DNA of 64,000 nt from Gammaproteobacteria bacterium (GTDB taxonomy: Bacteria > Pseudomonadota > Gammaproteobacteria > Pseudomonadales > Pseudohongiellaceae). This document shows positions 1 through 64,000 of the stretch, piece by piece. The DNA is taken from positions 62,001 through 126,000 of the forward strand of contig JAURLP010000011.1 in assembly GCA_030831165.1 (NCBI GenBank). The letters are read 5' to 3'. The translations under genes were made by a program, and so were the position numbers. The notes below the pieces were generated by a model. The model was given only the letters and a program-made list of their open reading frames with translations, was not told the DNA's origin and searched no databases. The stretch's first letter is position 1; each line of letters begins with the position of its first letter.

Positions 1-252
1 CCTCGTCATGAATTAGACCGCAAAGATCTGGTGACACTTTTTAACTGGACAGAAGAAGAGTTTTTAGAAAAAACGGCAGGCTCACCTATTAGACGCATCG
101 GTTATGAATGCTGGTTACGCAACCTGGCCGTAGGACTTGGTAATGCCAAGAGTAGTCCAGACATAATTAAAGCCTTACAACATAGAAGCAATCATTCTTC
201 AGCCTTGGTGAAAGAACATGTTCACTGGGCACTGACTCAACATGGCCAATAA
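1..252 (+). CDS. queG: Epoxyqueuosine reductase QueG, C-terminal end (cut by window edge)
   Basis: The frame is open from base 1, so only the last 83 residues are present. QueG is the cobalamin- and iron-sulfur-dependent enzyme that reduces epoxyqueuosine to queuosine in tRNA. The piece carries the family's tail signature: an LFNWTEEEFL stretch followed by GSPIRRIGYECWLRNLAVGLGNA-like sequence and a HEAT-like end (ALQHRSNHSSALVKEHVHWAL). In many gammaproteobacteria queG lies close to orn; here orn is about 12 kb further on. The assignment rests on the tail alone but this tail is distinctive. Confidence 0.85.
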   Translation, partial: PRHELDRKDLVTLFNWTEEEFLEKTAGSPIRRIGYECWLRNLAVGLGNAKSSPDIIKALQHRSNHSSALVKEHVHWALTQHGQ

Positions 253-316
253 AAAACGTGAATAGATGTAAGCCCATAAATACTTTATTCTTCCTGCATA
301 AATTTAGGAGATAGTA

Positions 317-1738
317 ATGAACAACTACAAAATGTTTTTTGTATTTTTATTTTCGATCAGCCTTGCTATGTTAGCACATGGACAAGAGTTTAGTTCTGCA
401 TGGCTAGAAATAGATCAGCAAGAACAAACTCAGGTCATGAACTTTGGTGAAGAATTTAAAGATTTTATGGCTGTGGCCCGTAGCGAAATGTGGTTTGTGA
501 AAGAAGGCGTCCGCTATGCTGAATCCGAAGGCTTTCAAGCCTGGACACCTGATATTGATGATGCTGCCATGTCTCCAGGCTCGCGTTGGTATGCCATTAA
601 TCGAGACAGAACACTCGTTTTATTTATTATCGGTAACCAGCCAATCACAGACGGCATAAGAATTATAAATACACATATCGACTCACCACGCATCGAATTT
701 AAAACCATTCCTTTACGCGACAGAAATGGCGCGGTCACTATCGACACTCAAGTGCATGGCGGCATCAAAAATTATCAGTGGGTCAATATCCCTTTAGGCA
801 TTATCGGGCGAGTCGATAAAACCGATGGCTCTACTGTGTGGGTAGAAATCGGCCTGAATGATGAAGACCCCATATTGATGATTACCGATTTAGCGCCTCA
901 TGTGGATGCTGATTATCGCAGCAGAACTCAACGCGATGTGATTGCCACAGAAGAACTTGAACCCATTATTGGATCTTTACCCGTCACCGAAGGTTCTGGT
1001 TTTGATATGCCTTCAGATCGCCTGCTTGCCATTCTTGACGATGAGTATGGAATAAACTCAGAAGATTTACTTTCGGCTGATCTGCAAATTATTCCTGTTA
1101 CGCGACCTCGAGATGTGGGGCTTGATCGCGCTTTGGTTGCCGCCTATGGCCAGGATGACAGATCCACGGCTTATGTTAGTCTGCGTGCCATTGCCGATGT
1201 TGGCAGGCCTGAGCAGACCGTATTCGCTTATGCCGTTAACAATGAAGAAACCAACTCATGGAACACTGGCGTTAATTCCGAATGGTTCAATACGCTTATT
1301 GCCGAGTTAATCGCTACTACTTCTGGCTCATTCAGTGATCTGGATTTAAGAAGAACATATGCCCAAACCAAGGTTCTGGTTAGTGACACGACTACAGCAT
1401 TAAACCCAATTTTCCCCAGCCCGCAAAACCAGATGCTCACTTCAAGATTGGGCTATGGCCTGGTCGTTAAAGAATATGGCGCCGGCCGTGAAGCCAATTC
1501 AGAATATTTTGCATACATACGCGGCGTTTTCGATGATGCCAACATAAAATGGCAAACCCATTCATATGATTCAGGTTATGGCGGCGGCACAATTGCAGCC
1601 TGGTTTACCGGACAGAACATGGATGTCATCGATGTCGGCATTGGCGTCGTTAGTATGCATTCACCTTATGAACTATCTTCCAAGATTGACTTGTGGGAGT
1701 TGTACGGTGGGTTTAAAGCTTTCTATGAAGCCGAGTGA
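317..1738 (+). CDS. Exported M18-family (aspartyl) aminopeptidase
   Basis: Zinc aminopeptidase of the M18 family, which removes N-terminal acidic residues. A signal peptide (residues 1-22, hydrophobic core then AHGQ) precedes the enzyme, which is odd because classic M18 enzymes are cytosolic; this copy should act in the periplasm. Visible ligand motifs are NTHIDSPR (H120), GQDDRS (D281, bridging Asp), NNEETNS (E310/E311), SDTTTALNP (D357) and SMHSPYE (H448). The HGGIKNYQWVNIPLG stretch is typical of the family. At 473 residues it is full length. AGGAG lies 6 bases upstream of the ATG. It stands alone, after queG and before a minus-strand small gene. Confidence 0.85.
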   Translation: MNNYKMFFVFLFSISLAMLAHGQEFSSAWLEIDQQEQTQVMNFGEEFKDFMAVARSEMWFVKEGVRYAESEGFQAWTPDIDDAAMSPGSRWYAINRDRTLVLFIIGNQPITDGIRIINTHIDSPRIEFKTIPLRDRNGAVTIDTQVHGGIKNYQWVNIPLGIIGRVDKTDGSTVWVEIGLNDEDPILMITDLAPHVDADYRSRTQRDVIATEELEPIIGSLPVTEGSGFDMPSDRLLAILDDEYGINSEDLLSADLQIIPVTRPRDVGLDRALVAAYGQDDRSTAYVSLRAIADVGRPEQTVFAYAVNNEETNSWNTGVNSEWFNTLIAELIATTSGSFSDLDLRRTYAQTKVLVSDTTTALNPIFPSPQNQMLTSRLGYGLVVKEYGAGREANSEYFAYIRGVFDDANIKWQTHSYDSGYGGGTIAAWFTGQNMDVIDVGIGVVSMHSPYELSSKIDLWELYGGFKAFYEAE

Positions 1739-1778
1739 ATATTGTTAAGACGATGTTTCAATTTTTATATTATGGTCA

Positions 1779-1982
1779 TCAAAACTTGATAAAGCGTGGG
1801 ATAAATAACAAGCAAATTCCCACTAAAACCAACGCAATTGTATTAACGATAAAATATGGATAAACCATTAAGGCAAAACCAGTGTAGCGAATAACCAGGT
1901 TCGATTGTTTTTTGCCATGCGTAAAATAACCTAGCCCTATGGAACCAAAGATAAGGCTCCAAAGAAGATTTGTGGAATCCAT
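1779..1982 (-). CDS. Small hydrophobic membrane protein, 67 residues
   Basis: Function unknown. The protein opens with MDSTNLLWSLIFGSIGLGYF, then a short basic loop (HGKKQ), then two hydrophobic stretches (about 31-60), ending in a basic PRFIKF tail, so two or three membrane helices are likely. Proteins of this size and pattern are common in gammaproteobacteria, sometimes under misleading names such as amino acid transport protein. The pattern of hydrophobic helices separated by charged turns supports a real gene; no partner is suggested by its neighbours. Confidence 0.6.
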   Translation of the reverse strand: MDSTNLLWSLIFGSIGLGYFTHGKKQSNLVIRYTGFALMVYPYFIVNTIALVLVGICLLFIPRFIKF

Positions 1983-2217
1983 AGTTTTTATTCCTGGTTA
2001 TTAAGTACTGGATTTTGATCGAATACCCTCTTTATAGCTAAAGTAGGTATTGGCAAGATTGCACTAACCAAATTTTACAAACAAGATCCATAAAATTGCC
2101 CTGATCTTTGCAGACAACATAAACAATATGTTTTTGCTTGGGATCATTTGCTGACAGCCGTCTAATTCGCCATGATCAAACCATAAGACATTCCATGGGA
2201 ACCCTTTTTTATTTCCA

Positions 2218-2606
2218 CTAATAATTATTTTTTTTATGGTTTATAAAATTTTGAATACTTTCCATGATTGAGACTACTTTATAATCAGAAAACTCACCAG
2301 CATCCATAAAGACGCCATGATTAAGGCATACTTCATATTCTATGTGGTTCTGATGAATATCTTTTTGATGATGCATTTGCTCATGACATCGAGGGCAGTC
2401 AATTTCTTTCATTTCATTATAAATAGCGCCAACTTTAGGATCACCAGTATCCAGAAACAGCGATCTCCATTCCTGTTTTAAAATTTCTGCCTCTCCACTA
2501 TCAAACCAAATCCACGGCAGCGTGTACATTGGTCCACAGTGACTTCTCCGGCATTAGTGATTAAGGAATGAGCTTTCATTGGGGAATGGCACTTTGGGCA
2601 TTTCAT
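2218..2606 (-). pseudogene. zf-TFIIB-type zinc-ribbon protein, frameshifted near codon 32
   Basis: Two frames must be joined to give a complete protein. The first, from ATG at 2606, reads MKCPKCHSPMKAHS...VDQCTRCRG; near 2512 it must shift to the frame that continues IWFDSGEAEILKQEWRS and ends at 2218. Joined, it has two zinc ribbons of the zf-TFIIB type: CPKC...CTRCRGIWFDSGE and CPRCHEQM...CLNHGVFMDAGEF, the second with His in place of one Cys. One missing base in the CGTGGATTTGG stretch explains the break. The 3' part alone (ATG at 2529) could still be translated. It may be a real mutation or a sequencing error. Confidence 0.65.
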
Positions 2607-2659
2607 GGCTTTAATTCCCGGTGAAGACTTAAGGCTAATCTTATCAAGGCCCTTTATAG

Positions 2660-3925
2660 CTATCGAGGCACCACTTCGCCACGCAAATAAACATCAACTA
2701 TGGTACGAGTATTCGTGATGTCGTCGAGAGGATTTGCTTCAAGTACAATAAAGTCTGCACTCTTGCCCGCTTCCACTGTACCTAATTCGTTATAGCCTAA
2801 TAATTCAGCAGAATTTTTAGTAGCGGCAATGATAACTTCAGCCGGAGACATGCCAGACGCCACCATGTCTTCCATCTCAATATGCGGCGCCCAAAAAGAG
2901 TTGCCGTCTGTACCCATTGTTATGGTCATCCCTACTTCACTGAGTCTGGCAAGATTTCTTGCCTGAATACCGAAAAAGTCCTGAACTTCAGGTCGCTCAA
3001 TGTTGCTTGCCTGAAGTTGTTCAAAAGCGCTTGCGTCCATGGAGTCTCTCAGCCATTCCAGATCAGTTGGAACCCCTCGGGAAGGCATATTGGGAATAAG
3101 CACAACATTGGGTCTGGCTCTGACCATGTCTATAAACTCTTCATCAATATCCTGATCTCGTACCCCGTGAGCAAAAACATCAATGCCCGCCTCTAATAAG
3201 CCCTTTGCGTCTTCGAGTCTGAATATATGAGCAGCAACTTGCATGTTGTTCTGATGTGCCTCATCAATGACAGCCGCATACAATTCGGGACTTAGTCTTT
3301 CGTATTGACCATCTCGGTCATCAACCCATATTTTTATAATGTCGACATTTCTGGCCACTTCATCGCGTACGGCTTGCCTGGCTTCTTCGGACGTGGTCAC
3401 CCAATGAGGGACATCTGATCTGCCTGGTTCCGGGGAAGTAATGCCACGTCCAGCTGAAAGATAACGAGCAGCTCCAGGAATAACTTCATCACGCAATTCC
3501 AAAGGAACATCCAAGCCATCTGAGCCAAGACTTTGAGCAGCAACAATGCCCAGTCTTGGACGTTGCGTTAAATCGTCAATAAGTGCATCACGCGTTGTGC
3601 TCAAATGCACATGGGTATCAATTAGTGCTGGCATAACAGTCATGCCACTTAAATCCACTCGTGTTGCTCCAGCTGGAGTAGTCATTGCTGCAGTTGGACC
3701 GACATTAACAAACACACCATCCTCTACAGAAAAACTGGCGTTCTCAATCACATTGCCGTTCCCTACAATCAGTCTGGCTCCTTCGTAGATTATTGCATTG
3801 GAAACCGGCACCGGCTCCGTATTTTCAACGGCCGGGTCGGAACAAGCGGGGAGTAGCACACTGACTGGTAATAAAATTATTGCGAACATTCGCAATCGAG
3901 ATTGTTTATTAATATGCATTATCAT
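2660..3925 (-). CDS. Lipoprotein amidohydrolase (imidazolonepropionase/prolidase-like)
   Basis: Metal-dependent amidohydrolase with a lipoprotein signal: a hydrophobic core then LLPAC with Cys28 as the lipid-bearing residue, so it should be anchored in the envelope. Metal site motifs are LIDTHVHLST (H105, H107), KIWVDD (candidate bridging Lys), AAHIF and FAHGV (two His) and TMGTDGN (catalytic Asp). The C-terminal beta-sandwich closes with GTVEAGKSADFIVLEANPL, standard for the family. The substrate cannot be read from sequence; relatives act on dipeptides or cyclic amides. The ATG at 3925 follows an AGAGGATAG ribosome site. Confidence 0.85.
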   Translation of the reverse strand: MIMHINKQSRLRMFAIILLPVSVLLPACSDPAVENTEPVPVSNAIIYEGARLIVGNGNVIENASFSVEDGVFVNVGPTAAMTTPAGATRVDLSGMTVMPALIDTHVHLSTTRDALIDDLTQRPRLGIVAAQSLGSDGLDVPLELRDEVIPGAARYLSAGRGITSPEPGRSDVPHWVTTSEEARQAVRDEVARNVDIIKIWVDDRDGQYERLSPELYAAVIDEAHQNNMQVAAHIFRLEDAKGLLEAGIDVFAHGVRDQDIDEEFIDMVRARPNVVLIPNMPSRGVPTDLEWLRDSMDASAFEQLQASNIERPEVQDFFGIQARNLARLSEVGMTITMGTDGNSFWAPHIEMEDMVASGMSPAEVIIAATKNSAELLGYNELGTVEAGKSADFIVLEANPLDDITNTRTIVDVYLRGEVVPR

Positions 3926-4018
3926 CTATCCTCTAAATATCATTGAACTAGCTTGCACCTTGTATTTAGGCCCGTCATTAAACGACTGCATACCTAATCT
4001 AGAAATGTTCTATTCATT

Positions 4019-4486
4019 CTATGCCTCTTTAGACGCAACAGAAGCGACGGTAAATTCACCGACATTAGCCACGATAACTTCTACTTCAGTGCCTGCAGGT
4101 AATGGCTGCTCACTTTTTACTCGCCATTCAATACCAGAATAGCGGTACTTAATAGTCTGTCCCGGTGCGACATCACCACTAAGAATAAAGCTATGCCCTA
4201 CCAGGTCACCACCAACAGGTGTGTTATCGACATGGTTTTGCATATCCTTTAAGGGCCCCCAAAGCAGCACTGCCAGTAATCCGCTCAAAATGGCAACGGC
4301 GCCAAATGCTACTGTTAGAGAAGAGACAAGCAGACCCAAAATCATTAGGAGACCGGTAATCAAACAAGCCAGACCGATGAAAAATAAAATAAACGACGAA
4401 AAACCAAATACCAGCATTTCAACTGCCAGCAAGGCAATTCCAAGAAACAATAAAATGCCACTTAGGCTTGCACTAAGCCACGCCAT
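4019..4486 (-). CDS. NfeD family membrane protein
   Basis: NfeD-type protein of 155 residues with three or four hydrophobic helices in the first 95 residues and a C-terminal OB-fold stretch (DLVGHSFILSGDVAPGQTIKYR..., ending VIVANVGEFTV). These proteins pair with SPFH/band-7 proteins and are thought to help organise membrane microdomains. It is directly downstream of such a gene and overlaps it by 14 bases. Its ribosome site (GGAGGAAAGG) lies inside the last codons of the upstream gene, so translation is probably coupled. Confidence 0.85.
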   Translation of the reverse strand: MAWLSASLSGILLFLGIALLAVEMLVFGFSSFILFFIGLACLITGLLMILGLLVSSLTVAFGAVAILSGLLAVLLWGPLKDMQNHVDNTPVGGDLVGHSFILSGDVAPGQTIKYRYSGIEWRVKSEQPLPAGTEVEVIVANVGEFTVASVASKEA

Positions 4487-5438
4487 CGCCCTTTCCTCCT
4501 TCAGAATTTTTCTTATTTAGGGTTTGAATAATGCTCATGGCCTGAGCCACTATCGTTGCAGCATCGGTTCCGCTTTCGGGCAATAGTATGACTGATGATT
4601 CTTTTGCTATGGCGGCTTTCGCGGCTATTGCCTTGGTCCCCAAGTCTAACTGTATGGCCTTTTGGCCTGCTTCTGTATTGGCCGCTTCACCCACTTTTCT
4701 TAAGGCGTCTGCCTGAGCCTCAGCAACTGCCAAAATAGCCTGGGCCTCACCTTCCGCTCTTAATATTTGTTCAGCTTTATCCGCTTCTGCTGCCAAAACA
4801 ACCGATTGTTTTTGACCTTCCGCTACATTAATGGCGGCTTGCCGGTCACCCTCTGACTCCAGAATCTGGGCACGCTTTACCCGTTCGGCTTTCATTTGCG
4901 CTTCCATGGCATCCATAATCGAATTGGGGGGCACAATATCCTTAATTTCATAGCGCATAACCTGAATACCCCAGGGCGCAGCAGCATCATTAATGGCATT
5001 GACTATATTAGCGTTTAGCTGATCTCTTTCCTCGAAGGTTTTATCCAGTTCCATTTTCCCCAACTCTGAGCGCATGGTTGTTTGGGCCAACTGCGTCACT
5101 GCGAAAACATAATTATCTACACCATAAGTCGCTTTATAGGGATCAAGCACACGAAAATACAGAACGCCATCGACCGACAAGCTGATATTGTCTTTAGTTA
5201 TGCCACTTTGGCTCGGCACATCCACAGCCTGCTCTTTTAGTGACCTTTTTGCAGAAATGCGATCAATAAATGGAATAATAAAATTTAGGCCTGCAGACTT
5301 GGTAGATTGAAATTTACCAAAGCGTTCCACGACATAGGCTGTATTATGTGGCACAAATTTAATGCCCGATTTCAAAACAACAATGATGGCTACCAGAAAA
5401 ATTATGGCTACTGGCAGATTAGTGACAATAAAATCCAT
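4473..5438 (-). CDS. SPFH/band-7 (stomatin-like, QmcA-type) membrane protein
   Basis: Stomatin-like protein: one N-terminal membrane helix (about residues 5-25), an SPFH domain (VPHNTAYVVERFGKF...GLNFIIPFID), then a long Ala/Glu-rich coiled coil (AEGQKQSVVLAAEADKAEQ...) and a short tail. Such proteins form large membrane-bound rings and are linked to membrane protein quality control. The ATG at 5438 has a near-perfect AGGAGGAGA ribosome site at 5441-5448; an upstream in-frame ATG at 5459 would place that site inside the coding region and is less likely. The next gene is its NfeD partner. Confidence 0.88.
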   Translation of the reverse strand: MDFIVTNLPVAIIFLVAIIVVLKSGIKFVPHNTAYVVERFGKFQSTKSAGLNFIIPFIDRISAKRSLKEQAVDVPSQSGITKDNISLSVDGVLYFRVLDPYKATYGVDNYVFAVTQLAQTTMRSELGKMELDKTFEERDQLNANIVNAINDAAAPWGIQVMRYEIKDIVPPNSIMDAMEAQMKAERVKRAQILESEGDRQAAINVAEGQKQSVVLAAEADKAEQILRAEGEAQAILAVAEAQADALRKVGEAANTEAGQKAIQLDLGTKAIAAKAAIAKESSVILLPESGTDAATIVAQAMSIIQTLNKKNSEGGKGDGVA

Positions 5439-5613
5439 CTCTCCTCCTGGGGCTTTCAAGTGCTTTTGAGAATTAATATAGCCCCGATAATAGCTTTATC
5501 ATACCCCCATTTCACGGTTTTTTGATGTTTTGAAGCTCCTGATCAACACTGACATACGCAGGAGTCTCTGGTTTAGGTATACTTTGCAAGCATTTACTAT
5601 ATAGGTAGCTATT

Positions 5614-6258
5614 TTGGCCGAATCAATTGCCTCTTTGAACAATTTACTGGTCTTGTGCCTGGCCTTTGTCAGTGGCTTCATCATCATGTCGATAGAATTG
5701 CTCGGCGGGCGGATTCTTGCGCCTTATTTCGGTAGCAGTATCTTTGTCTGGGGGAGCATCATCACTGTCTTTATGCTGTCCTTATCTCTAGGTTACCTGT
5801 GCGGCGGCAAGCTGTCTTTGCGCAATCCAAGCTTAAAGCTCCATGGTTCATTTTTTGTACTAGCCGCTTTTTTGTTGATTCCATTGATTTTATTTGGCAA
5901 TCAGATCATGGAAGCGCTTTTTTTAGTGATAGAAGACCCGCGTTATGGCTCACTTATCGTATCAATGCTGCTATTCTTTTTGCCAACAGCAGTACTGGGC
6001 ATGATCGCGCCTTATTCAGTTCGCCTGCTGGTTATTGACAGCAATCATAGCGGGCATGTAGCCGGCACACTTTATTTTGTATCAACCATGGGTAGCGCTT
6101 TAGGCACACTGGCAACATCATTTTATTTGGTGTTATGGTTTGAGGTTAATCAGATACTAATTACCATGGGTTTAACATTGTTCTTTTCTGGAATGCTGGC
6201 TATTTACTCAAATAAAACTTTTCATGCCAGAAAAGCCACATTGGATATTTCAAAATGA
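5614..6258 (+). CDS. Membrane domain of split spermidine-synthase-like protein
   Basis: About six hydrophobic helices with the signature SGFIIMSIELLGGRILAPYFGSS seen in the transporter-like membrane half of fused spermidine-synthase proteins. In most relatives this half continues into the soluble synthase domain; here a stop falls after 214 residues and the synthase domain is the next gene, overlapping as ATGA. An in-frame stop (TAG at 5602) forces a non-ATG start: TTG at 5614 is the best choice, an internal ATG near codon 25 being the alternative. The substrate carried, if any, is unknown. Confidence 0.75.
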   Translation: MAESIASLNNLLVLCLAFVSGFIIMSIELLGGRILAPYFGSSIFVWGSIITVFMLSLSLGYLCGGKLSLRNPSLKLHGSFFVLAAFLLIPLILFGNQIMEALFLVIEDPRYGSLIVSMLLFFLPTAVLGMIAPYSVRLLVIDSNHSGHVAGTLYFVSTMGSALGTLATSFYLVLWFEVNQILITMGLTLFFSGMLAIYSNKTFHARKATLDISK

Positions 6259-7211
6259 ACATTAAACGCCGCTTTAAAATAAAAAGCACCGCGCAGGACT
6301 CAATGAAATATTGGTTTTCAAGTATCGCTTTATTTATCTTTGCGAGTTTTGTGGTTTTACCAAACAGTCAGGCTCAGCGAGGCATTCGTGAAATTCATCA
6401 AGAACGTTCTCTTTATCGTAATATCATTGTTACTGAAGACTCTACCAGACGCTGTCTTCGTTTTACTATCACCCGACGTACCGGTCAAAACCAATCCTGT
6501 CGTTTTTTAGAAAATCCTGAAAAGTTGGTATTCCCTTATGCCAAAATGACGCTTTCAAGTTTATTAGTACAAGACAATCCGCAACGCATACTTATAATTG
6601 GCCTTGGAGGTGGTACTTTACCTGAGGTATATCACACACTTTTCCCCGAAGCTGAAATTATTATTTCTGAAATAGATGAGGCTGTACTAAATGTTGCTGA
6701 AAATTTTTTCGACTTCGAACAAACTGATAAGATAAAAGTCGATATTGGTGATGGCCGAGTTTATGTCAAACGCGCAGCTTTACGTAACGAAAACTTTGAT
6801 CTGGTTATTATCGATGCCTTCAATGGCGAATATATTCCAGAGCATTTAATGACCCAAGAATTTCTGGAAGAAATAAAACAACTACTGCCTGAAAATGGCA
6901 TGCTGGTTTCTAACACCTTTTCTACCAGCCGCCTCTATGATGCTGAATCTCAAACCTATCAAAATGTCTTCGGCGAGATTATTAACATGCGTATGAATAA
7001 CACAGGCAATAGAATTATTATTGCATCCAGACAAGCCTTGCCAGATCTCAAGACCTTAAATCGACGAGCGGCGAATTGGAGAAACCGACTGGAAGTTTTT
7101 GATATGGATGTCACAGACTATCCAAGATTTATGAGTAAGGAGATTGACTGGAATACTGATGAAAGACCGCTAACTGATCAGTATTCACCTGCCAACTTGC
7201 TTAATAACTAG
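6255..7211 (+). CDS. Spermidine-synthase-like (aminopropyltransferase-fold) protein with N-terminal membrane anchor
   Basis: Class I methyltransferase/aminopropyltransferase fold. It has ILIIGLGGGTLP (nucleotide-binding glycine loop), the acidic strand end IIISEIDEAV, the DIGDGRVYV motif and LVIIDAFNGEYIP, where true spermidine synthases have a DSTDP-type loop; so polyamine synthesis itself is doubtful. Residues 19-40 are a hydrophobic segment ending SQA, resembling a signal anchor or the last helix of the fused ancestor. It overlaps the preceding membrane-domain gene by 4 bases, so the two products are probably made together and form one complex. Confidence 0.75.
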   Translation: MNIKRRFKIKSTAQDSMKYWFSSIALFIFASFVVLPNSQAQRGIREIHQERSLYRNIIVTEDSTRRCLRFTITRRTGQNQSCRFLENPEKLVFPYAKMTLSSLLVQDNPQRILIIGLGGGTLPEVYHTLFPEAEIIISEIDEAVLNVAENFFDFEQTDKIKVDIGDGRVYVKRAALRNENFDLVIIDAFNGEYIPEHLMTQEFLEEIKQLLPENGMLVSNTFSTSRLYDAESQTYQNVFGEIINMRMNNTGNRIIIASRQALPDLKTLNRRAANWRNRLEVFDMDVTDYPRFMSKEIDWNTDERPLTDQYSPANLLNN

Positions 7212-7279
7212 TCCTAAGAGTGTCTACCTGTAGCTCGTAAAAGTATATCAAATTCCAATCCCTTCCAGCTTAGCTCTCT

Positions 7280-7306
7280 CATCAATCTCATCAATTTCAT
7301 CAATTT
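7280..7306. repeat. Three tandem copies of a 9-base unit, CATCAATYT
   Basis: CATCAATCT-CATCAATTT-CATCAATTT lies in the gap between two convergent genes and runs into CAATTGATG. It is downstream of the ferritin-like gene's stop. It reads as a slippage-type microsatellite; no function is suggested. Confidence 0.6.
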
Positions 7307-7367
7307 CAATTGATGTCTTACCTTGCTTGCTTTCGCTACAAAGGGCTAAAGACACAAAATGATATTT

Positions 7368-7655
7368 TCATTCTTGAGCAATAGGCTTATCAGTAAATAA
7401 AAAATCTTTTAATTCTTTATCAAAGCTTGGGTCTTTTCGTCGAATCCATTCCAAAGTCATGGCGGCATGTTCTTTTTCTTCATCACGGTTATGCGCCAAA
7501 ATGGCTTTAAGTTCGGGGTCCTTGCAAGCATCGACTCGCTGGTTATACCAATCAACTGCTTCTAATTCTTCCATCAGGGAGGTGATAGCGCGATGCATAT
7601 CCCTTGTTTCATCGCTCAGCTCATTAATAGGCTCATGATATCCTTCATTTGACAT
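7368..7655 (-). CDS. Encapsulated-ferritin-like (EncFtn) protein lacking a targeting tail
   Basis: Ninety-five residues matching the encapsulated ferritin family almost end to end: MEELEAVDWYNQR (E29, E30, E32, W36, Y37) and RDEEKEHAAMTLEWIRR (E60, H63). By alignment to the Rhodospirillum rubrum protein, E30, E60 and H63 correspond to its iron ligands E32, E62 and H65. Family members pair into a ring of dimers, oxidise Fe(II) and are normally loaded into an encapsulin shell by a C-terminal peptide. This protein stops at LFTDKPIAQE with no such peptide, and no encapsulin gene is nearby. The ATG follows a good ribosome site (CAGGAGAAA). Confidence 0.85.
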   Translation of the reverse strand: MSNEGYHEPINELSDETRDMHRAITSLMEELEAVDWYNQRVDACKDPELKAILAHNRDEEKEHAAMTLEWIRRKDPSFDKELKDFLFTDKPIAQE

Positions 7656-7667
7656 TATTTTCTCCTG

Positions 7668-8093
7668 TTATGGTTTATTGGCCAGCAGATACTGCTCCCA
7701 ACTGCCGTGCTTTATTCTCTTTGATTCTAATACGTTTCGGTTATAACCGTACACCCAGGCTTTTAAAGATGGCTCATGCAGATTCACCAGCACTCTTATA
7801 TAAAGTGAATCCTGCTCGTTGCCGGCTTTATAATCTTCAAAATCGTCCAAGACTTTTAGTATTTCTGGCTCTGTGAAGCGATACAGTTCTGCAGAAACAG
7901 GCTGCTTTTTATCACTGCCCATTATAAGGCCTGGGTATTCTCCTAGATCATAGAGTGCTCCATATAATTTACACTGCCCAATCAGGACGATCTTATTTTT
8001 TATGCCAAGCTCTTCCTGCACTGGAAAGGCCGACATCAATGAACCGTATAGAACGAGGTAAGGTGAGCTTGCTAATTCAGTTTTGGCCAACAT
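7668..8093 (-). CDS. Gamma-glutamylcyclotransferase-family (AIG2/GGCT-like) protein
   Basis: Small cyclotransferase-fold protein of 141 residues. It carries the substrate-loop motif LVLYGSLM near the start, CKLYGALYDLGEYPGL in the middle, and VLDDFEDY, whose Glu matches the catalytic acid of the gamma-glutamylcyclotransferase family. Members release 5-oxoproline from gamma-glutamyl amines or peptides; which substrate applies here is not readable. It is 12 bases upstream of the ferritin-like gene on the same strand, so the two could be co-transcribed. Confidence 0.75.
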   Translation of the reverse strand: MLAKTELASSPYLVLYGSLMSAFPVQEELGIKNKIVLIGQCKLYGALYDLGEYPGLIMGSDKKQPVSAELYRFTEPEILKVLDDFEDYKAGNEQDSLYIRVLVNLHEPSLKAWVYGYNRNVLESKRIKHGSWEQYLLANKP

Positions 8094-8200
8094 TGTTATA
8101 TGTACAATCTTTGAGTCATTTCACTTTCATTATCGTTAAATATTCTATATTTTAATACTCAGAGTCACTCCTATACTCATACATTATATAAAAACACACT

Positions 8201-9148
8201 ATGTCTTTTAATAAAATTCTCATCTTTATTGTTTGCATAAGTGTTGCATTCACTTCAGAAGCTGCTGAAGAGAACGCTCTTCCTGAAAGGGGGTCTTTTG
8301 GATTAGGCTGGCTAGACCAATCGCAAGCTGCAGCGTCGAACTATGTAAATAGCTTTGCAAAAACAGTTGATCGATTTTTTGGAGAACCGCGCAGCGATCT
8401 CGAAGCCGCTTATTCAACTTTAAGAATCAGCACTGAATTTTTTTGGCACCAAACCAATCACTCAGATAACAAATTACGTATCCGCGGGAAAATTCATTTG
8501 CCCCTAGCCAACGAAAGAATCAGTTTGTTATTTACCGAGGACGAAGGTGAAGGCAAGGATTTTTTTGACCAGACTAATGTTGAAAATTTGAGTCAGGAAT
8601 CGACCAATGCCAACTTGCAATTCAATCTTTTTGATAGCTTAAAAAATCGACTGGATATTAGGTTTGGTCTACGCTCATCATTACAAGGCAAAGCCAGCAT
8701 CCGTTATCGTCATGAATTGCCCAGCGGCGAAACCGTTCAGCATCGTTTTATCAAGACTTTTTATTTTGCCGACGGTGATGGCTTTGGATCATTATCTCGC
8801 TATGAACTGGACAAAGCCTTAACATCAACATCATTGCTGCGCTGGAGTAATGATTTTCGCATGGAAGAAAATTTCTCGGGAGCACAATGGGCTAGTCGAA
8901 TAAGTTATTCCCGACAGGTATCAGATCAAACGGCCCTTTCGTATTACTTTAATTTAAATGGATTAACGGTACCTAAATATATAAATGCTTATGGGGTCGG
9001 TTTTAGGATCAGGAAAAACATCGGCAGGCCATGGCTGTTTGCAGAAATCGAACCAGGTCATGCCTGGTCAAAACTTTCAGTGCATGCAAAAAGACAAACA
9101 GACTTTTATATTTTTTTAAGGCTGGAAGCTGCGATTGGAAGAATTTAA
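8201..9148 (+). CDS. Exported protein of unknown function, probably outer-membrane beta-strand rich
   Basis: A signal peptide (residues 1-21, ending SEAAE) is followed by 290 residues with many alternating polar/aromatic strands (RISTEFFWHQ, RLDIRFGLRSSL, ASIRYRHEL, ASRISYSRQVS, ALSYYFNLNG, GVGFRIRKNIG, DFYIFLRLEAAIGRI), ending in a pattern compatible with a barrel strand. No named family is recognised. It stands alone between two minus-strand genes, and its last four bases overlap the convergent GFA gene. A small outer-membrane barrel is the best guess from strand pattern only. Confidence 0.65.
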   Translation: MSFNKILIFIVCISVAFTSEAAEENALPERGSFGLGWLDQSQAAASNYVNSFAKTVDRFFGEPRSDLEAAYSTLRISTEFFWHQTNHSDNKLRIRGKIHLPLANERISLLFTEDEGEGKDFFDQTNVENLSQESTNANLQFNLFDSLKNRLDIRFGLRSSLQGKASIRYRHELPSGETVQHRFIKTFYFADGDGFGSLSRYELDKALTSTSLLRWSNDFRMEENFSGAQWASRISYSRQVSDQTALSYYFNLNGLTVPKYINAYGVGFRIRKNIGRPWLFAEIEPGHAWSKLSVHAKRQTDFYIFLRLEAAIGRI

Positions 9149-9582
9149 GCACCATGAAACATGGCAAAGACTTCTGCTTCAGTCATATTTTTTGTTTTAT
9201 TGGCAAAATGATAATAAATGGGTTTTTTATCAATAAATAACTGATGATCAAGATGCAGCTCTTCATCAAGATCAAACAAACCTGCTGGTAAAAAATATTG
9301 CTGGTTTTGCTTCAAACGATAAAACAGATGCGTACCACATTGATTACAAAATCCACGCTCAGCCCATTCAGATGAATCAAACACTGATACCTGATTGATG
9401 CCGATTATTTCGACTTCCCCTTCACATTGCAGCCCCAAAAAAGGGCCTCCTCCCCAATGACGACACATCCCACAATGACAGGCCCCAATATTTTTTTGCA
9501 GAGACTTTGCTTCAATTTCTACAGCGCCACATAAACACTGCCCTTTCGCATCAATGGTGTCACTCATGTCATCCATCCCCAT
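9145..9582 (-). CDS. GFA-domain zinc protein
   Basis: GFA (glutathione-dependent formaldehyde-activating/CENP-V) fold: GQCLCGAVEIEAKS, then ACHCGMCRHWGGGP, then GFCNQCGTHLFYRL, giving the usual seven-Cys zinc pattern. The family includes enzymes proposed to act on S-hydroxymethylglutathione, but most members have no proven activity. Length 145 fits. A second GFA gene and a CDGSH gene sit just upstream on the same strand, suggesting one transcript. Starts at 9582 and at Met6 (9567) are both possible. Confidence 0.8.
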   Translation of the reverse strand: MGMDDMSDTIDAKGQCLCGAVEIEAKSLQKNIGACHCGMCRHWGGGPFLGLQCEGEVEIIGINQVSVFDSSEWAERGFCNQCGTHLFYRLKQNQQYFLPAGLFDLDEELHLDHQLFIDKKPIYYHFANKTKNMTEAEVFAMFHGA

Positions 9583-9616
9583 TTAACTTGTAAAACCTAC
9601 TTTCTGGTAATTCCTG

Positions 9617-10012
9617 CTATTGATCATTAGGATGGTTTATACCATCAAAGACCTTTATATTCTCTATTAAGAAAGCATTCACACCTTCCAGGTTTGCCAC
9701 ATTGTAAGCATATTCATCCGGATTGGATCTGCGTCGATGGTGTGTATAAATACCACAATTTTTACAAAAGTAATGCTCGGCCGTGAAGGAATTAAATTGA
9801 TACTTATTAATTGATTCTTCACCCTTGAGAATTTTTATATCGGCAAACTTGGTAGCTGCCATAACTGCCCCTCTGCGACTGCAAAAACTACAGTTGCAGC
9901 GCATGGGGCTAACTATACCATCAGGTAAATTAATCAGTAGTTCAACAGAACCACAGTGGCAGCTGGCTTTATGCTGCGTAAGAATTTCTGTATTGCCTAC
10001 CTTTTTAAGCAT
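9617..10012 (-). CDS. GFA-domain zinc protein, second copy
   Basis: A 131-residue GFA protein with KASCHCGSVELLINLP, CNCSFCSRRGAVMA and YFCKNCGIYTHHRRRSNP. It is only a distant paralogue of its downstream neighbour, differing throughout and with another loop after the second zinc motif, so this is not a recent duplication. It lies between the CDGSH gene (17 bases upstream) and the other GFA gene (34 bases downstream). Function beyond zinc binding is unknown. Confidence 0.8.
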   Translation of the reverse strand: MLKKVGNTEILTQHKASCHCGSVELLINLPDGIVSPMRCNCSFCSRRGAVMAATKFADIKILKGEESINKYQFNSFTAEHYFCKNCGIYTHHRRRSNPDEYAYNVANLEGVNAFLIENIKVFDGINHPNDQ

Positions 10013-10029
10013 TTATGCCTTTTAAATTT

Positions 10030-10263
10030 TTACTGGTGACTGCCATCACACATAGGCTTGTTATTGGTAATTTTACACCCGCAAAAAAACACTTTTTTGC
10101 TTGCGTCTGCCTGATAGGCAACCGGGGTAAAATCTGTTCCCTGATGCGAGCCATCACATAAAGGTTGTTTGCTACTTTTCCCGCAGGAACACCAATAATA
10201 GGTTTTACCTTCTTCAACATCAGTGGCGTATGGGGTATCTGCCGCTCTTACTGGATCACTCAT
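10030..10263 (-). CDS. CDGSH iron-sulfur domain protein, two-cluster type
   Basis: Seventy-seven residues with two CDGSH motifs: YWCSCGKSSKQPLCDGSH (C25, C27, C36, H40) and FFCGCKITNNKPMCDGSH (C61, C63, C72, H76). Each set of three Cys and one His should hold a 2Fe-2S cluster, as in the MitoNEET/Miner2 fold. Cytosolic bacterial members are thought to act in redox or iron sensing. The protein ends right after the second motif. ATG at 10263 follows AGGAGAAGTAAA. It heads a three-gene run with two GFA genes. Confidence 0.88.
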   Translation of the reverse strand: MSDPVRAADTPYATDVEEGKTYYWCSCGKSSKQPLCDGSHQGTDFTPVAYQADASKKVFFCGCKITNNKPMCDGSHQ

Positions 10264-10318
10264 TTTACTTCTCCTCTATTAATAATTAATTTAAAAACTT
10301 AATTTTTTGATAAGTGTA

Positions 10319-12400
10319 TTACCAAATCTTTACTCTCTGTGAGGGCGGCAGATAAAGAGCATCATCTTCTTTAACATCAAACGCCTCATACCAAATATCG
10401 ATATTTCTCAGCACACCATTTGCTCTTGCTTCACTATGCGAATGAGGGTCACTGGTGATACGCACTTCTAGATTTTCATCCCTATAAAGTCTGCGCCAAA
10501 CCTGACCCCAGCCCATAAAAAATCGCTGGTCTCCAGTAAAGCCATCAATAACTGGAGCTTCCTCACCATCCAATGATAACTGATAGGCTTTATAAGCAAC
10601 CGCCAGACCGCTTAAATCTCCGATATTTTCTCCCAGAGTAAATGCACCATTTAGATACTTGCCGGGCAAAACTTCAAATTGGTTATATTGTGCAACCAAG
10701 GCATCTGCGCGCTCAGAAAATGCTCGTGCATCTGCTTCAGTCCACCAATCTCTGAGCATACCATCACCATCGGACTTGCGCCCCTGATCATCAAAACCAT
10801 GACTAAACTCGTGTCCAATGACCGCACCTATGGCTCCATAATTGACAGCATCATCAGCTTCAACATTAAAAAATGGTGGCTGTAGTATGGCCGCAGGAAA
10901 CACAATTTCATTCATGTTGGGATTGTAATAAGCATTAACCGTATGAGGGGTCATGTACCACTCTCCGCGGTCAATAGGCTGGCCTAATTTGCTCACTTCA
11001 CGGTTATGCTCAAAACGCCTGGATCGCATCACATTGCCTACCAAATCATTTTCCATCACATCCAGACCACTATAATCTTTCCATTCATCCGGATATCCGA
11101 TTTTAGTGGTAAATTTTGCTAATTTATCCTGGGCCTCTGCTTTCGTTGCATCGGTCATCCATTCAAGCCCATCAATGCCAACTCTAAAGCCGTCACGTAA
11201 ATTTTCAATGAGCTGGTCCATTCTGACTTTAGCTTCTTCCTGAAAATAACGTTCGACATAAAGCTTGCCGACAATTTCTCCAAGCGCACTATCCACCGTG
11301 TCAACACCACGCTTCCAACGAGGGCGGTTCTCTTCAAGCCCGCTTAAAACACCTCCTTCAAACGTAAACTCGGCATCGACAAAATCCTGACTTAAAAAGG
11401 ATGCAAAAGCATTAATCAATTTGAAACTGGTGTAGTTCTTCCACTGTGCCAGTCTTACTTCAGACCAGATATTCCCAAACTCTTCAAAATAACTGGGTTG
11501 GCTTATAATAAATTCATCAGTAAACATGCCCAGACCTTGCATAGTCGCCGCCCAATCAATTGATGGCGCCAAATCCTGAAGATCTGCTATCGTGAGCTTG
11601 TTATAAGTCAGTTCGCGCTGTCTGTTTTGCACTCTATCCCAGTGTGCCTGAGCTATACGATTTTCGATTTGTAGTACGGAGTCGGCCACTTCCTCACCAT
11701 TTGGGAAGCCTGCCAGGGACATAAGCTGATCAATATAATTTGAGTATGCACGGCGAGCATTGGCGTAAGTTTCATTATCGCTTACCAGGTACCAATCACG
11801 ATCGGGCAGCCCTAAGCCTGATTGGCTTACATTTGGAACATACTGATCAGTTTGTCTTTCATCTACATCAATATAAAAACCAAAAGGCATTTGTACACCG
11901 ATATAATTCATCGCTGTCATAACCTGCATCATTTCGTCTTTATTGGTTACGGCAGCGATTTCCGAGAGACTGACAGCAAGAGGGTTGCTGCCTAGATTCT
12001 CTATCAAGTTTTCATTCATAAAACTTTGATAAAAATCGCCAACTTTTTGTAAATCAGATCCAATTGCCGCATCTGCAGCTGCTGCTTCTTCAATCAGTGT
12101 CCTAAGGTGTTCCTCAGCCTCATCCGCTAACACACTAAAGGCACCATAGTTGGACTGATCGGCCGGGATTTGGGTATTCGCCAGCCAAGTCCCATTTACA
12201 TAACGATAAAAGTCATCTCCAGGAGCAACAGAAGTATCCATATATTCAAGATCAATTCCTGAACCAAGGACAAGTTGAAGAGTCTCTTGCACATCCGTTT
12301 GGGTCTGATTGGATTCTTGATCAGGTGCCGTCGCTTCCTGTTGCGAGCAGGCACTCAATACAAAGGCACCAAATAGAATAGTGGAGCGAAGCATCATCAT
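10319..12400 (-). CDS. M13-family metallopeptidase (neprilysin/PepO-like), lipoprotein
   Basis: Zinc endopeptidase of 693 residues, typical of M13. The N-terminus is a lipoprotein signal (FGAFVLSACSQQ, Cys18). The body has MDTSVAPGDDFYRYVNGTWL, the usual start of the M13 domain, then NAYYNPNMNEIVFPAAILQ, the zinc site VIGHEFSHGFDDQG (around residue 530) and the third-ligand motif LGENIGDLSG (around 590), and the closing LRNIDIWYEAF region. It should degrade peptides at the envelope. AGGAGA lies 8 bases before the ATG. Monocistronic by appearance. Confidence 0.92.
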   Translation of the reverse strand: MMMLRSTILFGAFVLSACSQQEATAPDQESNQTQTDVQETLQLVLGSGIDLEYMDTSVAPGDDFYRYVNGTWLANTQIPADQSNYGAFSVLADEAEEHLRTLIEEAAAADAAIGSDLQKVGDFYQSFMNENLIENLGSNPLAVSLSEIAAVTNKDEMMQVMTAMNYIGVQMPFGFYIDVDERQTDQYVPNVSQSGLGLPDRDWYLVSDNETYANARRAYSNYIDQLMSLAGFPNGEEVADSVLQIENRIAQAHWDRVQNRQRELTYNKLTIADLQDLAPSIDWAATMQGLGMFTDEFIISQPSYFEEFGNIWSEVRLAQWKNYTSFKLINAFASFLSQDFVDAEFTFEGGVLSGLEENRPRWKRGVDTVDSALGEIVGKLYVERYFQEEAKVRMDQLIENLRDGFRVGIDGLEWMTDATKAEAQDKLAKFTTKIGYPDEWKDYSGLDVMENDLVGNVMRSRRFEHNREVSKLGQPIDRGEWYMTPHTVNAYYNPNMNEIVFPAAILQPPFFNVEADDAVNYGAIGAVIGHEFSHGFDDQGRKSDGDGMLRDWWTEADARAFSERADALVAQYNQFEVLPGKYLNGAFTLGENIGDLSGLAVAYKAYQLSLDGEEAPVIDGFTGDQRFFMGWGQVWRRLYRDENLEVRITSDPHSHSEARANGVLRNIDIWYEAFDVKEDDALYLPPSQRVKIW

Positions 12401-12748
12401 TAAAGATGTCTCCTAAATTTAAACAGGCAAGCAGTATAAAACGCTTATTCTACATACTTCAATCTATGATCTGCGCTATACACTATTTAAAAAAATGCGC
12501 TGTTGTTGGGCATCATGTTCTTAAATGGAACAAATGCTAAAAAGAAATTATTTTAGTGAAAAATTAAAAAATATAAATTTACTAACAAATACAGTGGCTT
12601 ATATTCTTATTATGCTTTTAAATAAAGTTGGCATTCGATTTGCATTGTCTAGGTTAGCGCATTCAACTCTCCCCTTTCTGAGTACGCTACTGGAAGAAAT
12701 TTCAGACCTTTTAAGCCCTACACCCCTTGTAGGGCTTTTTTTGGCCGC
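12401..12748. other. 348-base gap between pepO-like gene and orn, with an unclaimed + strand terminator
   Basis: The gap is AT-rich. Its left end must hold the minus-strand promoter for the M13 peptidase. Its right end holds a strong terminator that faces + although both flanking genes are on the minus strand. A 75-codon + frame (12525-12752) runs straight through the terminator and is not coding-like. No tRNA cloverleaf or CCA end could be found. A small RNA ending at the terminator is the simplest reading. Confidence 0.5.
12713..12742 (+). terminator. Rho-independent terminator, + strand
   Basis: AAGCCCTACA-CCCCT-TGTAGGGCTT: a perfect 10-base-pair stem with a 5-base loop, followed by a run of T residues on the + strand. 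Read from the minus strand the stem is followed by TTAAAAGG only, so it is a poor terminator for orn. Confidence 0.8.
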
Positions 12749-13315
12749 TTAATCTGGTTTATCTGAGGCTTTTCCAGTTTTAATGAAATGTTCACGGTAA
12801 TAACGCAGTTCATCGATTGAATCACGAATATCTTGCAGCGCCATGTGTGTACTTTGTTTATTCATGCCTTCCATTAAATCTGGGCGCCAGCGTTTGGCAA
12901 GCTCCTTAAGCGAACTAACATCCAGATTACGGTAGTGGAAAAATGCTTCCAGGGATGGCATATAGCGAGCCAGAAAACGCCGATCCTGGCAGATGCTGTT
13001 GCCACACATCGGCGATTGGCCTTTCTCGCAATATTGTGAAAGAAATTGCAGTGTCAGTTGCTCTGCCTGGCTTTCATTGGTAGGACTTACTTTGACACGT
13101 TTAATTAGCCCAGAACTGCCATGATGTCTTTGGTTCCATTCATCCATACCTGACAGAATTTCATTTGTTTGATTAATCGCCAATACTGGGCCTTCGGCAA
13201 CTATTTGCAAATCCGTATTGGTAATGATGGTCGCAATCTCGATGATACGATCTGACTCGGGAATCAAACCGGTCATCTCCAAATCTATCCAGATTAAATG
13301 TTGTTTTTTGTCCAT
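12749..13315 (-). CDS. orn: Oligoribonuclease
   Basis: DEDDh-type 3'-5' exoribonuclease that clears 2-5 nucleotide RNA and linear pGpG, ending c-di-GMP turnover. Motifs: [10 protein letters not shown] (catalytic D and E of motif I), [14 protein letters not shown] (motif II), and [18 protein letters not shown] (motif III H and D). From the ATG at 13315 it is 188 residues, close to the usual 181. A TTG at 13330 gives five extra residues and lacks family support. It is divergent from rsgA across a 65-base shared promoter region, the arrangement seen in Pseudomonas. Confidence 0.93.
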
Positions 13316-13380
13316 GTGGCATTGTAGCAAAGCATTTACTTACTTAGTATGCTGATTGCAAATCATACAATTGCTCAGGC

Positions 13381-14400
13381 ATGAAGAAAAAACATCTAAA
13401 TCGACGACAGCTTTGGCGCATTCAAAAAATTCAGGATGATTATGCTGCCCGTGCAGAACGCAAACATGACCCCTTTGATGACGATAGTAATATTGATGAG
13501 CTGGGGCCAGAAGAAAAAGGCTTGGTCATTTCTCATTTTGGGCAGCAACTGGATATAGAAGCACTCGAGGGAGAAAATGCTGGTGATATATTTCGTTGCC
13601 ACCAGCGAAGTAATCTTGAGCCTCTTGTCACAGGGGACCATGTGATCTGGCGCAGGGGTGAACCCACAGGGGTCGTAATTGCCAATCTAAAGCGCAGCTC
13701 ACTTTTGCAGCGTCCAAATAATTATGGAGAGCTAAAACCCGTAGCGGCCAACATTGATAGAATTATTATTGTTATTGCTCCTGAACCACATGCTCATGCA
13801 AATTTGATAGACCGATATTTGGTTGCGGCAGAAAACAGCAAGCTTAGCCCTTTGTTACTTTTAAATAAATTTGACCTGCTTAAAGGCGACAAACGAGTTG
13901 AGCTGGAAGAACTTTTAAGCGCATACTCAGGTATAGGTTATGAAACCCTTATGGTCTCCAGTAAATCAGGCAAGGGAATCAAACAATTACAAAATTATTT
14001 AGAAGGGCTGACCAGTATATTTGTCGGTCAATCTGGGGTGGGTAAATCAGCATTAATTAATGCATTATTGCCTGGCGTTGATACACTGGAAGGCAGTTTA
14101 AGTAAATCTACAGAAAAGGGGAAACATACCACGACCTCTGCCAGACTTTTTCATTTTCCTGCCGGTGGTGACCTCATTGATTCACCCGGTATTCGTGAAT
14201 TTGGGATGTGGCATATGAGCCCTGAAGAAGTATTGAACGGATTTATTGAGTTCAAGGAATTTATTGGGCATTGTAAATTCCGGGACTGCCAGCACAAACA
14301 GGAGCCTGATTGTGCTATCAAAAATGCTGTTGCTGATGGCAAAATTCTTTTACAAAGAATGCAAAGTTATCAACAGATTTTGCATTCTCTGAATGAATGA
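13381..14400 (+). CDS. rsgA: Small ribosomal subunit biogenesis GTPase RsgA
   Basis: Circularly permuted GTPase that helps finish the 30S subunit. Domain order: basic N-terminus (KKKHLNRRQLWRIQKIQ), OB fold, then G4 LLLNKFDLL before G1 GQSGVGKSALIN, G2/G3 region KGKHTTTSAR and LIDSPGIREF, and the C-terminal zinc knuckle CKFRDCQHKQEPDC. Length 339 is normal. It is followed 41 bases later by a rhodanese gene and then psd, a linkage conserved in many gammaproteobacteria. Confidence 0.95.
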   Translation: MKKKHLNRRQLWRIQKIQDDYAARAERKHDPFDDDSNIDELGPEEKGLVISHFGQQLDIEALEGENAGDIFRCHQRSNLEPLVTGDHVIWRRGEPTGVVIANLKRSSLLQRPNNYGELKPVAANIDRIIIVIAPEPHAHANLIDRYLVAAENSKLSPLLLLNKFDLLKGDKRVELEELLSAYSGIGYETLMVSSKSGKGIKQLQNYLEGLTSIFVGQSGVGKSALINALLPGVDTLEGSLSKSTEKGKHTTTSARLFHFPAGGDLIDSPGIREFGMWHMSPEEVLNGFIEFKEFIGHCKFRDCQHKQEPDCAIKNAVADGKILLQRMQSYQQILHSLNE

Positions 14401-14441
14401 CATACCTTTTGATTTCCCAAATTTTCTAACGATCCAAACCT

Positions 14442-15260
14442 ATGACACTTGATTTGATTATAGAAGCGAAACAGCTTGAGGCCTGCCTGAATAGTTCAGA
14501 CCTGTTAATTGTTGACTTAAGCCAAGCACAAACTTATGCCCAGCTGCATGTGCCTGGAGCCGTTCACATCAATCCTTCAGAATTAGTTTGTGGGATTCCA
14601 CCAGCCGTTGGCAAGTTGCCAGCGCTGGAACAGCTCAAAACCTTGTTTGCTCGCATAGGCTATAGCCCAGATAAGCATATTGTTGTATACGATGACGAAG
14701 GCGGTGGTTGGGCCGGTCGCTTTATCTGGACCCTCGATGTTATTGGGCATGCTGCTTACTCTTATCTCAATGGCGGCATACACGCATGGACAAAAGAAGG
14801 GCATCCGGTTACTACAGATGTGCCTCAAATAATTTCTACCAAACCAAATTTAACAATACATCATGATGTTATTGCTTCTATGGAGGACGTCATCAGTTCA
14901 CTGGAAGATTCCAATATAAAAGTTTGGGATGCCCGCTCTGCAGAAGAATATTCAGGCAGCAAGTTAACAGCCCAACGCAATGGTCATATCCCTGGCGCAG
15001 TTAATCTGGATTGGCTGCACACTATGGATAAAGACAGGAACCTACGTTTGCTGCCCCTAGAGGAATTACAGACTAAATTAAGCTCATTGGGTGTTCATCC
15101 TGGCAATACAATTATTACACACTGCCAGACCCATCACCGCTCGGGTTTGACTTATTTGATTGCCAAAGCGCTGGGCTATGATGTCTTGGCTTATGATGGA
15201 TCATGGTCTGAATGGGGGAATCACCCTGATACCCCTATTGAGACAGCTCAACCAAAATAA
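14442..15260 (+). CDS. Tandem-rhodanese sulfurtransferase (thiosulfate/3-mercaptopyruvate type)
   Basis: Two rhodanese domains: an inactive N-terminal one (LIVDLSQAQTYAQLHVPGAVHI; DDEGGGWAGRFIW in place of a Cys loop) and an active C-terminal one with VWDARSAEEYSG, HIPGAVNLDW and the loop HCQTHHRSG, whose Cys accepts the sulfane sulfur. The loop CQTHHRS is closer to thiosulfate:cyanide sulfurtransferases (RhdA) than to the CGSGVTA loop of mercaptopyruvate enzymes. It lies between rsgA and psd, with 10 bases to psd. Confidence 0.88.
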   Translation: MTLDLIIEAKQLEACLNSSDLLIVDLSQAQTYAQLHVPGAVHINPSELVCGIPPAVGKLPALEQLKTLFARIGYSPDKHIVVYDDEGGGWAGRFIWTLDVIGHAAYSYLNGGIHAWTKEGHPVTTDVPQIISTKPNLTIHHDVIASMEDVISSLEDSNIKVWDARSAEEYSGSKLTAQRNGHIPGAVNLDWLHTMDKDRNLRLLPLEELQTKLSSLGVHPGNTIITHCQTHHRSGLTYLIAKALGYDVLAYDGSWSEWGNHPDTPIETAQPK

Positions 15261-15270
15261 GTAGCTTTGC

Positions 15271-16161
15271 ATGAAAACGCTTTTTATTTTTTTTCAGCAT
15301 ATTGTCCCACAACATTTTTTGTCTCGTGTCGTTGGGGTATTGGCTGATAGCAAAGTTTGTTTTCTTAAAAACTTATTAATTCGTCTGTTTATAAAAAAAT
15401 ATAAGGTGAATATGGCGGAAGCCGAGCTTAAATCTGCAGATGAGTTTTCCTGTTTTAATGATTTTTTTACCCGCAAGCTGGAAGCTAATGCCCGTCCTAT
15501 TAACTCTGAATCCAAGGCCATAATATGTCCTGTCGATGGCGCCGTAAGCGCCATTGGCGACATCGATATTGAACAAATTTTCCAAGCGAAAGGAAAATCA
15601 TTTTCTTTGAGTGCTTTGTTGGGCGGCGATCAAAAACTTGCAGATAAATTTAATGGCGGGAAATTTGCAACATTGTATCTTTCGCCTCGCGATTATCATC
15701 GTATTCATATGCCACTTACCGGCACCCTGGAAGAAATGATTTATATTCCTGGAAAATTATTTTCCGTGAACCAGACAACAGCAGAAAATATAAATGAATT
15801 ATTTGCACGAAATGAACGCGTGGTAAGTATTTTTAATACTGACATTGGCCCGATGGCAGTCATTCTGGTTGGGGCAATGATTGTTGCAAGTATAGAAACA
15901 GTCTGGGCTGGTCAGGTTGCTCCCAGTAAATTAGATAAACACGTCGAGCGCTATCATGAGCACTCCCCCATTACGATTCGTCGTGGAGAAGAAATGGGCC
16001 GTTTCAAACTTGGATCGACTGCCATCGTTTTATTTCCTGCCAATGTCATGAATTGGGAGACATCCCTGCAGACTGCCCACAGCATTCTGCTCGGACAAAA
16101 AATTGGTGAACTATTAAAGTTGAATGAAAAACAGAGTGCGCCAGAATTAGGCGCGATTTAA
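15271..16161 (+). CDS. psd: Phosphatidylserine decarboxylase proenzyme
   Basis: Makes phosphatidylethanolamine at the inner membrane. The self-cleavage site is FKLGSTAIVLF (LGST; Ser becomes the pyruvoyl group). Also seen are ICPVDGAVSAIG, YLSPRDYHRIHMP (charge-relay His and Asp) and VGAMIVASIETVW. Length 296 is normal. It is last in the rsgA-rhodanese-psd run, and its 3' end overlaps epmA, on the other strand, by 15 bases. Confidence 0.95.
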   Translation: MKTLFIFFQHIVPQHFLSRVVGVLADSKVCFLKNLLIRLFIKKYKVNMAEAELKSADEFSCFNDFFTRKLEANARPINSESKAIICPVDGAVSAIGDIDIEQIFQAKGKSFSLSALLGGDQKLADKFNGGKFATLYLSPRDYHRIHMPLTGTLEEMIYIPGKLFSVNQTTAENINELFARNERVVSIFNTDIGPMAVILVGAMIVASIETVWAGQVAPSKLDKHVERYHEHSPITIRRGEEMGRFKLGSTAIVLFPANVMNWETSLQTAHSILLGQKIGELLKLNEKQSAPELGAI

Positions 16162-17154
16162 AGGAAATGCAAGCACTTCATCAATGGAACGAGCTTTACA
16201 AATAAGCATCAGCAAGCGATCAAGGCCCAGCGCGACTCCTGAACAACTAGGTAAGCCGCTTTGCAATGCTGCAAGTAAATTTTCATCAATCGGATTCTGG
16301 TTTAGCTGCTGCTCAAGTCTGACTTTCTGATCATACGAAAATCGCCTACGCTGCTCATTTACATCAGTAAGCTCATAATAACCATTGGCTATTTCCATGC
16401 CCTCAATGACTAATTCAAAGCGTCTTGCCACTTCGATTCTTTCAGAGTTTATCTCAATTTTAGCCAATGCAGCTTGTGTCGCCGGATATTCATAAATAAA
16501 AACCGGATCTTGTAGTTGTGGCTCTATTAGATGGCTAAACAATAATTCCAGCCATGTATCTTTACTGGCGTGTTCTAGTTCTATATCAATAGTACTTTTT
16601 GCTAAATCAACCAGATCTTCTAGCTCAACTGTATGTGGGTTAATACCTAAATGTTGCTCGAATAAACTTTGGTAACTATACCGCTGCCATTTTTCTTTAG
16701 GATATATAACCTCGGGGCTAAGGCTTTGCATTACAAATTGAACTAAATCCATCACTTCGTCCATTAATTGGTATTCATCAAACCCCGGTTGATACCACTC
16801 TAATAAAGTAAATTCCGGATTATGCCGCGCTCCCTGCTCAGCATTTCTAAATGATTTACATATTTGAAAAATTGCACCACTACCACTAGCCAGCAGGCGC
16901 TTCATAGCAAATTCAGGTGAAGTCTGTAAGAAAAGGGTTTGTTCTTTCTGGTGACTGTCTGCTTGATAGCTGGCTGGGATGACGCCGAGGCTGGGATCAG
17001 AACCCGCGGCATGAGACAAAATTGGGGTCTCAACTTCAAGCACCTCTTTTTGTTCGAAAAAAATACGAATTTTTTTCAGTAAATCCGCTCTGGCAAACAA
17101 CCGGTCTTTACTTGCAGCTGGCTGCCAGAGCACATTATTCATAATGCGCCACAC
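16147..17154 (-). CDS. epmA: EF-P--(R)-beta-lysine ligase EpmA (GenX/PoxA)
   Basis: Class II lysyl-tRNA-synthetase paralogue without an anticodon-binding domain; it attaches (R)-beta-lysine to Lys34 of EF-P. Class II motifs are FEQKEVLEVETPILSHAAG (motif 1), QICKSFRNAEQGARHNPEFT (motif 2, with HNPEFTLLEWY) and SCSGVALGLDRLLML (motif 3). Length 335 is typical. efp is immediately upstream (3-base gap) and epmB is divergent nearby, so the whole modification set except a hydroxylase is here. Confidence 0.94.
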   Translation of the reverse strand: MWRIMNNVLWQPAASKDRLFARADLLKKIRIFFEQKEVLEVETPILSHAAGSDPSLGVIPASYQADSHQKEQTLFLQTSPEFAMKRLLASGSGAIFQICKSFRNAEQGARHNPEFTLLEWYQPGFDEYQLMDEVMDLVQFVMQSLSPEVIYPKEKWQRYSYQSLFEQHLGINPHTVELEDLVDLAKSTIDIELEHASKDTWLELLFSHLIEPQLQDPVFIYEYPATQAALAKIEINSERIEVARRFELVIEGMEIANGYYELTDVNEQRRRFSYDQKVRLEQQLNQNPIDENLLAALQSGLPSCSGVALGLDRLLMLICKARSIDEVLAFPLNRA

Positions 17155-17157
17155 ATA

Positions 17158-17730
17158 CTATTGTTTAACGCGATTCTGATACTCTCCAGAACGAGTATCA
17201 ACTCGTAGAACATCGCCGATTTCAATAAATAATGGCACTTTAACCATTGCGCCAGAACTTAAGGTCGCTGGCTTAGTGCCCCCTTGAGCGGTATCGCCTT
17301 TTAGGCCAGGATCAGTATCCGCTACTTCTAACTCAACAAAGTTTGGCGGGCTTACTGAAATTGGAGCATCATTCCAAACGATCACAGTGTATATTTCTTG
17401 CTCTTTAAGCCAGTTTTGCGCTTCAGTGATAGCATTCTTATCGGCAGCGACTTGTTCAAAACTGCCATCGGTTTTCATAAAATGCCAAAATTCTCCATCG
17501 CTATAAAGATATTCCATATCACTTTCCATTACATCCGCACTTTCAAGGGATTCACCCGATTTGAAAGTGCGCTCCCAAACGCGTCCATTGAGTAAATTTC
17601 GAAGCTTAACGCGGTTGAATGCCTGGCCTTTACCCGGTTTAACGAATTCGTTTTCCAAAATCGAACAGGGATCGCCTTCCAGCAATACCTTAAGCCCTGA
17701 TTTAAATTCACTAGTAGAGTAGTTTGCCAT
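17158..17730 (-). CDS. efp: Elongation factor P
   Basis: Three-domain tRNA-mimic factor that rescues ribosomes stalled at polyproline. The exposed loop reads [11 protein letters not shown] with Lys34 exactly where EpmA modifies the protein, and the tail ends in [16 protein letters not shown] as in the family. Length 190. It is translated just ahead of epmA, and shares a 118-base intergenic region with the divergent epmB. Confidence 0.96.
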
Positions 17731-17848
17731 GTCTTACCTCATAGATGCTCTCATTCAGGCTGGCATGATATGTAACTAACTAAAAAAATTCCAGCTGAAG
17801 CATAGAATATACTTAAACGGAAGGCCATTATTCAGCTATTATGGGAAG

Positions 17849-18853
17849 ATGCTAAAACCTATACCCCTTCACAATCAAAGCAGTTGGCAAGATAGTCTAT
17901 CTGATCTCATAACCGACCCTCTGGAACTACTTCAATTACTGGGCATTCAACCGGAGCAAATTGATTTAAGCATGGAGGTATTGAGGGAATTTCCGCTACG
18001 AGTGCCACGAAGCTTTGTGAATCGTATGCAGCCATGTGACCCACATGATCCCCTCTTGTTACAGGTTTTGCCACGGCAAAAAGAGTTAGCGAGTTATTCG
18101 GGTTTTATCGCTGACCCTTTAGCTGAACAACAATTTAACCCCAAGCCAGGTTTATTACATAAATATTCTGGGCGCGTACTGCTTATGCCAACCAGTAGTT
18201 GTGCCATTCATTGCCGCTATTGTTTTCGTCGACATTTCCCATATGCAGAAAATCGACCCAATAAAAAACAATGGCTGGAAAGCCTGGAATACATTCTTGC
18301 AGATTCTTCCATTAATGAAATCATCTTAAGTGGTGGCGATCCGCTAGTAATATCTGACAAACATCTGGAATGGTTATTAGAACATTTGACGGCGATTCCA
18401 CACTTGCAACGTGTCAGAATCCATACGCGCTTTCCCGTGGTTATTCCCCAACGCATAAACCAGAACTTTTGCTCACTACTCAGTCGTTATCAACTAAGAT
18501 TTATAATCGTTTTGCACACTAATCATGCCCAGGAGATTGATGGTGACGTTCAGGCTGCTTGTAAGATGCTTAAAGATGTCGGCATAGACTTGTTCAATCA
18601 AAGTGTTTTACTTAAGGGTATTAATGATGATGCTCAGGTATTAGTAAATTTAAGTGAGCGCTTATTTGCTTGCGGAGTTACACCGTACTATTTGCATCTA
18701 CTTGACAAGGTAAAAGGCAGTGGCCACTTTGATGTCGATATTACTACTGCGAAAGTCATAATGAAAAAACTTCGAGCCCTTTTGCCGGGCTATCTAGTCC
18801 CCACATTAGTGTATGAGCAAGTGGGTGAACCAAATAAAACACCAATTCTTTAA
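17849..18853 (+). CDS. epmB: EF-P beta-lysylation protein EpmB (lysine 2,3-aminomutase type)
   Basis: Radical SAM enzyme converting (S)-alpha-lysine to (R)-beta-lysine for EF-P. The 4Fe-4S binding motif CAIHCRYCFRRHFPY is intact; EIILSGGDPLVI and RVRIHTRFPVVIP are hallmark stretches, and GVTPYYLHLLDKVKGSGHF is the PLP/lysine region near the C-terminus. At 334 residues it is the short EpmB form rather than a full KamA. Divergent from efp. Confidence 0.94.
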   Translation: MLKPIPLHNQSSWQDSLSDLITDPLELLQLLGIQPEQIDLSMEVLREFPLRVPRSFVNRMQPCDPHDPLLLQVLPRQKELASYSGFIADPLAEQQFNPKPGLLHKYSGRVLLMPTSSCAIHCRYCFRRHFPYAENRPNKKQWLESLEYILADSSINEIILSGGDPLVISDKHLEWLLEHLTAIPHLQRVRIHTRFPVVIPQRINQNFCSLLSRYQLRFIIVLHTNHAQEIDGDVQAACKMLKDVGIDLFNQSVLLKGINDDAQVLVNLSERLFACGVTPYYLHLLDKVKGSGHFDVDITTAKVIMKKLRALLPGYLVPTLVYEQVGEPNKTPIL

Positions 18854-18922
18854 ATAAAAACCATCCAAAATTTCAATACTGAACTACACTGATTCAAAAT
18901 AATTGCCAAAATATAACGTGCT

Positions 18923-20065
18923 ATGGATAGCCTTGAACCCATCAAAATATTAATTCTTTCCAAGCAAATTTATACGTTCAATAAAATATTAAGCAGCTTA
19001 CGAAATGAAGGTGTTAGTCTAAATGCCCAGGTTGCCAGCAATAAAATTGAGCTCAATAAAAAACTTAAGTTTCAAGTCTGGGACTTAGTTCTTTGTTGCG
19101 ATGACTCACCAGTATCAGCCGATACCTTAGTAAATATAATAAAAAATCAGGGTCTGGAACTACCCGCAATTTTTATTACACTTAAAGAGTCACAATCAAA
19201 AAATTCAGAATTATTGAATATCGGAATAAATGACTGCTTAGCTATTGGTGAAAAAAGAAAAATTATTATCGCTATTAAACGAGAAATTAGTTTACAGCGC
19301 CTTAAGCATAACTATCGACTACTGCAGCTGGAATTCAAGGAACTGGAAAATCGTCACAAGGCAATTCTGGATGCTTCAACCTTTCCGCTTGCATACATAC
19401 AGGACGGCATGCATTTATATTGTAATGAAAGTTATGCTCAGATATTTTCAAATAAAAACTCTCATACAATCAAACAAACTCCTTTGCTGGATCTATTTAA
19501 AAAGGAAAGCAGAGAGCTGCTAAAATTAGCGCTTAGCAAAAAATTGGAAAGTGAACTTAAACTCACTTTTCGCTTGAGCAACCTTCAGGATAGTATTATT
19601 GAGGATGACTCAGAATTAGCTCTTAGCTTCACACCTATAACTTTTAGCGGTCATTCTTGTTTACAATTAATTGCAAAACCTCCAATCGGGAATCCTGCCT
19701 ATTCAGATCAATTACATGTAGCTCGTACTCAAGATTTATTAACGACACTTTATAATAAATGTTTTTTCTATGAAAAAATTGAGCTAGCCGTCAGTAAAGC
19801 AATTAAGCAGCAGCAATATTCATCTCTTCTGATAATACAATTAAATGAATTCCTCGATGTCAAATCTCGTCTTGGCCTTAATAAGGCTAATCAGTTATTA
19901 AGCGATGTTGCCGCTTTTTTAAAAAAATCTATCCAAAAAATATTTTATGCCGCTCGGCTAGATGATTTTGAGTTTGGCCTATTAATCGATAACTGCAAGC
20001 TTACTGCATCAATTGAGCTTGCCAACTTTATAAAACAATCACATAACTACAACCGCTTTACCTAG
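18923..20065 (+). CDS. fimX: FimX-like c-di-GMP signalling protein, N-terminal part of a frameshifted gene
   Basis: Receiver-like domain (IKILILSKQIYTFNKIL...DLVLCCDDSP, no clear phosphoacceptor surroundings), a PAS-like stretch (about 140-250), and the first two thirds of a GGDEF domain with no GGDEF motif (RLDDFEFGLLIDN). The frame stops at TAG 20063, mid-domain; the missing end of the domain (LSCSIGVVVIN) opens one frame over in the next entry. Joined, the two parts are about 692 residues in the order REC-PAS-GGDEF-EAL, the size and layout of Pseudomonas FimX, which lies in the same neighbourhood near psd. FimX controls type IV pili. Confidence 0.7.
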   Translation: MDSLEPIKILILSKQIYTFNKILSSLRNEGVSLNAQVASNKIELNKKLKFQVWDLVLCCDDSPVSADTLVNIIKNQGLELPAIFITLKESQSKNSELLNIGINDCLAIGEKRKIIIAIKREISLQRLKHNYRLLQLEFKELENRHKAILDASTFPLAYIQDGMHLYCNESYAQIFSNKNSHTIKQTPLLDLFKKESRELLKLALSKKLESELKLTFRLSNLQDSIIEDDSELALSFTPITFSGHSCLQLIAKPPIGNPAYSDQLHVARTQDLLTTLYNKCFFYEKIELAVSKAIKQQQYSSLLIIQLNEFLDVKSRLGLNKANQLLSDVAAFLKKSIQKIFYAARLDDFEFGLLIDNCKLTASIELANFIKQSHNYNRFT

Positions 20066-20066
20066 T

Positions 20067-20999
20067 ATGCAGCTAAGCTGTTCGATCGGCGTTGTAGTTA
20101 TTAACGAGAATGCACTCGATGCACAAGATCTCCTTGCAAAAGCACGGGTAAATCAACATAACCAATTTACCGATGTTATTGCATCCATACCTAATGACCA
20201 CCAGCAAAGAGATATAGATACCTTGATCGCTAATATAAAGCTAGCGCTCAAAGAAAAGCGCTTTAAAATACTTTTCCAACCTGTTCTGAGCCTAAAAAAT
20301 GAATATTTTCAAGACTACGAAGTATTCAGCCGTATGTTAGATGCAGAAGGAAACGACATACCTCCAAATGAATATTTACCGGTAGCTAATCTAAGTGGCC
20401 TGGGTGATGAATTAGATAAATTAGTCGTGCGCCTGGCTCTTAATGCGCTCGAGAAAGCTAAAACTAAGCGTATACGCCTCATAATTAATCTAACCAGCAA
20501 TACTTTGCTTAACAAAACATTTTTACCACGATTACGCGAAATGTTGGGCTCAAAACGGATCTCCGCTGAAAAGCTATTGTTTCAGATTAGCGAAACTCAA
20601 GTTTGTAATCATTTGGAATACTGCGCAAATTTCAGTAAGGGACTCAGGGAGCTCGGTTTAGGTCTCATAGTCTGTAACTATGGATGCGTGGTGAAGCCGG
20701 AAAATTATCTTGATGATATTAGGCCAGTATGCGTTAAACTAGACAAAAGTATGATACGAGATTTAGGGTTTAGCCAGTATCAATATAACGAATTGGAACA
20801 CTTATTTGTTGATTTGCATAAAAAACATTTCAAAATAGGCGTGTCGCAAATTGAAGATTTTTCAATGCTACCTGTTATATACAACCTTGGTGCAGATTTT
20901 ATACAAGGCTATTCCATAGAAAGGCCTAAACAGACTATGGATAACAAGTTTATTCAAAATTATGAAATTACTTTAGCCAGCACGGTTTATACTCAATAG
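20067..20999 (+). CDS. fimX: FimX-like protein, C-terminal part (end of GGDEF plus degenerate EAL)
   Basis: Starts inside a GGDEF domain (LSCSIGVVVINENALDAQDLLAKA) and continues through a full EAL domain, RFKILFQPVLSLKNEYFQDYEVFSRML, where EAL reads EVF as FimX has EVL; so it likely binds but does not cleave c-di-GMP. Its ATG lies one base after the stop of the preceding frame (TAGTATG) without a ribosome site. A +1 shift between about 20035 and 20062 would join the two. Either the gene is dead, is read by reinitiation, or the sequence has an error. Confidence 0.7.
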   Translation: MQLSCSIGVVVINENALDAQDLLAKARVNQHNQFTDVIASIPNDHQQRDIDTLIANIKLALKEKRFKILFQPVLSLKNEYFQDYEVFSRMLDAEGNDIPPNEYLPVANLSGLGDELDKLVVRLALNALEKAKTKRIRLIINLTSNTLLNKTFLPRLREMLGSKRISAEKLLFQISETQVCNHLEYCANFSKGLRELGLGLIVCNYGCVVKPENYLDDIRPVCVKLDKSMIRDLGFSQYQYNELEHLFVDLHKKHFKIGVSQIEDFSMLPVIYNLGADFIQGYSIERPKQTMDNKFIQNYEITLASTVYTQ

Positions 21000-21017
21000 C
21001 GGCAAAATTGATTATCT

Positions 21018-22361
21018 ATGTCTCTACCTTTAATACAAAATTTATCTATTAAATATAAAATCGTTTTATGTTTTTCTGGCATCCTTATTTTAGCTTTAAG
21101 TTCTCTATGGCTCCTTACAAAAAATGATCTCAAAGCCAATCTGCAGATGCAGGCTGATGATTTGGGATCAACACTGACAAAACAAATAGCAGAATCTGTC
21201 ATAGAGTTAGTATTAGCTAATGACCTATTAGGCTTGAACGTTGTGATTAGTCAATTGACAAATAGTAACAGTATTAATCAGGTTACTGTCTTTGATGTCG
21301 ACAATAACATATTGGCTCGTTCGGGAGAGAGTTCAGCAAACTCTTTTTTTAACACCCAATACATTGCAGAAATCGCATTACAAAATGCAGTGGCAGGATC
21401 AGTACTATTAGAGTTAAATTTAAGTAACCTGAATGGAAATATTAATAATATTGCAATCTATTTCTGGGGAACACTGACCTTTGGACTCATGCTAGCAATA
21501 ACCACAGCCTTAGGGCTTTCCACACATATTACACAACCATTAAACAACCTGATAAAAGCCATGGAAGACCCTGATGAAAACACTATTAGCCCTGATGAAA
21601 ACAGGCTAGATGAAATCAGTAAAATTCAAGAAGCTTGCAAACGCTTACTGGAAAAATATCAGGATAGTCGATCCCATCAACTAAGTTTATCCGGTTTGAG
21701 CAATAGCAGTACTGCATCCAAACCATCAAGCAAAGTCATGGCAAGTTTACTTATTGTGAAAGTTGTCAATGTCAATACGGCTATCGAGCTATTACATCCT
21801 AGTACTCTATCAAAATTGTTAAATGAATATAATTATTACCTCAAACAAGCTGCCAAGCTATATGGTGGCTCAGTGCAAGGCTTCACCGGTGATAGTGCGT
21901 TGGTATCATTTGATTCTTTGAGTTGTAGTGATGAACATAGTTTTAATGCGATTTGTTGTGCTCAATTATTTTTAAAGCTCATGAACAAAATCAGTCAATT
22001 ACATCATGCTAAAAAGGCTCAAGCATTACAATTTAAGCTAGCAATACATAGTGGTGAAGTTTTTATATCTGTTGACCCCCATAAGGAAAATGATCAGGCA
22101 TTATTGGGGAAGTCGCTGGAAACCAGTTATTATTTATGTAAACAGAGTCAACCAGGCCAACTTTTAATCAGTGAAACAACCTATACACAAGCTGGCGCTG
22201 ATACACGATTGCATACATCTGACAGTTTTGAAATTACGATGCCCACTGATAATATGTCATTCATGGCTTATTTGTTGAATCCGGAAATGGGTTCTTATTC
22301 AGAGCTAATAAATAAACAGTCTCAACACATCCTTCCAAAAATTAAAAATAATGTATCTTAA
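21018..22361 (+). CDS. Membrane sensor with degenerate class III cyclase domain
   Basis: Two membrane helices (about 15-35 and 150-172) flank a roughly 115-residue periplasmic sensor like that of AhpA/YtjB proteins, followed by a HAMP-like linker and a nucleotidyl cyclase homology domain (240-430). The second metal site, GGSVQGFTGDSALVSF, is kept, but the first (normally FADI...F) reads LLIVKVVNVN without Asp, so catalysis is doubtful. It follows fimX by 18 bases and precedes a response regulator by 2, forming an operon. A role in pilus or motility signalling is inference from position. Confidence 0.65.
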   Translation: MSLPLIQNLSIKYKIVLCFSGILILALSSLWLLTKNDLKANLQMQADDLGSTLTKQIAESVIELVLANDLLGLNVVISQLTNSNSINQVTVFDVDNNILARSGESSANSFFNTQYIAEIALQNAVAGSVLLELNLSNLNGNINNIAIYFWGTLTFGLMLAITTALGLSTHITQPLNNLIKAMEDPDENTISPDENRLDEISKIQEACKRLLEKYQDSRSHQLSLSGLSNSSTASKPSSKVMASLLIVKVVNVNTAIELLHPSTLSKLLNEYNYYLKQAAKLYGGSVQGFTGDSALVSFDSLSCSDEHSFNAICCAQLFLKLMNKISQLHHAKKAQALQFKLAIHSGEVFISVDPHKENDQALLGKSLETSYYLCKQSQPGQLLISETTYTQAGADTRLHTSDSFEITMPTDNMSFMAYLLNPEMGSYSELINKQSQHILPKIKNNVS

Positions 22362-22363
22362 CA

Positions 22364-22804
22364 ATGACAGATGACACTTTTAGCGTAGGGCACCCTTTTT
22401 ACTTTCCTACTCAAGTAATTTTACTTGATGATGATGCTGACTTTTTGGAAGGTGTGACCTTGATGCTTAATAAATGCTTAAGCTTTAAGATCTTCCAATC
22501 TGCACAGCAAGCACTAGATTATGTCAATAATGCTTATAAAAATGTCCACATTCAGGAAAGGTGTTATTCGAATTATAAAACAGGCCCTCTTGAGCCTGAT
22601 CCACTAACCCATATTGATATAGATAAATTACACCTTGAAATTTTAAATGGCTCTCGTTTTCAGACTGCTTTTACGGTAATTGTGGACTATTCGATGCCAG
22701 AAATGAATGGTCTTGAATTTTTATTGCAGTTAAAAAATCCTTTCATTAAAAAAGTGTTGCTAACCGGGCAGACTGAGCATCTTGCTCTCTTTTTTAGGCA
22801 GTAA
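22364..22804 (+). pseudogene. Response regulator receiver, 3' end lost at a deletion junction
   Basis: A receiver domain with VILLDDDADFLEG (acidic pocket), VIVDYSMPEMNGLEFL (phosphoacceptor Asp) and VLLTGQ (the conserved Thr/Ser strand), but with an insert of about 40 residues before the phosphoacceptor strand. Directly after VLLTGQ the reading frame enters sequence that is the reverse complement of a TonB-receptor start, and it stops after 13 odd residues (TEHLALFFRQ end). The conserved Lys and the rest of the fold are missing. It starts 2 bases after the cyclase-like gene. Confidence 0.7.
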
Positions 22805-22940
22805 CTAAAATTTCCTGTATGCGATTTGATTGAGAAAAAGCTGGCTGAGAAAAGCTCGGCATGGATAAAACTAAAGAAACAGCTATAGCCAACTTTCCAC
22901 CAAGCCTTTGGTTCTTTAGTCTTTGAATAGGCTCTTTCAT
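22764..22940 (-). pseudogene. Relic of a TonB-dependent receptor: signal peptide and TonB box only
   Basis: On the minus strand an ATG at 22940, five bases after GGAAGAG, opens a 48-codon frame: a basic start (MKEPIQRLKNQRLGGK), a hydrophobic signal core, FSQPAFSQ, then SNRIQEILVTA and a TAA stop. In frame after the stop follows KREQDAQS. TonB receptors of this type read EEIVVTAQKREQD, so the stop is a CAA-to-TAA change. Within about ten codons the sequence turns into the antisense of the response regulator, so the receptor body is deleted. Confidence 0.72.
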
Positions 22941-22965
22941 AACAACTCTTCCTTTGTACTCTCAG

Positions 22966-22984
22966 CTAATTTTAAATTAGCTAA
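22966..22984. repeat. Inverted repeat, AGCTAATT-TTA-AATTAGCT
   Basis: A perfect 8-base AT-rich inverted repeat between the receptor relic and the end of parC. On the minus strand it sits just upstream of the relic's ribosome site. No T-run follows on either strand, so it is not a convincing terminator; an operator for the lost receptor is possible. Confidence 0.35.
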
Positions 22985-23054
22985 ATAGCCCTGCTCCTTT
23001 ATTGGAACTACAATTAATAGACCTTTTGCCTGAAACAGCTGCCAAGGCAATTAA

Positions 23055-25307
23055 CTAATCCTGTATCTCTACCTTATCAACTTTTTGGAAGCCTCTGGGG
23101 AGTTTATTGCCTCGCCTTCCTCTTTCTCCTCGGTAATGTTCAAGATCATTCATACCCAGACTAATATGACGCTTCCCAGAATATATCACAAGGCGTTGAT
23201 CTTGCACTATAACAGCAATAGCAACAACAAACTCTAGTCTTTCAGCTACTCTAGCCGAAGGAATATTAATTATTTTATTGCCTTTGCCTTTTGGTAATTC
23301 AGGCAAATCTTTCAATTTAAACATGAGCATTCTGCCTTCATTGCTGATACTAACAACTTCACTTTCAGCAATATTCTGGATTGGCGACGGCGTTAATACT
23401 TTTCCTCCTTTTGGGACTTTTAGCACGGCTTTGCCTGCACGATTTTTGCTTAAGAAATTCTCTAATTTTGTTATAAATCCATAGCCAGCATCACTTGCCA
23501 CTAAATAATAACCAGAGATATCTCCGATCATTAGTCCTTCAAAACTCGCCCCTGATGGGGGATTAACTCTGCCAGTTAATGGTTCGCCTTGCCCTCGGGC
23601 AGAAGGCAAAGTGTGAGCAGGAACTGTATATGCCCGCCCTGTTGAATCCAGAAATACAGCGCTTTGATTGCTCTTGCCTTTAGCTGCAAGTTTTAATTTA
23701 TCCCCTGATCTGTATGCTAAACTTTCTGGATCTACGTCATGACCTTTAGCTGACCTAACCCAACCTGCTTCAGAAAGCACTATTGTTACAGGGTCAGTGC
23801 CAATTAATTCTGTTTCACTAAACGCTTGAGCTTCTTCTCTAATTACCAACTCTGAACGACGTTCATCGCCGTAAGTTTCAGCATCTTCTTTTATTTCATT
23901 TTTAACCAGTGTTTTTAATCTTGTTTTTGAATCTAATGTGAGCTCAAGACCTTCTCTTTCCTCAGCTAATTCTGACTGCTCGGTCTTTATTTTCATTTCT
24001 TCAAGCTTGGCAAGATTTCGTAACTTTAGCTCTAAAATAGCTTCGGCCTGGATATCGCTTATTTTGAAACGTTTCATCAAAACAGGCTTTGGTTTATCTT
24101 CGGTTCGAATAATTTCAATCACTTCATCGATATTCAAAAACGCAATAAGCAAAGCATCCAGGATATGCATCCTGGCTTTAATTTTTTCCAGTCGATATCT
24201 TAATCGGCGAGTAACTGTTGTAATACGAAAAGTTAGCCATTCTTTTAATAATTTATTTAATGCTTTAACTTGTGGGCGCCCATCAATACCAATCATGTTG
24301 AAATTTACCCGGTAACTTTTCTCTAAATCAGTAGTAGAAAATAAGTGTGCCATTACGCTATCGACATCCACACGATTTGATCGAGGCTCAATGACTATCC
24401 TGGTGGGGTTTTCATGATCTGATTCATCTCTTAAATCAACAATCATGGGTAATTTTTTCTTTTGCATTTGTGCTGCAATTTGTTCCAGAACTTTGCTGCC
24501 AGAAACTTGATATGGAATTGCAGTGATGACAATGTCGCCATTTTCTTTTTGGTATAGGGCGCGACACTTAATCATGCCTTTTCCTGTTTCATATAGTTCT
24601 TGGATATCTACCTTTGGTGTAATTATTTCAGCATTGGTCGGAAAGTCAGGACCCTGAATTATTTCGCAAAGTTCTGCAGTTGTCGCTTTAGGGTTATCCA
24701 GCATATAGATACAAGCTTCGGCAACTTCCTTAAGGTTATGTGGAGGAATATCAGTGGCCATACCCACCGCAATACCACTACCTCCATTTAATAAAACGTT
24801 CGGTAAGCGTGCAGGGAGTATTACTGGCTCTTCCAATTCACCATCAAAGTTCAACTTCCAGTCCACTGTATCCTGTGCCAGCTCTGCCAATAGAACATCT
24901 GCATATTGCTGTAGTCTGGATTCGGTATAGCGCATGGCAGCAAATGATTTAGGATCGTCAGCAGAACCCCAGTTACCCTGCCCGTCTACAATAGGATAGC
25001 GATAGGCAAAGGGTTGGGCCATAAGCACCATCGCTTCATAACAGGCCGAATCACCATGAGGATGGAATTTACCAATAACATCACCAATGGTTCTGGCGGA
25101 TTTTTTAAATTTTGCGCTGGCCTTTAAACCCAGTTCAGACATGGCGTAAACAATTCGCCGCTGAACCGGTTTCAATCCATCACCTATATGTGGCAGTGCT
25201 CTGTCATTGATGACATACATGGAATAGTTTAAATAAGACTGTTCCACAAAATCACGTAATGCGACTTGCTCCATTCCTTCTTCATTCAAGGTGATCATAT
25301 CGGTCAT
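23055..25307 (-). CDS. parC: DNA topoisomerase IV subunit A
   Basis: Cleaves and religates DNA to unlink daughter chromosomes. The catalytic tyrosine is in [10 protein letters not shown] (Y127). The quinolone-determining stretch reads [13 protein letters not shown], with Ser and Glu at the positions equivalent to E. coli Ser80 and Glu84, that is, the unmutated state. The C-terminal beta-pinwheel follows ([32 protein letters not shown]-type blades). Length 750 is normal for ParC. Its partner parE is 55 bases upstream. Confidence 0.96.
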
Positions 25308-25362
25308 AGTTGTGCTCTTACTTTGTGTTATTGCATTTCAATTATTTAAACTTTGATAATGT

Positions 25363-27261
25363 TTAAAAGTCAGCCTGATTACCGTTTTTCTCTAACCAAC
25401 TTTTCCTGTCCCCGGCACGCTTTTTTGCTAACAACATATCCAGCATTTCCTGGGTTTTGCTAAACTCATCAATGTTCAATTGCACCAGACGTCGAGTATC
25501 TTTATCCATTGTGGTTTCCCGAAGCTGTAAGGGGTTCATTTCACCAAGGCCCTTAAAACGTTGAACATTTACCTTCCCTTTTTTCTTTTCAGCTGCCAGC
25601 CTGTCAAGAATTCCTTGTTTTTCATCATCATCTAGGGCATAAAAAACTTCTTTGCCTATATCAATTCGATAAAGTGGCGGCATGGCAACATAAACATGGC
25701 CTGCTTCAACCAGCGCTCTGAAATGCTGAACAAATAGTGCACAAAGAAGCGTAGCGATATGCAATCCATCTGAATCCGCATCAGCTAAAACACAAATTTT
25801 CCCATAACGTAAGCCTGATAGGTCATTTGAAGCCGGGTCAACACCAATGGCAACAGCAATATCATGAACTTCCTGTGAGGCTAAAATTTCACTTGAGTCA
25901 ACTTCCCAGGTATTTAATATTTTACCGCGCAAAGGCATTATTGCTTGAGTCTCTCTATCCCTAGCTTGCTTTGCTGAACCACCAGCCGAATCTCCTTCGA
26001 CCAAAAACAACTCTCCAGCCATAACATCCTGAGTAGAACAGTCAGCTAATTTTCCAGGCAAAGCTGGTCCCTGTGTGATTTTTTTGCGAACAACTTTTTT
26101 ACTGGCTTTTAATCGGCTTTGAGCATTTTGAATACACATCTCCGCTATGAGCTCAGCTTCATTAGTGTGCTGATTCAACCAGAGACTTAATTTATCTTTA
26201 GCTATGCCAGAAATAAAAACGGCACACTGTCGTGATGAAAGTTTCTCTTTAGTCTGCCCGGAAAATTGAGGATCTAGCATCTTTGCGGAAAGAACATAAC
26301 TACACTTGTCCCAGATATCTTCTGAGCTCAGCTTTAAACCCCGAGGAATCAGGTTTCTAAACTCGCAAAACTCACGAATCGCTTCCAACAAACCCGTTCG
26401 AAAACCATTTACGTGTGTTCCCCCCAGCGCGGTTGGGATCAAGTTAACATAACTTTCAGTAATTAATTCTCCACCTTCTGGCAACCACTGTACCGCCCAG
26501 TCAACAGTCTCATCGTTGCCTTCCATGGTTCCTGTAAAAGGCTCTGCCGGCAAGGTTTCATAACCGGTGGTTGCTTGTTTTAAATAATCAGCCAAGCCAT
26601 CTTCAAAATACCATTCATCACTTTGAGACTTCTCTGCACTAACAGTATTATCTTCAAAGAAGATACGAAGCCCTGGACACAATACCGCTTTGGCCCGAAG
26701 CAAGTGTATTAATTTTGTGATAGAGATATTTGGCGAATCAAAATATTTCGGATTGGGGTAAAACTTTATAATAGTGCCAGTATTGCGTTGTCCTACACTA
26801 TCGATGACTTTTAAATCGCTGGCTTTTTCGCCATCTTTGAAAAGCATGCGGTAGAGCTTTCCATCACGTTTGACAAACACTTCCAAAGAAGTTGAAAGGG
26901 CATTGACCACAGAAACGCCTACTCCATGCAAGCCCCCTGAGTACTTATAGTTTTCGTTTGAAAATTTACCGCCGGCATGAAGCCTGGTTAAGATTAACTC
27001 AACTCCTGGAATTTTTTCTTCAGGATGAATATCAACCGGCATACCTCGACCATCATCATTTACTTCAATGCTGCCGTCCTTATTTAAGGTTACCGTAATT
27101 TCCCTTGCCGAGCCTGCTAAGGCTTCATCAACACTATTATCCAAAACTTCCTGGATCAGGTGATTCGGGCGAGTGGTATCTGTATACATGCCAGGCCTTC
27201 TCCTGACAGGATCTAGGCCGCTCAATACCTCAATTGACTCGGAATTATAATCTTTGCTCAT
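25363..27261 (-). CDS. parE: DNA topoisomerase IV subunit B
   Basis: GHKL-type ATPase subunit of topoisomerase IV. Visible: EVLDNSVDEALAG (ATP-binding Glu/Asn), NDDGRGMPVDIH, GGLHGVGVSVVNAL, the TOPRIM motifs LFLVEGDSAGGSAKQ and ADADSDGLHIATL, and the end motif FKGLGEMNPLQLRETTMD. Length 632 matches ParE rather than the longer GyrB. It is followed by parC and preceded by yqiA across 95 bases. Confidence 0.96.
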   Translation of the reverse strand: MSKDYNSESIEVLSGLDPVRRRPGMYTDTTRPNHLIQEVLDNSVDEALAGSAREITVTLNKDGSIEVNDDGRGMPVDIHPEEKIPGVELILTRLHAGGKFSNENYKYSGGLHGVGVSVVNALSTSLEVFVKRDGKLYRMLFKDGEKASDLKVIDSVGQRNTGTIIKFYPNPKYFDSPNISITKLIHLLRAKAVLCPGLRIFFEDNTVSAEKSQSDEWYFEDGLADYLKQATTGYETLPAEPFTGTMEGNDETVDWAVQWLPEGGELITESYVNLIPTALGGTHVNGFRTGLLEAIREFCEFRNLIPRGLKLSSEDIWDKCSYVLSAKMLDPQFSGQTKEKLSSRQCAVFISGIAKDKLSLWLNQHTNEAELIAEMCIQNAQSRLKASKKVVRKKITQGPALPGKLADCSTQDVMAGELFLVEGDSAGGSAKQARDRETQAIMPLRGKILNTWEVDSSEILASQEVHDIAVAIGVDPASNDLSGLRYGKICVLADADSDGLHIATLLCALFVQHFRALVEAGHVYVAMPPLYRIDIGKEVFYALDDDEKQGILDRLAAEKKKGKVNVQRFKGLGEMNPLQLRETTMDKDTRRLVQLNIDEFSKTQEMLDMLLAKKRAGDRKSWLEKNGNQADF

Positions 27262-27356
27262 CTTGCTCCTAAGGGATTCCCGTTTTTCTTTACTGTTGTA
27301 TACGCCGCTGAGCGCTCATTTCGTTGAGGCTTATTTTAATTCTGAAAATGCTTAAT

Positions 27357-27971
27357 TTAGGCCTCTATTCCAGCAAACTTTATAATTTGCGGAATATATT
27401 TTTCAAAATTTTCAAATCTATGACTACCGCCTGGTAAGACATGCTGAAAAGCTTGATTAAATTTTTTCAGTGCCAGTTTATAGTCCAGCACTTCATCGCC
27501 CTCTTCCAGCAGCAGTAAATATTTTTCATGATTTTTAATATCTGAATGTTCTAGTGACAAAAAATACTCAACATCTGACATTTCAATTTCAAAACTTTCT
27601 CCGTTATATGGATTGACATGATGACCCAGAAAATTATCAGCTAGATTCTCTTGTAGCGTTACCAGTGGATTTACTAAAACCGCTTTACAATGGTACTTTT
27701 CTGCAAAATAGATACTATAAAAACCACCCAGAGAACTGCCTACTAAAACAGTCCTGGCAGAATCAATAATTAATTCTTCCAACAATTTAATAGCCTGTTT
27801 TGGCTTGTGAGGCAGTGTTGGAATCAATAGCTCGAGTTTACCCTGATCTATCAATTCGATCAGCTCATTTTGGGCATAATCATTTAAAGATATGGCTTTT
27901 TCCGATTCAGGAGAACTGAGGAAGCCATGAAGGTAGATCAGACGAGTACTTTGCCTTAATACATCACTCAT
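27357..27971 (-). CDS. yqiA: YqiA-type alpha/beta-hydrolase (esterase)
   Basis: Short alpha/beta hydrolase (204 residues) with LIYLHGFLSSPESEK (oxyanion region), the nucleophile elbow VGSSLGGFYS, LVNPLVTLQENL, EGDEVLDYK (acid) and PGGSHRFENFEKY (catalytic His). YqiA of E. coli shows esterase activity on short acyl chains; its natural substrate is unknown. It belongs to the conserved yqiB-cpdA-yqiA-parE-parC run. Confidence 0.88.
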   Translation of the reverse strand: MSDVLRQSTRLIYLHGFLSSPESEKAISLNDYAQNELIELIDQGKLELLIPTLPHKPKQAIKLLEELIIDSARTVLVGSSLGGFYSIYFAEKYHCKAVLVNPLVTLQENLADNFLGHHVNPYNGESFEIEMSDVEYFLSLEHSDIKNHEKYLLLLEEGDEVLDYKLALKKFNQAFQHVLPGGSHRFENFEKYIPQIIKFAGIEA

Positions 27972-27986
27972 TAATGGAAAATAATC

Positions 27987-28814
27987 TCAATATTCTGAGC
28001 TGCTGAGGTCGAGCTTATATTTCTTGCCGACCACTCGCCGTACACCAGTTCCTACAGTCCCATTAGCATGCAAGCTAAGCCATCGATATCCTGGGTTTTC
28101 CTTATCAAGGGAGAAGTAATCATTCTCCGGATGAAACTGAATACTGGTTGATGGCGACCCAAGCATTAGGACTTTTTTTCTGGATGTTTTGAAGTCCTGG
28201 TGGATATGACCAAAGACTACCGCCTTAATATTTTTATAAGCATCAATAATCTCAAAAAAGTCTTGCGTATTCTGTAAGGAGTGATTCTGCAGCCATTCAG
28301 CATTAACTGGAACAGGATTATGGTGAACAGCAATGACAATATGCCTGTCTTCAGCATGCATTCCATCAAGTTCCGACTTGAGAAAGTCTAATTCTTGCTC
28401 AGAGAGCTGCCCATAAATATGCCCCTCTACGCATGAGTTGAGCATAATAATACCCCAGTTACCAAGCTTAAGCGTTTTCTCTAAGGCCTCTTTCTTATTA
28501 CTTAGAGCTTTCTGCATACTGGCAATAATGTCATGATTACCGGGTATCCAAAGTTGCGGAGCATTTAACTTATTAATGTGTTGAGCGAAGCGGTTATAGG
28601 CTTCCTGACTGGCATCTTGTGCAATATCCCCGGTACAAAGAACGCAATCAACTGATTCTTCATGCTCTTTTACCAGCTCAATGACATCTTGCAGTCCTTC
28701 CTCGCAGTTCATACCAACAAGCGTCATTGACTCATCCGCAAACAGGTGGGGATCTGTTATCTGAATGACTCGATAGGATTCTGTGTTATTTTTATTTGGC
28801 AATTGCTTATCCAA
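27987..28814 (-). CDS. cpdA: 3',5'-cyclic-AMP phosphodiesterase CpdA
   Basis: Class III cyclic-nucleotide phosphodiesterase with the full metallophosphoesterase set: ITDPHLF, CTGDIAQD, WIPGNHD, VHHNPV and FGHIHQD. It breaks down cAMP, and so in pseudomonads sets Vfr/Crp output. Length 275 is normal. It lies 15 bases ahead of yqiA and 16 bases after yqiB. Confidence 0.92.
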   Translation of the reverse strand: MDKQLPNKNNTESYRVIQITDPHLFADESMTLVGMNCEEGLQDVIELVKEHEESVDCVLCTGDIAQDASQEAYNRFAQHINKLNAPQLWIPGNHDIIASMQKALSNKKEALEKTLKLGNWGIIMLNSCVEGHIYGQLSEQELDFLKSELDGMHAEDRHIVIAVHHNPVPVNAEWLQNHSLQNTQDFFEIIDAYKNIKAVVFGHIHQDFKTSRKKVLMLGSPSTSIQFHPENDYFSLDKENPGYRWLSLHANGTVGTGVRRVVGKKYKLDLSSSEY

Positions 28815-28829
28815 ATTAGCAAACTTATA

Positions 28830-29336
28830 TCAAGCCGCTGTTTTCGTAGCTAAATTCTCCGCTAAAGTGGTACTTGAACACAAGCCTTCTTTTAAACAAA
28901 AGCTTAGCCATTCACTTAAGAAAAAATTTATCTGCTCTTTTTCATCTGCTTCATACATAGTTTTGTTCGGCAAGGGGTATTTAGATTTAAAATAACGGGC
29001 TCGCTGATAAGAAATCACTTCGGCTGTTTTGGCATCATGGTACATCCTGATCAACATTTCTGGAGTTTGGTAATAGGAATCAGTATTGATAGTTGACGGC
29101 TGAGATAAATTAGCGATTCTTATTGTGCTGGTATATTTGAAGCTTTCGATAACTTCTATAGTTGTAGTAAGGCTAGCTTGGTGCCTTGAATTTAAATTAA
29201 GTTGGTTATTAAAGCTAATATCGCGTTTAACGCCAAACTCAATGCTGGGTAAAAGTTGAAGTATGCGAATGAAGTTTGCATCACACACAGCCATTTGTGC
29301 ACTTAAATCTATGGAATAAGGTCTTTTTAATTTCAT
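28830..29336 (-). CDS. yqiB: YqiB family protein (DUF1249)
   Basis: Small cytosolic protein conserved beside cpdA; function unknown. The start KLKRPYSIDLSAQMAVCDANFIRILQLLP and the middle SYQRARYFKSKYPLPNKTMYEADEKEQINFFLSEWLSFCL are typical. The ATG at 29336 is preferred; a TTG three codons upstream (29345) is the alternative. In most relatives nudF precedes this gene; here there is nothing recognisable of it. Confidence 0.85.
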   Translation of the reverse strand: MKLKRPYSIDLSAQMAVCDANFIRILQLLPSIEFGVKRDISFNNQLNLNSRHQASLTTTIEVIESFKYTSTIRIANLSQPSTINTDSYYQTPEMLIRMYHDAKTAEVISYQRARYFKSKYPLPNKTMYEADEKEQINFFLSEWLSFCLKEGLCSSTTLAENLATKTAA

Positions 29337-29908
29337 GGACGCCAACTTATTTACGCTCTTTCCTAAAAAATATCGAGTACCTGATCTTTATTGCCAGTCT
29401 CATAACCAAACCGCCCCTAAACCTTATCCAAAACCGCTCTATTAAACAAGCCTGAACTCTTCTTGCTTAAGTTTTAAGGCAAAATACCTTTAGGTAAATA
29501 CAGTTCAATTTTAATCCACCCTAACAAACCTTGAGTTATTAGTTTGAGAGTTTTGAGACACTTACAAAATTTTCCCAAGCTATGTACGTCTTATCCAACT
29601 AAGAAGTTATAACAAAACCCTTTAGTAAATTAATCACAACCTTTCTTCAAGAAGGGCATATCAATGAAAAATGCATTTATCACACTGAAAGACATTCTCT
29701 TAGATTGCAGCCTAATTTTGATCATAGTCTGTATTCCATTAGCAACAATGGCTCTATCAAATGGAATATAGAAAAAAACATTGGTTAATTTCCCTAGTAT
29801 TCTGGGAAATAAACCAATCCAGCTAAGTAAGTCTTCCTTTCAAAGCCTTATCTCATTATATTTATTGGATTTTATTTGTTGGCACAGCTATTGCTTAAGC
29901 ATTGGTAA
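29337..29908. other. 572-base gap between yqiB and an adaptor remnant; nudF absent
   Basis: An AT-rich stretch with frequent stops on both strands. It must hold the minus-strand promoter of the yqiB-parC operon. I find no NUDIX-box remnant (GX5EX7REUXEEXGU). It contains one short frame with a good ribosome site (29664-29771, listed separately) and a 7-base hairpin ATTTCCC/GGGAAAT at about 29787-29809 with no T-run. It reads as a deletion scar. Confidence 0.5.
29664..29771 (+). CDS. Possible 35-residue single-helix membrane peptide
   Basis: ATG seven bases after GAAGGG opens a 35-codon frame: a short amphipathic start (MKNAFITLKDILLDC), one hydrophobic helix (SLILIIVCIPLATMAL) and SNGI. It could be a membrane microprotein, or the surviving 5' end of a transporter gene that went with the adaptor remnant downstream. 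I recognise no family. Coding status is uncertain. Confidence 0.3.
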   Translation: MKNAFITLKDILLDCSLILIIVCIPLATMALSNGI

Positions 29909-30445
29909 ATGCTCAAAAGCACTTATTTTCCCATTGAAATTGGTGAGAATAAAATCAAAGGACAAAGACTTGGCCAAATAGATGTTGAAGATGAATATAA
30001 AATTGTTGCTCAAATCGATGAATTTTATGTTACTCGCATCTCAGCAGGCCAAGAGGCTCAGTTCTCTATTTCTGGTAGTAGTTACATCGCTAGAGTAGAT
30101 AAAATTTATCCCGAGATAAGCAGTGGAACTTTTGAGGTGGATTTGATTTTTGGTAGTGATGTCCCTACTGCTATCCGCCGTGGCCAAACTTTACAAATGA
30201 ATCTGACATTAAGCAATTCTTCCCAAAGTCTGCTGTTACCATTGGGCGGATACATACAAGATACTGCGGGCAGTTGGGTTTTCGTTATTGATGGCAGTGG
30301 AGAATTTGCTACTAAACGAGAAATACGAGCCGGACGACATAATAATCGCTTTTTAGAGATACAAGAAGGGCTTCAAGAGGGAGAAAAGGTTATCACTTCA
30401 AGCTATAATCAGATGGCTGATATAGAAAGGGTAGTATTGCAATAG
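29909..30445 (+). pseudogene. 3' remnant of a HlyD/MacA-type efflux adaptor gene
   Basis: The 178 residues match only the second half of an ABC-efflux periplasmic adaptor: the end of the lipoyl-like domain (IGENKIKGQRLGQID), the beta-barrel (YKIVAQIDEFYVTRISAGQ), RRGQTLQMNLTLS, and the membrane-proximal domain (REIRAGRHNNRFLEIQEGLQEGEKVITS). A normal adaptor is about 370-420 residues; the signal or membrane anchor, the coiled-coil hairpin and first barrel strands are gone, and a stop lies immediately upstream of the ATG. Without an export signal the product could not work. tolC is next, so an ABC-type exporter operon was probably here. Confidence 0.7.
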
Positions 30446-30554
30446 AATATTCTTCTATCTAACTGGTTATATAACAAGCACCCTGACAAGCGCGAGCCTC
30501 TTGGCCGCTAAGTATTGATCAATCATAACTTATAAAATACACCTCGGAGATATA

Positions 30555-31949
30555 ATGAAAATGCCCAGCTCCAATATTAATTTTAGAAAGTTTCTTGGAA
30601 AAACCGGTCTAGGAGTTTTTAGCAGCTTGTTAATCAGTTCGCCAGCCTTTGCAGCTGATGATCTATTGGAGATTTATAACCTTGCGGTGGCTGGCGACCC
30701 TCAAATTCGTCAGGCACGTGCTGAATTTAATGCGACTCATACCAATGTGGCCCAAGGTTTTTCTCAACTATTGCCAGCTGTAGATCTGACAGCCAGCACA
30801 TCTCGTCAAGCTCAGGGGCCATCTACCGCATCCCCCGGCTCTCCATTTCCTGCTTTCTCTCAAGCTAACGGATTTAATGAAAAAAGATATGGCCTAAATA
30901 TCAGACAAAACATACTTAACTTCAATGCCTGGTATTCATACAAGTCATTTCGTAAAGCAGATGAAGCCGCTGCCACTAATTTAGCGCGCTCAGAGCAGGA
31001 ACTTATTCAACGCGTAGCCACAGCATATTTTGATGTTCTGCGTAGCGAGGATAATCTTGAAACTTTTGAAGCTGAATTGGAAACCAGCGCTCGAATTCTA
31101 GAACAACAGGAAGAGCGTTTTGCCGTTGGTCTGGTTCCGATCACTGATGTCTATGATGCTCAGGCCGCTTATGATCTGGCGCGAGTTAATCTCTTAGTTG
31201 AAGAAAACGCGCTTAATCAACGCTATGAAGCTTTAGAGGCAATTACTGGGCGCAACCATGATGATGTATCAAACCTGAGTGAGGCCTTCCCTATTGAGCC
31301 CCTGGCTCCTACATCATTAGAAGAATGGGTGATGATCGCCAATCAAAACAACCTGGATGTCAAAGCCGCCCGTCTGAATATGGAGTCACGGGAATATGAA
31401 GCGGACGCTGCCAAAGCTGCCATGCTTCCAACACTGGACTTATCTGCTGGTTATACCTGGGTTGAAACAGGCGGCATTAACTTTTTTAATCTCGCCGGCG
31501 GAGGTGGAGATGCTGTAAATGAAAACAGCAATATCACCCTTAATTTAAGCTTTCCTCTATTTGCGGGCGGACTAAATAGAGCTCGAGAACGACAAGCTTT
31601 TTATAATCTTGATGCTAGTGAAGAAGCATTATTGAATACTCAACGGACCAGCACACAAGCTGCCCGGAATTCTTATCGTAATGTTGAAAATGATGTATTA
31701 ACGATATCTGCAAGAGCCCAGGCTGTAGTCTCAGCAAGAGCTCAGTTGGATGCTACTGAAGCAGGCCTGGAAGCAGGCACCAGAAATATTGTAGATGTCG
31801 TTACAGCACAGCGCTTGTTGTTTCAATCAATGCGTGATTACGCCAATGCCCGCTACACCTATGTGATTAATACCTTAAACCTAAAACAGGCGGCTGGTCT
31901 TTTAAGCCCACAGGATATTATTGATCTGAATGAATGGCTTCTAGAATAA
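30555..31949 (+). CDS. tolC: TolC family outer-membrane channel protein
   Basis: Outer-membrane efflux and type I secretion duct of 464 residues. A signal peptide ends at SSPAFAADD; two OEP repeats follow with the usual heptad-rich helices (LARSEQELIQRVATAYFDVLRSEDNLETFEAELE; ERFAVGLVPITDVYDAQA) and the second-repeat equivalent (EAGLEAGTRNIVDVVTAQRLLF). GGAGA lies 5 bases before the ATG. It sits after the adaptor remnant and overlaps waaA, on the other strand, by 32 bases. Confidence 0.92.
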   Translation: MKMPSSNINFRKFLGKTGLGVFSSLLISSPAFAADDLLEIYNLAVAGDPQIRQARAEFNATHTNVAQGFSQLLPAVDLTASTSRQAQGPSTASPGSPFPAFSQANGFNEKRYGLNIRQNILNFNAWYSYKSFRKADEAAATNLARSEQELIQRVATAYFDVLRSEDNLETFEAELETSARILEQQEERFAVGLVPITDVYDAQAAYDLARVNLLVEENALNQRYEALEAITGRNHDDVSNLSEAFPIEPLAPTSLEEWVMIANQNNLDVKAARLNMESREYEADAAKAAMLPTLDLSAGYTWVETGGINFFNLAGGGGDAVNENSNITLNLSFPLFAGGLNRARERQAFYNLDASEEALLNTQRTSTQAARNSYRNVENDVLTISARAQAVVSARAQLDATEAGLEAGTRNIVDVVTAQRLLFQSMRDYANARYTYVINTLNLKQAAGLLSPQDIIDLNEWLLE

Positions 31950-33195
31950 GTTGCTTCTGTCGGTCTGTCGCGCCGCGGTTGGATTTTATCGTGGCGCGAG
32001 CAGCGTTTGCCATATTCTTTCGCCGCTCTTTATCCTGCAGTAATAGCAACGCTTTTTCAGCCAGCTCATTGGCATCATTAACAACCAGCATAGCGCTGGC
32101 TTGAAGTAACAATTCACTGACTGCCTGAAAATTGAACAATGAAGGGCCTGTAATAACCGGCAATCCCAAGGCGGCCGGTTCTATAATGTTCTGGCAGCCA
32201 GTATTAACTAATGACCCGCCAACAAATGCCACATCCGCACTGGCAAAATAAAATTGCATTTCTCCTAAACTGTCTCCAAGTAATATTTGCTTTTCTATTG
32301 AAACATCTTCCCCACTACTACGCAGTACGTATTTATAAGCCTGCTTATTTAATAGCTTCGCTACCTCATCAAACCTGTCGGGATGACGTGGCACCAAAAT
32401 TAATAATAATTCCGGCAATGCGGCTAGTAAAATTTTAAAAGCCTGTAAGACCTTTTGTTCTTCGCCCTCGCGCGTGCTACCCGCCACAAGAATTGGGCGC
32501 TGTAATTCTTTTTTCATTGCTAGCCCCGCTTCTTGCTGCTCTTGATCTATTTCCTGATCAAACTTCATCGTCCCGGTAACATGTAGGTTTTTTTCTGGTA
32601 AGCCTAAAAATCGAAAGTGTTCTGCATCCTGCTCAAATTGAGCGGCAACACAATGAAAGCTTAAGAGCATGCTTGAAGTGAGTTTGGCGTACTTACGATA
32701 ATTCAAAAATGATTTGTCGGAAAGACGGGCATTGAGCAATAACAATTGGCAGTGTTGTTGTGCACTATAAAACAATAAGTTTGGCCAAAGTTCGGTTTCT
32801 AATATCACCAGCATTCTTGGCTTCACAGCTCGTAAAAAACGTCTTATTGATCCGGGTGTATCATAGGGCATATAACAATGTTGGACAGAGTTGCCAAATA
32901 TTTCCTTTACTCTTGCCGAGCCTGTGACCGTGGTGGTGGTTAGTGTAAAGGTCCAATCTGGAAGAGCTTCCTGACAACTACGAATTAAGGGAACTGCAGC
33001 ATGTAACTCGCCAACAGAGACAGCATGAAATACGATTACCGGTTTGCTGTGATTGAATTGATTCTTGGGATAAAAAGCCAGGCGTTCCGACCAGCGCTGA
33101 CGGTATCTCGAATCTTTTAAGGAACGCCACCACATCCGAGAGAATATTAACGGCAGCAGCAAGCAATAAATGAAGCTATATATAGTACGATTCAC
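31918..33195 (-). CDS. waaA: 3-deoxy-D-manno-octulosonic acid (Kdo) transferase
   Basis: Adds Kdo to lipid A precursor (first step of LPS core) at the inner membrane. N-terminal membrane segment (TIYSFIYCLLLPLIF), then FHAVSVGELHAA, TTTTVTGSARVKEIF, ETELWPNLLF with the catalytic-region Glu, VAGSTREGEE, VPRHPDRF and VGGSLVNTGCQNIIEPAALG. Length 425 is typical. It shares a promoter region with the divergent FAD oxidoreductase gene. Confidence 0.94.
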   Translation of the reverse strand: MNRTIYSFIYCLLLPLIFSRMWWRSLKDSRYRQRWSERLAFYPKNQFNHSKPVIVFHAVSVGELHAAVPLIRSCQEALPDWTFTLTTTTVTGSARVKEIFGNSVQHCYMPYDTPGSIRRFLRAVKPRMLVILETELWPNLLFYSAQQHCQLLLLNARLSDKSFLNYRKYAKLTSSMLLSFHCVAAQFEQDAEHFRFLGLPEKNLHVTGTMKFDQEIDQEQQEAGLAMKKELQRPILVAGSTREGEEQKVLQAFKILLAALPELLLILVPRHPDRFDEVAKLLNKQAYKYVLRSSGEDVSIEKQILLGDSLGEMQFYFASADVAFVGGSLVNTGCQNIIEPAALGLPVITGPSLFNFQAVSELLLQASAMLVVNDANELAEKALLLLQDKERRKNMANAARATIKSNRGATDRQKQLILEAIHSDQ

Positions 33196-33248
33196 AGAGC
33201 GGAATATTACGGAAGCACTCTGTCCTTGTCCATGCTGCTGAAATTAAC

Positions 33249-33257
33249 TGTTATACT
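33249..33257 (+). promoter_or_regulatory. Extended -10 promoter candidate for the FAD oxidoreductase gene
   Basis: TG-TTATACT: an extended -10 element (TGnTATACT) about 38 bases upstream of the ATG at 33295, in the 99-base gap between divergent waaA and the oxidoreductase. No clear -35 is visible, which extended -10 promoters can lack. Confidence 0.35.
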
Positions 33258-33294
33258 TAACGCAAAGCTCACTTATCAAAACTGCTAACTGTAA

Positions 33295-34509
33295 ATGTCC
33301 AGTATTATAGAAAAAGATGCCTTAATAATCGGCGGCGGAATTGCTGGATTATGGATGTTGAACCGTTTACGGGCAGAAGGCTACGACGCTATGCTGCTGG
33401 AAAGAAGCAAGCTAGGCGCCGGCCAAACTATCGCATCGCAGGGCATGATTCATGGCGGCATCAAATATGCCCTTAATGGCAATTTAAATTCTGCCAGTGA
33501 AGCAATTGCTGACATGCCAGAGCACTGGAAATCCTGTTTAGCAGGCATTGGCGATGTTGATTTAACCGGCACCAATCTATTGTCTGAACATTACTACATG
33601 TGGCCCCGTAATAGTCTGCGATCGAGATTTAATGCTTTTCTTGGCAGTAAAGCCTTAAGAGGTAAAGTGAGCAAGGTAGCTCCAAAAAATTATCCAGATT
33701 TTTTCAAGAGGCACATAAAGGGCCCCTTGTATGAACTTCTGGATATTGTCCTGGATGTACCTTCTCTGTTAGCCAGCTTAAGCAAGAACCATCAGTCTAA
33801 TATCAAGCTTTTTAGCCAAGATAGTTGGTGGTCCATAGAAATGAACCCTGAGGGAGAGTTTAAAAGCCTGACAATGCAGCAAGGCTCCGAGACTTTTGAA
33901 ATAAAAGCAAAACAATTAATTATTAGTAGTGGCGAAGGTAGCAAGGATCTTTTAAAAAAGCTTATCCCCGATGCAGACCTACCTTGTGATATGCAGATGC
34001 AGCTACGCCCTTTGCACATGACCATTGTTAAGCATGAACATCCCTACCCCATATTCGTACATTGTGTATCTGACCAGTTAACTGCGACACCGGAAGTCAC
34101 TATCACTACCCACAAATGTAAAGATGGTAAATTCGCCTGGTATCTGGGTGGAGAGTTGGCTGAGAGTGGCATGCATAGAACTCAGGAAGAGCAAATTCAA
34201 GTAGCTCAAAACAAAATTGCTGAGTTATTTCCCTGGTGCGATTTAGCCAGTGAACAATGGCACAGTTTTTTTATTAATCGCGCCGAGGCTCTGACAAAAA
34301 ATGGTAAACGGCCAGAAACGGCAAGCATTCATCAATACGGGAATATTGCCTTATGTTGGCCTAGCAAGTTAACCCTGGCGCCAAATTTAGGGCAGCAAAT
34401 AGTAAATTTGTTTCATGAAAAAAATATAGACCGAGGTAGTTATGATAATCCTGATTTAGGCAAAATACTTTTTCCAGGTATTGCTATCCCCCCATGGGAC
34501 ACTTTGTAA
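33295..34509 (+). CDS. FAD-dependent oxidoreductase (DAO family)
   Basis: A Rossmann FAD-binding start ALIIGGGIAGLWMLNRLRAEG, the second strand acid LLERSKLGAGQTIASQGMIHGGIKYAL (the GAGQT and GMIHGG stretches are typical of glycerol-3-phosphate dehydrogenase-like DAO enzymes), and a long substrate domain. The substrate is unknown. Relatives sit next to an aldo/keto reductase and close to waaA in pseudomonads, as here. The last bases overlap the next gene's start as TAATG. Confidence 0.8.
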   Translation: MSSIIEKDALIIGGGIAGLWMLNRLRAEGYDAMLLERSKLGAGQTIASQGMIHGGIKYALNGNLNSASEAIADMPEHWKSCLAGIGDVDLTGTNLLSEHYYMWPRNSLRSRFNAFLGSKALRGKVSKVAPKNYPDFFKRHIKGPLYELLDIVLDVPSLLASLSKNHQSNIKLFSQDSWWSIEMNPEGEFKSLTMQQGSETFEIKAKQLIISSGEGSKDLLKKLIPDADLPCDMQMQLRPLHMTIVKHEHPYPIFVHCVSDQLTATPEVTITTHKCKDGKFAWYLGGELAESGMHRTQEEQIQVAQNKIAELFPWCDLASEQWHSFFINRAEALTKNGKRPETASIHQYGNIALCWPSKLTLAPNLGQQIVNLFHEKNIDRGSYDNPDLGKILFPGIAIPPWDTL

Positions 34510-35297
34510 TGAGTTTTTTGCGGCAATTAGGTGATACAGGTCTTGAGGTTTCAGCATTAGGTCTTGGCAGTGTTAAATTCGGCCGCAATACAGGTGTTAA
34601 ATATCCCAGTACTTTTAAGATTCCGGATGATGATGCAGTCCTGGCAATATTAAGTCAGGCTCGGGAGCTGGGCATAAATTTTATCGATACCGCTCCTGCA
34701 TATGGAAATAGTGAAGAAAGAATTGGTGCATTATTAAACAAGCGTCAAGACTGGATAATATCTACCAAAGTTGGTGAAGAGTTTATTGATGGAGAGTCTT
34801 ACTTTGACTTTAGTGCCAAACACACCCAACTCAGTATTGAGCGCAGCCTGCAACGGTTGAATACTGATTATCTCGATATGGTTTTAATTCATTCTGATGG
34901 CCAGGATGAAAAAATACTATTGGAAAGTGATTGTGTAGAAGCGCTAAAAAAAAGTAAGGATGCTGGACTGATAAGAGCTATTGGCATGTCAACAAAAACC
35001 ATCGCTGGTGGCATTCTTGCCACTGACTTATTAGACATTGTGATGCTTACCTATAATCTGGAACAACAGGATCAGGAAGTCGTTGATTCTGCCCGCCAAA
35101 AAAACAAAGGCATACTAGTCAAAAAAGGCTTAATGAGCGGCCATGTCAACAAAGAAGGGGAAGATTTGGTCCGTGAAAGTATGAATTTGATTTTTTCACA
35201 ACCCGCTATCAGCAGCATGATTGTGGGGACGATTAACCCTGAACATCTTGCTCATAATGTAAAACTTGCCAAAGGTTTCCTTCAAGCAGATTTTTAA
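34509..35297 (+). CDS. Aldo/keto reductase family protein
   Basis: A NADPH-dependent (beta/alpha)8 barrel: LRQLGDTGLEVSALGLGSVKFG, the catalytic-region NFIDTAPAYGNSEERIG (Asp, Tyr), STKVGEEF (Lys), YLDMVLIHSDG (His). The C-terminal part is short (about 262 residues), as in the truncated AKR subgroup. The ATG at 34509 shares bases with the upstream stop; another in-frame ATG at 34494 lies inside the upstream gene. Coupled to the FAD oxidoreductase. Confidence 0.85.
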   Translation: MSFLRQLGDTGLEVSALGLGSVKFGRNTGVKYPSTFKIPDDDAVLAILSQARELGINFIDTAPAYGNSEERIGALLNKRQDWIISTKVGEEFIDGESYFDFSAKHTQLSIERSLQRLNTDYLDMVLIHSDGQDEKILLESDCVEALKKSKDAGLIRAIGMSTKTIAGGILATDLLDIVMLTYNLEQQDQEVVDSARQKNKGILVKKGLMSGHVNKEGEDLVRESMNLIFSQPAISSMIVGTINPEHLAHNVKLAKGFLQADF

Positions 35298-35381
35298 ATA
35301 TTACTAAAGACCATTAAACGAAAGTTAATACGGGGCAGACACAGTAGAGAACGATTGGCTATTGGCAGACATTTGAAAACT

Positions 35382-36812
35382 CTACTGCTTATCTTTTTGT
35401 ATTTTTTCTACTATACCCGTGGTTGAACAGTTATCCAAAAAAGCGAGCACTTTAATTTCCCCACCATACGCTTGAACAATATTTGCCCCTACCACTTCAC
35501 TGATTTCATAATCTCCACCTTTAACTAATACATCAGGCTTAAACTCTTCCAATAACGGGATCGGAGTATCTTCATCAAAGCTTACTACCCAATCAACGGC
35601 CTCTAGACCTGCGACTACTGCCATCCGGCGCTCTATTGGATTAATTGGACGTCCTTCTCCTTTTAGACGCGTCACGGATGCGTCATCATTTAAGGCAACA
35701 ATCAAGCGATCACCCTGCCCTCTGGCATCCTGTAAATAACCAACATGGCCAGCATGAATAATATCGAAGCAGCCATTAGTAAAAACAACTTTCTCGCCAT
35801 TGGCTTTGGCATCAGCAACCACTTGAGCAAGCTGCGCTCTACTCATCACTCCTCGTCCGGAATCACTGTCTTTTTGCACTTCACGCCGAAGTTCCGGACC
35901 ACTCACAGCAACAGTTCCGACTTTTGAAACAGCAATCCCGGCAGCAATATTTGCCAGAGCCACAGCTTCTGGCAGGGACTTGCCTGCACCAAGTGATGCT
36001 CCTAATACTGAAATTACCGTATCTCCTGCCCCAGTCACATCGAAGACGTCTCTGCTTCGAGCCGGGAAATGCAACTCTGTTTCTCCGGGACGTATGAGGC
36101 TCATTCCATGTTCACCTCGAGTAACCAGTAATGCCTCCAGCTCCAGATCATTTATTAAAACCTTTGCTTTGTTTACCAAGTCCTCTTCTGTACTACATTG
36201 ACCAGCAACTACCTCGAATTCATGTAAATTAGGTGTGAGCAGAGTAGCACCCTTATATTTGGTAAAATCATCACCCTTTGGATCAACCAGAATAGGCGCC
36301 CCCACGGCCTTCACCAGGCTAATGAAATTTTCGATGTTATTTAAAGAGCCCTTTTTGTAATCAGAAAATATGACAAGATCAACATTGTTTAACAAGCCGC
36401 TTATCCTGCTGCTTAAACTTAATGAATCAATACTACTAAAGTTTTCTTCGAAATCCAGTCTGATCAATTGCTGATGATGACTTAATACACGAAGTTTCGT
36501 AATGGTTGGGCTGTACTCAGAAAAGTGAAAGTCACATTCGATGCCTGCTGCTGACAGGGCCTGTATCAGAGATTGGCCTGCTGCATCATTTCCGATGATA
36601 CCGGTAAGGTTACAGGCAGCGCCAAGAGCGGCTATATTCAAGGCAACATTAGCTGCTCCGCCAGGGCTGTCTTCTATATTATTTATTTTGACCACAGGAA
36701 CCGGCGCTTCTGGCGAAATTCTTGTTGTATCACCATGCCAATATCTGTCGAGCATAACATCGCCAACGACTAAAATTCGGGTTGTATCAAATCTTGGAAT
36801 ATCGAGCTTCAT
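35382..36812 (-). CDS. hldE: Bifunctional D-glycero-beta-D-manno-heptose-7-phosphate kinase/1-phosphate adenylyltransferase
   Basis: Two domains: a PfkB-type kinase (residues about 1-320; EDSPGGAANVALNIAALG and the catalytic DVTGAGDTVIS) and a nucleotidyltransferase (about 345-476; VFTNGCFDIIHAGHVGYL with the HxGH motif, and RPINPIERR). It makes ADP-heptose for the LPS inner core, which the WaaC and WaaF enzymes encoded further on would use. Length 476 is standard. Divergent from the acyltransferase gene across 98 bases. Confidence 0.95.
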   Translation of the reverse strand: MKLDIPRFDTTRILVVGDVMLDRYWHGDTTRISPEAPVPVVKINNIEDSPGGAANVALNIAALGAACNLTGIIGNDAAGQSLIQALSAAGIECDFHFSEYSPTITKLRVLSHHQQLIRLDFEENFSSIDSLSLSSRISGLLNNVDLVIFSDYKKGSLNNIENFISLVKAVGAPILVDPKGDDFTKYKGATLLTPNLHEFEVVAGQCSTEEDLVNKAKVLINDLELEALLVTRGEHGMSLIRPGETELHFPARSRDVFDVTGAGDTVISVLGASLGAGKSLPEAVALANIAAGIAVSKVGTVAVSGPELRREVQKDSDSGRGVMSRAQLAQVVADAKANGEKVVFTNGCFDIIHAGHVGYLQDARGQGDRLIVALNDDASVTRLKGEGRPINPIERRMAVVAGLEAVDWVVSFDEDTPIPLLEEFKPDVLVKGGDYEISEVVGANIVQAYGGEIKVLAFLDNCSTTGIVEKIQKDKQ

Positions 36813-36910
36813 TATTTGCCTATATCACTAAGTTCCGTTTTCATTGAAAGAGCTGCATCATACCATACCGCTTCTGATAGAATGAGCCAAATCCTTGGTA
36901 AACTAGTAAA

Positions 36911-38470
36911 GTGTCTCAACAACAAACCCCTCAATTAAGCTCTTTTATCGCTCCGAAATATTGGCCAACCTGGATAGGTGTTGGTCTGTTGACCTTGATA
37001 GCCTTTTTACCCTTTCGCTTGCGTCTTTTGGGAGGGGCCATGCTAGGGAAAATGCTTTTTATCTTCGCTAACGAGCGGCGTTATATCGTTGCAACCAATA
37101 TCAAACTTTGCTTTCCGGAGTTAAGCAAAACAGAACAAGAACAATTGATAAAAGATTGCTTTATTGAAAATGGTAGAGGCCTTATAGACACGATGGTTGG
37201 TTGGTTTAGAAATCCGAAGCAATTTCAAACTATGTTGGATATCAAAAATGTTGAGGCTCTAGATAATGCTCTCGCTAAAGGCAAAGGTGTAGTACTTCTG
37301 GGTGCTCATTACACCACCTTGGACTTTACAGCCAATCTGGTTTCTCTACAAATTCCTTTTGCCGTTACCTACCGTCCACATAAAAATGCTCTGTTTGATG
37401 CCTTAATGCTTCGTGGGCGATTAAAAAATACTAATGGTGTGTTTGACCGCTATGACATAAGAGGAACTCTTCGACATTTAAAAAAGAATAATATTATCTG
37501 GTATGCCCCTGATCAGGACTATGGAAGCAATCATTCAGTTTTTGCTCCTTTTTTTGGGAACCCTGCGGCAACCATAACGGCGGCTAGCCGTTTAGCCAAG
37601 TTTTATAACTCACCGGTTTTATTAGCACGCCATCATCGCAATGACATCACTGGCAAATATGAAATTGAATTTTATCCATTCCCGGAAGATTACCCTGGCA
37701 GCGACGATGTAGCAGATGCTGCTTATATGAACCAGCAACTGGAAAAAGCAATTCGCTTATATCCATCTCAATACATGTGGACGCACAAACGTTTCAAAAC
37801 TCAAGCAGATGGCAAACCAGCCAGTCCCTATATCGCTATCAAAACGCCAGTGAATAAGATGGATAGGCAGCATTTTAATACCATGATAGAAGGCTCAAAG
37901 ATTATTGAAGAGCAGCATTCTAAAAATTTAACCCGAATTTTGCATAACAATGCTCTATTTAGAATATTGCCCTTATCAAGCTCTAAATTTTTTGAAAAAC
38001 CACCAATGCAGTTATTTGACACTAACGCTCGTTTACTTCGCCTGGCGGGAGTCAATTCCATCACTATTGATAATATTTTTGAAATAAAAAGTGCAGATTT
38101 CATTGCAGCAACTTATTTCCCCTTATACGGAGAAAGCCTTGCAAAAATTCAACATTCCGAATTGCCGGTCGATCAGCTTGCTGATTTTTTTGCAAAGGTT
38201 CACCAGCTAGGGTTTTTCTTTACTCAGGTAAAACCTTCTAAAATTTATTATGCGAACGGTGAATTTTCTATTGCAAACCCGGAAGATATCAAAGTCTTCC
38301 CGACTTCAATTTGTTATGCAGATCGTTTTTTAAATATTCAAAGCCTTTTGAATAAACTCGAGTTACCAGAAAATCAGCGAACCCAATTTGCTGAGGCATA
38401 TATGGCTGCTACAGGTCTAGAACGGGTCTCGGAATTTACTCAACTTTTCTCAAAATTGCTTTTTCGCTGA
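36911..38470 (+). CDS. LpxL-type lipid A acyltransferase fused to a degenerate LPS-kinase-like domain
   Basis: Residues 1-300 are a late lipid A acyltransferase: membrane helix (IGVGLLTLIAFLPF), HX4D motif GAHYTTLDF (H133, D138), APDQDYG and PSQYMWTHKRFK. The family usually ends there at about 305; this protein continues to 519. Residues about 305-519 resemble WaaP/InaA-type LPS kinases: FFAKVHQLGFFFTQVKPSKIYY parallels LH..GI....H..N.L, EDIKVFP parallels the metal strand, and ADRFLNIQSLL parallels RLRNLRHL. The catalytic Asp/Asn are replaced, so it is probably not an active kinase. Start is GTG. Overlaps the convergent glycosyltransferase by 31 bases. Confidence 0.75.
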   Translation: MSQQQTPQLSSFIAPKYWPTWIGVGLLTLIAFLPFRLRLLGGAMLGKMLFIFANERRYIVATNIKLCFPELSKTEQEQLIKDCFIENGRGLIDTMVGWFRNPKQFQTMLDIKNVEALDNALAKGKGVVLLGAHYTTLDFTANLVSLQIPFAVTYRPHKNALFDALMLRGRLKNTNGVFDRYDIRGTLRHLKKNNIIWYAPDQDYGSNHSVFAPFFGNPAATITAASRLAKFYNSPVLLARHHRNDITGKYEIEFYPFPEDYPGSDDVADAAYMNQQLEKAIRLYPSQYMWTHKRFKTQADGKPASPYIAIKTPVNKMDRQHFNTMIEGSKIIEEQHSKNLTRILHNNALFRILPLSSSKFFEKPPMQLFDTNARLLRLAGVNSITIDNIFEIKSADFIAATYFPLYGESLAKIQHSELPVDQLADFFAKVHQLGFFFTQVKPSKIYYANGEFSIANPEDIKVFPTSICYADRFLNIQSLLNKLELPENQRTQFAEAYMAATGLERVSEFTQLFSKLLFR

Positions 38471-39228
38471 GCTCTTTTATTCATATCCCACAGATTTGCA
38501 TATTTCATGTAATTGTAAAAACCTACATTGACACTGGTCAGTACGCCGCCAAAGCCATCCAGAAAATGCCCCTTAAACAAGTAGGTGCGAATAAAAGTAA
38601 GCGGGAAAATTAACAACACGACTAATATGTTTGTCCTATCACCTTTATTGAATTTATCCTGAGCTTTGAGTTTTGCATAAAACACGGTTTTTTCAATACG
38701 CTGCGAATAGCTCAAATTTTCGTGATGTAATATTTCTGCTTCTGTCTCTTTAACTGGACCGCTTATGCTTATGCTCTCGTGTACCTGTCTGCTTTCATAA
38801 TGACCGCTATCTTTCTTAAAGAGTCGAATTAATTTTTCTGTCTTACCAAAACATCTTGGTTGTCGTCCCCACCTAAGCAAGATCCTATTGCAGCGCAATG
38901 CCACAAAATGTTCCTGCTTTATAAAGCTATCCAGCTCATTTATAAAAGTATCACTTAGGGTTTCATCGGCATCCAGATTGAGCACCCATGGGAAACGGCA
39001 TAAAGACAAGGCATGAGCTTTTTGTTCACTAAACCCTAGCCATTCATTAAAACTCACTTTGGTATTAGAATAGGATGCCGCTAACGCCAGAGTACGGTCA
39101 GTACTGCCACTGTCTACAATGATAACTTCAGCAAAATTTTTCAGATTATTCAGTAAGCTGACGATATTCTCTTCTTCATTCTTCGTGATTACATAGACAC
39201 TTACTGGAATCTGCTTTTGCTTAGTCAT
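38440..39228 (-). CDS. Glycosyltransferase family 2 (LPS core WaaE/LgtF-like)
   Basis: GT-A fold enzyme of 262 residues: SVYVITKNEEENI, VIIVDSGSTDRTL, WVLNLDADETLS (DxD), then GHYESRQVHESI and a C-terminal hydrophobic anchor (LVVLLIFPLTFIRTYLF). This pattern matches the beta-glucosyltransferases that decorate the inner-core heptose. Surrounding heptosyltransferases support an LPS role. The sugar added is inference. Confidence 0.82.
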   Translation of the reverse strand: MTKQKQIPVSVYVITKNEEENIVSLLNNLKNFAEVIIVDSGSTDRTLALAASYSNTKVSFNEWLGFSEQKAHALSLCRFPWVLNLDADETLSDTFINELDSFIKQEHFVALRCNRILLRWGRQPRCFGKTEKLIRLFKKDSGHYESRQVHESISISGPVKETEAEILHHENLSYSQRIEKTVFYAKLKAQDKFNKGDRTNILVVLLIFPLTFIRTYLFKGHFLDGFGGVLTSVNVGFYNYMKYANLWDMNKRAQRKSNFEKS

Positions 39229-39318
39229 TTAAAAAACCCATTATTAACCTGCCTTCATTATACATGGACTTGTCAGTTCACTCAGGTAGAATTCCAGTCA
39301 GAATTATAAACTGGACTT

Positions 39319-40434
39319 ATGGTTTTGACTGGAGCCCCTGTAGCAAGCATCCCGACAGACTATCAGCGCATAGTCTTGCTTAATCCCACAAGATATTTGG
39401 GAAACCTGGTGATCGCTGGCGGCATCATTCAGGACTTTCTTAAATTTTGCCAAAAAAACAACATCCAATTCCTTTTAGTTGTTGATGCAGCTTATCAGGA
39501 GCTCTTGCAGGATACTTTCCCTTCTGAAACATTATTGTTTTACCCTCGACAGCAAATCAAGCAAGCTACATTATTTAAAAAATTATCCCTTTATCTTAAA
39601 TGCTTATTTTCGATCCGGCGCTTTAAAGCTGACATTGGATTTAATATTGAAGAAGACAGCGTCTCTCACCGCTTGACTCAACTTTCCGGAGCGAAGTTTA
39701 AACTAGGCAGCAATTTAGCCAGAAATAAATACGGCTACGACAATGTATTGGATATTAATTATGCGAAAAGAGACCCCTTACATAAGCATCGCTGGTATGG
39801 ATTTGCCGAAGTATTTAGCCTCCTTGGCCTACAGACACTACAACCCTCTTATCTTAAAATAACAATAAAAAGTATTTCTGCTCCGCTTCGTAATAAACTC
39901 AAAGGCCTTGGCTTAGATCTCCAGGCTCCTTTAATTGCCATTCATGCAAGTGCAGCTAAGGACTACAAAAAGTGGCCAGCTTCCTGTTTTGCCGAATTAA
40001 TTTTCATGCTCACCAACCAGGGGTATAAAATAGTTTTAATTGGTGCTGGTCATGCTGACCAACAGGCTAATAGCGAGATTCTTGCCGCTATTAAAGATAA
40101 TTACAGGGATGAGAATACGGAAGCAAATTGTAGAGACTTGTGTAACCAACTTTCACTGTATGAATTAGCCTGTTTACTAACACAAGTAAAGGCTATGGTT
40201 GGAAATGATAGCGGCCCTTTTCATTTGGCAGCAGCCTTGGGTGTTGCAGGTTGCGTGATATTTGGACCCACTGATGTCGAATTATGGCGACCGCTTTCAG
40301 GCAATTCAATCGTTCTTAAAGGTGATCAGGCTTGTGCTCCGGAATGCACTAAAACAGGCTGCATTTATAATAATCGTTGCTTGAAATCCATCAAACCCCT
40401 GGATGTTTTTGAAAAACTACAAAGCTTATTGTGA
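39319..40434 (+). CDS. Glycosyltransferase family 9 (heptosyltransferase-like)
   Basis: GT-B fold of the ADP-heptose transferase family: VLLNPTRYLGNLVIAGGIIQDF (acceptor side), LIAIHASAAKDYKKWPA (donor phosphate binding), MVGNDSGPFHLAAALGV and VIFGPTDVELWRPL. It lacks the exact WaaC/WaaF signatures and is probably the third heptosyltransferase (WaaQ-like) or a diverged copy. It is the only + strand gene in this part and overlaps the convergent GT4 gene by 9 bases. Confidence 0.78.
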   Translation: MVLTGAPVASIPTDYQRIVLLNPTRYLGNLVIAGGIIQDFLKFCQKNNIQFLLVVDAAYQELLQDTFPSETLLFYPRQQIKQATLFKKLSLYLKCLFSIRRFKADIGFNIEEDSVSHRLTQLSGAKFKLGSNLARNKYGYDNVLDINYAKRDPLHKHRWYGFAEVFSLLGLQTLQPSYLKITIKSISAPLRNKLKGLGLDLQAPLIAIHASAAKDYKKWPASCFAELIFMLTNQGYKIVLIGAGHADQQANSEILAAIKDNYRDENTEANCRDLCNQLSLYELACLLTQVKAMVGNDSGPFHLAAALGVAGCVIFGPTDVELWRPLSGNSIVLKGDQACAPECTKTGCIYNNRCLKSIKPLDVFEKLQSLL

Positions 40435-41553
40435 ATAGGATTGAGCGGCCTGAACCAGTAGATTAACAACTGTTTGCGGCATTGAATAAAGATCTTGTTC
40501 CTGCCCATACGCGATTCCATTTGCCTTCCAGGTACTTCTATTATCACTTAGCAACATTGTCTCTAATTGCTTATTGAAATATTCCTGTTCAAATGGCATA
40601 GGGCAAACTATCCCTGCTTGAGCTTTTTCAACATGAAAGGCATAACCACAGCTAGATGTCGTTAACACAGGCAAACCAGCAACTATTGCTTCTAGTATCA
40701 CCATCCCGGCACTTTCTTTTAATGATGGATGAATTAATAAGTCTGCCGCTAGTAAAAGCTCGGGGACCTGACTACTGCCATTAATAATTTTAAAATGCCT
40801 TGCCACGCCTAAACGTTGTGCTTCTTTTATATATTTATCAGGTGCATCTTTGCCAACAACGAAAAACCAAGTTCTCTTTCGTAACTCAAGTGGCAACGCA
40901 GCAAACGCCAATAATGACCTATTCAGGCCTTTGGTTTTGAAAGATGAGCCTATTTGAAGTAAAAGCAGATCATCCGGAAGGATCGATAATTCATGCCGCA
41001 TCTGCCTGCGCTTTATCGGCGCATCAATTCCCGCCATTCTGTCTTTTTTTATACCCGGCGGTAAAAGTATTAGACGATCACTGTCTGTCTGATAATGTCT
41101 GGTAAATTCTTCCTTCTGTTGTGGCGTTAATAATAAACTCACTGTTTCCTGATCTTTACCAAAGACAGCCTCTTCAAATTCCAAATATTGTTTAGCTCTT
41201 GACGTCAGTCGATATAGAAACGATCTTTCATTTCTAGCTTTCTCAGCAAAGCAATAATCTGCGGCATAGTAATAATCAAGCCCAGGCATCTTATTAAAAC
41301 CTAGGACTAAATCATATTTATCAAGGGTTTTCTCTAACATTTTTTCAACAAAATATTCGCGTTTTGCTGTTTTGGCATAACCCTGGCAGGGCAAAATAAC
41401 TATATTTGCATATAGCGGTTTTTCACCCTCCCACTCCATGCAGAAAATTGTGACATCAATTTTTCTTGCTCTGCATGCTTGTAATATTTTAAGTAAATCT
41501 TGCTGCAGACCTCCGAAAGGAAAATATGAATATAAAACAATAGCAAATTTCAT
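40426..41553 (-). CDS. waaG: LPS core glycosyltransferase WaaG-like (GT4)
   Basis: GT-B retaining transferase: MKFAIVLYSYFPFGGLQQDLLKI is the classic WaaG opening; LLQIGSSFKTKGLNRSL, FVVGKDAPDKY, HPSLKESAGMVILEAIVAGLPVLT (EX7E) follow. WaaG adds the first outer-core glucose. The ATG at 41553 is chosen because the sequence there matches WaaG starts and it lies 7 bases after the waaC stop; an in-frame ATG at 41589 inside waaC is unlikely. Confidence 0.85.
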   Translation of the reverse strand: MKFAIVLYSYFPFGGLQQDLLKILQACRARKIDVTIFCMEWEGEKPLYANIVILPCQGYAKTAKREYFVEKMLEKTLDKYDLVLGFNKMPGLDYYYAADYCFAEKARNERSFLYRLTSRAKQYLEFEEAVFGKDQETVSLLLTPQQKEEFTRHYQTDSDRLILLPPGIKKDRMAGIDAPIKRRQMRHELSILPDDLLLLQIGSSFKTKGLNRSLLAFAALPLELRKRTWFFVVGKDAPDKYIKEAQRLGVARHFKIINGSSQVPELLLAADLLIHPSLKESAGMVILEAIVAGLPVLTTSSCGYAFHVEKAQAGIVCPMPFEQEYFNKQLETMLLSDNRSTWKANGIAYGQEQDLYSMPQTVVNLLVQAAQSYSQ

Positions 41554-41560
41554 ATTTGCC

Positions 41561-42622
41561 TCAGTGCTGCTGCTCGGCAAGTTCAACAATATTCTGCCAA
41601 ACCTTGCTGGGGGGCAATGTTGAAAAACAGGGAGGCTTTAGTGACATAACCGCCTGCTTGTCACTATCGCTCAAACCGTCACCACGATAATGACATGTTT
41701 TGTTGAAGCAGGGGCTGCACGCAAAGGAAGTCTTTAGGTGGACCTGATTTTTCCCATAAGTCCCTGTTTTCTCAGGATCACTAGCGCCATAAAGCGCAAT
41801 TGTTGGCCGATCTAATGCTGCCGCCAAGTGGGCTAATCCAGTATCTACGGCAATAACAATCTCTGTTTGTAAAAATTTGGAGGCTATCTCTGTTAGTGTA
41901 AGTCTGCTCATGACCTTGGCGCCAGGGATAGCATCAGCAATACGCTTGGCTCGGCGCTGTTCTTCTTCATTGCCCCATAATAAATTAATACTGTAACTAT
42001 TTTTCATTGCAATTTTACCAAGCTCTATCCAGTATTTTTCTGGCCAGAGTTTCGTTTCCCATGTCGTTCCATGTAAAAAGTACAAAGACTTAGCTTTGGG
42101 CTCTTTATTTAAATTAAATAGCTTAAGTGATAAGCCATAATTTACATTTACATGCTCGATATTATACCCAAGAGCCTCAGCAAATAACTTTCTGGTTCTT
42201 TCAACAGCGTGTTGTTGCCAGGATACATCGTAACTTTGATCATAAAACCACGTTGCAAGCTTTTCTCTGGCACTATTTTTTGCCAGACCAACAACTTTTC
42301 CCCTAGCTAATGAACTAATAAAACCACTTTTTAATAAGCCCTGAGCATCAATCACCAAATCATATTGAGTGCTCTTTAATGCCTTCTTAAAAGCTTTATA
42401 CTCTTTACCAATTAACGTTTTAAAAATATTTTTTTTCCAGCGTCTTAACGCTACCGGTATTACTTTATTAACTGAAGAATGCCAGGCTGGAATCTCTGTA
42501 AATGCTTCTTCGGTAACCCAATCAAACTTTATTCCAGGGATTGCTTGTTCGGCATCAGTTAAAGCAGGCAAGGTATGTATAACATCGCCTAAAGAAGACA
42601 GCTTAACTATTAGCACATGCAT
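41561..42622 (-). CDS. waaC: LPS heptosyltransferase I
   Basis: Adds the first heptose to Kdo. MHVLIVKLSSLGDVIHTLPALTDAEQAIP matches the WaaC start; IDAQGLLKSGFIS, HGTTWETKLWPEKYW, IAVDTGLAHLAAALDRPTIALYGASDPEKTGTYG are family signatures. The ATG at 42622 aligns with WaaC proteins; one four codons earlier (42634) overlaps the waaF stop and is also possible. It follows waaF directly and precedes waaG. Confidence 0.93.
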   Translation of the reverse strand: MHVLIVKLSSLGDVIHTLPALTDAEQAIPGIKFDWVTEEAFTEIPAWHSSVNKVIPVALRRWKKNIFKTLIGKEYKAFKKALKSTQYDLVIDAQGLLKSGFISSLARGKVVGLAKNSAREKLATWFYDQSYDVSWQQHAVERTRKLFAEALGYNIEHVNVNYGLSLKLFNLNKEPKAKSLYFLHGTTWETKLWPEKYWIELGKIAMKNSYSINLLWGNEEEQRRAKRIADAIPGAKVMSRLTLTEIASKFLQTEIVIAVDTGLAHLAAALDRPTIALYGASDPEKTGTYGKNQVHLKTSFACSPCFNKTCHYRGDGLSDSDKQAVMSLKPPCFSTLPPSKVWQNIVELAEQQH

Positions 42623-42623
42623 A

Positions 42624-43655
42624 CTAGACTTCATCTAGCTGTTGGTGGATTTTTCTAATTGCATCCAGCGCAGCTTTTGGTGAAAGTTGGTTTAGGCAGT
42701 CAAGATGCTCGAGCGGGCATTCTCGCTTAAAGCAGGGGCTGCATGACAGCTTTAATGTTAATATTTCAACTCTGTTGGATAAAGGCGGCGTAAACTCTGG
42801 AGATGTTGAGCCATAAAATACAACAAGCGCTTTTTTCATTGCCGCTGCAATATGCATTAATCCGGAATCATTGCTAACAACCGTATGCGCCAGACTCATC
42901 AGATCTATTGCTTCCCCTATACTGGTTAAGCCAGCCAAACTGACCATATGTTTTTTATGCTCAGGCTGAATTGTAGCAATAATATTTTGTGCCGTCTGAG
43001 CATCATTTTTTGAGCCCATTAACCAGACCTGTTTTCCCTCACTAATAAGAGCATCTGCTAATTTAGCGAAATTTGATTCAGGCCATTTTTTAGATGGGCC
43101 AAATTCAGCTCCTGGACAAAATATTATGATGTCCCGTTTGGTTTCTAGATTAAACTTTTCTTTGGTGACATTTATCTCAGCCGAAACACGTAATGCTGGC
43201 CAAAATAACGGCTTCGGCAAGGGTGAGTTTTCTGGGAATCCGAGGGCGGCAAACCTCTCAACCATCAACGGGTATTGTTGTTTATCAAGTTTGCGGCAAT
43301 CATTTAAAAGCCATGACCTGGCTTCACCTCGCCACCCGGTCCGCAATGGAATTTTTGCAAAAAATGGCACCAATGCTGATTTAAATGAATTAGGCAGCAC
43401 AATCGCTTGTTGATAAGCTTCCGACCGAAGGGATTTGCCTAATTGACGTCGCTTACCTAAGGCCAGTTTTCCGTGACCAACTGGCATGGCTATTGCCCGA
43501 TTGACTTCTGGCATTCTGTCCAGTAATTCACGCGTCCAATCAAGCGCCAGCACATCAATAACAACTTGCGGATTTCTGGCTTGCAGACATCGAAATAGGG
43601 ACTGGGCCATGACCATGTCACCAATCCAAGACGGACCGATCACTAACACTTTCAC
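42624..43655 (-). CDS. waaF: LPS heptosyltransferase II
   Basis: Adds the second heptose of the inner core. KVLVIGPSWIGDMVMAQSLFRCL, DVLALDWTRELLDRMPEV, LPNSFKSALVPFFA, RTGWRGEARSWLLND, CPGAEFGPSKKWPE and SNDSGLMHIAAAM are WaaF hallmarks. A GTG at 43655 is chosen as start because AGGGGAG lies five bases upstream (43661-43667) and the family begins there; the 17-residue extension from 43706 would cover that ribosome site. Confidence 0.94.
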   Translation of the reverse strand: MKVLVIGPSWIGDMVMAQSLFRCLQARNPQVVIDVLALDWTRELLDRMPEVNRAIAMPVGHGKLALGKRRQLGKSLRSEAYQQAIVLPNSFKSALVPFFAKIPLRTGWRGEARSWLLNDCRKLDKQQYPLMVERFAALGFPENSPLPKPLFWPALRVSAEINVTKEKFNLETKRDIIIFCPGAEFGPSKKWPESNFAKLADALISEGKQVWLMGSKNDAQTAQNIIATIQPEHKKHMVSLAGLTSIGEAIDLMSLAHTVVSNDSGLMHIAAAMKKALVVFYGSTSPEFTPPLSNRVEILTLKLSCSPCFKRECPLEHLDCLNQLSPKAALDAIRKIHQQLDEV

Positions 43656-43722
43656 CCTTGCTCCCCTGAAAAAGTGATTTGCTGCATCAAAAAACCTGTT
43701 TAACAATCAATTTCTATTAAAA

Positions 43723-45501
43723 TTAATTGGCTTCCGGTGCGACTCTGAATACTTCATTAATAGTCGTGGTGCCTTCTGCCACCTTTACAGCGCCACTGTG
43801 CCTAAGACTGGACATCCCTTCCTTATATGCCTGTCGCCGAAGTTTAGGAAGGTCGGCTTTATCTTCTGTGTAATTTTGCAGGGCTTCACTTAATGGCATT
43901 ACCTCATAAATACCCTCCCTGCCCTGGAATCCTGTATCCCTGCATTCACGACATCCCTGTGAGTTATAAATTTTCTCAGGAATAGCACCTCGCCAAGCTG
44001 GATCAAGGTGTCCCCACAATTCTTTATCTACGGGTTCAGCTTTTTTACAATGAGGGCAAAGTACTCGAACCAGACGCTGTGCCATGACACCAATGACCGT
44101 TGCTTTGATCAAATAAGAGGGGACATCAAGCTCTAGCAATCTGGTGATTGCTGAAGGCGCATCATTCGTATGCAAAGTGGAAAAAACCAGATGACCCGTA
44201 AGTGCAGCCTGAATTGCCATTTCAGCCGTTTCTAAGTCGCGAATCTCGCCGATCATTATGATATCTGGATCCTGTCTCAGTAGTGCCCTAACCCCATTGG
44301 CAAAGGTCATTTCAATATTTTCCTGCACCTGCATCTGATTAAAGCTGGACTCCACCATTTCGATAGGATCTTCAACAGTGCAAACATTGACTTCTTTAGT
44401 GGCTATTGATTTTAGCGTTGAATAAAGAGTTGTGGTTTTCCCACTTCCTGTTGGGCCAGTAATTAAAACGATGCCATGCTTGCGTTGAATCATCTTGTTC
44501 CATCGCTCAAGGTCATCATTACCTAAACCCAATTGCTGAAATGACTTCAGCAGCACATTAGGATCAAAGATGCGCATAACCATCTTCTCACCAAATGCTG
44601 TTGGCAAGGTTGAAAGGCGCAGTTCTATTTCTTTACCGTTTGGACTTTTGGTTTTTAAGCGACCATCTTGAGGCCGACGTTTTTCCGCAACATTCATCCT
44701 GCCCAGCGACTTCAAGCGGCTAGTCACAGCACTAAGAACCTGCATTGGAATTTGATAAACGGTATATAATAAGCCGTCAATGCGAAACCTGACATTCCCG
44801 ATTTCACGCCTCGGCTCAATATGAATATCGCTTGCGCGTTGTTCAAAGGCATATTGCAGTAACCAATCAACTATATTGACAACATGTTTGTCATTTACCT
44901 CAGGCTCTTTCTGAGCACCAAGCTCCATCATTTGTTCCAGGTTGCCAATGCCAGGCTTGTTGGTGTTGCCTCCACCACCAGAAATCGCCATGCCAATAGA
45001 AGCTGACAAGCGATAAAGCTCGTTAGTTAATCGTTCTAACTCAACGGGGTTAGCAACTACCCGTTTGATGGGCTTGCGCAGAACCTGTGTTAAATCTTCT
45101 TCCCAGGCTGAAATAGTCGGTTCTGCACTGGCGATTGTGACCTCATTACTATCAACTTTCACCGCCATGATGTTATGTCGCTTGGCAAAAGCATGCGACA
45201 TGACATCTGTCACTTTGGCCGCATCAATGCTCAGAGGGTCAACGTGATAATATTCCTGCTTTGCCTGTTCAGCTAAAATTTGTGTAAGAGTTTCCAGATC
45301 AAGAATTTTCCCCGGGTTTTTTAAATCACCTATTTCCTGATTGGCTATAAAAACCAGCACATGCTGTTTGGGTGACTTTCGGGCTTTAACTAATTTTTGT
45401 AAATCTTCTTTTCTGATTCTGCCTGCTTCATATAAACCTTTTAGAAACTGAATCAAATCAAGGGGATGATCCTGCTGATTATTCTGCTTGGCTACTTTCA
45501 T
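43723..45501 (-). CDS. GspE/PilB-type secretion or pilus assembly ATPase
   Basis: A hexameric AAA-type ATPase of 592 residues: N-terminal GspE/MshE-like domain (about 60-170), Walker A ITGPTGSGKTTTLY, Asp box TVEDPIEM, Walker B PDIIMIGEIRDLETAEMA, His box GHLVFSTLHTNDAPSA and the tetracysteine zinc module CPHCKKAEP...CRECRDTGF. No other pilus or secretion gene is adjacent, so its membrane partner must be elsewhere. The assignment to pilus versus type II secretion cannot be settled here. Confidence 0.88.
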   Translation of the reverse strand: MKVAKQNNQQDHPLDLIQFLKGLYEAGRIRKEDLQKLVKARKSPKQHVLVFIANQEIGDLKNPGKILDLETLTQILAEQAKQEYYHVDPLSIDAAKVTDVMSHAFAKRHNIMAVKVDSNEVTIASAEPTISAWEEDLTQVLRKPIKRVVANPVELERLTNELYRLSASIGMAISGGGGNTNKPGIGNLEQMMELGAQKEPEVNDKHVVNIVDWLLQYAFEQRASDIHIEPRREIGNVRFRIDGLLYTVYQIPMQVLSAVTSRLKSLGRMNVAEKRRPQDGRLKTKSPNGKEIELRLSTLPTAFGEKMVMRIFDPNVLLKSFQQLGLGNDDLERWNKMIQRKHGIVLITGPTGSGKTTTLYSTLKSIATKEVNVCTVEDPIEMVESSFNQMQVQENIEMTFANGVRALLRQDPDIIMIGEIRDLETAEMAIQAALTGHLVFSTLHTNDAPSAITRLLELDVPSYLIKATVIGVMAQRLVRVLCPHCKKAEPVDKELWGHLDPAWRGAIPEKIYNSQGCRECRDTGFQGREGIYEVMPLSEALQNYTEDKADLPKLRRQAYKEGMSSLRHSGAVKVAEGTTTINEVFRVAPEAN

Positions 45502-45583
45502 GACCTACCTTAAAAAAAATCGTTAACCGGGAGTGTATACGCCCGCACCCGAAATACAAGAGGAAATAAGTAAGACGATAACC

Positions 45584-46573
45584 TTAAGTTTTAAGGCGCT
45601 TACTCACGATTTGAATGGCTTTACTTATTTTTGGATCATTCTTTATTTCTTGTTTTAACTTACCCACAGTTGTCGAGACTGTGCCGTAACGCTTCAATCC
45701 AAAACGGGTCGCAATATCCTGCAGAGTTACTGCGGACAACTCCTGACAAAGGTACATTGATACCCAGCGCGGAACATTCTTACTACCTGGCCCGCGTGCC
45801 GAAGAATAAATACTTTTCTCACTTACTTTGAAATACCTTGAAACTTCAGTCACAACCTTTTTCATTGAGGGCCTCAAGCGAGCCAGTTTGCCTTTACCAA
45901 GACCTCTGGGCTTTGCAGCAGTATTTTTAGATTTAACGCGGTTTTTAAATTTATCATCGCCTAAAATAGAAAGCTGATTCTTACGTCCATAAAAGTGATT
46001 GAGCTCGGGAGATGTCCCCTTCGCTACAAAAGACAGATATTTGGCATAAGGCCTGGCAGCTTGATTAGCATAGGCGGTACTTAGCATCGCTAAGACATCA
46101 TTTCTTACCAGCCATTGAGGAACTTTTACTTTATTACAATATGCTCCCATACTGGACCACCCTGATTTGAGTGTCGGTTTAGTACCACCTTTAACAGCGC
46201 CTGCCAAATTATGAATATAACGGGAAACCTCGAGTAAATAAGATTTAGGCTGAACTAAAACAGCCTTATAGCGGGAATGAAAAACTGAGCCCACATCATT
46301 TTTTCGTGCTTGATAAAATTGAGTATATAAACCATTGAGCTGGCGCATAAAACGACTTAAGTTTCCTTCAGGCGTTTTAATTAATAAATGATACTCATTT
46401 CTTAATAAACTATATGCATGCACTTCCACATTAAAACGGGCGCAAGCATCGACCAACCCCGCTAAAAAACCTTCATAGAACTTGGGGCCTGGAAACAAAG
46501 TAATTCCAAGATCTGCTTTGGTGCTCACATGATAATATGCGTCTGGATATTCTATCCTGAGTGGTCTGGCCAT
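45584..46573 (-). CDS. REP-associated tyrosine transposase (RAYT/Y1) relative with altered HUH motif
   Basis: An IS200-like Y1 transposase domain opens MARPLRIEYPDAYYHV and continues LLRNEYHLLIKTPEGNLSRFMRQLNGLYTQ and LLEVSRYIHNLAGAV; the C-terminal 100 residues resemble a DnaA-like helix-turn-helix (DIATRFGLKRYGTVSTTVGKLK). The metal motif, normally NHYHLL, reads NEYHLL (E60, H62 from this start), so the first HUH histidine is lost. The candidate catalytic Tyr remains (SRYIH). ATG at 46573 follows AGGAA; a TTG at 46591 is less likely. No REP palindromes flank it. Confidence 0.8.
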   Translation of the reverse strand: MARPLRIEYPDAYYHVSTKADLGITLFPGPKFYEGFLAGLVDACARFNVEVHAYSLLRNEYHLLIKTPEGNLSRFMRQLNGLYTQFYQARKNDVGSVFHSRYKAVLVQPKSYLLEVSRYIHNLAGAVKGGTKPTLKSGWSSMGAYCNKVKVPQWLVRNDVLAMLSTAYANQAARPYAKYLSFVAKGTSPELNHFYGRKNQLSILGDDKFKNRVKSKNTAAKPRGLGKGKLARLRPSMKKVVTEVSRYFKVSEKSIYSSARGPGSKNVPRWVSMYLCQELSAVTLQDIATRFGLKRYGTVSTTVGKLKQEIKNDPKISKAIQIVSKRLKT

Positions 46574-46662
46574 ATTTTTTTCCTGTGCCAATAAGAAGCT
46601 TTAAATCTCTATGCCTTCAGAATAAACAATTTCCATCCATGTTTAAACCAGCAGAAATATCT

Positions 46663-47640
46663 TTATTTCTCCGCTATAAATATTGCTCTTTTAGGAGCCG
46701 GCAATCCTTCAATCGTCATGCTTGGATCGTTAACATCTAATCCTTGGGGTAAAGACTCAAAATTCATCCATTGAGTGCTGCGTTGCTCTTCAGTTGTTGT
46801 GAAACCCACATCAACTAATCTGACATTTTTATAACCGGCTTTTATCAACCAGCTTTCCAGTGTGGCACAACTTGGTAAAAACCAGACATTAGGCATTCTT
46901 GCATAGCGTTCTGGGGGTAGTAATGACATTCCTTTCTCACCATCAATCACCAATGTTTCCAGAACCAACTCACCGCCTTTGCGCAAACAATCTTTTAACA
47001 AATATAAGTGATCAATAGGGGAACGTCGGTGATAAAGCACACCCATGGAAAAAACAGTATCAAATGCTTCCAGCTTTTCCGGAATGGCTTCCAAGGCCAC
47101 AGGCAATACATAAACAGGTGGTTCAGTTAAAAAATGTCGAATAGCCCAGTACTGCATACTAAAAAGCAGATGTGAGTCAACACCGATAACTATTCTTGCA
47201 CCCGCACCCGCCATCCGCCAACAGTGATATCCATTCCCGCAACCTACATCCAGTACTTTTCTGTCCGTCAGAGAGCTGATCTCATTTTTTAAACGGTCCC
47301 ACTTCCAGTCTGAACGCCATTCAGTGTCTATATTTAAACCAAATAGATTTATAGGTCCTTTACGCCATGGCTGCAAACCCAGCAATAAATTTTTCAACTT
47401 TTCTTTTTCAGAGGTCTCAAGCTGCTCAGCTTCTCCAATTCGCAATTCGCGAATTAAATCATATGAAACCGGAGATAGTTCAGGTAAAGAATCCAGCACT
47501 TGCTTCCATGCAGGAAAATCACCATGGTTAATTTGAGCCAGAAAGGTATCAGGCATTATCTCTGCTAGGCTGGCAAGTTTGGAGTTCTTTACTTGATCTT
47601 TTAAATCCGAGAAATCAAAAATGCTTAAACCAGATCGCAT
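46663..47640 (-). CDS. cmoB: tRNA U34 carboxymethyltransferase CmoB
   Basis: Transfers the carboxymethyl group of carboxy-SAM to hydroxyuridine 34 of tRNA, giving cmo5U. LQPWRKGPINLFGLNIDTEWRSDWKWDR and VLDVGCGNGYHCWRMAGAGA (SAM loop), FDTVFSMGVLYHRRSPIDHL and WFLPSCATLESWLIKAGY are characteristic. Length 325 is standard. CmoA, which makes the donor, is 16 bases upstream. Confidence 0.95.
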   Translation of the reverse strand: MRSGLSIFDFSDLKDQVKNSKLASLAEIMPDTFLAQINHGDFPAWKQVLDSLPELSPVSYDLIRELRIGEAEQLETSEKEKLKNLLLGLQPWRKGPINLFGLNIDTEWRSDWKWDRLKNEISSLTDRKVLDVGCGNGYHCWRMAGAGARIVIGVDSHLLFSMQYWAIRHFLTEPPVYVLPVALEAIPEKLEAFDTVFSMGVLYHRRSPIDHLYLLKDCLRKGGELVLETLVIDGEKGMSLLPPERYARMPNVWFLPSCATLESWLIKAGYKNVRLVDVGFTTTEEQRSTQWMNFESLPQGLDVNDPSMTIEGLPAPKRAIFIAEK

Positions 47641-47656
47641 ATAATTTTACTACCAA

Positions 47657-48388
47657 TTATTTTATTGCAAACATCGATGCAAAATTAAAGCATTGAAACC
47701 AAGGTTCAAATTTCGAGAATCCTGCTCCATTTATTCTTTTCTTATGTTGCTCAATAGTTTCAGGAATTAAAATATTTTCAAGCGCAGAGCGCTTACGACT
47801 AATCTCCAAATCGGAATAACCATTTGCTTTTTTAAATTGATGATATAACTCTATAAATAAAGAATTTTTTTCTTTTTCTGGAAAAAGAACTTTTTCAGAA
47901 ATTATTAATATACCGCCTGGCACCAATGCGTCATATATTTTATTAATTATTCTGTCACGTTGTTCCGGTGCTATAAATTGCAGGGTGAAATTTAATATCA
48001 CTACTGACGCTTTTGATAGCTCTGTTAATTGTATATCTTCACAGCGTAGCTCAACTGGCAATAAATCCTTCGCCGTATTGAGAGCCAGTGAAGTGCGGCA
48101 ACTATCAATCATTGCTGAAGAATTATCAACGGCAACAATGCTGCAATTATCAAGTTTGAGTTGTTGCAATAAAAAAGTGACAGCGCCCAATGAGCAACCC
48201 AGGTCATAAAGCCGAGTATTACTAGATGCGTATTGTTCCGCTAAAACACCAATCATTCGTACAATCAGCGCATAGCCCGGAACAGAACGATTTACCATGT
48301 CAGTAAATACACTGGCAACTTTTTCATCAAAGACAAAATCGACTAATGCATCATCATAAAGAAAAATATTGTCTTTATTTGAGTTCAT
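47657..48388 (-). CDS. cmoA: Carboxy-S-adenosyl-L-methionine synthase CmoA
   Basis: Makes carboxy-SAM from SAM and prephenate. FDEKVASVFTDMVNRSVPGYALIVRMIGVL, LYDLGCSLGAVTFLL, VAVDNSSAMIDSCR, LNFTLQFIAPEQRD and the YHQFKKANGYSDLEISRKRSALENIL stretch, with the Arg residues that hold the carboxylate, mark the family. Directly ahead of cmoB and 9 bases downstream of the HIT gene. Confidence 0.95.
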   Translation of the reverse strand: MNSNKDNIFLYDDALVDFVFDEKVASVFTDMVNRSVPGYALIVRMIGVLAEQYASSNTRLYDLGCSLGAVTFLLQQLKLDNCSIVAVDNSSAMIDSCRTSLALNTAKDLLPVELRCEDIQLTELSKASVVILNFTLQFIAPEQRDRIINKIYDALVPGGILIISEKVLFPEKEKNSLFIELYHQFKKANGYSDLEISRKRSALENILIPETIEQHKKRINGAGFSKFEPWFQCFNFASMFAIK

Positions 48389-48397
48389 TAATAATAG

Positions 48398-48817
48398 TTA
48401 GACATCAGCCTCAGAATAACCCCTGGCCTGCAATGATTTTCGAATTGCTGTCGCAGTAGCAGCCAGTTTTTTTTGCGGCATTTCTTTGGCCAAACTGAAA
48501 TTCAGGTCTCCCATATTGTCTATTGGGATTAAGTGAATATGTGTGTGGGGGACTTCTAGACCAATCACTGAAACACCGATTCTTTTACAGGGAATTACCG
48601 CTTTAATTGCTTTTGCTATTTTTTGCGAGACCACCATCAAATGTGCAGCAGTTTCTGGTGGAACATCATCCCAATGATTTACTTCCATTTTTGGAATTAC
48701 CATAAGATGGCCGTCTCGTATAGGCTGAATAGTCATGATTGAAAAACACAATTCATCTTCCCAAACAAAATGCCCTGGGATCTCTTTATTTAAAATTTTT
48801 GTAAAGATGCTTGCCAT
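48398..48817 (-). CDS. HIT-family nucleotide hydrolase
   Basis: Histidine-triad protein of 139 residues, with the signature VPHTHIHLIPID (HxHxHxx) near the end and the start SIFTKILNKEIPGHFVWEDELCFSIMTIQPI...GHLMVIPK. Members hydrolyse AMP-linked or dinucleoside substrates; the substrate here is unknown. It leads the run HIT-cmoA-cmoB. Confidence 0.88.
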   Translation of the reverse strand: MASIFTKILNKEIPGHFVWEDELCFSIMTIQPIRDGHLMVIPKMEVNHWDDVPPETAAHLMVVSQKIAKAIKAVIPCKRIGVSVIGLEVPHTHIHLIPIDNMGDLNFSLAKEMPQKKLAATATAIRKSLQARGYSEADV

Positions 48818-48978
48818 TGCCTTGCCCTCTGCTAACGGGTTAGAAACTATAGCACAGGCCGATCAATGGACATAAATGGATTTATAATTCCGGCTAAAAA
48901 AACTCGCACTTAATAAATAGACAGGCTGAAAATAGGCTTGAGCTGCTTTTCTTTGCGCTTTATGCTCATTGGAAAACG

Positions 48979-49458
48979 CTATACAACATTTTCAATCGGC
49001 AATCGTGTAGTGCTGATCACCTGCCTCAATACGAAACTGGAATGAACATCAGTCACACCTGGAATCTTGGTGATTTTATTGAGCAAAAAATCCTGATACA
49101 CCTCCATATCCTGAACAGCAATTTTTAACAGGTAATCAGCTGATTGTCCGGCAATCAACAAACATTCCAATACTTCAGGGCAGCTCTTAATAGTGTTTTC
49201 AAAATGCTCAAACCGATCCGGGGTATGTTTATCCATATTTATCTGAATAAGCGCTATGAGTTTTAGCCCCAGTTTGGAAGCACTCAATAAAGCTGTGTAG
49301 CCCTCAATAATTCCGCTTTCTTCCAACTGTTTGACTCGCCGCAAACAAGGCGAAGGGGATAGACCAATTGCATCAGCCAGCTCCAAATTACTGATCCGAC
49401 CATTCTTCTGTATCTGTGCCAATATGCGCTTGTCAGTTCTGTCGAGCTGCATAGTCAT
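48979..49458 (-). CDS. Lrp/AsnC-family transcription regulator
   Basis: Leucine-responsive-type regulator of 159 residues: helix-turn-helix LDRTDKRILAQIQKNGRISNLELADAIGLSPSPCLRRVKQLEESGII, then the RAM ligand-binding domain (ALIQINMDKHTPDRFEHFENTI, SADYLLKIAVQDMEVYQDFL). It is divergent from leuA, which makes leuA and itself plausible targets. Many paralogues exist, so the effector cannot be named. Confidence 0.9.
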   Translation of the reverse strand: MTMQLDRTDKRILAQIQKNGRISNLELADAIGLSPSPCLRRVKQLEESGIIEGYTALLSASKLGLKLIALIQINMDKHTPDRFEHFENTIKSCPEVLECLLIAGQSADYLLKIAVQDMEVYQDFLLNKITKIPGVTDVHSSFVLRQVISTTRLPIENVV

Positions 49459-49718
49459 CTCCTACGATTTCCTGTTCATCAACTTGCCTGAAAGGCATCA
49501 TCAAGCCCTAGATGCAGCCCAAAACCAATGCCTATCAAACACAGAAACATAATACACCTTATTATATTAATTTAATGAAATATATGCTCTATTTATTCAT
49601 ATATTTTAGCTATATATGCTTAAATATATTGGTATTAGTGCAATATTAGCAATATTTAAGCCTTGTAGTTCCTGTACAATGCTGGCCTCGCAACAGAAAA
49701 CAGACGTGGAGCAAGATC
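49459..49718. promoter_or_regulatory. AT-rich divergent control region between the Lrp-type gene and leuA
   Basis: From about 49550 to 49665 the sequence is nearly all A and T, with repeated TATAT and ATATTT runs and a direct repeat GCAATATTA-GCAATATTT (49650-49670). Such bent, AT-rich DNA is typical of Lrp-type binding regions and of divergent promoters. No leucine-rich leader peptide or attenuator hairpin is visible before leuA. Exact sites are inferred. Confidence 0.4.
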
Positions 49719-51392
49719 GTGAGTCGCTATAGTCATAAAAAATACAAAGCCTTTCAGCCTGTTCATTTGCCAGACAGATCCTGGCCGAACAATGTTATCG
49801 ATAAAGCACCTACCTGGTGCAGCGTTGATTTGAGAGATGGCAATCAGGCTCTGATCGAGCCCATGTCCGTTGCGCAGAAGAAAAAACTTTTTGCTCTGCT
49901 GATCGATATTGGCTTCAAGGAAATTGAAGTGGGCTTCCCGGCAGCTTCACAGCCGGATTATGACTTCGTGCGCTGGCTAATCGAAGAGAACCAGATTCCT
50001 GATGATGTCACCATTCAGGTGCTAACACAGGCACGCACAGCCCTTATCGAAAAAACCTATGAAGCCCTAAAAGGCGTCAAAAAAGCCATTGTGCACATGT
50101 ACAACTCCACCTCTGTGGTACAGCGCGAGAAAGTATTCAAACTGGACAAGGCTGGCATCATTGATATCGCCGTTAATGGCGCCAAAGATGTTATTCGCTT
50201 TGCTGACCAATACCCCGAAACTGACTGGTATTTTCAGTATTCGCCAGAAAGCTTTACCGGTACCGAACTAGAATTCGCCGTTGAAATCTGTGATGCAGTC
50301 ACCGAGATCTGGCAACCAACTCCGGATCGCAAAGTAATACTTAACCTGCCATCGACCGTCGAAATGTCCACGCCAAACGTCTATGCTGATCAGATTGAGT
50401 GGTTTTGCCGTCATGTCAAAAACCGCGATTCAGTGCTTATTAGTTTACATACCCATAATGACCGTGGTTGCGGTGTCGCTGCATCCGAGCTGGGCCTTAT
50501 GGCCGGCGCTGAAAGAGTTGAAGGCACATTGTTGGGCAATGGAGAACGCACCGGCAATCTCGATGTCGTCGTCATGGGCATGAATATGTACAGTCAGGGC
50601 GTTGATCCTGAACTCAATTTCAGCGACATGGATCGCATATGTGCCGTGGTCAAAGAATGCACCCAAATTGATGTGCAACCTCGTCACCCATACGCCGGCA
50701 GCCTGGTCTTCACCGCATTTTCCGGAAGCCACCAGGATGCCATCAAGAAAAGCCTTAACGTGCATAAGGAAGAGGACGCCTGGGAGATTGCTTATCTTCC
50801 AATAGATCCGCGTGATGTTGGACGAACTTATCAAGACGTCATCCGGGTTAACAGTCAGTCCGGCAAAGGCGGTGTCGCTTATGTGTTGGATAATAAATAC
50901 GGCTATCAATTGCCTCGCTGGTTACAGATTGAGTTCAGTCGCATTGTTCAGAAAGCCGCCGAAGATAGCGGCCAGGAAATTGCCCCGGAAGAAATCTGGC
51001 GGCTATTTGAAAGCAATTATTTGAAGCTGCCTTCACCGCTGGTGCTCAAGACATTCTCCATTGCCAAAAGTGACGGCAAGGAAACTGTCTCTGGCACCAT
51101 CGACCTAGATGGACGAGAATTTGAGGTCAAGGGTCAGGGCTCCGGCATGCTGGCCGCCTTCAGTGCGGCACTACAGAATACTCTGGGCATAGATTTTCAG
51201 GTGCTTGAATATGGTGAACATGCGCTTAGTCAGAGCTCGACTGCTGAAGCCGTGACCTATATCCAGCTGAAATACAATAATGAACGCTATACCGGAATAG
51301 CCGTCAACGAAGACATCGTGACCTCTTCGGTTAATGCTTTGCTGAATGGCGTAGGCCAGATTATGCATGCCAGAAAAAAAATGGCCGCATAA
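49719..51392 (+). CDS. leuA: 2-isopropylmalate synthase
   Basis: First step of leucine synthesis: condenses acetyl-CoA with 2-ketoisovalerate. This is the longer LeuA type of about 557 residues: WCSVDLRDGNQALIEPM (DRDGNQ catalytic motif as DLRDGNQ), EIEVGFPAASQPDYDF, LHTHNDRGCGVAASELGLMAGAERVEGTLLGNGERTGN with the metal His pair, and the C-terminal allosteric domain for leucine feedback. The start is GTG with GTGGAGC upstream. No other leu gene adjoins it. Confidence 0.95.
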   Translation: MSRYSHKKYKAFQPVHLPDRSWPNNVIDKAPTWCSVDLRDGNQALIEPMSVAQKKKLFALLIDIGFKEIEVGFPAASQPDYDFVRWLIEENQIPDDVTIQVLTQARTALIEKTYEALKGVKKAIVHMYNSTSVVQREKVFKLDKAGIIDIAVNGAKDVIRFADQYPETDWYFQYSPESFTGTELEFAVEICDAVTEIWQPTPDRKVILNLPSTVEMSTPNVYADQIEWFCRHVKNRDSVLISLHTHNDRGCGVAASELGLMAGAERVEGTLLGNGERTGNLDVVVMGMNMYSQGVDPELNFSDMDRICAVVKECTQIDVQPRHPYAGSLVFTAFSGSHQDAIKKSLNVHKEEDAWEIAYLPIDPRDVGRTYQDVIRVNSQSGKGGVAYVLDNKYGYQLPRWLQIEFSRIVQKAAEDSGQEIAPEEIWRLFESNYLKLPSPLVLKTFSIAKSDGKETVSGTIDLDGREFEVKGQGSGMLAAFSAALQNTLGIDFQVLEYGEHALSQSSTAEAVTYIQLKYNNERYTGIAVNEDIVTSSVNALLNGVGQIMHARKKMAA

Positions 51393-51434
51393 TAACAATA
51401 GATATTCCACAACTATTAATATTTCCGGTATTTA

Positions 51435-52130
51435 ATGGGAAGATTAACCACATTTTCTTTTGATTTTGATATTAAGCGATCAAAACGTAAAACATTGGCA
51501 ATAATCGTTAAAAGTGGGAAAGTTGAAGTAAAATCTCCATTATTTATAAAAAAAGTGGATATTTATAACTTTGTTGCTGAAAAAAAAAGCTGGATAGAAA
51601 AACATCTTGCCGAACAGGAAGTTAAGCTGACACAGAAATTGGTGATCACTGACGGCTATGATGTCATGTTCTTTGGCAAACCGCGCAGAATTGAAGTAAT
51701 TTACGCTGGTAAACCTAAAGTAGAGATAAGTGATGATCGCCTGCTCATCTATAGCCGCAGCAATGAGCCAGAAGTATTAGAAAAGCATTTCTCCAGATGG
51801 TTAAAACACCAGGCCACTGAATACATGACGACACAAACCATCAAAACTGCCCGTGCACTTGGAGTCGAAGAGCGCCTAAAAGAAGTGATCTTTCGAAAAA
51901 CCAAAACCAAATGGGGCCACTGCGGGTCTGATGGCACTATACAATATAACTGGCTCACAATGATGGCGCCCAAGGAAGTGATTGATTATCTAATTGCCCA
52001 TGAAAGCAGCCACCTCATTCACATGAATCACTCCAAACGCTTTTGGCAAACGGTTGCTTCTGTGTGTCCTGACTATAAAAATTTAAAAGACTGGTTAAAA
52101 ACCTACGGCCATCGTTTCTGGACTGACTGA
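51435..52130 (+). CDS. YgjP-like (DUF45) zinc metallopeptidase-domain protein
   Basis: A 231-residue protein with the fold of M48-like minigluzincins: KTKTKWGHCGSDGTIQYNWLTMMAP followed by the zinc motif LIAHESSHLIHMNHSKRFW (HExxH plus downstream His). The family (YgjP/UPF0 type) is widespread and its activity is debated, peptidase or UTP pyrophosphatase. It lies 42 bases after leuA but a functional link is not implied. Confidence 0.82.
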   Translation: MGRLTTFSFDFDIKRSKRKTLAIIVKSGKVEVKSPLFIKKVDIYNFVAEKKSWIEKHLAEQEVKLTQKLVITDGYDVMFFGKPRRIEVIYAGKPKVEISDDRLLIYSRSNEPEVLEKHFSRWLKHQATEYMTTQTIKTARALGVEERLKEVIFRKTKTKWGHCGSDGTIQYNWLTMMAPKEVIDYLIAHESSHLIHMNHSKRFWQTVASVCPDYKNLKDWLKTYGHRFWTD

Positions 52131-52288
52131 GATGCTAGCCTGCCAGAATCAGTATTTACCTGTCTATCATGGCTCAGAGTTGGTTTTTCAAGCGCACAGG
52201 CAAGCAACAAACCTCAAGCCCAGCATGGGCTGAGCTAAGCTAATCAATCATCAGCATGGCTCCCTTAAATTAACATGAGATCATAAAA

Positions 52289-52903
52289 ATGGAATTCATC
52301 ATCGCGCTTTTTATTTTCTCGACATCGGCAACCATTACTCCAGGGCCCAATAACATCATGCTAATGACCTCGGGCTTAAACTTTGGTGCCCTTAAGACCC
52401 TGCCCCACTATCTGGGAGTTTGTGTTGGCTTCCCTGCGATGGTGGTACTTCTCGGGCTGGGCTTCGGCTTTTTATTCGAGCGCTTTCCAGTCTTGCATCA
52501 AGTCATTCAGCTTATCGGCATCCTTTATTTATTGTATTTATCCTGGCTGATTGCCAACGCCGCGCCCAGCACCCTGGATGCAGAACAAGTCAAACCGCTT
52601 ACATTTTTTCAGGCCGTGCTGTTTCAGTGGGTAAACCCTAAGGCCTGGATCATGGCGACTGGTGCAATAGCCGCATTCACTTCAGAGTCTGCCGATATTT
52701 TTATAGCGGTCCTGATTATCGCTCTGACCTTTTTAGTAGTGACTTTCCCCTGTTCAGGGTTATGGCTGTTTTTCGGAGTCTGGCTGAAAAAGCTGTTTAA
52801 AAACCCAGCGCACCAGAAAACGTTCAACAGACTGATGGCCTGTCTCTTGGTGCTTTCGATAATGCCCGGTACTTATGATCTAATAAGGAACTTAATTAAC
52901 TAA
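52289..52903 (+). CDS. LysE-family amino acid exporter
   Basis: Six-helix inner-membrane exporter of 204 residues (RhtB/LysE superfamily). The signature TPGPNNIMLMTSGLNFG is near the start, and FQWVNPKAWIMATGAIAAF in the middle is typical. Members export lysine, threonine, homoserine lactones and similar; the substrate is unknown. GAGAT lies upstream of the ATG. Confidence 0.88.
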   Translation: MEFIIALFIFSTSATITPGPNNIMLMTSGLNFGALKTLPHYLGVCVGFPAMVVLLGLGFGFLFERFPVLHQVIQLIGILYLLYLSWLIANAAPSTLDAEQVKPLTFFQAVLFQWVNPKAWIMATGAIAAFTSESADIFIAVLIIALTFLVVTFPCSGLWLFFGVWLKKLFKNPAHQKTFNRLMACLLVLSIMPGTYDLIRNLIN

Positions 52904-52937
52904 CCCTTTTTGTGTTACCCAGCAGGAGCCCGCGTAT

Positions 52938-53228
52938 ATGAGTATCCTTGTTCATCTGGAAATTGATGCCAAACCAGAATGCGTTTCAGATCTCAAACAA
53001 CTTTTAGTCAACTTATTCCCCGATACCAGAACCTTCGATGGATGTATCGATATCTCATCCTATCTCAATGATAATGGCCACACATTTATATTTATCGAGA
53101 ACTGGGTATCTAAAGAACACTATGCGAAATACATGGCATGGCGCGAAGAAACCGGCGCACTGGCAACCTTAGGCAATTATCTTCAGGGCCCGCCCACCAT
53201 TCGTTATTTTGATGCCATCGTTGCATAA
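52938..53228 (+). CDS. Antibiotic biosynthesis monooxygenase (ABM/YgiN-like) domain protein
   Basis: Dimeric ferredoxin-like fold of 96 residues: SILVHLEIDAKPECVSDLKQLL, CIDISSYLNDNGHTFIFIENWVSKEHYAKYMAWREETGAL. Family members act on quinones or act in heme or polyketide chemistry without cofactors; no specific role is visible. A strong AGGAG site lies 10 bases before the ATG; it may be cotranscribed with the exporter 34 bases upstream. Confidence 0.82.
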   Translation: MSILVHLEIDAKPECVSDLKQLLVNLFPDTRTFDGCIDISSYLNDNGHTFIFIENWVSKEHYAKYMAWREETGALATLGNYLQGPPTIRYFDAIVA

Positions 53229-53258
53229 AACAAACCTCTTTATCACACAGGAAAACAG

Positions 53259-53681
53259 GTGCCAAAGCTTGCCATCACAGACAGCGACATCAGCAGGTGC
53301 TTTGGCACAATGTCGGAGCTGCGCCCTAACCTGAATAAAGATGATTTTGTTTCTACTATTCGGGAAATGGAGAAAGGCGGTTACCAGCTGGCGTATATTG
53401 AAGAAAACTCCAAAGTCATTGCTGTAGCAGGCTATCGAATTGCGCGTAACCTGCATATGGGCAAACATTTATATGTTGATGATCTGGTCACTGCTGAAAG
53501 CTGTCGCTCAAGGGGCCATGGTGAAATATTATTATCCTGGTTGAAGAGACTCGCAGTAAAAGAAGGCTGCTCTTATCTGCATCTGGATTCAGGGACTCAC
53601 CGCGAACGTGCCCATAAGTTTTATTTTCAGCAAGACTTAAGCATCACAAGTTTCCATTTTAGTCTAAAGCTTAAATGCTAG
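53259..53681 (+). CDS. GNAT-family N-acetyltransferase
   Basis: Acetyl-CoA-dependent acyltransferase of 140 residues with YVDDLVTAESCRSRGHGEILLSWLKRLA (motif A, acetyl-CoA loop RSRGHG) and LHLDSGTHRERAHKFYFQQDL (motif B). Substrate unknown. The start is GTG at 53259, preceded by AGGAAAACAG. It is the third gene of an exporter-ABM-GNAT run. Confidence 0.85.
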   Translation: MPKLAITDSDISRCFGTMSELRPNLNKDDFVSTIREMEKGGYQLAYIEENSKVIAVAGYRIARNLHMGKHLYVDDLVTAESCRSRGHGEILLSWLKRLAVKEGCSYLHLDSGTHRERAHKFYFQQDLSITSFHFSLKLKC

Positions 53682-53732
53682 TTGCTTTTGAATACCGGCT
53701 AAACACAATGTCCAACTTCTGAACAAATTCTA

Positions 53733-54269
53733 ATGAGCACCTACTGTGAAGCATCAATCGATCATCCTTATCATGGACCCTATCATGACAAGGAATACGG
53801 CTTTCCACTAACTGATGACAACCAATTATTTGAACGACTGATCCTGGAAATAAATCAGGCAGGTTTATCCTGGCTAACCATCTTGAAAAAGAAGGACGCT
53901 TTTCAAAAGGCTTTTGCAAATTTCAATATTGCAAAAGTTGCAGGCTTTACAGAAAAAGATCGTGAGCGCCTATTAGGAGATGCCGGCATTATTCGTAACC
54001 GTTTAAAAATTGATGCTGTAATTTCTAATGCCAGGATTATTTTAGAATTGCAAAAAGAATTTGGATCTTTTCATGCATGGTTGCAACACCATCATCCCCT
54101 TTCCAAAAATGACTGGGTCGCTCTGTTTAAAAAAACTTTTCGCTTTACCGGCGGTGAAATTACAGGAGAGTTTTTGATGAGCACAGGTTATTTGCCCGGC
54201 GCACATCATGTCGGCTGTCCTGTTTATAAAAAAATTGAGAAACTTAACCCGCCCTGGTTGGATGCTTAA
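53733..54269 (+). CDS. tag: DNA-3-methyladenine glycosylase I
   Basis: Removes 3-methyladenine from alkylated DNA. PYHGPYHDKEYGFPLTDDNQLFERLILEINQAGLSWLTILKKKDAF is the Tag signature, with catalytic-site Glu in LEINQAGLSW, and the zinc snap ends GAHHVGCPVYKK. The N-terminal Cys4 is present in MSTYCEAS. Length 178 is standard. It is convergent with an alkyltransferase-like gene, another alkylation repair function, 12 bases away. Confidence 0.92.
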   Translation: MSTYCEASIDHPYHGPYHDKEYGFPLTDDNQLFERLILEINQAGLSWLTILKKKDAFQKAFANFNIAKVAGFTEKDRERLLGDAGIIRNRLKIDAVISNARIILELQKEFGSFHAWLQHHHPLSKNDWVALFKKTFRFTGGEITGEFLMSTGYLPGAHHVGCPVYKKIEKLNPPWLDA

Positions 54270-54281
54270 GATGTGACTAAG

Positions 54282-54680
54282 TTAAAAATCCAGTTTAAAG
54301 AGTATTTCATCCAGCCCTGGCTGCCATCTATATTCGTCCATCCTGACGCGATTGTTAATTACAGGCACACCTTCTTCTTGCAGCAATCTAGTTTGTTTTA
54401 TGCTTGCCTTAGACCCAGCCTCAAAGGCGAGTTGTCCATTAGATCGTAGCACTCTGTACCATGGAACTTGCATAGCTTTAGGTGCATAAGCCATACATCT
54501 TCCTACCAACCTTGCCCTGCCAGGTAAGCCTGCCAGATCGGCTACTTGACCATAGCTTGCAACCTTTCCTGCAGGAATTGCCAGCACTGTTTGCCAGATA
54601 TGTTCATAGTTTTCATTGGCATTAATCATAGTAACCAGATTTTGTTTGTTGGAAATATTCCATTCCCGTATCTGCAACAT
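54282..54680 (-). CDS. MGMT-family alkyltransferase-like protein (ATL, no acceptor Cys)
   Basis: Homologue of the O6-alkylguanine transferase DNA-binding domain: IWQTVLAIPAGKVASYGQVADLAGLPGRARLVGRCMAYAP, then VPWYRVLRSNGQLAF where true transferases have PCHRV. The Trp in place of Cys marks the ATL group, which bind O6-alkylguanine and hand it to nucleotide excision repair. GGAG lies just before the ATG at 54680; the better-conserved Met18 (54629) is another possible start. Neighbour of tag. Confidence 0.87.
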   Translation of the reverse strand: MLQIREWNISNKQNLVTMINANENYEHIWQTVLAIPAGKVASYGQVADLAGLPGRARLVGRCMAYAPKAMQVPWYRVLRSNGQLAFEAGSKASIKQTRLLQEEGVPVINNRVRMDEYRWQPGLDEILFKLDF

Positions 54681-54802
54681 TACTCCATATTAAATTAATC
54701 GGCAAAGGGTCAGGTATTTTTCATAATACTCCGAGCAAGCCGAACTTATTTCCAGTATATTAAGGTCGTCTTTTTTACTTAGCCATTCTTTGTTATTCGA
54801 TT

Positions 54803-56191
54803 ATGTCGGCCACCAACTCAAAAAAAGAGCGCCAGCAATTATTGCTTACTCTTAAGCATTCACAAAAAGAAGCCGTCGCATCTTCGACGATGACGGCCAC
54901 CTGCGATAATTTCATGAATGCATTTGCTCTGCATTTGGGCGCCGGCAGCATACAGATGGGTTTTCTTACCGCCTTCCCGCAATTGCTCGGATCTGTCATG
55001 CAAATGATTTCGGTCTGGCTAGGTACCGTGCTTAATCGAAAGCTGTTGGTGCTCATTGCGGCAGCCATTCAAGCTGTTTTGATGTTTGCCATTATGTTGC
55101 TCGCTTTACGAAGCGGCAACTCTCTTGTAAAAACTTTTATCATTCTGGTTGTGCTTTATCACGGCGCGTCGCATACCATTCAGCCGCAATGGCGCGCATG
55201 GATGGGTAGCATTGTTCCTCAAAAAAGCCGTGGCGTTTTTTTTGCTGGCCGTACACGGCTGACCATGGCAACGACCTTGCTTATTTTTCTGGGCGGAGGC
55301 TTATTTCTGAGCCTGACTGATCGATTTAATCTGCTTGGTGCCGGTTTTGCTTTTTTGTTTTTGACAGCGGCGGTTGGTCGCACTGTTTCCTGTTATCACC
55401 TCTGGCGTATGCATGACCCTGTGCCTTTACCTGTCGTTGCTGAAACCAATTTGCTTATATCAACACTAAGACAATTTATTTACGCTATGGGTGACCGAAC
55501 CTTTCGCAACTACAGTATTTTTATTGCCTGTATGCAAGGCATGGTAGCAATTTCAGCACCTTTTTTTGCTGTGTACATGCTCAATGAACTGCATTTCACT
55601 TATTTTGAATATGCCCTGAACCTGATGGCCTCTATCGCAACACAATTTTTAATGCTGCGTTTCTGGGGGAAAATAAGTGATGCTCATGGGAATCGTCTGG
55701 TCATGCTGATTTGTGGTTTTATGATTCCAATGCTACCAATACTATGGCTCTTGTCCCCCAATTTTTATTACCTGCTGCTGGTACAAATGATTTCTGGTTT
55801 ATTCTGGAGCGGCTTTACACTAACTACAGCTAATTACCTTTACGATATACGCCCCCATCAAACTAATTTTGCTACTTATGCTGCAGTACAGGCTTTGCTG
55901 ACAGCCCTTATGGTTTTTATTGGCGCGCTTGCCGGAGGATATTTGGCAAGCATTGCTCCAGTGCTTGTTAGCTGGCTGCCCTTTCATGTCGGCTCTGCAT
56001 TGTTTGTGGTGTTTACAGTCAGCGGCGTAATGCGTGCGCTGGTGCTGGCCTGGTTCCTTCCTAGAGCTGAAGAGCCAACGGTGCGATCTCATCCTGAGTT
56101 ATTACAGGTAATTTTTAGAGTTGCACGCTTTAATGCCATTTCCGGCGTCGTGCTTGACTGGTTAACGCTTACTGAAAAAAAGAAGCCTTAA
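54803..56191 (+). CDS. Major facilitator superfamily transporter
   Basis: About twelve hydrophobic helices over 462 residues, opening FMNAFALHLGAGSIQMGFLTAFPQLLGSVMQM and with RGVFFAGRTRLTMATTL in the central part, as in MFS_1 carriers of unknown substrate. A cytosolic N-terminus of about 45 residues precedes the first helix. Its last four bases overlap the convergent gene. Nothing nearby indicates its cargo. Confidence 0.82.
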   Translation: MSATNSKKERQQLLLTLKHSQKEAVASSTMTATCDNFMNAFALHLGAGSIQMGFLTAFPQLLGSVMQMISVWLGTVLNRKLLVLIAAAIQAVLMFAIMLLALRSGNSLVKTFIILVVLYHGASHTIQPQWRAWMGSIVPQKSRGVFFAGRTRLTMATTLLIFLGGGLFLSLTDRFNLLGAGFAFLFLTAAVGRTVSCYHLWRMHDPVPLPVVAETNLLISTLRQFIYAMGDRTFRNYSIFIACMQGMVAISAPFFAVYMLNELHFTYFEYALNLMASIATQFLMLRFWGKISDAHGNRLVMLICGFMIPMLPILWLLSPNFYYLLLVQMISGLFWSGFTLTTANYLYDIRPHQTNFATYAAVQALLTALMVFIGALAGGYLASIAPVLVSWLPFHVGSALFVVFTVSGVMRALVLAWFLPRAEEPTVRSHPELLQVIFRVARFNAISGVVLDWLTLTEKKKP

Positions 56192-56688
56192 ATTTCCTCG
56201 TCGTGATCCGCCCAGATAAAGCCAATTGGATTTTTGGCTCTTTCTAGTTCTTCATCCTCAAGCTCATCCAGCTCCTTGGCATAACACACTAATTGAATGG
56301 TCCCTTGATGAGCTAACATTGAGCAGGGAATGTCTTCGCCCATGGTTCCTTCAATTCGAATGCCATCAAAACTGACCTGGGCTAGTGAGCGTACTTCAAC
56401 CTGCACACCCCCATGCAAAATAGCCACTATGGCTGGACGAAAATTTGAAGGCAATTTTTCACTCCAGGCACGCGCTTCTATTGCTAAAGCTTCCAGCAGA
56501 ACGCCAGCACTTCTAAATTCATTTTCATCTTCTCTAGAGCAAGCATTTGGGTGTTTTAAACGGCTTTCTTTAGCCAAGGCAGGAGGTCTAAAGCCAGGCA
56601 CAGGAACCATTTGGCGGGGTAGATAATTAATCTGCAGCTGACTCGCCATGGCTTTTTTTTTGTCAGTTTCAGACTTATTATCACCCAT
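56188..56688 (-). CDS. Conserved-looking hypothetical protein after FHA gene
   Basis: A soluble 166-residue protein; I recognise no family. It has a lysine-rich start (MGDNKSETDKKKAMASQ), a Pro-rich stretch (LPRQMVPVPGFRPPALA), a central region with AIVAILHGGVQVEVRSLAQVSFDGIRIEG that looks like small beta strands, and an acidic C-terminus (ELDELEDEELERA...WADHDEEI). It starts 22 bases after the FHA gene, so it is the third gene of that operon and probably works with it. Confidence 0.6.
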   Translation of the reverse strand: MGDNKSETDKKKAMASQLQINYLPRQMVPVPGFRPPALAKESRLKHPNACSREDENEFRSAGVLLEALAIEARAWSEKLPSNFRPAIVAILHGGVQVEVRSLAQVSFDGIRIEGTMGEDIPCSMLAHQGTIQLVCYAKELDELEDEELERAKNPIGFIWADHDEEI

Positions 56689-56710
56689 GGTCAGCCTCTA
56701 TTATACAATT

Positions 56711-57694
56711 TTAGGATCGATCTCGAGATAGTTCTTCTGTAAGCGCAGCTTCTAGATCCTCTGCCACATCAATAATAAATTCCGGAATGGATTCTTCACT
56801 GGGTGAAAGTCGGATGTCGTAACGCTGCACAATATTATGCATCGTAGGTTGTGTACTAAAATCTGGTTTATCGACAATATCCTGGATTGTTCTAATTCCC
56901 AGCACAGTCCATGCCACGCCTATTCCGACAAAGGCCGCCCTCTTAACGGATGTTGTACTGATTGCTCGTATCTGCCAGGCAAGAATCCATGCAAAAAAGA
57001 TAGCGCTGAAAATTAGAATCAGAAAATCGGCTGCCGACTGGCTGGTAAAAAAATAACTGATCACACTATTTAGCTCTTCCGTTAATATAAATACCAAACA
57101 GGCAAAACTGGCCAGAGACAATTGCAAGAAATAACGCCAACTGTGTAAAAAGACTCTGCTAATAAAACTCATCACTGTGGCGATAGCGATGGGAATAGCA
57201 AAATAAAGCAGGCGATTTACAAGTATTTCTGTCCAGTCATTGTTCAAAGAAAATTTCTGATAAGAAAAATAAAACGTCATCAGCATGTACGCCACAGTTA
57301 AAATTAACGCAAGCCAGATTGTAGAAGCAATTTCTGATAAGCGTGAACTTCGCGCAATAATTAATGTTGGCTCTACCGGAGAATGTGCTGCATGTAAATC
57401 AAGGTGAGTTCTGCCAATGTTAATCGTAGTCGGCACACTCAAGTCATGTAATTCATGCTCCCCTTCTTTGAGCTGTTCTTTGCCAATCCAGGTCCCATTT
57501 TCGTCTGAAATACTTTTAACTTGAAAGCCGTTTTCGCTGGCATGAACTTCCAGATGATGAGCTGAAACCGTTTCGTCAGCGATAATCAAATCATTATCAT
57601 AGGCTCGGCCAATCCGAAAAGGAAAACTATCCGCGCGATGAAAAACCGGTTGACTCCTGCCCCCTTTGGAGACGCGAATTATGAGGGATTCCAT
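56711..57694 (-). CDS. FHA-domain protein with C-terminal membrane helices
   Basis: Residues about 1-100 form a forkhead-associated domain: FPFRIGRAYDNDLIIADETVSAHHLEVHASENGFQVKSISDENGTWIG, with the phosphothreonine-contact Arg of GRAYDND and the SAHH turn. From about 125 to 285 come five or six membrane helices, then a cytosolic tail with acidic character. FHA domains read phosphothreonine or fold as partner modules. The gene overlaps the upstream protease gene by 16 bases, so the two products are coupled. Confidence 0.82.
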   Translation of the reverse strand: MESLIIRVSKGGRSQPVFHRADSFPFRIGRAYDNDLIIADETVSAHHLEVHASENGFQVKSISDENGTWIGKEQLKEGEHELHDLSVPTTINIGRTHLDLHAAHSPVEPTLIIARSSRLSEIASTIWLALILTVAYMLMTFYFSYQKFSLNNDWTEILVNRLLYFAIPIAIATVMSFISRVFLHSWRYFLQLSLASFACLVFILTEELNSVISYFFTSQSAADFLILIFSAIFFAWILAWQIRAISTTSVKRAAFVGIGVAWTVLGIRTIQDIVDKPDFSTQPTMHNIVQRYDIRLSPSEESIPEFIIDVAEDLEAALTEELSRDRS

Positions 57695-58947
57695 TCCAAT
57701 GCTCCTAAAAATTTCTCGAGTACAGCAAGCCCGTTTTCAAGAGAAACGGTAGAAAAATCCATCGTGAAAATAACTCCCTCAGTATCATGACCCACCAAAG
57801 TCATTAGTACCATAAAGTCCGTTAACTCCGGATACTCCAAATAAGGTCGGGCACAAATATTTGCCTTGAAGTCTTGTCCCGACAATAAAATAAAACGGGT
57901 TGAGCATGAAAAGTTTCCTACATCCTCTTCGCTCGGCCTTGATGGGAAGCGGCTACGGCTGCTACGTTGATATATCTGGTAAAACGCTGAAGGCGATAAC
58001 TGCTCAGAATCGAGCCAGTAAAATTCATATGAAAATGCACCTGCGCGTAATTGTTCAGAAAGGTAAATTGAGTCCTGCCCCTGACAAACAGAGGCATTAA
58101 CCGTGTAGCGATTGGTCCCTTCTTCAAACTGGTTATCGCTCCAGCAATCCAAACGATCAAAAACACGCCCTGGCACTGATAACTTACCCAATGAAATATT
58201 TCGCCATTCATTATTTAAAATTTCATCAACCAGAGACTGCTGATTTTCAGAAAGCTGGTTGCTGATGCTTGTCGCCAAATCAGTTTCAGGCCGAAAGTCT
58301 GTTGCTCTGGTTTCAGCCAGCAGTTCAGCAAGGTAAGTGGCTGGTACCAGATATCCAACGGCTTCGCCACTGGTTGCTACATTTATACCAACAACCTGGC
58401 CACTGCGATCAAGCGTCGGACCACCACTCATGCCTGGATTGATATTGCCACTAAATAGAATTTTTTCGTATAGAGAGCTTTCCTGGAGGCCATTATTAGT
58501 ACCGCTTACGATGGCCAGATCCAAGGCCAATGGGTGGCCTAAAGAAAACAAGGAAACCCCGTTTTCTGGCAAATCGCCAATTTGCATTGGCAGCCCCATA
58601 GGCTCATCGGCTTGCAGAATAGCCAGATCATGCACTACATCGACGGCCAATACCCTTAAAGGGCCTCGACGCCCGTCTACACCTTCCCATTCCAGCTGGT
58701 AACGGTCGGGTTCATTAACAACATTTGAAATGACATGGTAATTGGATGCCAGAATATCATTTCTACCAATAACGAAGCCGGTACCTACTGAGGCCTTATT
58801 TTCAACCCCTGGCGTAACAACTTCAACACGGTAGACTGAAGACTCATAGCGCGAATAAAGCTCCTCCGCAACATCCTGTGCGCCAGCAAAATTTGCCAGC
58901 AGTATCATGCTGAAAGCAGCAGTAAATTTTATTAATTTCTTTAGCAT
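57679..58947 (-). CDS. Exported trypsin-like serine protease (S1C-type) with unique C-terminal domain
   Basis: A signal peptide (residues 1-23, NFAGAQD) leads to a chymotrypsin fold with GTGFVIGRNDILASNYHVISNV (catalytic His), VDVVHDLAILQAD (Asp) and LFSGNINPGMSGGPTLDRSGQVVGINVA (Ser in GMSGGP). No PDZ domain follows; residues about 235-422 form another domain with paired Cys residues (LDCWSDNQ, NASVCQGQD, FSCSTRF, NICARPY). So it is not DegP/DegS. It is the first gene of the protease-FHA-hypothetical operon. Confidence 0.82.
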   Translation of the reverse strand: MLKKLIKFTAAFSMILLANFAGAQDVAEELYSRYESSVYRVEVVTPGVENKASVGTGFVIGRNDILASNYHVISNVVNEPDRYQLEWEGVDGRRGPLRVLAVDVVHDLAILQADEPMGLPMQIGDLPENGVSLFSLGHPLALDLAIVSGTNNGLQESSLYEKILFSGNINPGMSGGPTLDRSGQVVGINVATSGEAVGYLVPATYLAELLAETRATDFRPETDLATSISNQLSENQQSLVDEILNNEWRNISLGKLSVPGRVFDRLDCWSDNQFEEGTNRYTVNASVCQGQDSIYLSEQLRAGAFSYEFYWLDSEQLSPSAFYQIYQRSSRSRFPSRPSEEDVGNFSCSTRFILLSGQDFKANICARPYLEYPELTDFMVLMTLVGHDTEGVIFTMDFSTVSLENGLAVLEKFLGALEWNPS

Positions 58948-59112
58948 CGGGTATATTCCTATGAGAGTCAGCAGAGAATAAACATCCCCTTGCTATTAGT
59001 CCAGTGCGAGACTAATCTCTCTGCCTTATGGTTAATACTTGCTGTTAGTTTTATGTCATCATTCTCATATAAACTGAAACCATCTGTCGGAGCTATATCT
59101 GAAACATAATCT

Positions 59113-59125
59113 GGAACATAGTTCC
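59113..59125. promoter_or_regulatory. Palindromic site GGAAC-ATA-GTTCC upstream of sugar dehydrogenase gene
   Basis: A perfect 5-base inverted repeat within CTGGAACATAGTTCCGG, 30 bases before the ATG at 59155; it forms the second half of a direct repeat ATCTGAAACATA-ATCTGGAACATA (59097-59120). It could be an operator or an mRNA hairpin near the ribosome site. No regulator is identified. Confidence 0.35.
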
Positions 59126-59154
59126 GGCAATACCAAATTCAAGAGGAATCACGC

Positions 59155-60351
59155 ATGTTAATATCGAGACTTATTTGCCTGCTATTTATCGTTTTTTCGA
59201 CAAATTTAACATTCGCCGCAGACACCCCTCCAGATCCTTTTGCTAATCCGCCACCTCCTGCTTTTGCAGGCCAAACCGGGGCCCCTCAAGCTCAACAAAC
59301 CAATATAAGCATGAATATTATGCTTTCTGGACTACAAGGCTCACGAGCGCTGGTTAGCTTACCAGACAATAATGTTTTAGTGGCAGAAGGCTCAGGTAAT
59401 ATACAGGTTATCCATCCGGATGGATCAGTCACTGGCCCCGTCAGTGGCATGCCGCCCTTGCGTTCCGGGGAAGGCCGTATTCTGATGGACATCACAGCGG
59501 ATGCTAATTTTGCGCAAAACCGTCGCATATTTTTTGCCTACGAGGCAGAAGCCGCAGCGGGGGAAGAAGATCCAATCGAGCAAATAGCAAGTGGCGTCTT
59601 GTCTTCTGATATGACGTACTTTGAGAATATACAAATTCTCGGGAATTATCCTGGCAGACGGTTGGCCTCAACTGCTGACGGCAAGTTATACATTACCACT
59701 ATCGGTTATTTTGAAAGGCGTCCAGAAGTGATGGATTTAACGACCTTTACTGGCAAGGTACTGCGCATCAATGCTGATGGCTCTATCCCGGATGATAATC
59801 CCTATTTGGGTCAGATGAATGTTAGGCCTGAAATATTTGCCATTGGGCACCGTGACCAGGATGGTGTAATGATACACCCTGAAACTAACGAACTTTGGTC
59901 AATTGAGCATGGTCCCATGGGTGGTGACGAGTTGAATATTGTGCGCCCCAGGCAAAATGCTGGCTGGCCCTATATCACCTATGGCAAAAACTACGATGGT
60001 ACAGAAATAGGCCCCAGTGAATGGGATGGTGTTACACAGCCTCTTTACTATTGGTTTCCTTCAATCGCTCCATCTGGTCTGGCAATGGTGCAGACAGATC
60101 TATTTCCTGACTGGCAAGGTAATCTGCTGGTGGGCTCACTTAGCCCGGCTCAGGGCCGTTTCCTTATTCGTCTGATCATGGATGGTGAACGCGTCATAGC
60201 TGAAGAACATTTACTGGTTGATTATGATCGGCGTGTTCGAGATGTAACAGAAACCCCCGATGGCTATATCTACGTTTTAACAGACTCCGAAAATAATTCC
60301 GATGTCGGCAGAGTTTTTCCAGGAGAAGTATTGAAATTAATGCCTCGCTAA
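59155..60351 (+). CDS. Exported PQQ-dependent sugar dehydrogenase-like (Asd/YliI type) beta-propeller
   Basis: A signal peptide (residues 1-22, FAADT), a Pro-rich linker, then a six-bladed propeller of the glucose/sorbosone dehydrogenase family: GSRALVSLPDNNVLVAEGSGNIQVI, LRSGEGRILMDITADANF, TGKVLRINADGSIPDDNPY, FAIGHRDQDGVMIHPETNELWSIEHGPMGGDELNI, the family's most conserved stretch. The YliI-like members use PQQ to oxidise aldoses in the periplasm. No pqq genes are in the window. It lies between the protease/FHA operon and the ExbB-VWA operon. Confidence 0.85.
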   Translation: MLISRLICLLFIVFSTNLTFAADTPPDPFANPPPPAFAGQTGAPQAQQTNISMNIMLSGLQGSRALVSLPDNNVLVAEGSGNIQVIHPDGSVTGPVSGMPPLRSGEGRILMDITADANFAQNRRIFFAYEAEAAAGEEDPIEQIASGVLSSDMTYFENIQILGNYPGRRLASTADGKLYITTIGYFERRPEVMDLTTFTGKVLRINADGSIPDDNPYLGQMNVRPEIFAIGHRDQDGVMIHPETNELWSIEHGPMGGDELNIVRPRQNAGWPYITYGKNYDGTEIGPSEWDGVTQPLYYWFPSIAPSGLAMVQTDLFPDWQGNLLVGSLSPAQGRFLIRLIMDGERVIAEEHLLVDYDRRVRDVTETPDGYIYVLTDSENNSDVGRVFPGEVLKLMPR

Positions 60352-60718
60352 ATCAATACTGACAACACTTTCTCTGGGGAGCTTGGTGCGGCACTGGGCT
60401 TGCTATTGATTATTGTTGAATCTGTAAAACTTTAAGCTGACACATTGCGCCTTCAAAGCCTATTTATTTTTCTCGCTCAGAGCCTTCTTATTTTAGTCAG
60501 GAGCCCTCATGAATTATTGCGTAGCCGGTTTCTTATTAGCTCTGTTCCTAGCCGAAAAGCTTCCTTAACTCTGGCTGAACAATCTTCTGCTAAGACCTTG
60601 AAAATGAGGCGATTTGTCAATAAATACGATACTATAAATTCTTTAATAGCCCATAGTCAGGTGACAACTGCTATCGCAGCAAACGCCTATAACAGGAAAA
60701 AAACTAACTGAGCTGAAT
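60352..60718. other. 367-base gap ahead of the ExbB-VWA operon
   Basis: No convincing gene. An 88-codon frame from a TTG at 60445 has no ribosome site or protein-like pattern. A 19-codon frame (60509-60568, MNYCVAGFLLALFLAEKLP) has a good AGGAG site at 60499-60503 and may be a leader peptide. TATAAA near 60638 could be a -10 element of a promoter for the operon downstream; no good -35 is seen. No terminator was found after the dehydrogenase gene. Confidence 0.4.
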
Positions 60719-60988
60719 ATGACCTGCAAGCAAGCAAGCTTTTTTTTGGCCACACTTTTTACGGCACTTACGCTTAGCCTCCAGGTTTATGCTGCTGAAG
60801 AGCCTGCGGCGGAAACTGAAAATAGTGTTGAGACAAATGCTGACGGTCAAGAAGCGCTTGTCCTCAATCAGGCTGATGGCAATATTGAAAGCGACTCTGA
60901 AGCAGAGCAATCCGAAGGAGATGATGATTTTGTTCCTAGCGCACAAATTTCAGAAGATCTTTCTGTGTCATTTCCCGTTGATATATAA
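60719..60988 (+). CDS. Small exported acidic protein
   Basis: Eighty-nine residues: signal peptide (residues 1-25, ending LQVYAAEEP), then about 60 residues very rich in Glu, Asp, Gln and Asn (AAETENSVETNADGQ, ESDSEAEQSEGDDD), ending DLSVSFPVDI. Probably disordered and periplasmic. No family is recognised. It starts 31 bases ahead of the proton-channel gene and seems to be first in that operon. The role is unknown; a periplasmic partner of the channel is possible. Confidence 0.6.
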   Translation: MTCKQASFFLATLFTALTLSLQVYAAEEPAAETENSVETNADGQEALVLNQADGNIESDSEAEQSEGDDDFVPSAQISEDLSVSFPVDI

Positions 60989-61019
60989 ATTTTTATTTAG
61001 GCTAACTTAAGGATTCGAT

Positions 61020-61835
61020 ATGAAACAACAAGGCCTTGTCTCTGACTTAGTCTATCAGGTCTTTGCACTGATTATTTCGGTAATAATCGTACATGCAATC
61101 TACGTGGCAGTTATCCGTCCAAATGCCGACGCTATTATGGCCCAGCAAGTCCTTTTGCAAGAGGCCGACCCTGACTATATCCAGGAACGCTCTTTGTATG
61201 TTGTCATGAGAGACTACGAGCAAGAAACCTGTATTATTTTGATGCTATGGGCGCTATCCATAATAGGCCTAAAAGTCTGGCGAAACCGCAAAGAAAGCGC
61301 CTTGCTGGAACGCTCCTTGCTAAACCTCGATGAAGGAATCAGTATTTTGCCAGAAGATGCCAGAAACTATGCTCGCCCCATACAGGCCTTGTCTCCGGCA
61401 GAACGGGAATACTTGCTTCCCAGGGCATTGATTTCGGCCTTACAGCGTTTTAATACGACTCGTAGCATTCAGGATGTGTCAAGTGTGGTAAAAGATGTTT
61501 GTAATACTGAGGCGGAACGCCTGGAAAGCGAACTCAGTATTGTTCGCTATATTGCATGGGCCATCCCTTCCATTGGTTTCTTGGGAACAGTCCGCGGTAT
61601 TGGAGAAGCGCTTGGTCAAGCACAAAGTGCGGTGACGGGCGATATACTAGGCGTAACTACAAGCCTCGGTGTCGCGTTTAACTCGACGTTCATTGCTCTG
61701 GTCGTCAGCATTATTATCATGTTCGTTCTCTATCAGCTTCAGCTTTTACAAGACCGCCTGGTTCTAGACACTCAGGATTATTGTGACAACTATCTGATCC
61801 GACACCTTCAAGTGCCGGATCGAGAGCATTACTAA
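61020..61835 (+). CDS. MotA/TolQ/ExbB proton channel family protein
   Basis: A 271-residue membrane protein. Helices at about 12-32 and 72-90 are followed by a cytosolic segment, then the family core: YIAWAIPSIGFLGTVRGIGEAL and VTTSLGVAFNSTFIALVVSIIIMFVLYQLQLL, the paired helices that form the proton path in ExbB, TolQ and MotA. The conserved Thr in FNST is present. In this family a partner carrying a membrane Asp is needed; the VWA protein two genes on fits that. Ribosome site AAGGA before the ATG. Confidence 0.88.
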   Translation: MKQQGLVSDLVYQVFALIISVIIVHAIYVAVIRPNADAIMAQQVLLQEADPDYIQERSLYVVMRDYEQETCIILMLWALSIIGLKVWRNRKESALLERSLLNLDEGISILPEDARNYARPIQALSPAEREYLLPRALISALQRFNTTRSIQDVSSVVKDVCNTEAERLESELSIVRYIAWAIPSIGFLGTVRGIGEALGQAQSAVTGDILGVTTSLGVAFNSTFIALVVSIIIMFVLYQLQLLQDRLVLDTQDYCDNYLIRHLQVPDREHY

Positions 61836-61840
61836 GATCC

Positions 61841-63112
61841 ATGACAACATTAATCGAGCTGCATGATCATAATATTCGTATCAGCTCCCCTCAGGGCCTG
61901 CTGGGAGAGAGTCCTGGTTTTGCCAATACTTTTGAAAAGCCCCCGGTGTATGGTGCCGATGCGCTAAGCCTGACCAGACTTCACCCTCAACAAAGTTTTA
62001 ATCAATTCTGGTTTCAACTCGGCCTTGATCCACTAGCGGGCAAAAACAAACTTTTTCGCCATCAGGCCGATCTTGCATTTGGCCATTTGGAAAGTATTAC
62101 TAAAAAGTTTGAGCTAATTGGAGAAACAGTATTTGCTGTCCCGAGTCACTACTCAGCCAATCAGTTAGCGACCCTGCTAGGCCTTGTTAAACACTGCACC
62201 ATTGATGCGGCTGGATTGGTGGATCTTGCCTTACTTGCCTTGGCCAAATTGCACGAACATCAGCAAGCGTTATTTATGGATGTACAATTACATCAAACCG
62301 TATTAACGCTCGTCACAAAAGAACATGGCGAAATCATCCGTCAAAAAGTTTTACCTATCTCGGGTACCGGTTTGCTTTCACTCTATGATGCCTGGGCTAA
62401 TACCATTACTGATGCTTTTATAAAACAGAGCCGTTTTGATCCATTGCATAATGCGGATACCGAGCAATATATTTACAGCGAATTGGAAGCCTGGCTAAGG
62501 TCTGTCGCTAAGAATAAAGAAATATTAATAGAAATAAACAATAAAGGGACTATCCATCAGGCCAGCCTTACCCTGAATAATTTTGAACAGCGCGCGCAAA
62601 ATATTTTTCAAAAAGTTAGCCAGGAAATCGATAGTATTGGTTCCGCTTTTACGCCTGTTTTTGCACTAGATCGCATATGTTCTTTACCCGGCCTAAAACA
62701 AGCCATGCCTGGCCTTAATCCTGTTTCAGATAATGCAATTACAGAAAACGGCTATCAACATCTGGAACTAATCAAAAGCAGTGGTGAAGCATTAAAACTG
62801 GTTTCAAGGCTGCCGGTTGAAGAAAAAAATACTGCATTTACCAAAAATTCATCGCCTGCAAATACATTTAGACCCACACATTTTGTGTTTAGGCACAAGG
62901 CTTATGCGCTCTCAGATATAAACCTGCCAGAATTTAATTTAGCCAAGCCAATACAGATTAATCTTCAAGGGCAAGACTATTATTTGGATGTTAATCCCGA
63001 AGTTGACCTAGACTTAAATGGCTCAACCCTAACTGAGTCAGAGCTTTTAAAGCTTGGTGATCGTCTAACTGTTAATAAGCACTTCATACTAGAATTCATT
63101 CAGGTGCAGTGA
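61841..63112 (+). CDS. Actin/Hsp70-like-fold cytosolic protein of unknown function
   Basis: Begins TLIELHDHNIRISSPQGLLGESPGFANTF and continues QADLAFGHLESITKKFELIGETVFAVPSHYSANQLATLLGLVKHCTIDAAGLVDLALLAL, a pattern (AVPS...LLG..K.C....GLVD.A..A) like the first lobe of Hsp70/actin-type ATPases. The usual DxGT phosphate loops are weak, so ATP binding is uncertain. The end (residues about 350-423, ending LKLGDRLTVNKHFILEFIQVQ) looks like a small beta domain, possibly FHA-like. It starts 5 bases after the channel gene and shares one base (TGATG) with the VWA gene. Confidence 0.6.
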   Translation: MTTLIELHDHNIRISSPQGLLGESPGFANTFEKPPVYGADALSLTRLHPQQSFNQFWFQLGLDPLAGKNKLFRHQADLAFGHLESITKKFELIGETVFAVPSHYSANQLATLLGLVKHCTIDAAGLVDLALLALAKLHEHQQALFMDVQLHQTVLTLVTKEHGEIIRQKVLPISGTGLLSLYDAWANTITDAFIKQSRFDPLHNADTEQYIYSELEAWLRSVAKNKEILIEINNKGTIHQASLTLNNFEQRAQNIFQKVSQEIDSIGSAFTPVFALDRICSLPGLKQAMPGLNPVSDNAITENGYQHLELIKSSGEALKLVSRLPVEEKNTAFTKNSSPANTFRPTHFVFRHKAYALSDINLPEFNLAKPIQINLQGQDYYLDVNPEVDLDLNGSTLTESELLKLGDRLTVNKHFILEFIQVQ

Positions 63113-64000
63113 TGGCGAAAGATAAGAATAATAAACGTAATTTTAATCCGATGAGCCTTGCATTTTTGGATGTTATGTCTTGTGGTTTTGGCGCTGTCGT
63201 ATTGATTTTTTTAATTTTAGACCACTCCTCCCAAAATGCGACAAACGTTGCTGACCCAAATTTAGCTGCTGAAATAAATTTACTTGAGGAACAGATTCTG
63301 GAAGGCGAGGAAGGCCTGGTAAGAGTCCGCAACACCATCTCTGATGTTGATCTACAAATTGTTGAAGCACAGGGCCTGGCACGATCCATCGAGGAAGAAA
63401 TAGATAACTTTATGGACCGTTTGCTTGATTTAGAGAACAACAATACTTCAGGCCAGGATGAAATCATGCGCTTACAACAACAAATTGCTGAGCTTGAAGC
63501 TGAGTTGGAAAACCTGCGGGAAGCTGAAGACCAGTTCACCGGTAATAATATCCGGCGCTACGTCGGTGATGGCAATCGCCAATACTTGACCGGGATGATA
63601 CTGGGTGGCAACCGTATTTTAATTCTGGTCGATATTTCCAGCAGCATGCTCGACGATACTATTATTAATATCATTCGACGCCGCAACATGTCAGATCAGG
63701 CGAAACTCAATTCCGAAAAATGGCGCAATGTTCAGGAAACCGTCGACTGGCTGACTACACAAATGCCTATACCAAGCCAATATCAGATTTATACTTTTAG
63801 CGAGAACGTGAACAGCCTGATACCCGGATCACAGGGGCGATGGCTGGAAGTCGCTGATGATACGCAATTAAATGAGGCCATCGATAATTTGAATCAGCTT
63901 ATCCCCGATGGAGGCACAAACCTTGCCGGACTATTTCAATCCATTCAGGGCCTGTCTCCGCTACCCGACAATATTTTTCTGATCACTGATGGCTTGCCCA
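63112..64000 (+). CDS. Membrane-anchored VWA-domain protein with ExbD-like helix (cut by window edge)
   Basis: Open to the window end, 296 codons seen. Residues 13-34 (NPMSLAFLDVMSCGFGAVVLIFLIL) form one membrane helix with an Asp (LDV) placed as in ExbD/TolR. Residues about 45-140 are a coiled coil rich in Glu/Leu. A von Willebrand factor A domain begins at about 163: ILILVDISSSML gives the DxSxS part of the metal site, GGTNLAG the Thr and LITDG the last Asp, all intact. The start ATG overlaps the upstream stop. The C-terminus is missing. Confidence 0.85.
   Translation, partial: MAKDKNNKRNFNPMSLAFLDVMSCGFGAVVLIFLILDHSSQNATNVADPNLAAEINLLEEQILEGEEGLVRVRNTISDVDLQIVEAQGLARSIEEEIDNFMDRLLDLENNNTSGQDEIMRLQQQIAELEAELENLREAEDQFTGNNIRRYVGDGNRQYLTGMILGGNRILILVDISSSMLDDTIINIIRRRNMSDQAKLNSEKWRNVQETVDWLTTQMPIPSQYQIYTFSENVNSLIPGSQGRWLEVADDTQLNEAIDNLNQLIPDGGTNLAGLFQSIQGLSPLPDNIFLITDGLP

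Follow-up and report, generated by a model that had tools for sequence, protein, structure and literature searches.

Within the 64,000-nucleotide stretch of gammaproteobacterial DNA analysed here (the window), a single forward-strand gene (36911..38470) encodes a lipid A secondary acyltransferase of the LpxL/HtrB type that continues in frame into a kinase-fold domain of the PA4998 type, catalytically degenerate and probably a pseudokinase. A preliminary description of the locus had proposed precisely this, an LpxL enzyme joined to a dead LPS-kinase-like domain, and the proposal was upheld by profile comparison, reciprocal genome searches, the predicted fold and a residue-by-residue account of what the second domain has lost.

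The gene opens with GTG and runs for 519 codons to a TGA stop. As described before, the enzyme ends near residue 305 and the open frame runs on to 519: the acyltransferase domain covers residues 10-302 (36938..37816, forward strand), PF03279 matching residues 10-297 (Pfam, E 1.5e-69, 234.9 bits against a cut-off of 22.3) and TIGR02207 residues 10-302 (NCBIfam, 304.2 bits against 297.8). The HX4D motif lies where it had been placed, from H133 to D138 (37307..37324), and is intact in all 16 aligned fusions, and residues 10-309 of the predicted structure superimpose on LpxM (5kn7) with Z 26.5. This half is predicted to transfer an acyl chain to Kdo-lipid A and would do so in the usual way, on the cytoplasmic side of the inner membrane. 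It is followed by a linker, residues 305-318 (SPYIAIKTP..., 37823..37864), and by the kinase-fold domain, residues 319-519 (37865..38467), both on the forward strand. The long frame is not a product of chance, because the tail stayed open in none of 20,000 mononucleotide shuffles and the frame recurs in other genomes of the family (16 of 36 in one search, 20 of 137 in another). A plasmid search with the DNA of the fusion gene gave no match.

In a search of residues 305-519 against family profiles, no Pfam or NCBIfam family, PF06293 included, matched at E≤10; profile-profile comparison with hhalign, on the other hand, aligned the 16 fused tails with four free-standing LPS-locus kinases over 198 columns (probability 98.8%, E 5e-17). 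The same comparison with classical WaaP reached a probability of 74% and E 2.8e-5. The kinase outline previously recognised in the tail stands, and its assignment to the WaaP/InaA type can be refined: judged by these alignments the link to classical WaaP is only distant, and the small PA4998-type proteins are the nearest kin. On these relatives PF06293 gave 21.2 bits against the cut-off of 21.3 for one (L060) and no match for another (L059).

The free-standing relatives were found in three sets of genomes. In a first survey with the whole protein, covering 57 genomes (the window's own included, 36 of them from the same family), two other families (G036 and G042) gave tail matches in frames that stand alone, 232 and 249 amino acids long; these genes adjoin hldE, identified by blastp, and an msbA-like gene, read by eye from its translation. 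Searching back with one free-standing copy retrieved four such copies in the 57 genomes, none of them in the window's family; it also recovered fused tails from nine of the 16 fusion genomes (five of the window's genus, g1, four of genus g2 and none of genus g8), with E between 5e-11 and 2e-4. With the tail profile, free-standing frames appeared in 12 of 274 genomes of the class at E 4e-11 or better, six further genomes giving weaker matches (6e-7 to 7e-4), and 64 of 390 genomes of the order matched, four of these through the family's own fusions. A 398-amino-acid frame in L093, seen as a translation, has the look of an upstream extension; its genome is GC-rich. Judged by locus and size, the free-standing copies are probably orthologues of PA4998. 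The copies in G036 and G042 stand in an LPS context that can be set beside Pseudomonas, for which a published table gives the order hldE, msbA, PA4998, waaL and lists PA4998 as "toluene tolerance protein" and "kinase", function unknown (PMC8005017).

A structure prediction of the C-terminal part had been suggested as a check, and the kinase fold did appear. AlphaFold2 modelled the full protein with a mean pLDDT of 89.9 and pTM of 0.86, and the tail by itself with pLDDT 91.6 and pTM 0.87; the pTM of the full model suggests that its two domains pack in a defined way. The tail model matched PRPK/Bud32 with Z 16.0 (192 residues, rmsd 3.5), WaaP (6dfl) with Z 14.7 (197 residues, rmsd 4.1; Z 15.0 in another comparison) and aminoglycoside phosphotransferases with Z of about 12-13.5, and the Foldseek results agreed. 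We are confident that the tail is predicted to adopt a two-lobed kinase fold; this comparison settles kinase-likeness only, and the subfamily assignment rests on the profile alignments. The kinase relation to solved structures is visible only by fold comparison, since the fused profile found nothing useful among the sequences of solved structures (best E 1.3). The tail model leans on family evidence because the AlphaFold2 alignments contained free-standing relatives (that of the full model also one unfused LpxL); the row L003/L034, which has an ambiguous base, was excluded from them, and L032 stood in for the near-identical L004.

The motifs that the preliminary description had pointed out in the tail are all present. 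What remains of the catalytic loop and the DFG region occupies residues 431-463 (38201..38299, forward strand), with H431 and G434 kept, and ADRFLNIQSLL, likened to RLRNLRHL, lies at residues 470-480 (38318..38350, forward strand) and corresponds to RxRNLxHL in the free-standing family, its R472 being found in all 16 fusions and in all 13 aligned relatives. The catalytic Asp and Asn, reported as gone, are replaced in the alignment by Q439 (HRD Asp) and K444 (loop Asn), and the loss extends to the ATP-binding VAIK lysine (R351) and the DFG Asp (N456). A domain in which the VAIK Lys, HRD Asp and DFG Asp are all absent has the residues of a pseudokinase and is probably inactive.

Part of this decay is older than the fusion. 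In the 13 free-standing relatives the Lys (K56 of L060), the Asn (N157), the DFG Asp (D170) and D173 are invariant, and the position of the HRD Asp holds Ser in 11, Ala in one and Gly in one; the FRS of the family also pairs with the kinase HQD in an alignment with a lanthionine synthetase kinase domain. Since the HRD Asp is already absent from all 13 of these relatives, catalytic decay began before the fusion, and by this alignment what the fused lineage itself lost is confined to the Lys, the Asn and the DFG Asp. The losses differ among genera: the 16 fusions keep the Lys in one case, the Asn in four and the DFG Asp in ten, all three being gone from the five fusions of g1, with a mixed set retained in g2 and g8 (four g8 fusions have both Asn and DFG Asp). 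The scaffold positions G407, H431, G434, R472 and Y497 are common to all 29 rows, fusions and relatives alike. A second set, P306, Y307 and T312 in the linker together with D370 and P457, is fixed in 16 of 16 fusions and not in the relatives, which suggests selection after the fusion. The free-standing PA4998-type proteins themselves (for example L060:4934-5629 and L059:5625-6287) would on these residues make up an LPS core-locus family of either atypical kinases or pseudokinases.

A search for the same fusion in related genomes, also suggested beforehand, showed that it is widespread in three genera. The two-domain frame was present in 16 of the 36 family genomes of the first survey (g1 5/5, g2 5/5, g8 6/6); in 19 of the remaining 20 the match was to an unfused LpxL and stopped near query residue 303-326, and the last (G010) gave only the match of a more distant acyltransferase (27%). 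When the tail profile was run on 137 family genomes, 20 carried the fusion, in frames of 508-583 amino acids and all in the same three genera; counted on the 49 genomes named in the results, the fusion is found in 5/5 genomes of g1, 6/6 of g2 and 9/11 of g8 (20/22 overall). The two exceptions in g8 are G330, a genome 73% complete with a 100-residue piece, and G333, 77% complete and with no match; apart from that piece no truncated form was seen in the listed genomes of the fused genera. Eight other family matches were weak (E 9e-7 to 4e-4, in frames of 482-524 amino acids). Three named records, an uncultured Pseudomonadales MAG, UBA5109 and a MAG titled SAR86 cluster NORP41, also contain the fusion; by identity and position they resemble g1 genomes over again, and they were not added to the counts. 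In a tree of 54 LpxL domains (LG+G4), the 16 fused rows formed one side of a branch with support 100/100, adjoining a set of 14 unfused rows, a named Pseudohongiella among them; the program printed long-branch warnings for this tree. This topology places a single fusion event in an ancestor shared by three related genera of Pseudohongiellaceae-like bacteria. Each of the 38 unfused LpxL rows stops 0-27 residues after the domain, L037 lying at a contig end.

The gene stands in an LPS core neighbourhood. Its divergent neighbour is hldE (35382..36812, reverse strand; blastp and locus comparison), and a convergent gene for a family 2 glycosyltransferase (38440..39228, reverse strand; Pfam) overlaps its last 31 bases; heptosyltransferases, a WaaG-like glycosyltransferase and a Kdo transferase lie nearby, and msbA was absent among the ten window proteins scanned. 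The divergent hldE is found beside lpxL in fused loci (L062, L063, L064) as well as in unfused ones (L065, L066), with one more gene between the two in L065. That the fusion joined two neighbouring genes, as had been proposed, is plausible insofar as hldE adjoins lpxL here and the free-standing kinase elsewhere; an unfused lpxL beside a free-standing kinase, however, was found in none of the family loci scanned, where the matches near unfused lpxL were weak and fell in double-kinase-like frames of 484-499 amino acids or in frames of 248-273. A frame of 493 amino acids with two kinase-like domains (L065:1724-3205), presumably PA5006-like, lies behind waaP in unfused relatives. In g2 there is a 507-residue multi-membrane protein that by eye resembles a glycosyltransferase (L062:7887-9410); its frame begins eight bases ahead of the point where the fusion gene ends. 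Frames like it lie close to the fusion in several loci of g2 and g8. Elsewhere in the window, a frame of 335 amino acids (45584-46591) combines a Y1 transposase (PF01797) with a DnaA C-terminal helix-turn-helix domain (PF08299).

The genera also differ in the classical heptose kinase. A strong PF06293 match (E of about 1e-40 or better) was present in all five g2 genomes, four of six g8 genomes and none of the five g1 genomes, three of which had no match at all and two only at E 2e-4 and 6e-4; window positions 38440-43706 likewise showed no strong match. The window's genus seems, from these searches, to have lost the classical heptose kinase together with the last catalytic residues of the fused domain, and inner-core phosphorylation may have been lost or replaced there. 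The two losses are not strictly coupled, since G011 and G016, the g8 genomes lacking a strong match, retain the Asn and the DFG Asp in the fused domain.

The explanation that we consider best, and probable rather than certain, is that a Kdo-lipid A acyltransferase of the LpxL/HtrB type was joined once to a small LPS kinase domain of the PA4998 type that was already incomplete. The fused domain would then have decayed further, losing phosphate transfer, and would now serve without catalysis as a docking module for the growing core sugar or for a partner in core assembly. Through this docking, acylation would be directed to, or gated by, the lipid A intermediate bearing the correct Kdo or core. 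The role is what we infer from homology, the fold, the kept scaffold, the single origin, constraint within genera and the LPS-core neighbourhood, as well as from a second fusion of the same domain to another LPS membrane enzyme, treated below. The estimates of constraint, crude because synonymous sites were saturated in many pairs (pS up to 0.92), gave pN/pS of 0.11-0.25 for the enzyme and 0.18-0.40 for the tail in g1, 0.17-0.24 and 0.16-0.41 in g2, and 0.18-0.39 and 0.31-0.72 in g8. Both domains were below 1 in 35 of 35 within-genus pairs, and the tail evolved faster than the enzyme in 34 of the 35; by these ratios purifying selection acts on both domains, more weakly on the kinase-like one.

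That the tail evolves faster, reaching a pN/pS of 0.72 in one genus, counts against docking and gating and also fits weak constraint. This is the ground of the main rival, in which the tail is a passive relic without a function of its own, kept since a misfolded tail would spoil an essential acyltransferase. The complete loss of the motif residues in g1, and their mixed state in g2 and g8, points the same way. The relic reading has nevertheless to accommodate a tail retained in nearly all listed genomes of the three genera, pN/pS below 1 in every pair, and residues newly fixed in all 16 fusions, linker included. Moreover the enzyme as such needs no tail, as the unfused rows of the tree show, yet the only truncated form seen in the fused genera is the piece in G330. 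We regard the relic as a serious but rather unlikely account.

The match to WaaP suggested a further possibility, that the tail recruits the acyl donor for LpxL, which takes its acyl chain from acyl-ACP. Donor docking is attractive because WaaP depends on this same molecule. WaaP is described as binding acyl-ACP tightly and needing it bound (PMC6147952), and the structure of its complex with ACP (6dfl) is one of the tail's best structural matches. The arginine patch of WaaP is, however, not kept: R221, R222, K224, R226 and R229 correspond in the window protein to E, N, R, Q and E (one of five basic), positions assigned by aligning the sequences on a conserved Tyr rather than by superposing structures. 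Zero to three of the five positions are basic in the fusions and zero to two in the free-standing relatives, and the end part of the domain in the window is not strongly basic (7 basic and 9 acidic residues). As the basic positions are missing, we rank docking of acyl-ACP through this patch low and consider it improbable.

HRD-less kinases that still use nucleotide, such as the SelO-type AMPylators, raise the question of an active transferase working by an atypical route. The invariant Lys, Asn and DFG Asp of the 13 free-standing relatives, and the four g8 fusions that keep Asn and DFG Asp, would suit such an enzyme. All five fusions of the window's genus, the window protein included, have however lost these residues (to R, K and N), and the Lys is gone from 15 of the 16 fusions, so that activity of this kind appears highly improbable. 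A sequencing or assembly error that removed a stop between two genes has practically no probability, given the same frame in 16/36 and 20/137 family genomes, their monophyly and the conserved linker.

The docking and gating explanation draws further support from a parallel case. Six long frames from the search of the order were opened, and in four of them, from genomes G549, G610, G648 and G685 of family f21 (a Pseudomonas-type family, from our reading of the order sample), the same kinase-type domain follows an O-antigen ligase in frame (L191:1671-3659, L192:1937-3931, L193:2036-3943 and L194:197-3130). A Pfam scan of these four gave PF04932 at E 3.9e-15 to 9.3e-13 and PF06293 at 22.8-28.0 bits, above the cut-off, and by reading their motif residues are intact except for the HRD Asp. 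Internal starts are possible in the ligase fusions because ATG codons (three of four) and GTG codons (four of four, within the listed stretch) occur at or near the junction. We presume that NCBI names such proteins "bifunctional O-antigen ligase/aminoglycoside phosphotransferase family protein"; in the sources covered by our literature search that name was not found for Pseudomonas. The other two long frames, L195 and L196, showed no partner by blastp with the window proteins. Taken together, the two kinds of fusion would allow the broader idea, which we put forward tentatively and think doubtful as it stands, that PA4998-type domains are a portable, largely non-catalytic module that reads the core, fused at least twice, to an acyltransferase here and to an O-antigen ligase in pseudomonads, so that a membrane enzyme would sense what state the inner core is in. 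The fused acyltransferase would then be a checkpoint at which a pseudokinase ties lipid A acylation to core assembly.

Acylation of lipid A and assembly of the core are usually seen as two distinct steps, one after the other. With a pseudokinase as part of the acyltransferase itself they would, if the explanation is true, be linked directly and physically. The fusion would also offer a handle on PA4998, the kinase entry of the Pseudomonas core locus, whose relatives lack the HRD Asp, are kept nonetheless and fuse with LPS enzymes. The component domains are of known kinds, and their combination is undescribed as far as our literature search reaches, nothing of the kind having been found in the sources it covered. 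Bacterial pseudokinases are, according to a 2025 review, largely unexplored by experiment (PMC12599244); the families GLW, ActPs, CP1, DYD and DLHK treated there share degenerate kinase motifs with the window tail and, unlike it, are serine-threonine-kinase families, and the outline of the review and a term search gave no mention of lipopolysaccharide, WaaP or acyltransferase.

Compared with LpxL/HtrB enzymes, the window protein is alike in domain (PF03279, TIGR02207), HX4D motif, LpxM-like fold and LPS-core locus, and differs by a second domain of 200 residues where the 38 unfused rows end within 27 residues of the first. With the PA4998-type kinases ("toluene tolerance protein", PSPTO_4985) it has in common homology over the whole domain, the scaffold residues and the absence of the HRD Asp; these kinases, in contrast, are mostly free-standing, keep Lys, Asn and DFG Asp in 13/13 where the window tail has R351, K444 and N456, and adjoin msbA and hldE, whereas the window domain is fused to lpxL with hldE adjacent. 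WaaP (PF06293; 6dfl) resembles the tail in its kinase fold (Z 14.7-15.0) and core-locus context, but the tail lacks the Pfam match, the catalytic residues and the arginine patch for acyl-ACP. A parallel in architecture is offered by the O-antigen ligase fusions (L191-L194), in which an LPS membrane enzyme likewise ends in this kinase-type domain; they differ in the partner enzyme, in motif residues intact bar the HRD Asp and in their possible internal starts.

Follow-up and report, generated by a model that had tools for sequence, protein, structure and literature searches.

The window (that is, the whole 64,000-nucleotide stretch of DNA that was analysed) comes from a gammaproteobacterial genome of 2.3 Mb in 39 contigs and ends within a run of four closely spaced genes, all on the forward (+) strand. 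The first gene (60719..60988) encodes a small exported protein of 89 aa, with a hydrophobic signal or anchor, an acidic linker, and a conserved C-terminal tail whose last five residues, FPVDI (60971..60985), are followed directly by the stop codon. Next come genes for a 271-aa channel protein of the TolQ/ExbB/MotA family (61020..61835) and for a 423-aa protein of the Hsp70/actin fold, here termed act (61841..63112). The fourth gene, vwa1, encodes a 367-aa VWA protein, the 297 N-terminal residues of which lie in the window (63109..64000). The gaps between the genes are 31 bases, 5 bases, and either −4 bases, for a GTG start of vwa1, or −1 base, for an ATG start. The tight packing of these four genes had been recognised in an earlier note on this DNA, which gave the −1 gap of the ATG start.

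By reading the contig (C34) past the end of the window (contig positions 118001-136000; piece L002, in which window position equals position in the piece plus 56000), we find that vwa1 ends at 64212 and is followed, 17 bases later, by a gene for a second VWA protein (VWA2; 332 aa) and then, in order, by genes for two lipoproteins (217 aa and 226 aa) and for an M48 protease of 482 aa. The genes of the window are one end of a large conserved cluster of about 12-13 genes. The four-gene set of the earlier note is thus real but too small, since it stopped short of the second VWA protein and of the remainder of the cluster. An FHA/trypsin pair at 56711-58947 was considered as a further part of the cluster and rejected, because its linkage is kept in only 4-5 close relatives.

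A search with the channel across 84,980 species genomes yielded 495 relatives, the nearest named one being an uncultured Pseudomonadales MAG whose channel is 97% identical, and we analysed 81 loci, comprising the best 80 and the window's own. Among these 81 loci, homologues of act are present in 78, of vwa1 in 77, of the small exported protein (before the channel) in 76, of vwa2 in 75, of the two lipoproteins in 74 and 73, and of the M48 protease in 64; the identical eight-gene order small-channel-act-vwa1-vwa2-lipoprotein-lipoprotein-M48 is found in 57. Clustering of the remaining neighbours exposed a second module, located upstream on the same strand in most relatives; in the window's clade this module has been relocated, and the source genome's copy lies on a different contig (C38). 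We conclude that the grouping of the cluster genes is far above chance.

Of 369 genomes sampled from the class, 31 contain the channel subfamily, corresponding to about 8% of sampled Gammaproteobacteria. A phylum-wide sample of 398 genomes contains vwa1 homologues in 15; twelve of these 15 genomes belong to a single family outside the class, and in that distant family the core order lipoprotein-TPR-PEGA/FGE-peptide-channel-vwa1-vwa2 is kept. Divergence is correlated between all parts of the cluster (r 0.87-0.98), much of which shared ancestry alone would yield; the correlation is as expected for a unit inherited jointly and reflects ancestry as much as interaction.

The channel matches PF01618 with 55.6 bits (cut-off 22.9) in a Pfam profile search, and an alignment of 15 representatives has a mean column identity of 70%. 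Both pore threonines are invariant and have counterparts in E. coli ExbB: Thr190 (GTVRGIG; codon at 61587..61589) aligns with ExbB Thr148 (GTVWGI), and Thr223 (NSTF; codon at 61686..61688) with ExbB Thr181 (ATAIG). The locus carries no ExbD or TolR gene, and the four ExbD genes of the source genome sit on other contigs.

VWA1 matches PF13519 (31.8 bits; cut-off 27), is homologous to VWA2 across most of its length (E 5e-24), and, like VWA2, lacks a match to PF02472 (ExbD/TolR) in the Pfam profile search. An N-terminal helix reading FLDVMSCGFGA is common to the two proteins, and its Asp and Cys are invariant in both families; in VWA1 the transpore helix (FLDVMSCGFGAVVLIFLIL) spans 63163..63219, and the helix Asp is D21 in VWA1 (codon at 63169..63171) and D16 in VWA2. 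The stretch between helix and VWA domain matches coiled-coil families only. The MIDAS motif DxSxS is likewise invariant in both families. In VWA1 it reads DISSS (residues 175-179; 63631..63645), with D175, S177, and S179 invariant, and is accompanied by Thr270 (63916-63918), conserved in most members, and by the invariant Asp294 (LITDGLP; 63988..63990); in VWA2 the MIDAS comprises D159, S161, S163, and D258, with a Ser near where the Thr would be. The proposal that a VWA protein with a full MIDAS stands in the place of ExbD/TolR therefore agrees with both the conserved transpore Asp and the invariant DxSxS. VWA2 Asp16 aligns with the ExbD Asp by profile comparison with a weak score, and no significant similarity emerges when the VWA N-termini are compared with ExbD/TolR by profile; the correspondence of the helix Asp to the proton-binding Asp of ExbD/TolR/MotB therefore rests on motif and topology. 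The natural reading, from residues and topology, is that VWA1 and VWA2 would serve as B subunits in a motor of the 5:2 type.

The FPVDI protein is the most striking new element of the cluster. The pattern [FY]P[VIA]DI stands directly before a stop codon in 112 loci, in 80 distinct 15-mers and with all three stop codons in use, and conservation in the exported protein is restricted to this tail. Since codons and stops vary while the C-terminal pentapeptide stays, selection acts on the peptide end. The loci together contain 5,382 ORFs, of which 80 have [FY]P[VIA]DI as their C-terminus, comprising 77 members of the exported-protein family and 3 short counterparts in the distant family. The distant-family version consists of one hydrophobic segment and about 15 residues (e.g. 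SIQLNSAASFPVDI), often, as judged by eye, after an AxA-like site. The exported protein accompanies the motor core even where act is absent, and so counts as a core part. Our guess is that the tail is a ligand, for instance through its Asp to a MIDAS or through strand addition as with the TolB box; a literature search on FPVDI returned unrelated papers only.

The window's act protein has no match in a Pfam search. Its AlphaFold2 model (pLDDT 93.8) finds Hsp70 nucleotide-binding domains as its best PDB matches (Foldseek E 2e-15, TM about 0.6), bearing out the Hsp70/actin fold proposed from sequence patterns. Alignment of act to DnaK by hhalign, which is not significant, pairs AVPG/AVPS with VPAYF and brings [DE]xQLHQ to DLGGG. 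The phosphate-loop motifs DxGTT and DxGGGT are not present in act and are replaced by E-x-N-D, within which Asp9 is invariant, and by [DE]-x-Q-L-H-Q. With both phosphate loops altered, a canonical ATPase was rejected, and act is therefore likely a pseudo-ATPase or a protein that uses the cleft differently. The C-terminal domain of act looks FHA-like: 2 of 45 members match PF00498 (best 1.3e-12, locus L107), and the act C-terminus matches a Ki-67 FHA profile weakly (E 0.006), the window protein itself having no PF00498 match.

In an order-wide search, act is present in 30 of 146 genomes, and the channel adjoins act in every locus with enough flank. The reverse is untrue: act is found nowhere in many genomes that carry channel, vwa1, and vwa2, and it is missing from several lineages. 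Because entire genomes retain the motor core but lack act, we conclude that act is an accessory part rather than a core part, and the fixed trio of channel, act, and VWA protein envisaged earlier does not hold.

The upstream module comprises a variable, Ser-rich protein resembling lipoproteins (67 loci), a lipoprotein of 407 aa (69 loci; kept in both lineages), a membrane-anchored TPR protein (71 loci), and a PEGA-FGE protein, likewise anchored in the membrane, that combines four PEGA domains with an FGE-sulfatase domain (75 loci), with an additional TPR protein farther upstream in 55 loci. The model of the 407-aa lipoprotein has moderate confidence (pLDDT 77). In the PDB it matches PelC (E 4e-4) best, followed by TolB (E 2e-3 and weaker), the TolB match being partial, with a TM to the full query of about 0.2; the partial resemblance suggests a TolB-N/PelC-like domain, which would fit a Tol-like layout. 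The FGE-type domain of the PEGA-FGE protein matches PF03781 in fold. Formylglycine-generating enzymes carry active-site cysteines near the C-terminus; the C-terminal motif of the PEGA-FGE protein, RGSSW.H...TeLRlS.RD, contains no conserved Cys, for which reason an active formylglycine enzyme was rejected, and the domain is probably a binding module. An assignment of the 217-aa lipoprotein to the CsgG family was dropped, there being no meaningful Pfam or PDB match, and the 226-aa lipoprotein likewise has no meaningful match. The M48 protease matches the BepA model with 134 bits, under the 570-bit equivalog cut-off.

Pairs of a TolQ-like channel and a VWA protein have been described before. TolQ-like proteins and TPH-vWA proteins were predicted to form force transducers of the 5:2 type, in which TMH-tethered vWA homologs, mostly heterologous pairs, are tightly linked to tolQ homologs without tolR or exbD, with AF3 models that show a Thr ring together with an Asp on the transpore helix (PMC12204202; Mol Biol Evol 2025, Fig. 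4c,d). The cluster here has in common with those transducers the tolQ-like gene, the heterologous vWA pair, the absence of tolR/exbD, the helix Asp, the Thr ring, and occurrence in Proteobacteria, a likeness (including that to the Idiomarina genes) drawn from the paper's description of the arrangement. The assertion that ExbB/TolQ/MotA channels pair with ExbD/TolR/MotB only is contradicted by that description, and, since the channel-VWA pair had already been predicted there, so is the claim of an undescribed pairing. What stands of that claim concerns the other parts: the text of PMC12204202 names no Hsp70-like protein, FPVDI peptide, PEGA-FGE protein, lipoproteins, or M48 protease, and no TPR protein for the second vWA family, whereas a TPR protein is present here. 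The terms Hsp70, DnaK, and M48 are absent from its main text, where one of the two occurrences of 'actin' lies within 'Actinobacteria'. A literature search for the wider cluster returned nothing beyond PMC12204202. Thus, the motor core was predicted in 2025, and the accessory set and the FPVDI peptide are apparently undescribed in the open literature searched, as far as the text of that paper goes.

We favour the interpretation that the cluster encodes a Tol-like trans-envelope force machine, and we hold, with somewhat better than even confidence, that it is a proton-driven TolQR/ExbBD/MotAB superfamily member whose ExbD/TolR position is taken by a heterologous VWA pair. The 271-aa channel protein, in five copies, would encircle the N-terminal helices of VWA1 and VWA2, and the passage of protons along the Thr ring of the pore and the helix Asp would make the VWA pair rotate or shift. 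This motion would move the periplasmic coiled coils and the VWA domains with their exposed MIDAS, and the VWA heads could grip and release co-encoded envelope partners: the FPVDI-tailed exported protein, the inner-membrane-anchored TPR and PEGA-FGE proteins, and the outer-membrane lipoproteins, including the one with the putative TolB-N/PelC-like domain. In the cytoplasm, act, with its Hsp70 fold and FHA-like domain, would serve as a lineage-specific regulator or adaptor, not as an ATPase, and the M48 lipoprotein may provide quality control for the outer-membrane parts. The output would be force or transport directed at the outer membrane, as in outer-membrane maintenance; the adhesive role that the earlier note offered for the VWA module is speculative. 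A more specific version, in which the about 12-13 genes form a Tol-like but separate motor whose proton-driven VWA heterodimer acts on a dedicated exported peptide ending in FPVDI (the Asp or free carboxylate being a ligand of a VWA MIDAS or of another partner) and is gated from the cytoplasm by the pseudo-Hsp70/FHA-like protein, is possible, and we put it forward tentatively.

The comparison with Tol-Pal (TolQRA-TolB-Pal-CpoB) has two sides. The two systems are alike in having a channel of the same superfamily, TPR and TolB-N-like periplasmic partners, and outer-membrane lipoproteins, in one cluster; they are unlike in that TolR, TolA, the TolB propeller, and Pal are not recognised here, and the VWA pair replaces TolR. 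Other relatives invite a different emphasis. Sister clusters with the order FHA-channel-PP2C-VWA-trypsin/FHA (L153, L155) likewise combine a TolQ-like channel, about 30% identical to the channel here, with a VWA protein that has a membrane helix, but their accessory proteins are other ones, and the helix reads ALDLFAS rather than FLDVMSCGFGA. By joining channel and VWA protein to FHA, PP2C phosphatase, and trypsin-FHA proteins, that is, to a signalling set, they lend some weight, as does the FHA-like domain of act, to a gated ion conduit and sensor in place of a force motor, in which a ligand bound at the MIDAS would let protons or sodium through and the Hsp70/FHA-like protein would sense this state in the cytoplasm, possibly under phospho-control. 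However, Pfam recognises the FHA-like domain in few act members only, act is absent from several lineages, and the many outer-membrane lipoproteins suggest that mechanical work or transport takes place at that membrane; we consider a conduit and sensor rather unlikely. Another possibility is that the motor energises an outer-membrane assembly or export line for the handling of lipoproteins, exopolysaccharide, or outer-membrane proteins: the 407-aa lipoprotein finds its best fold match in PelC, and the BepA-like (sub-equivalog) M48 protease is accompanied by two further lipoproteins, but the recurrent cluster families include no outer-membrane barrel, synthase, or transporter, and we regard such a line as unlikely.

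Zorya (ZorAB) likewise pairs a channel of this superfamily with an unusual, divergent B subunit, and the channel here has a weak match to ZorA (18.1 bits). A Zorya-type anti-phage defence system is nevertheless very improbable: no match to ZorB, ZorC, or ZorD was found among the four proteins scanned, and the cluster, in which ZorC and ZorD are absent, is chromosomal, syntenic, and co-inherited, with VWA2 homologues absent from both the 72,556 plasmids and the 50,697 phages searched. To chance neighbours with separate housekeeping functions we give almost no credence; the split of the cluster over two contigs in the window's own clade would fit them, but the conserved order, both in the 57 loci and, for the core, in the distant family, rejects chance adjacency.

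If the favoured reading, a Tol-like trans-envelope force machine, is correct, marine and other Gammaproteobacteria own another proton-powered envelope machine besides Tol and Ton, the full partner set of which is already linked by synteny, so that the cluster extends a prediction that, in the text of PMC12204202, covered the motor core only. Since cultured Microbulbifer species are among the carriers of the channel, the system can be tested, and the helix Asp, the pore Thr, the MIDAS, and the FPVDI tail would be defined parts for mutational tests of motor work at the outer membrane.

Two neighbours of the cluster inside the window were compared across loci. A 398-aa exported protein encoded directly upstream of the cluster (window 59155-60351, plus strand), which, judged by eye, looks like a propeller of the sorbosone/glucose-dehydrogenase type, is retained in close relatives only. 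A pair of overlapping genes on the minus strand, divergent from the cluster (window 56711-58947), encodes an FHA-plus-transmembrane protein and a trypsin-like serine protease; its adjacency to the cluster is kept in just 4-5 close relatives. The domain types of this pair match those of the sister channel-VWA clusters.

In the window's clade, the cluster's upstream half, comprising a Ser-rich lipoprotein, a 407-aa lipoprotein, TPR and PEGA-FGE, is found on a separate contig from the rest (G000 copy, L172:2987-9356, contig C38). The 226-aa lipoprotein (L002:10042-10722, that is, window 66042-66722) carries strongly conserved motifs, FEPRTAP, GGGGCFGFG and a C-terminal Cys, and has no meaningful match among Pfam and PDB families.

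In two genomes (L055 in G235; L056 in G456), gene order is rearranged to act, vwa1, vwa2, then channel, and no FPVDI peptide was found within the locus stretches examined. At L107, the act homologue (9801-11159) has a clear C-terminal FHA domain (1.3e-12); the FPVDI peptide and downstream lipoproteins were not found at that locus.

The sister clusters (L153:2122-6750; L155:5078-11446) combine a TolQ-like channel and a VWA protein, having the helix motif ALDLFAS, with an FHA protein, a PP2C phosphatase and trypsin-FHA proteins. They are a second kind of TolQ-like/VWA cluster, with a phospho-signalling flavour.
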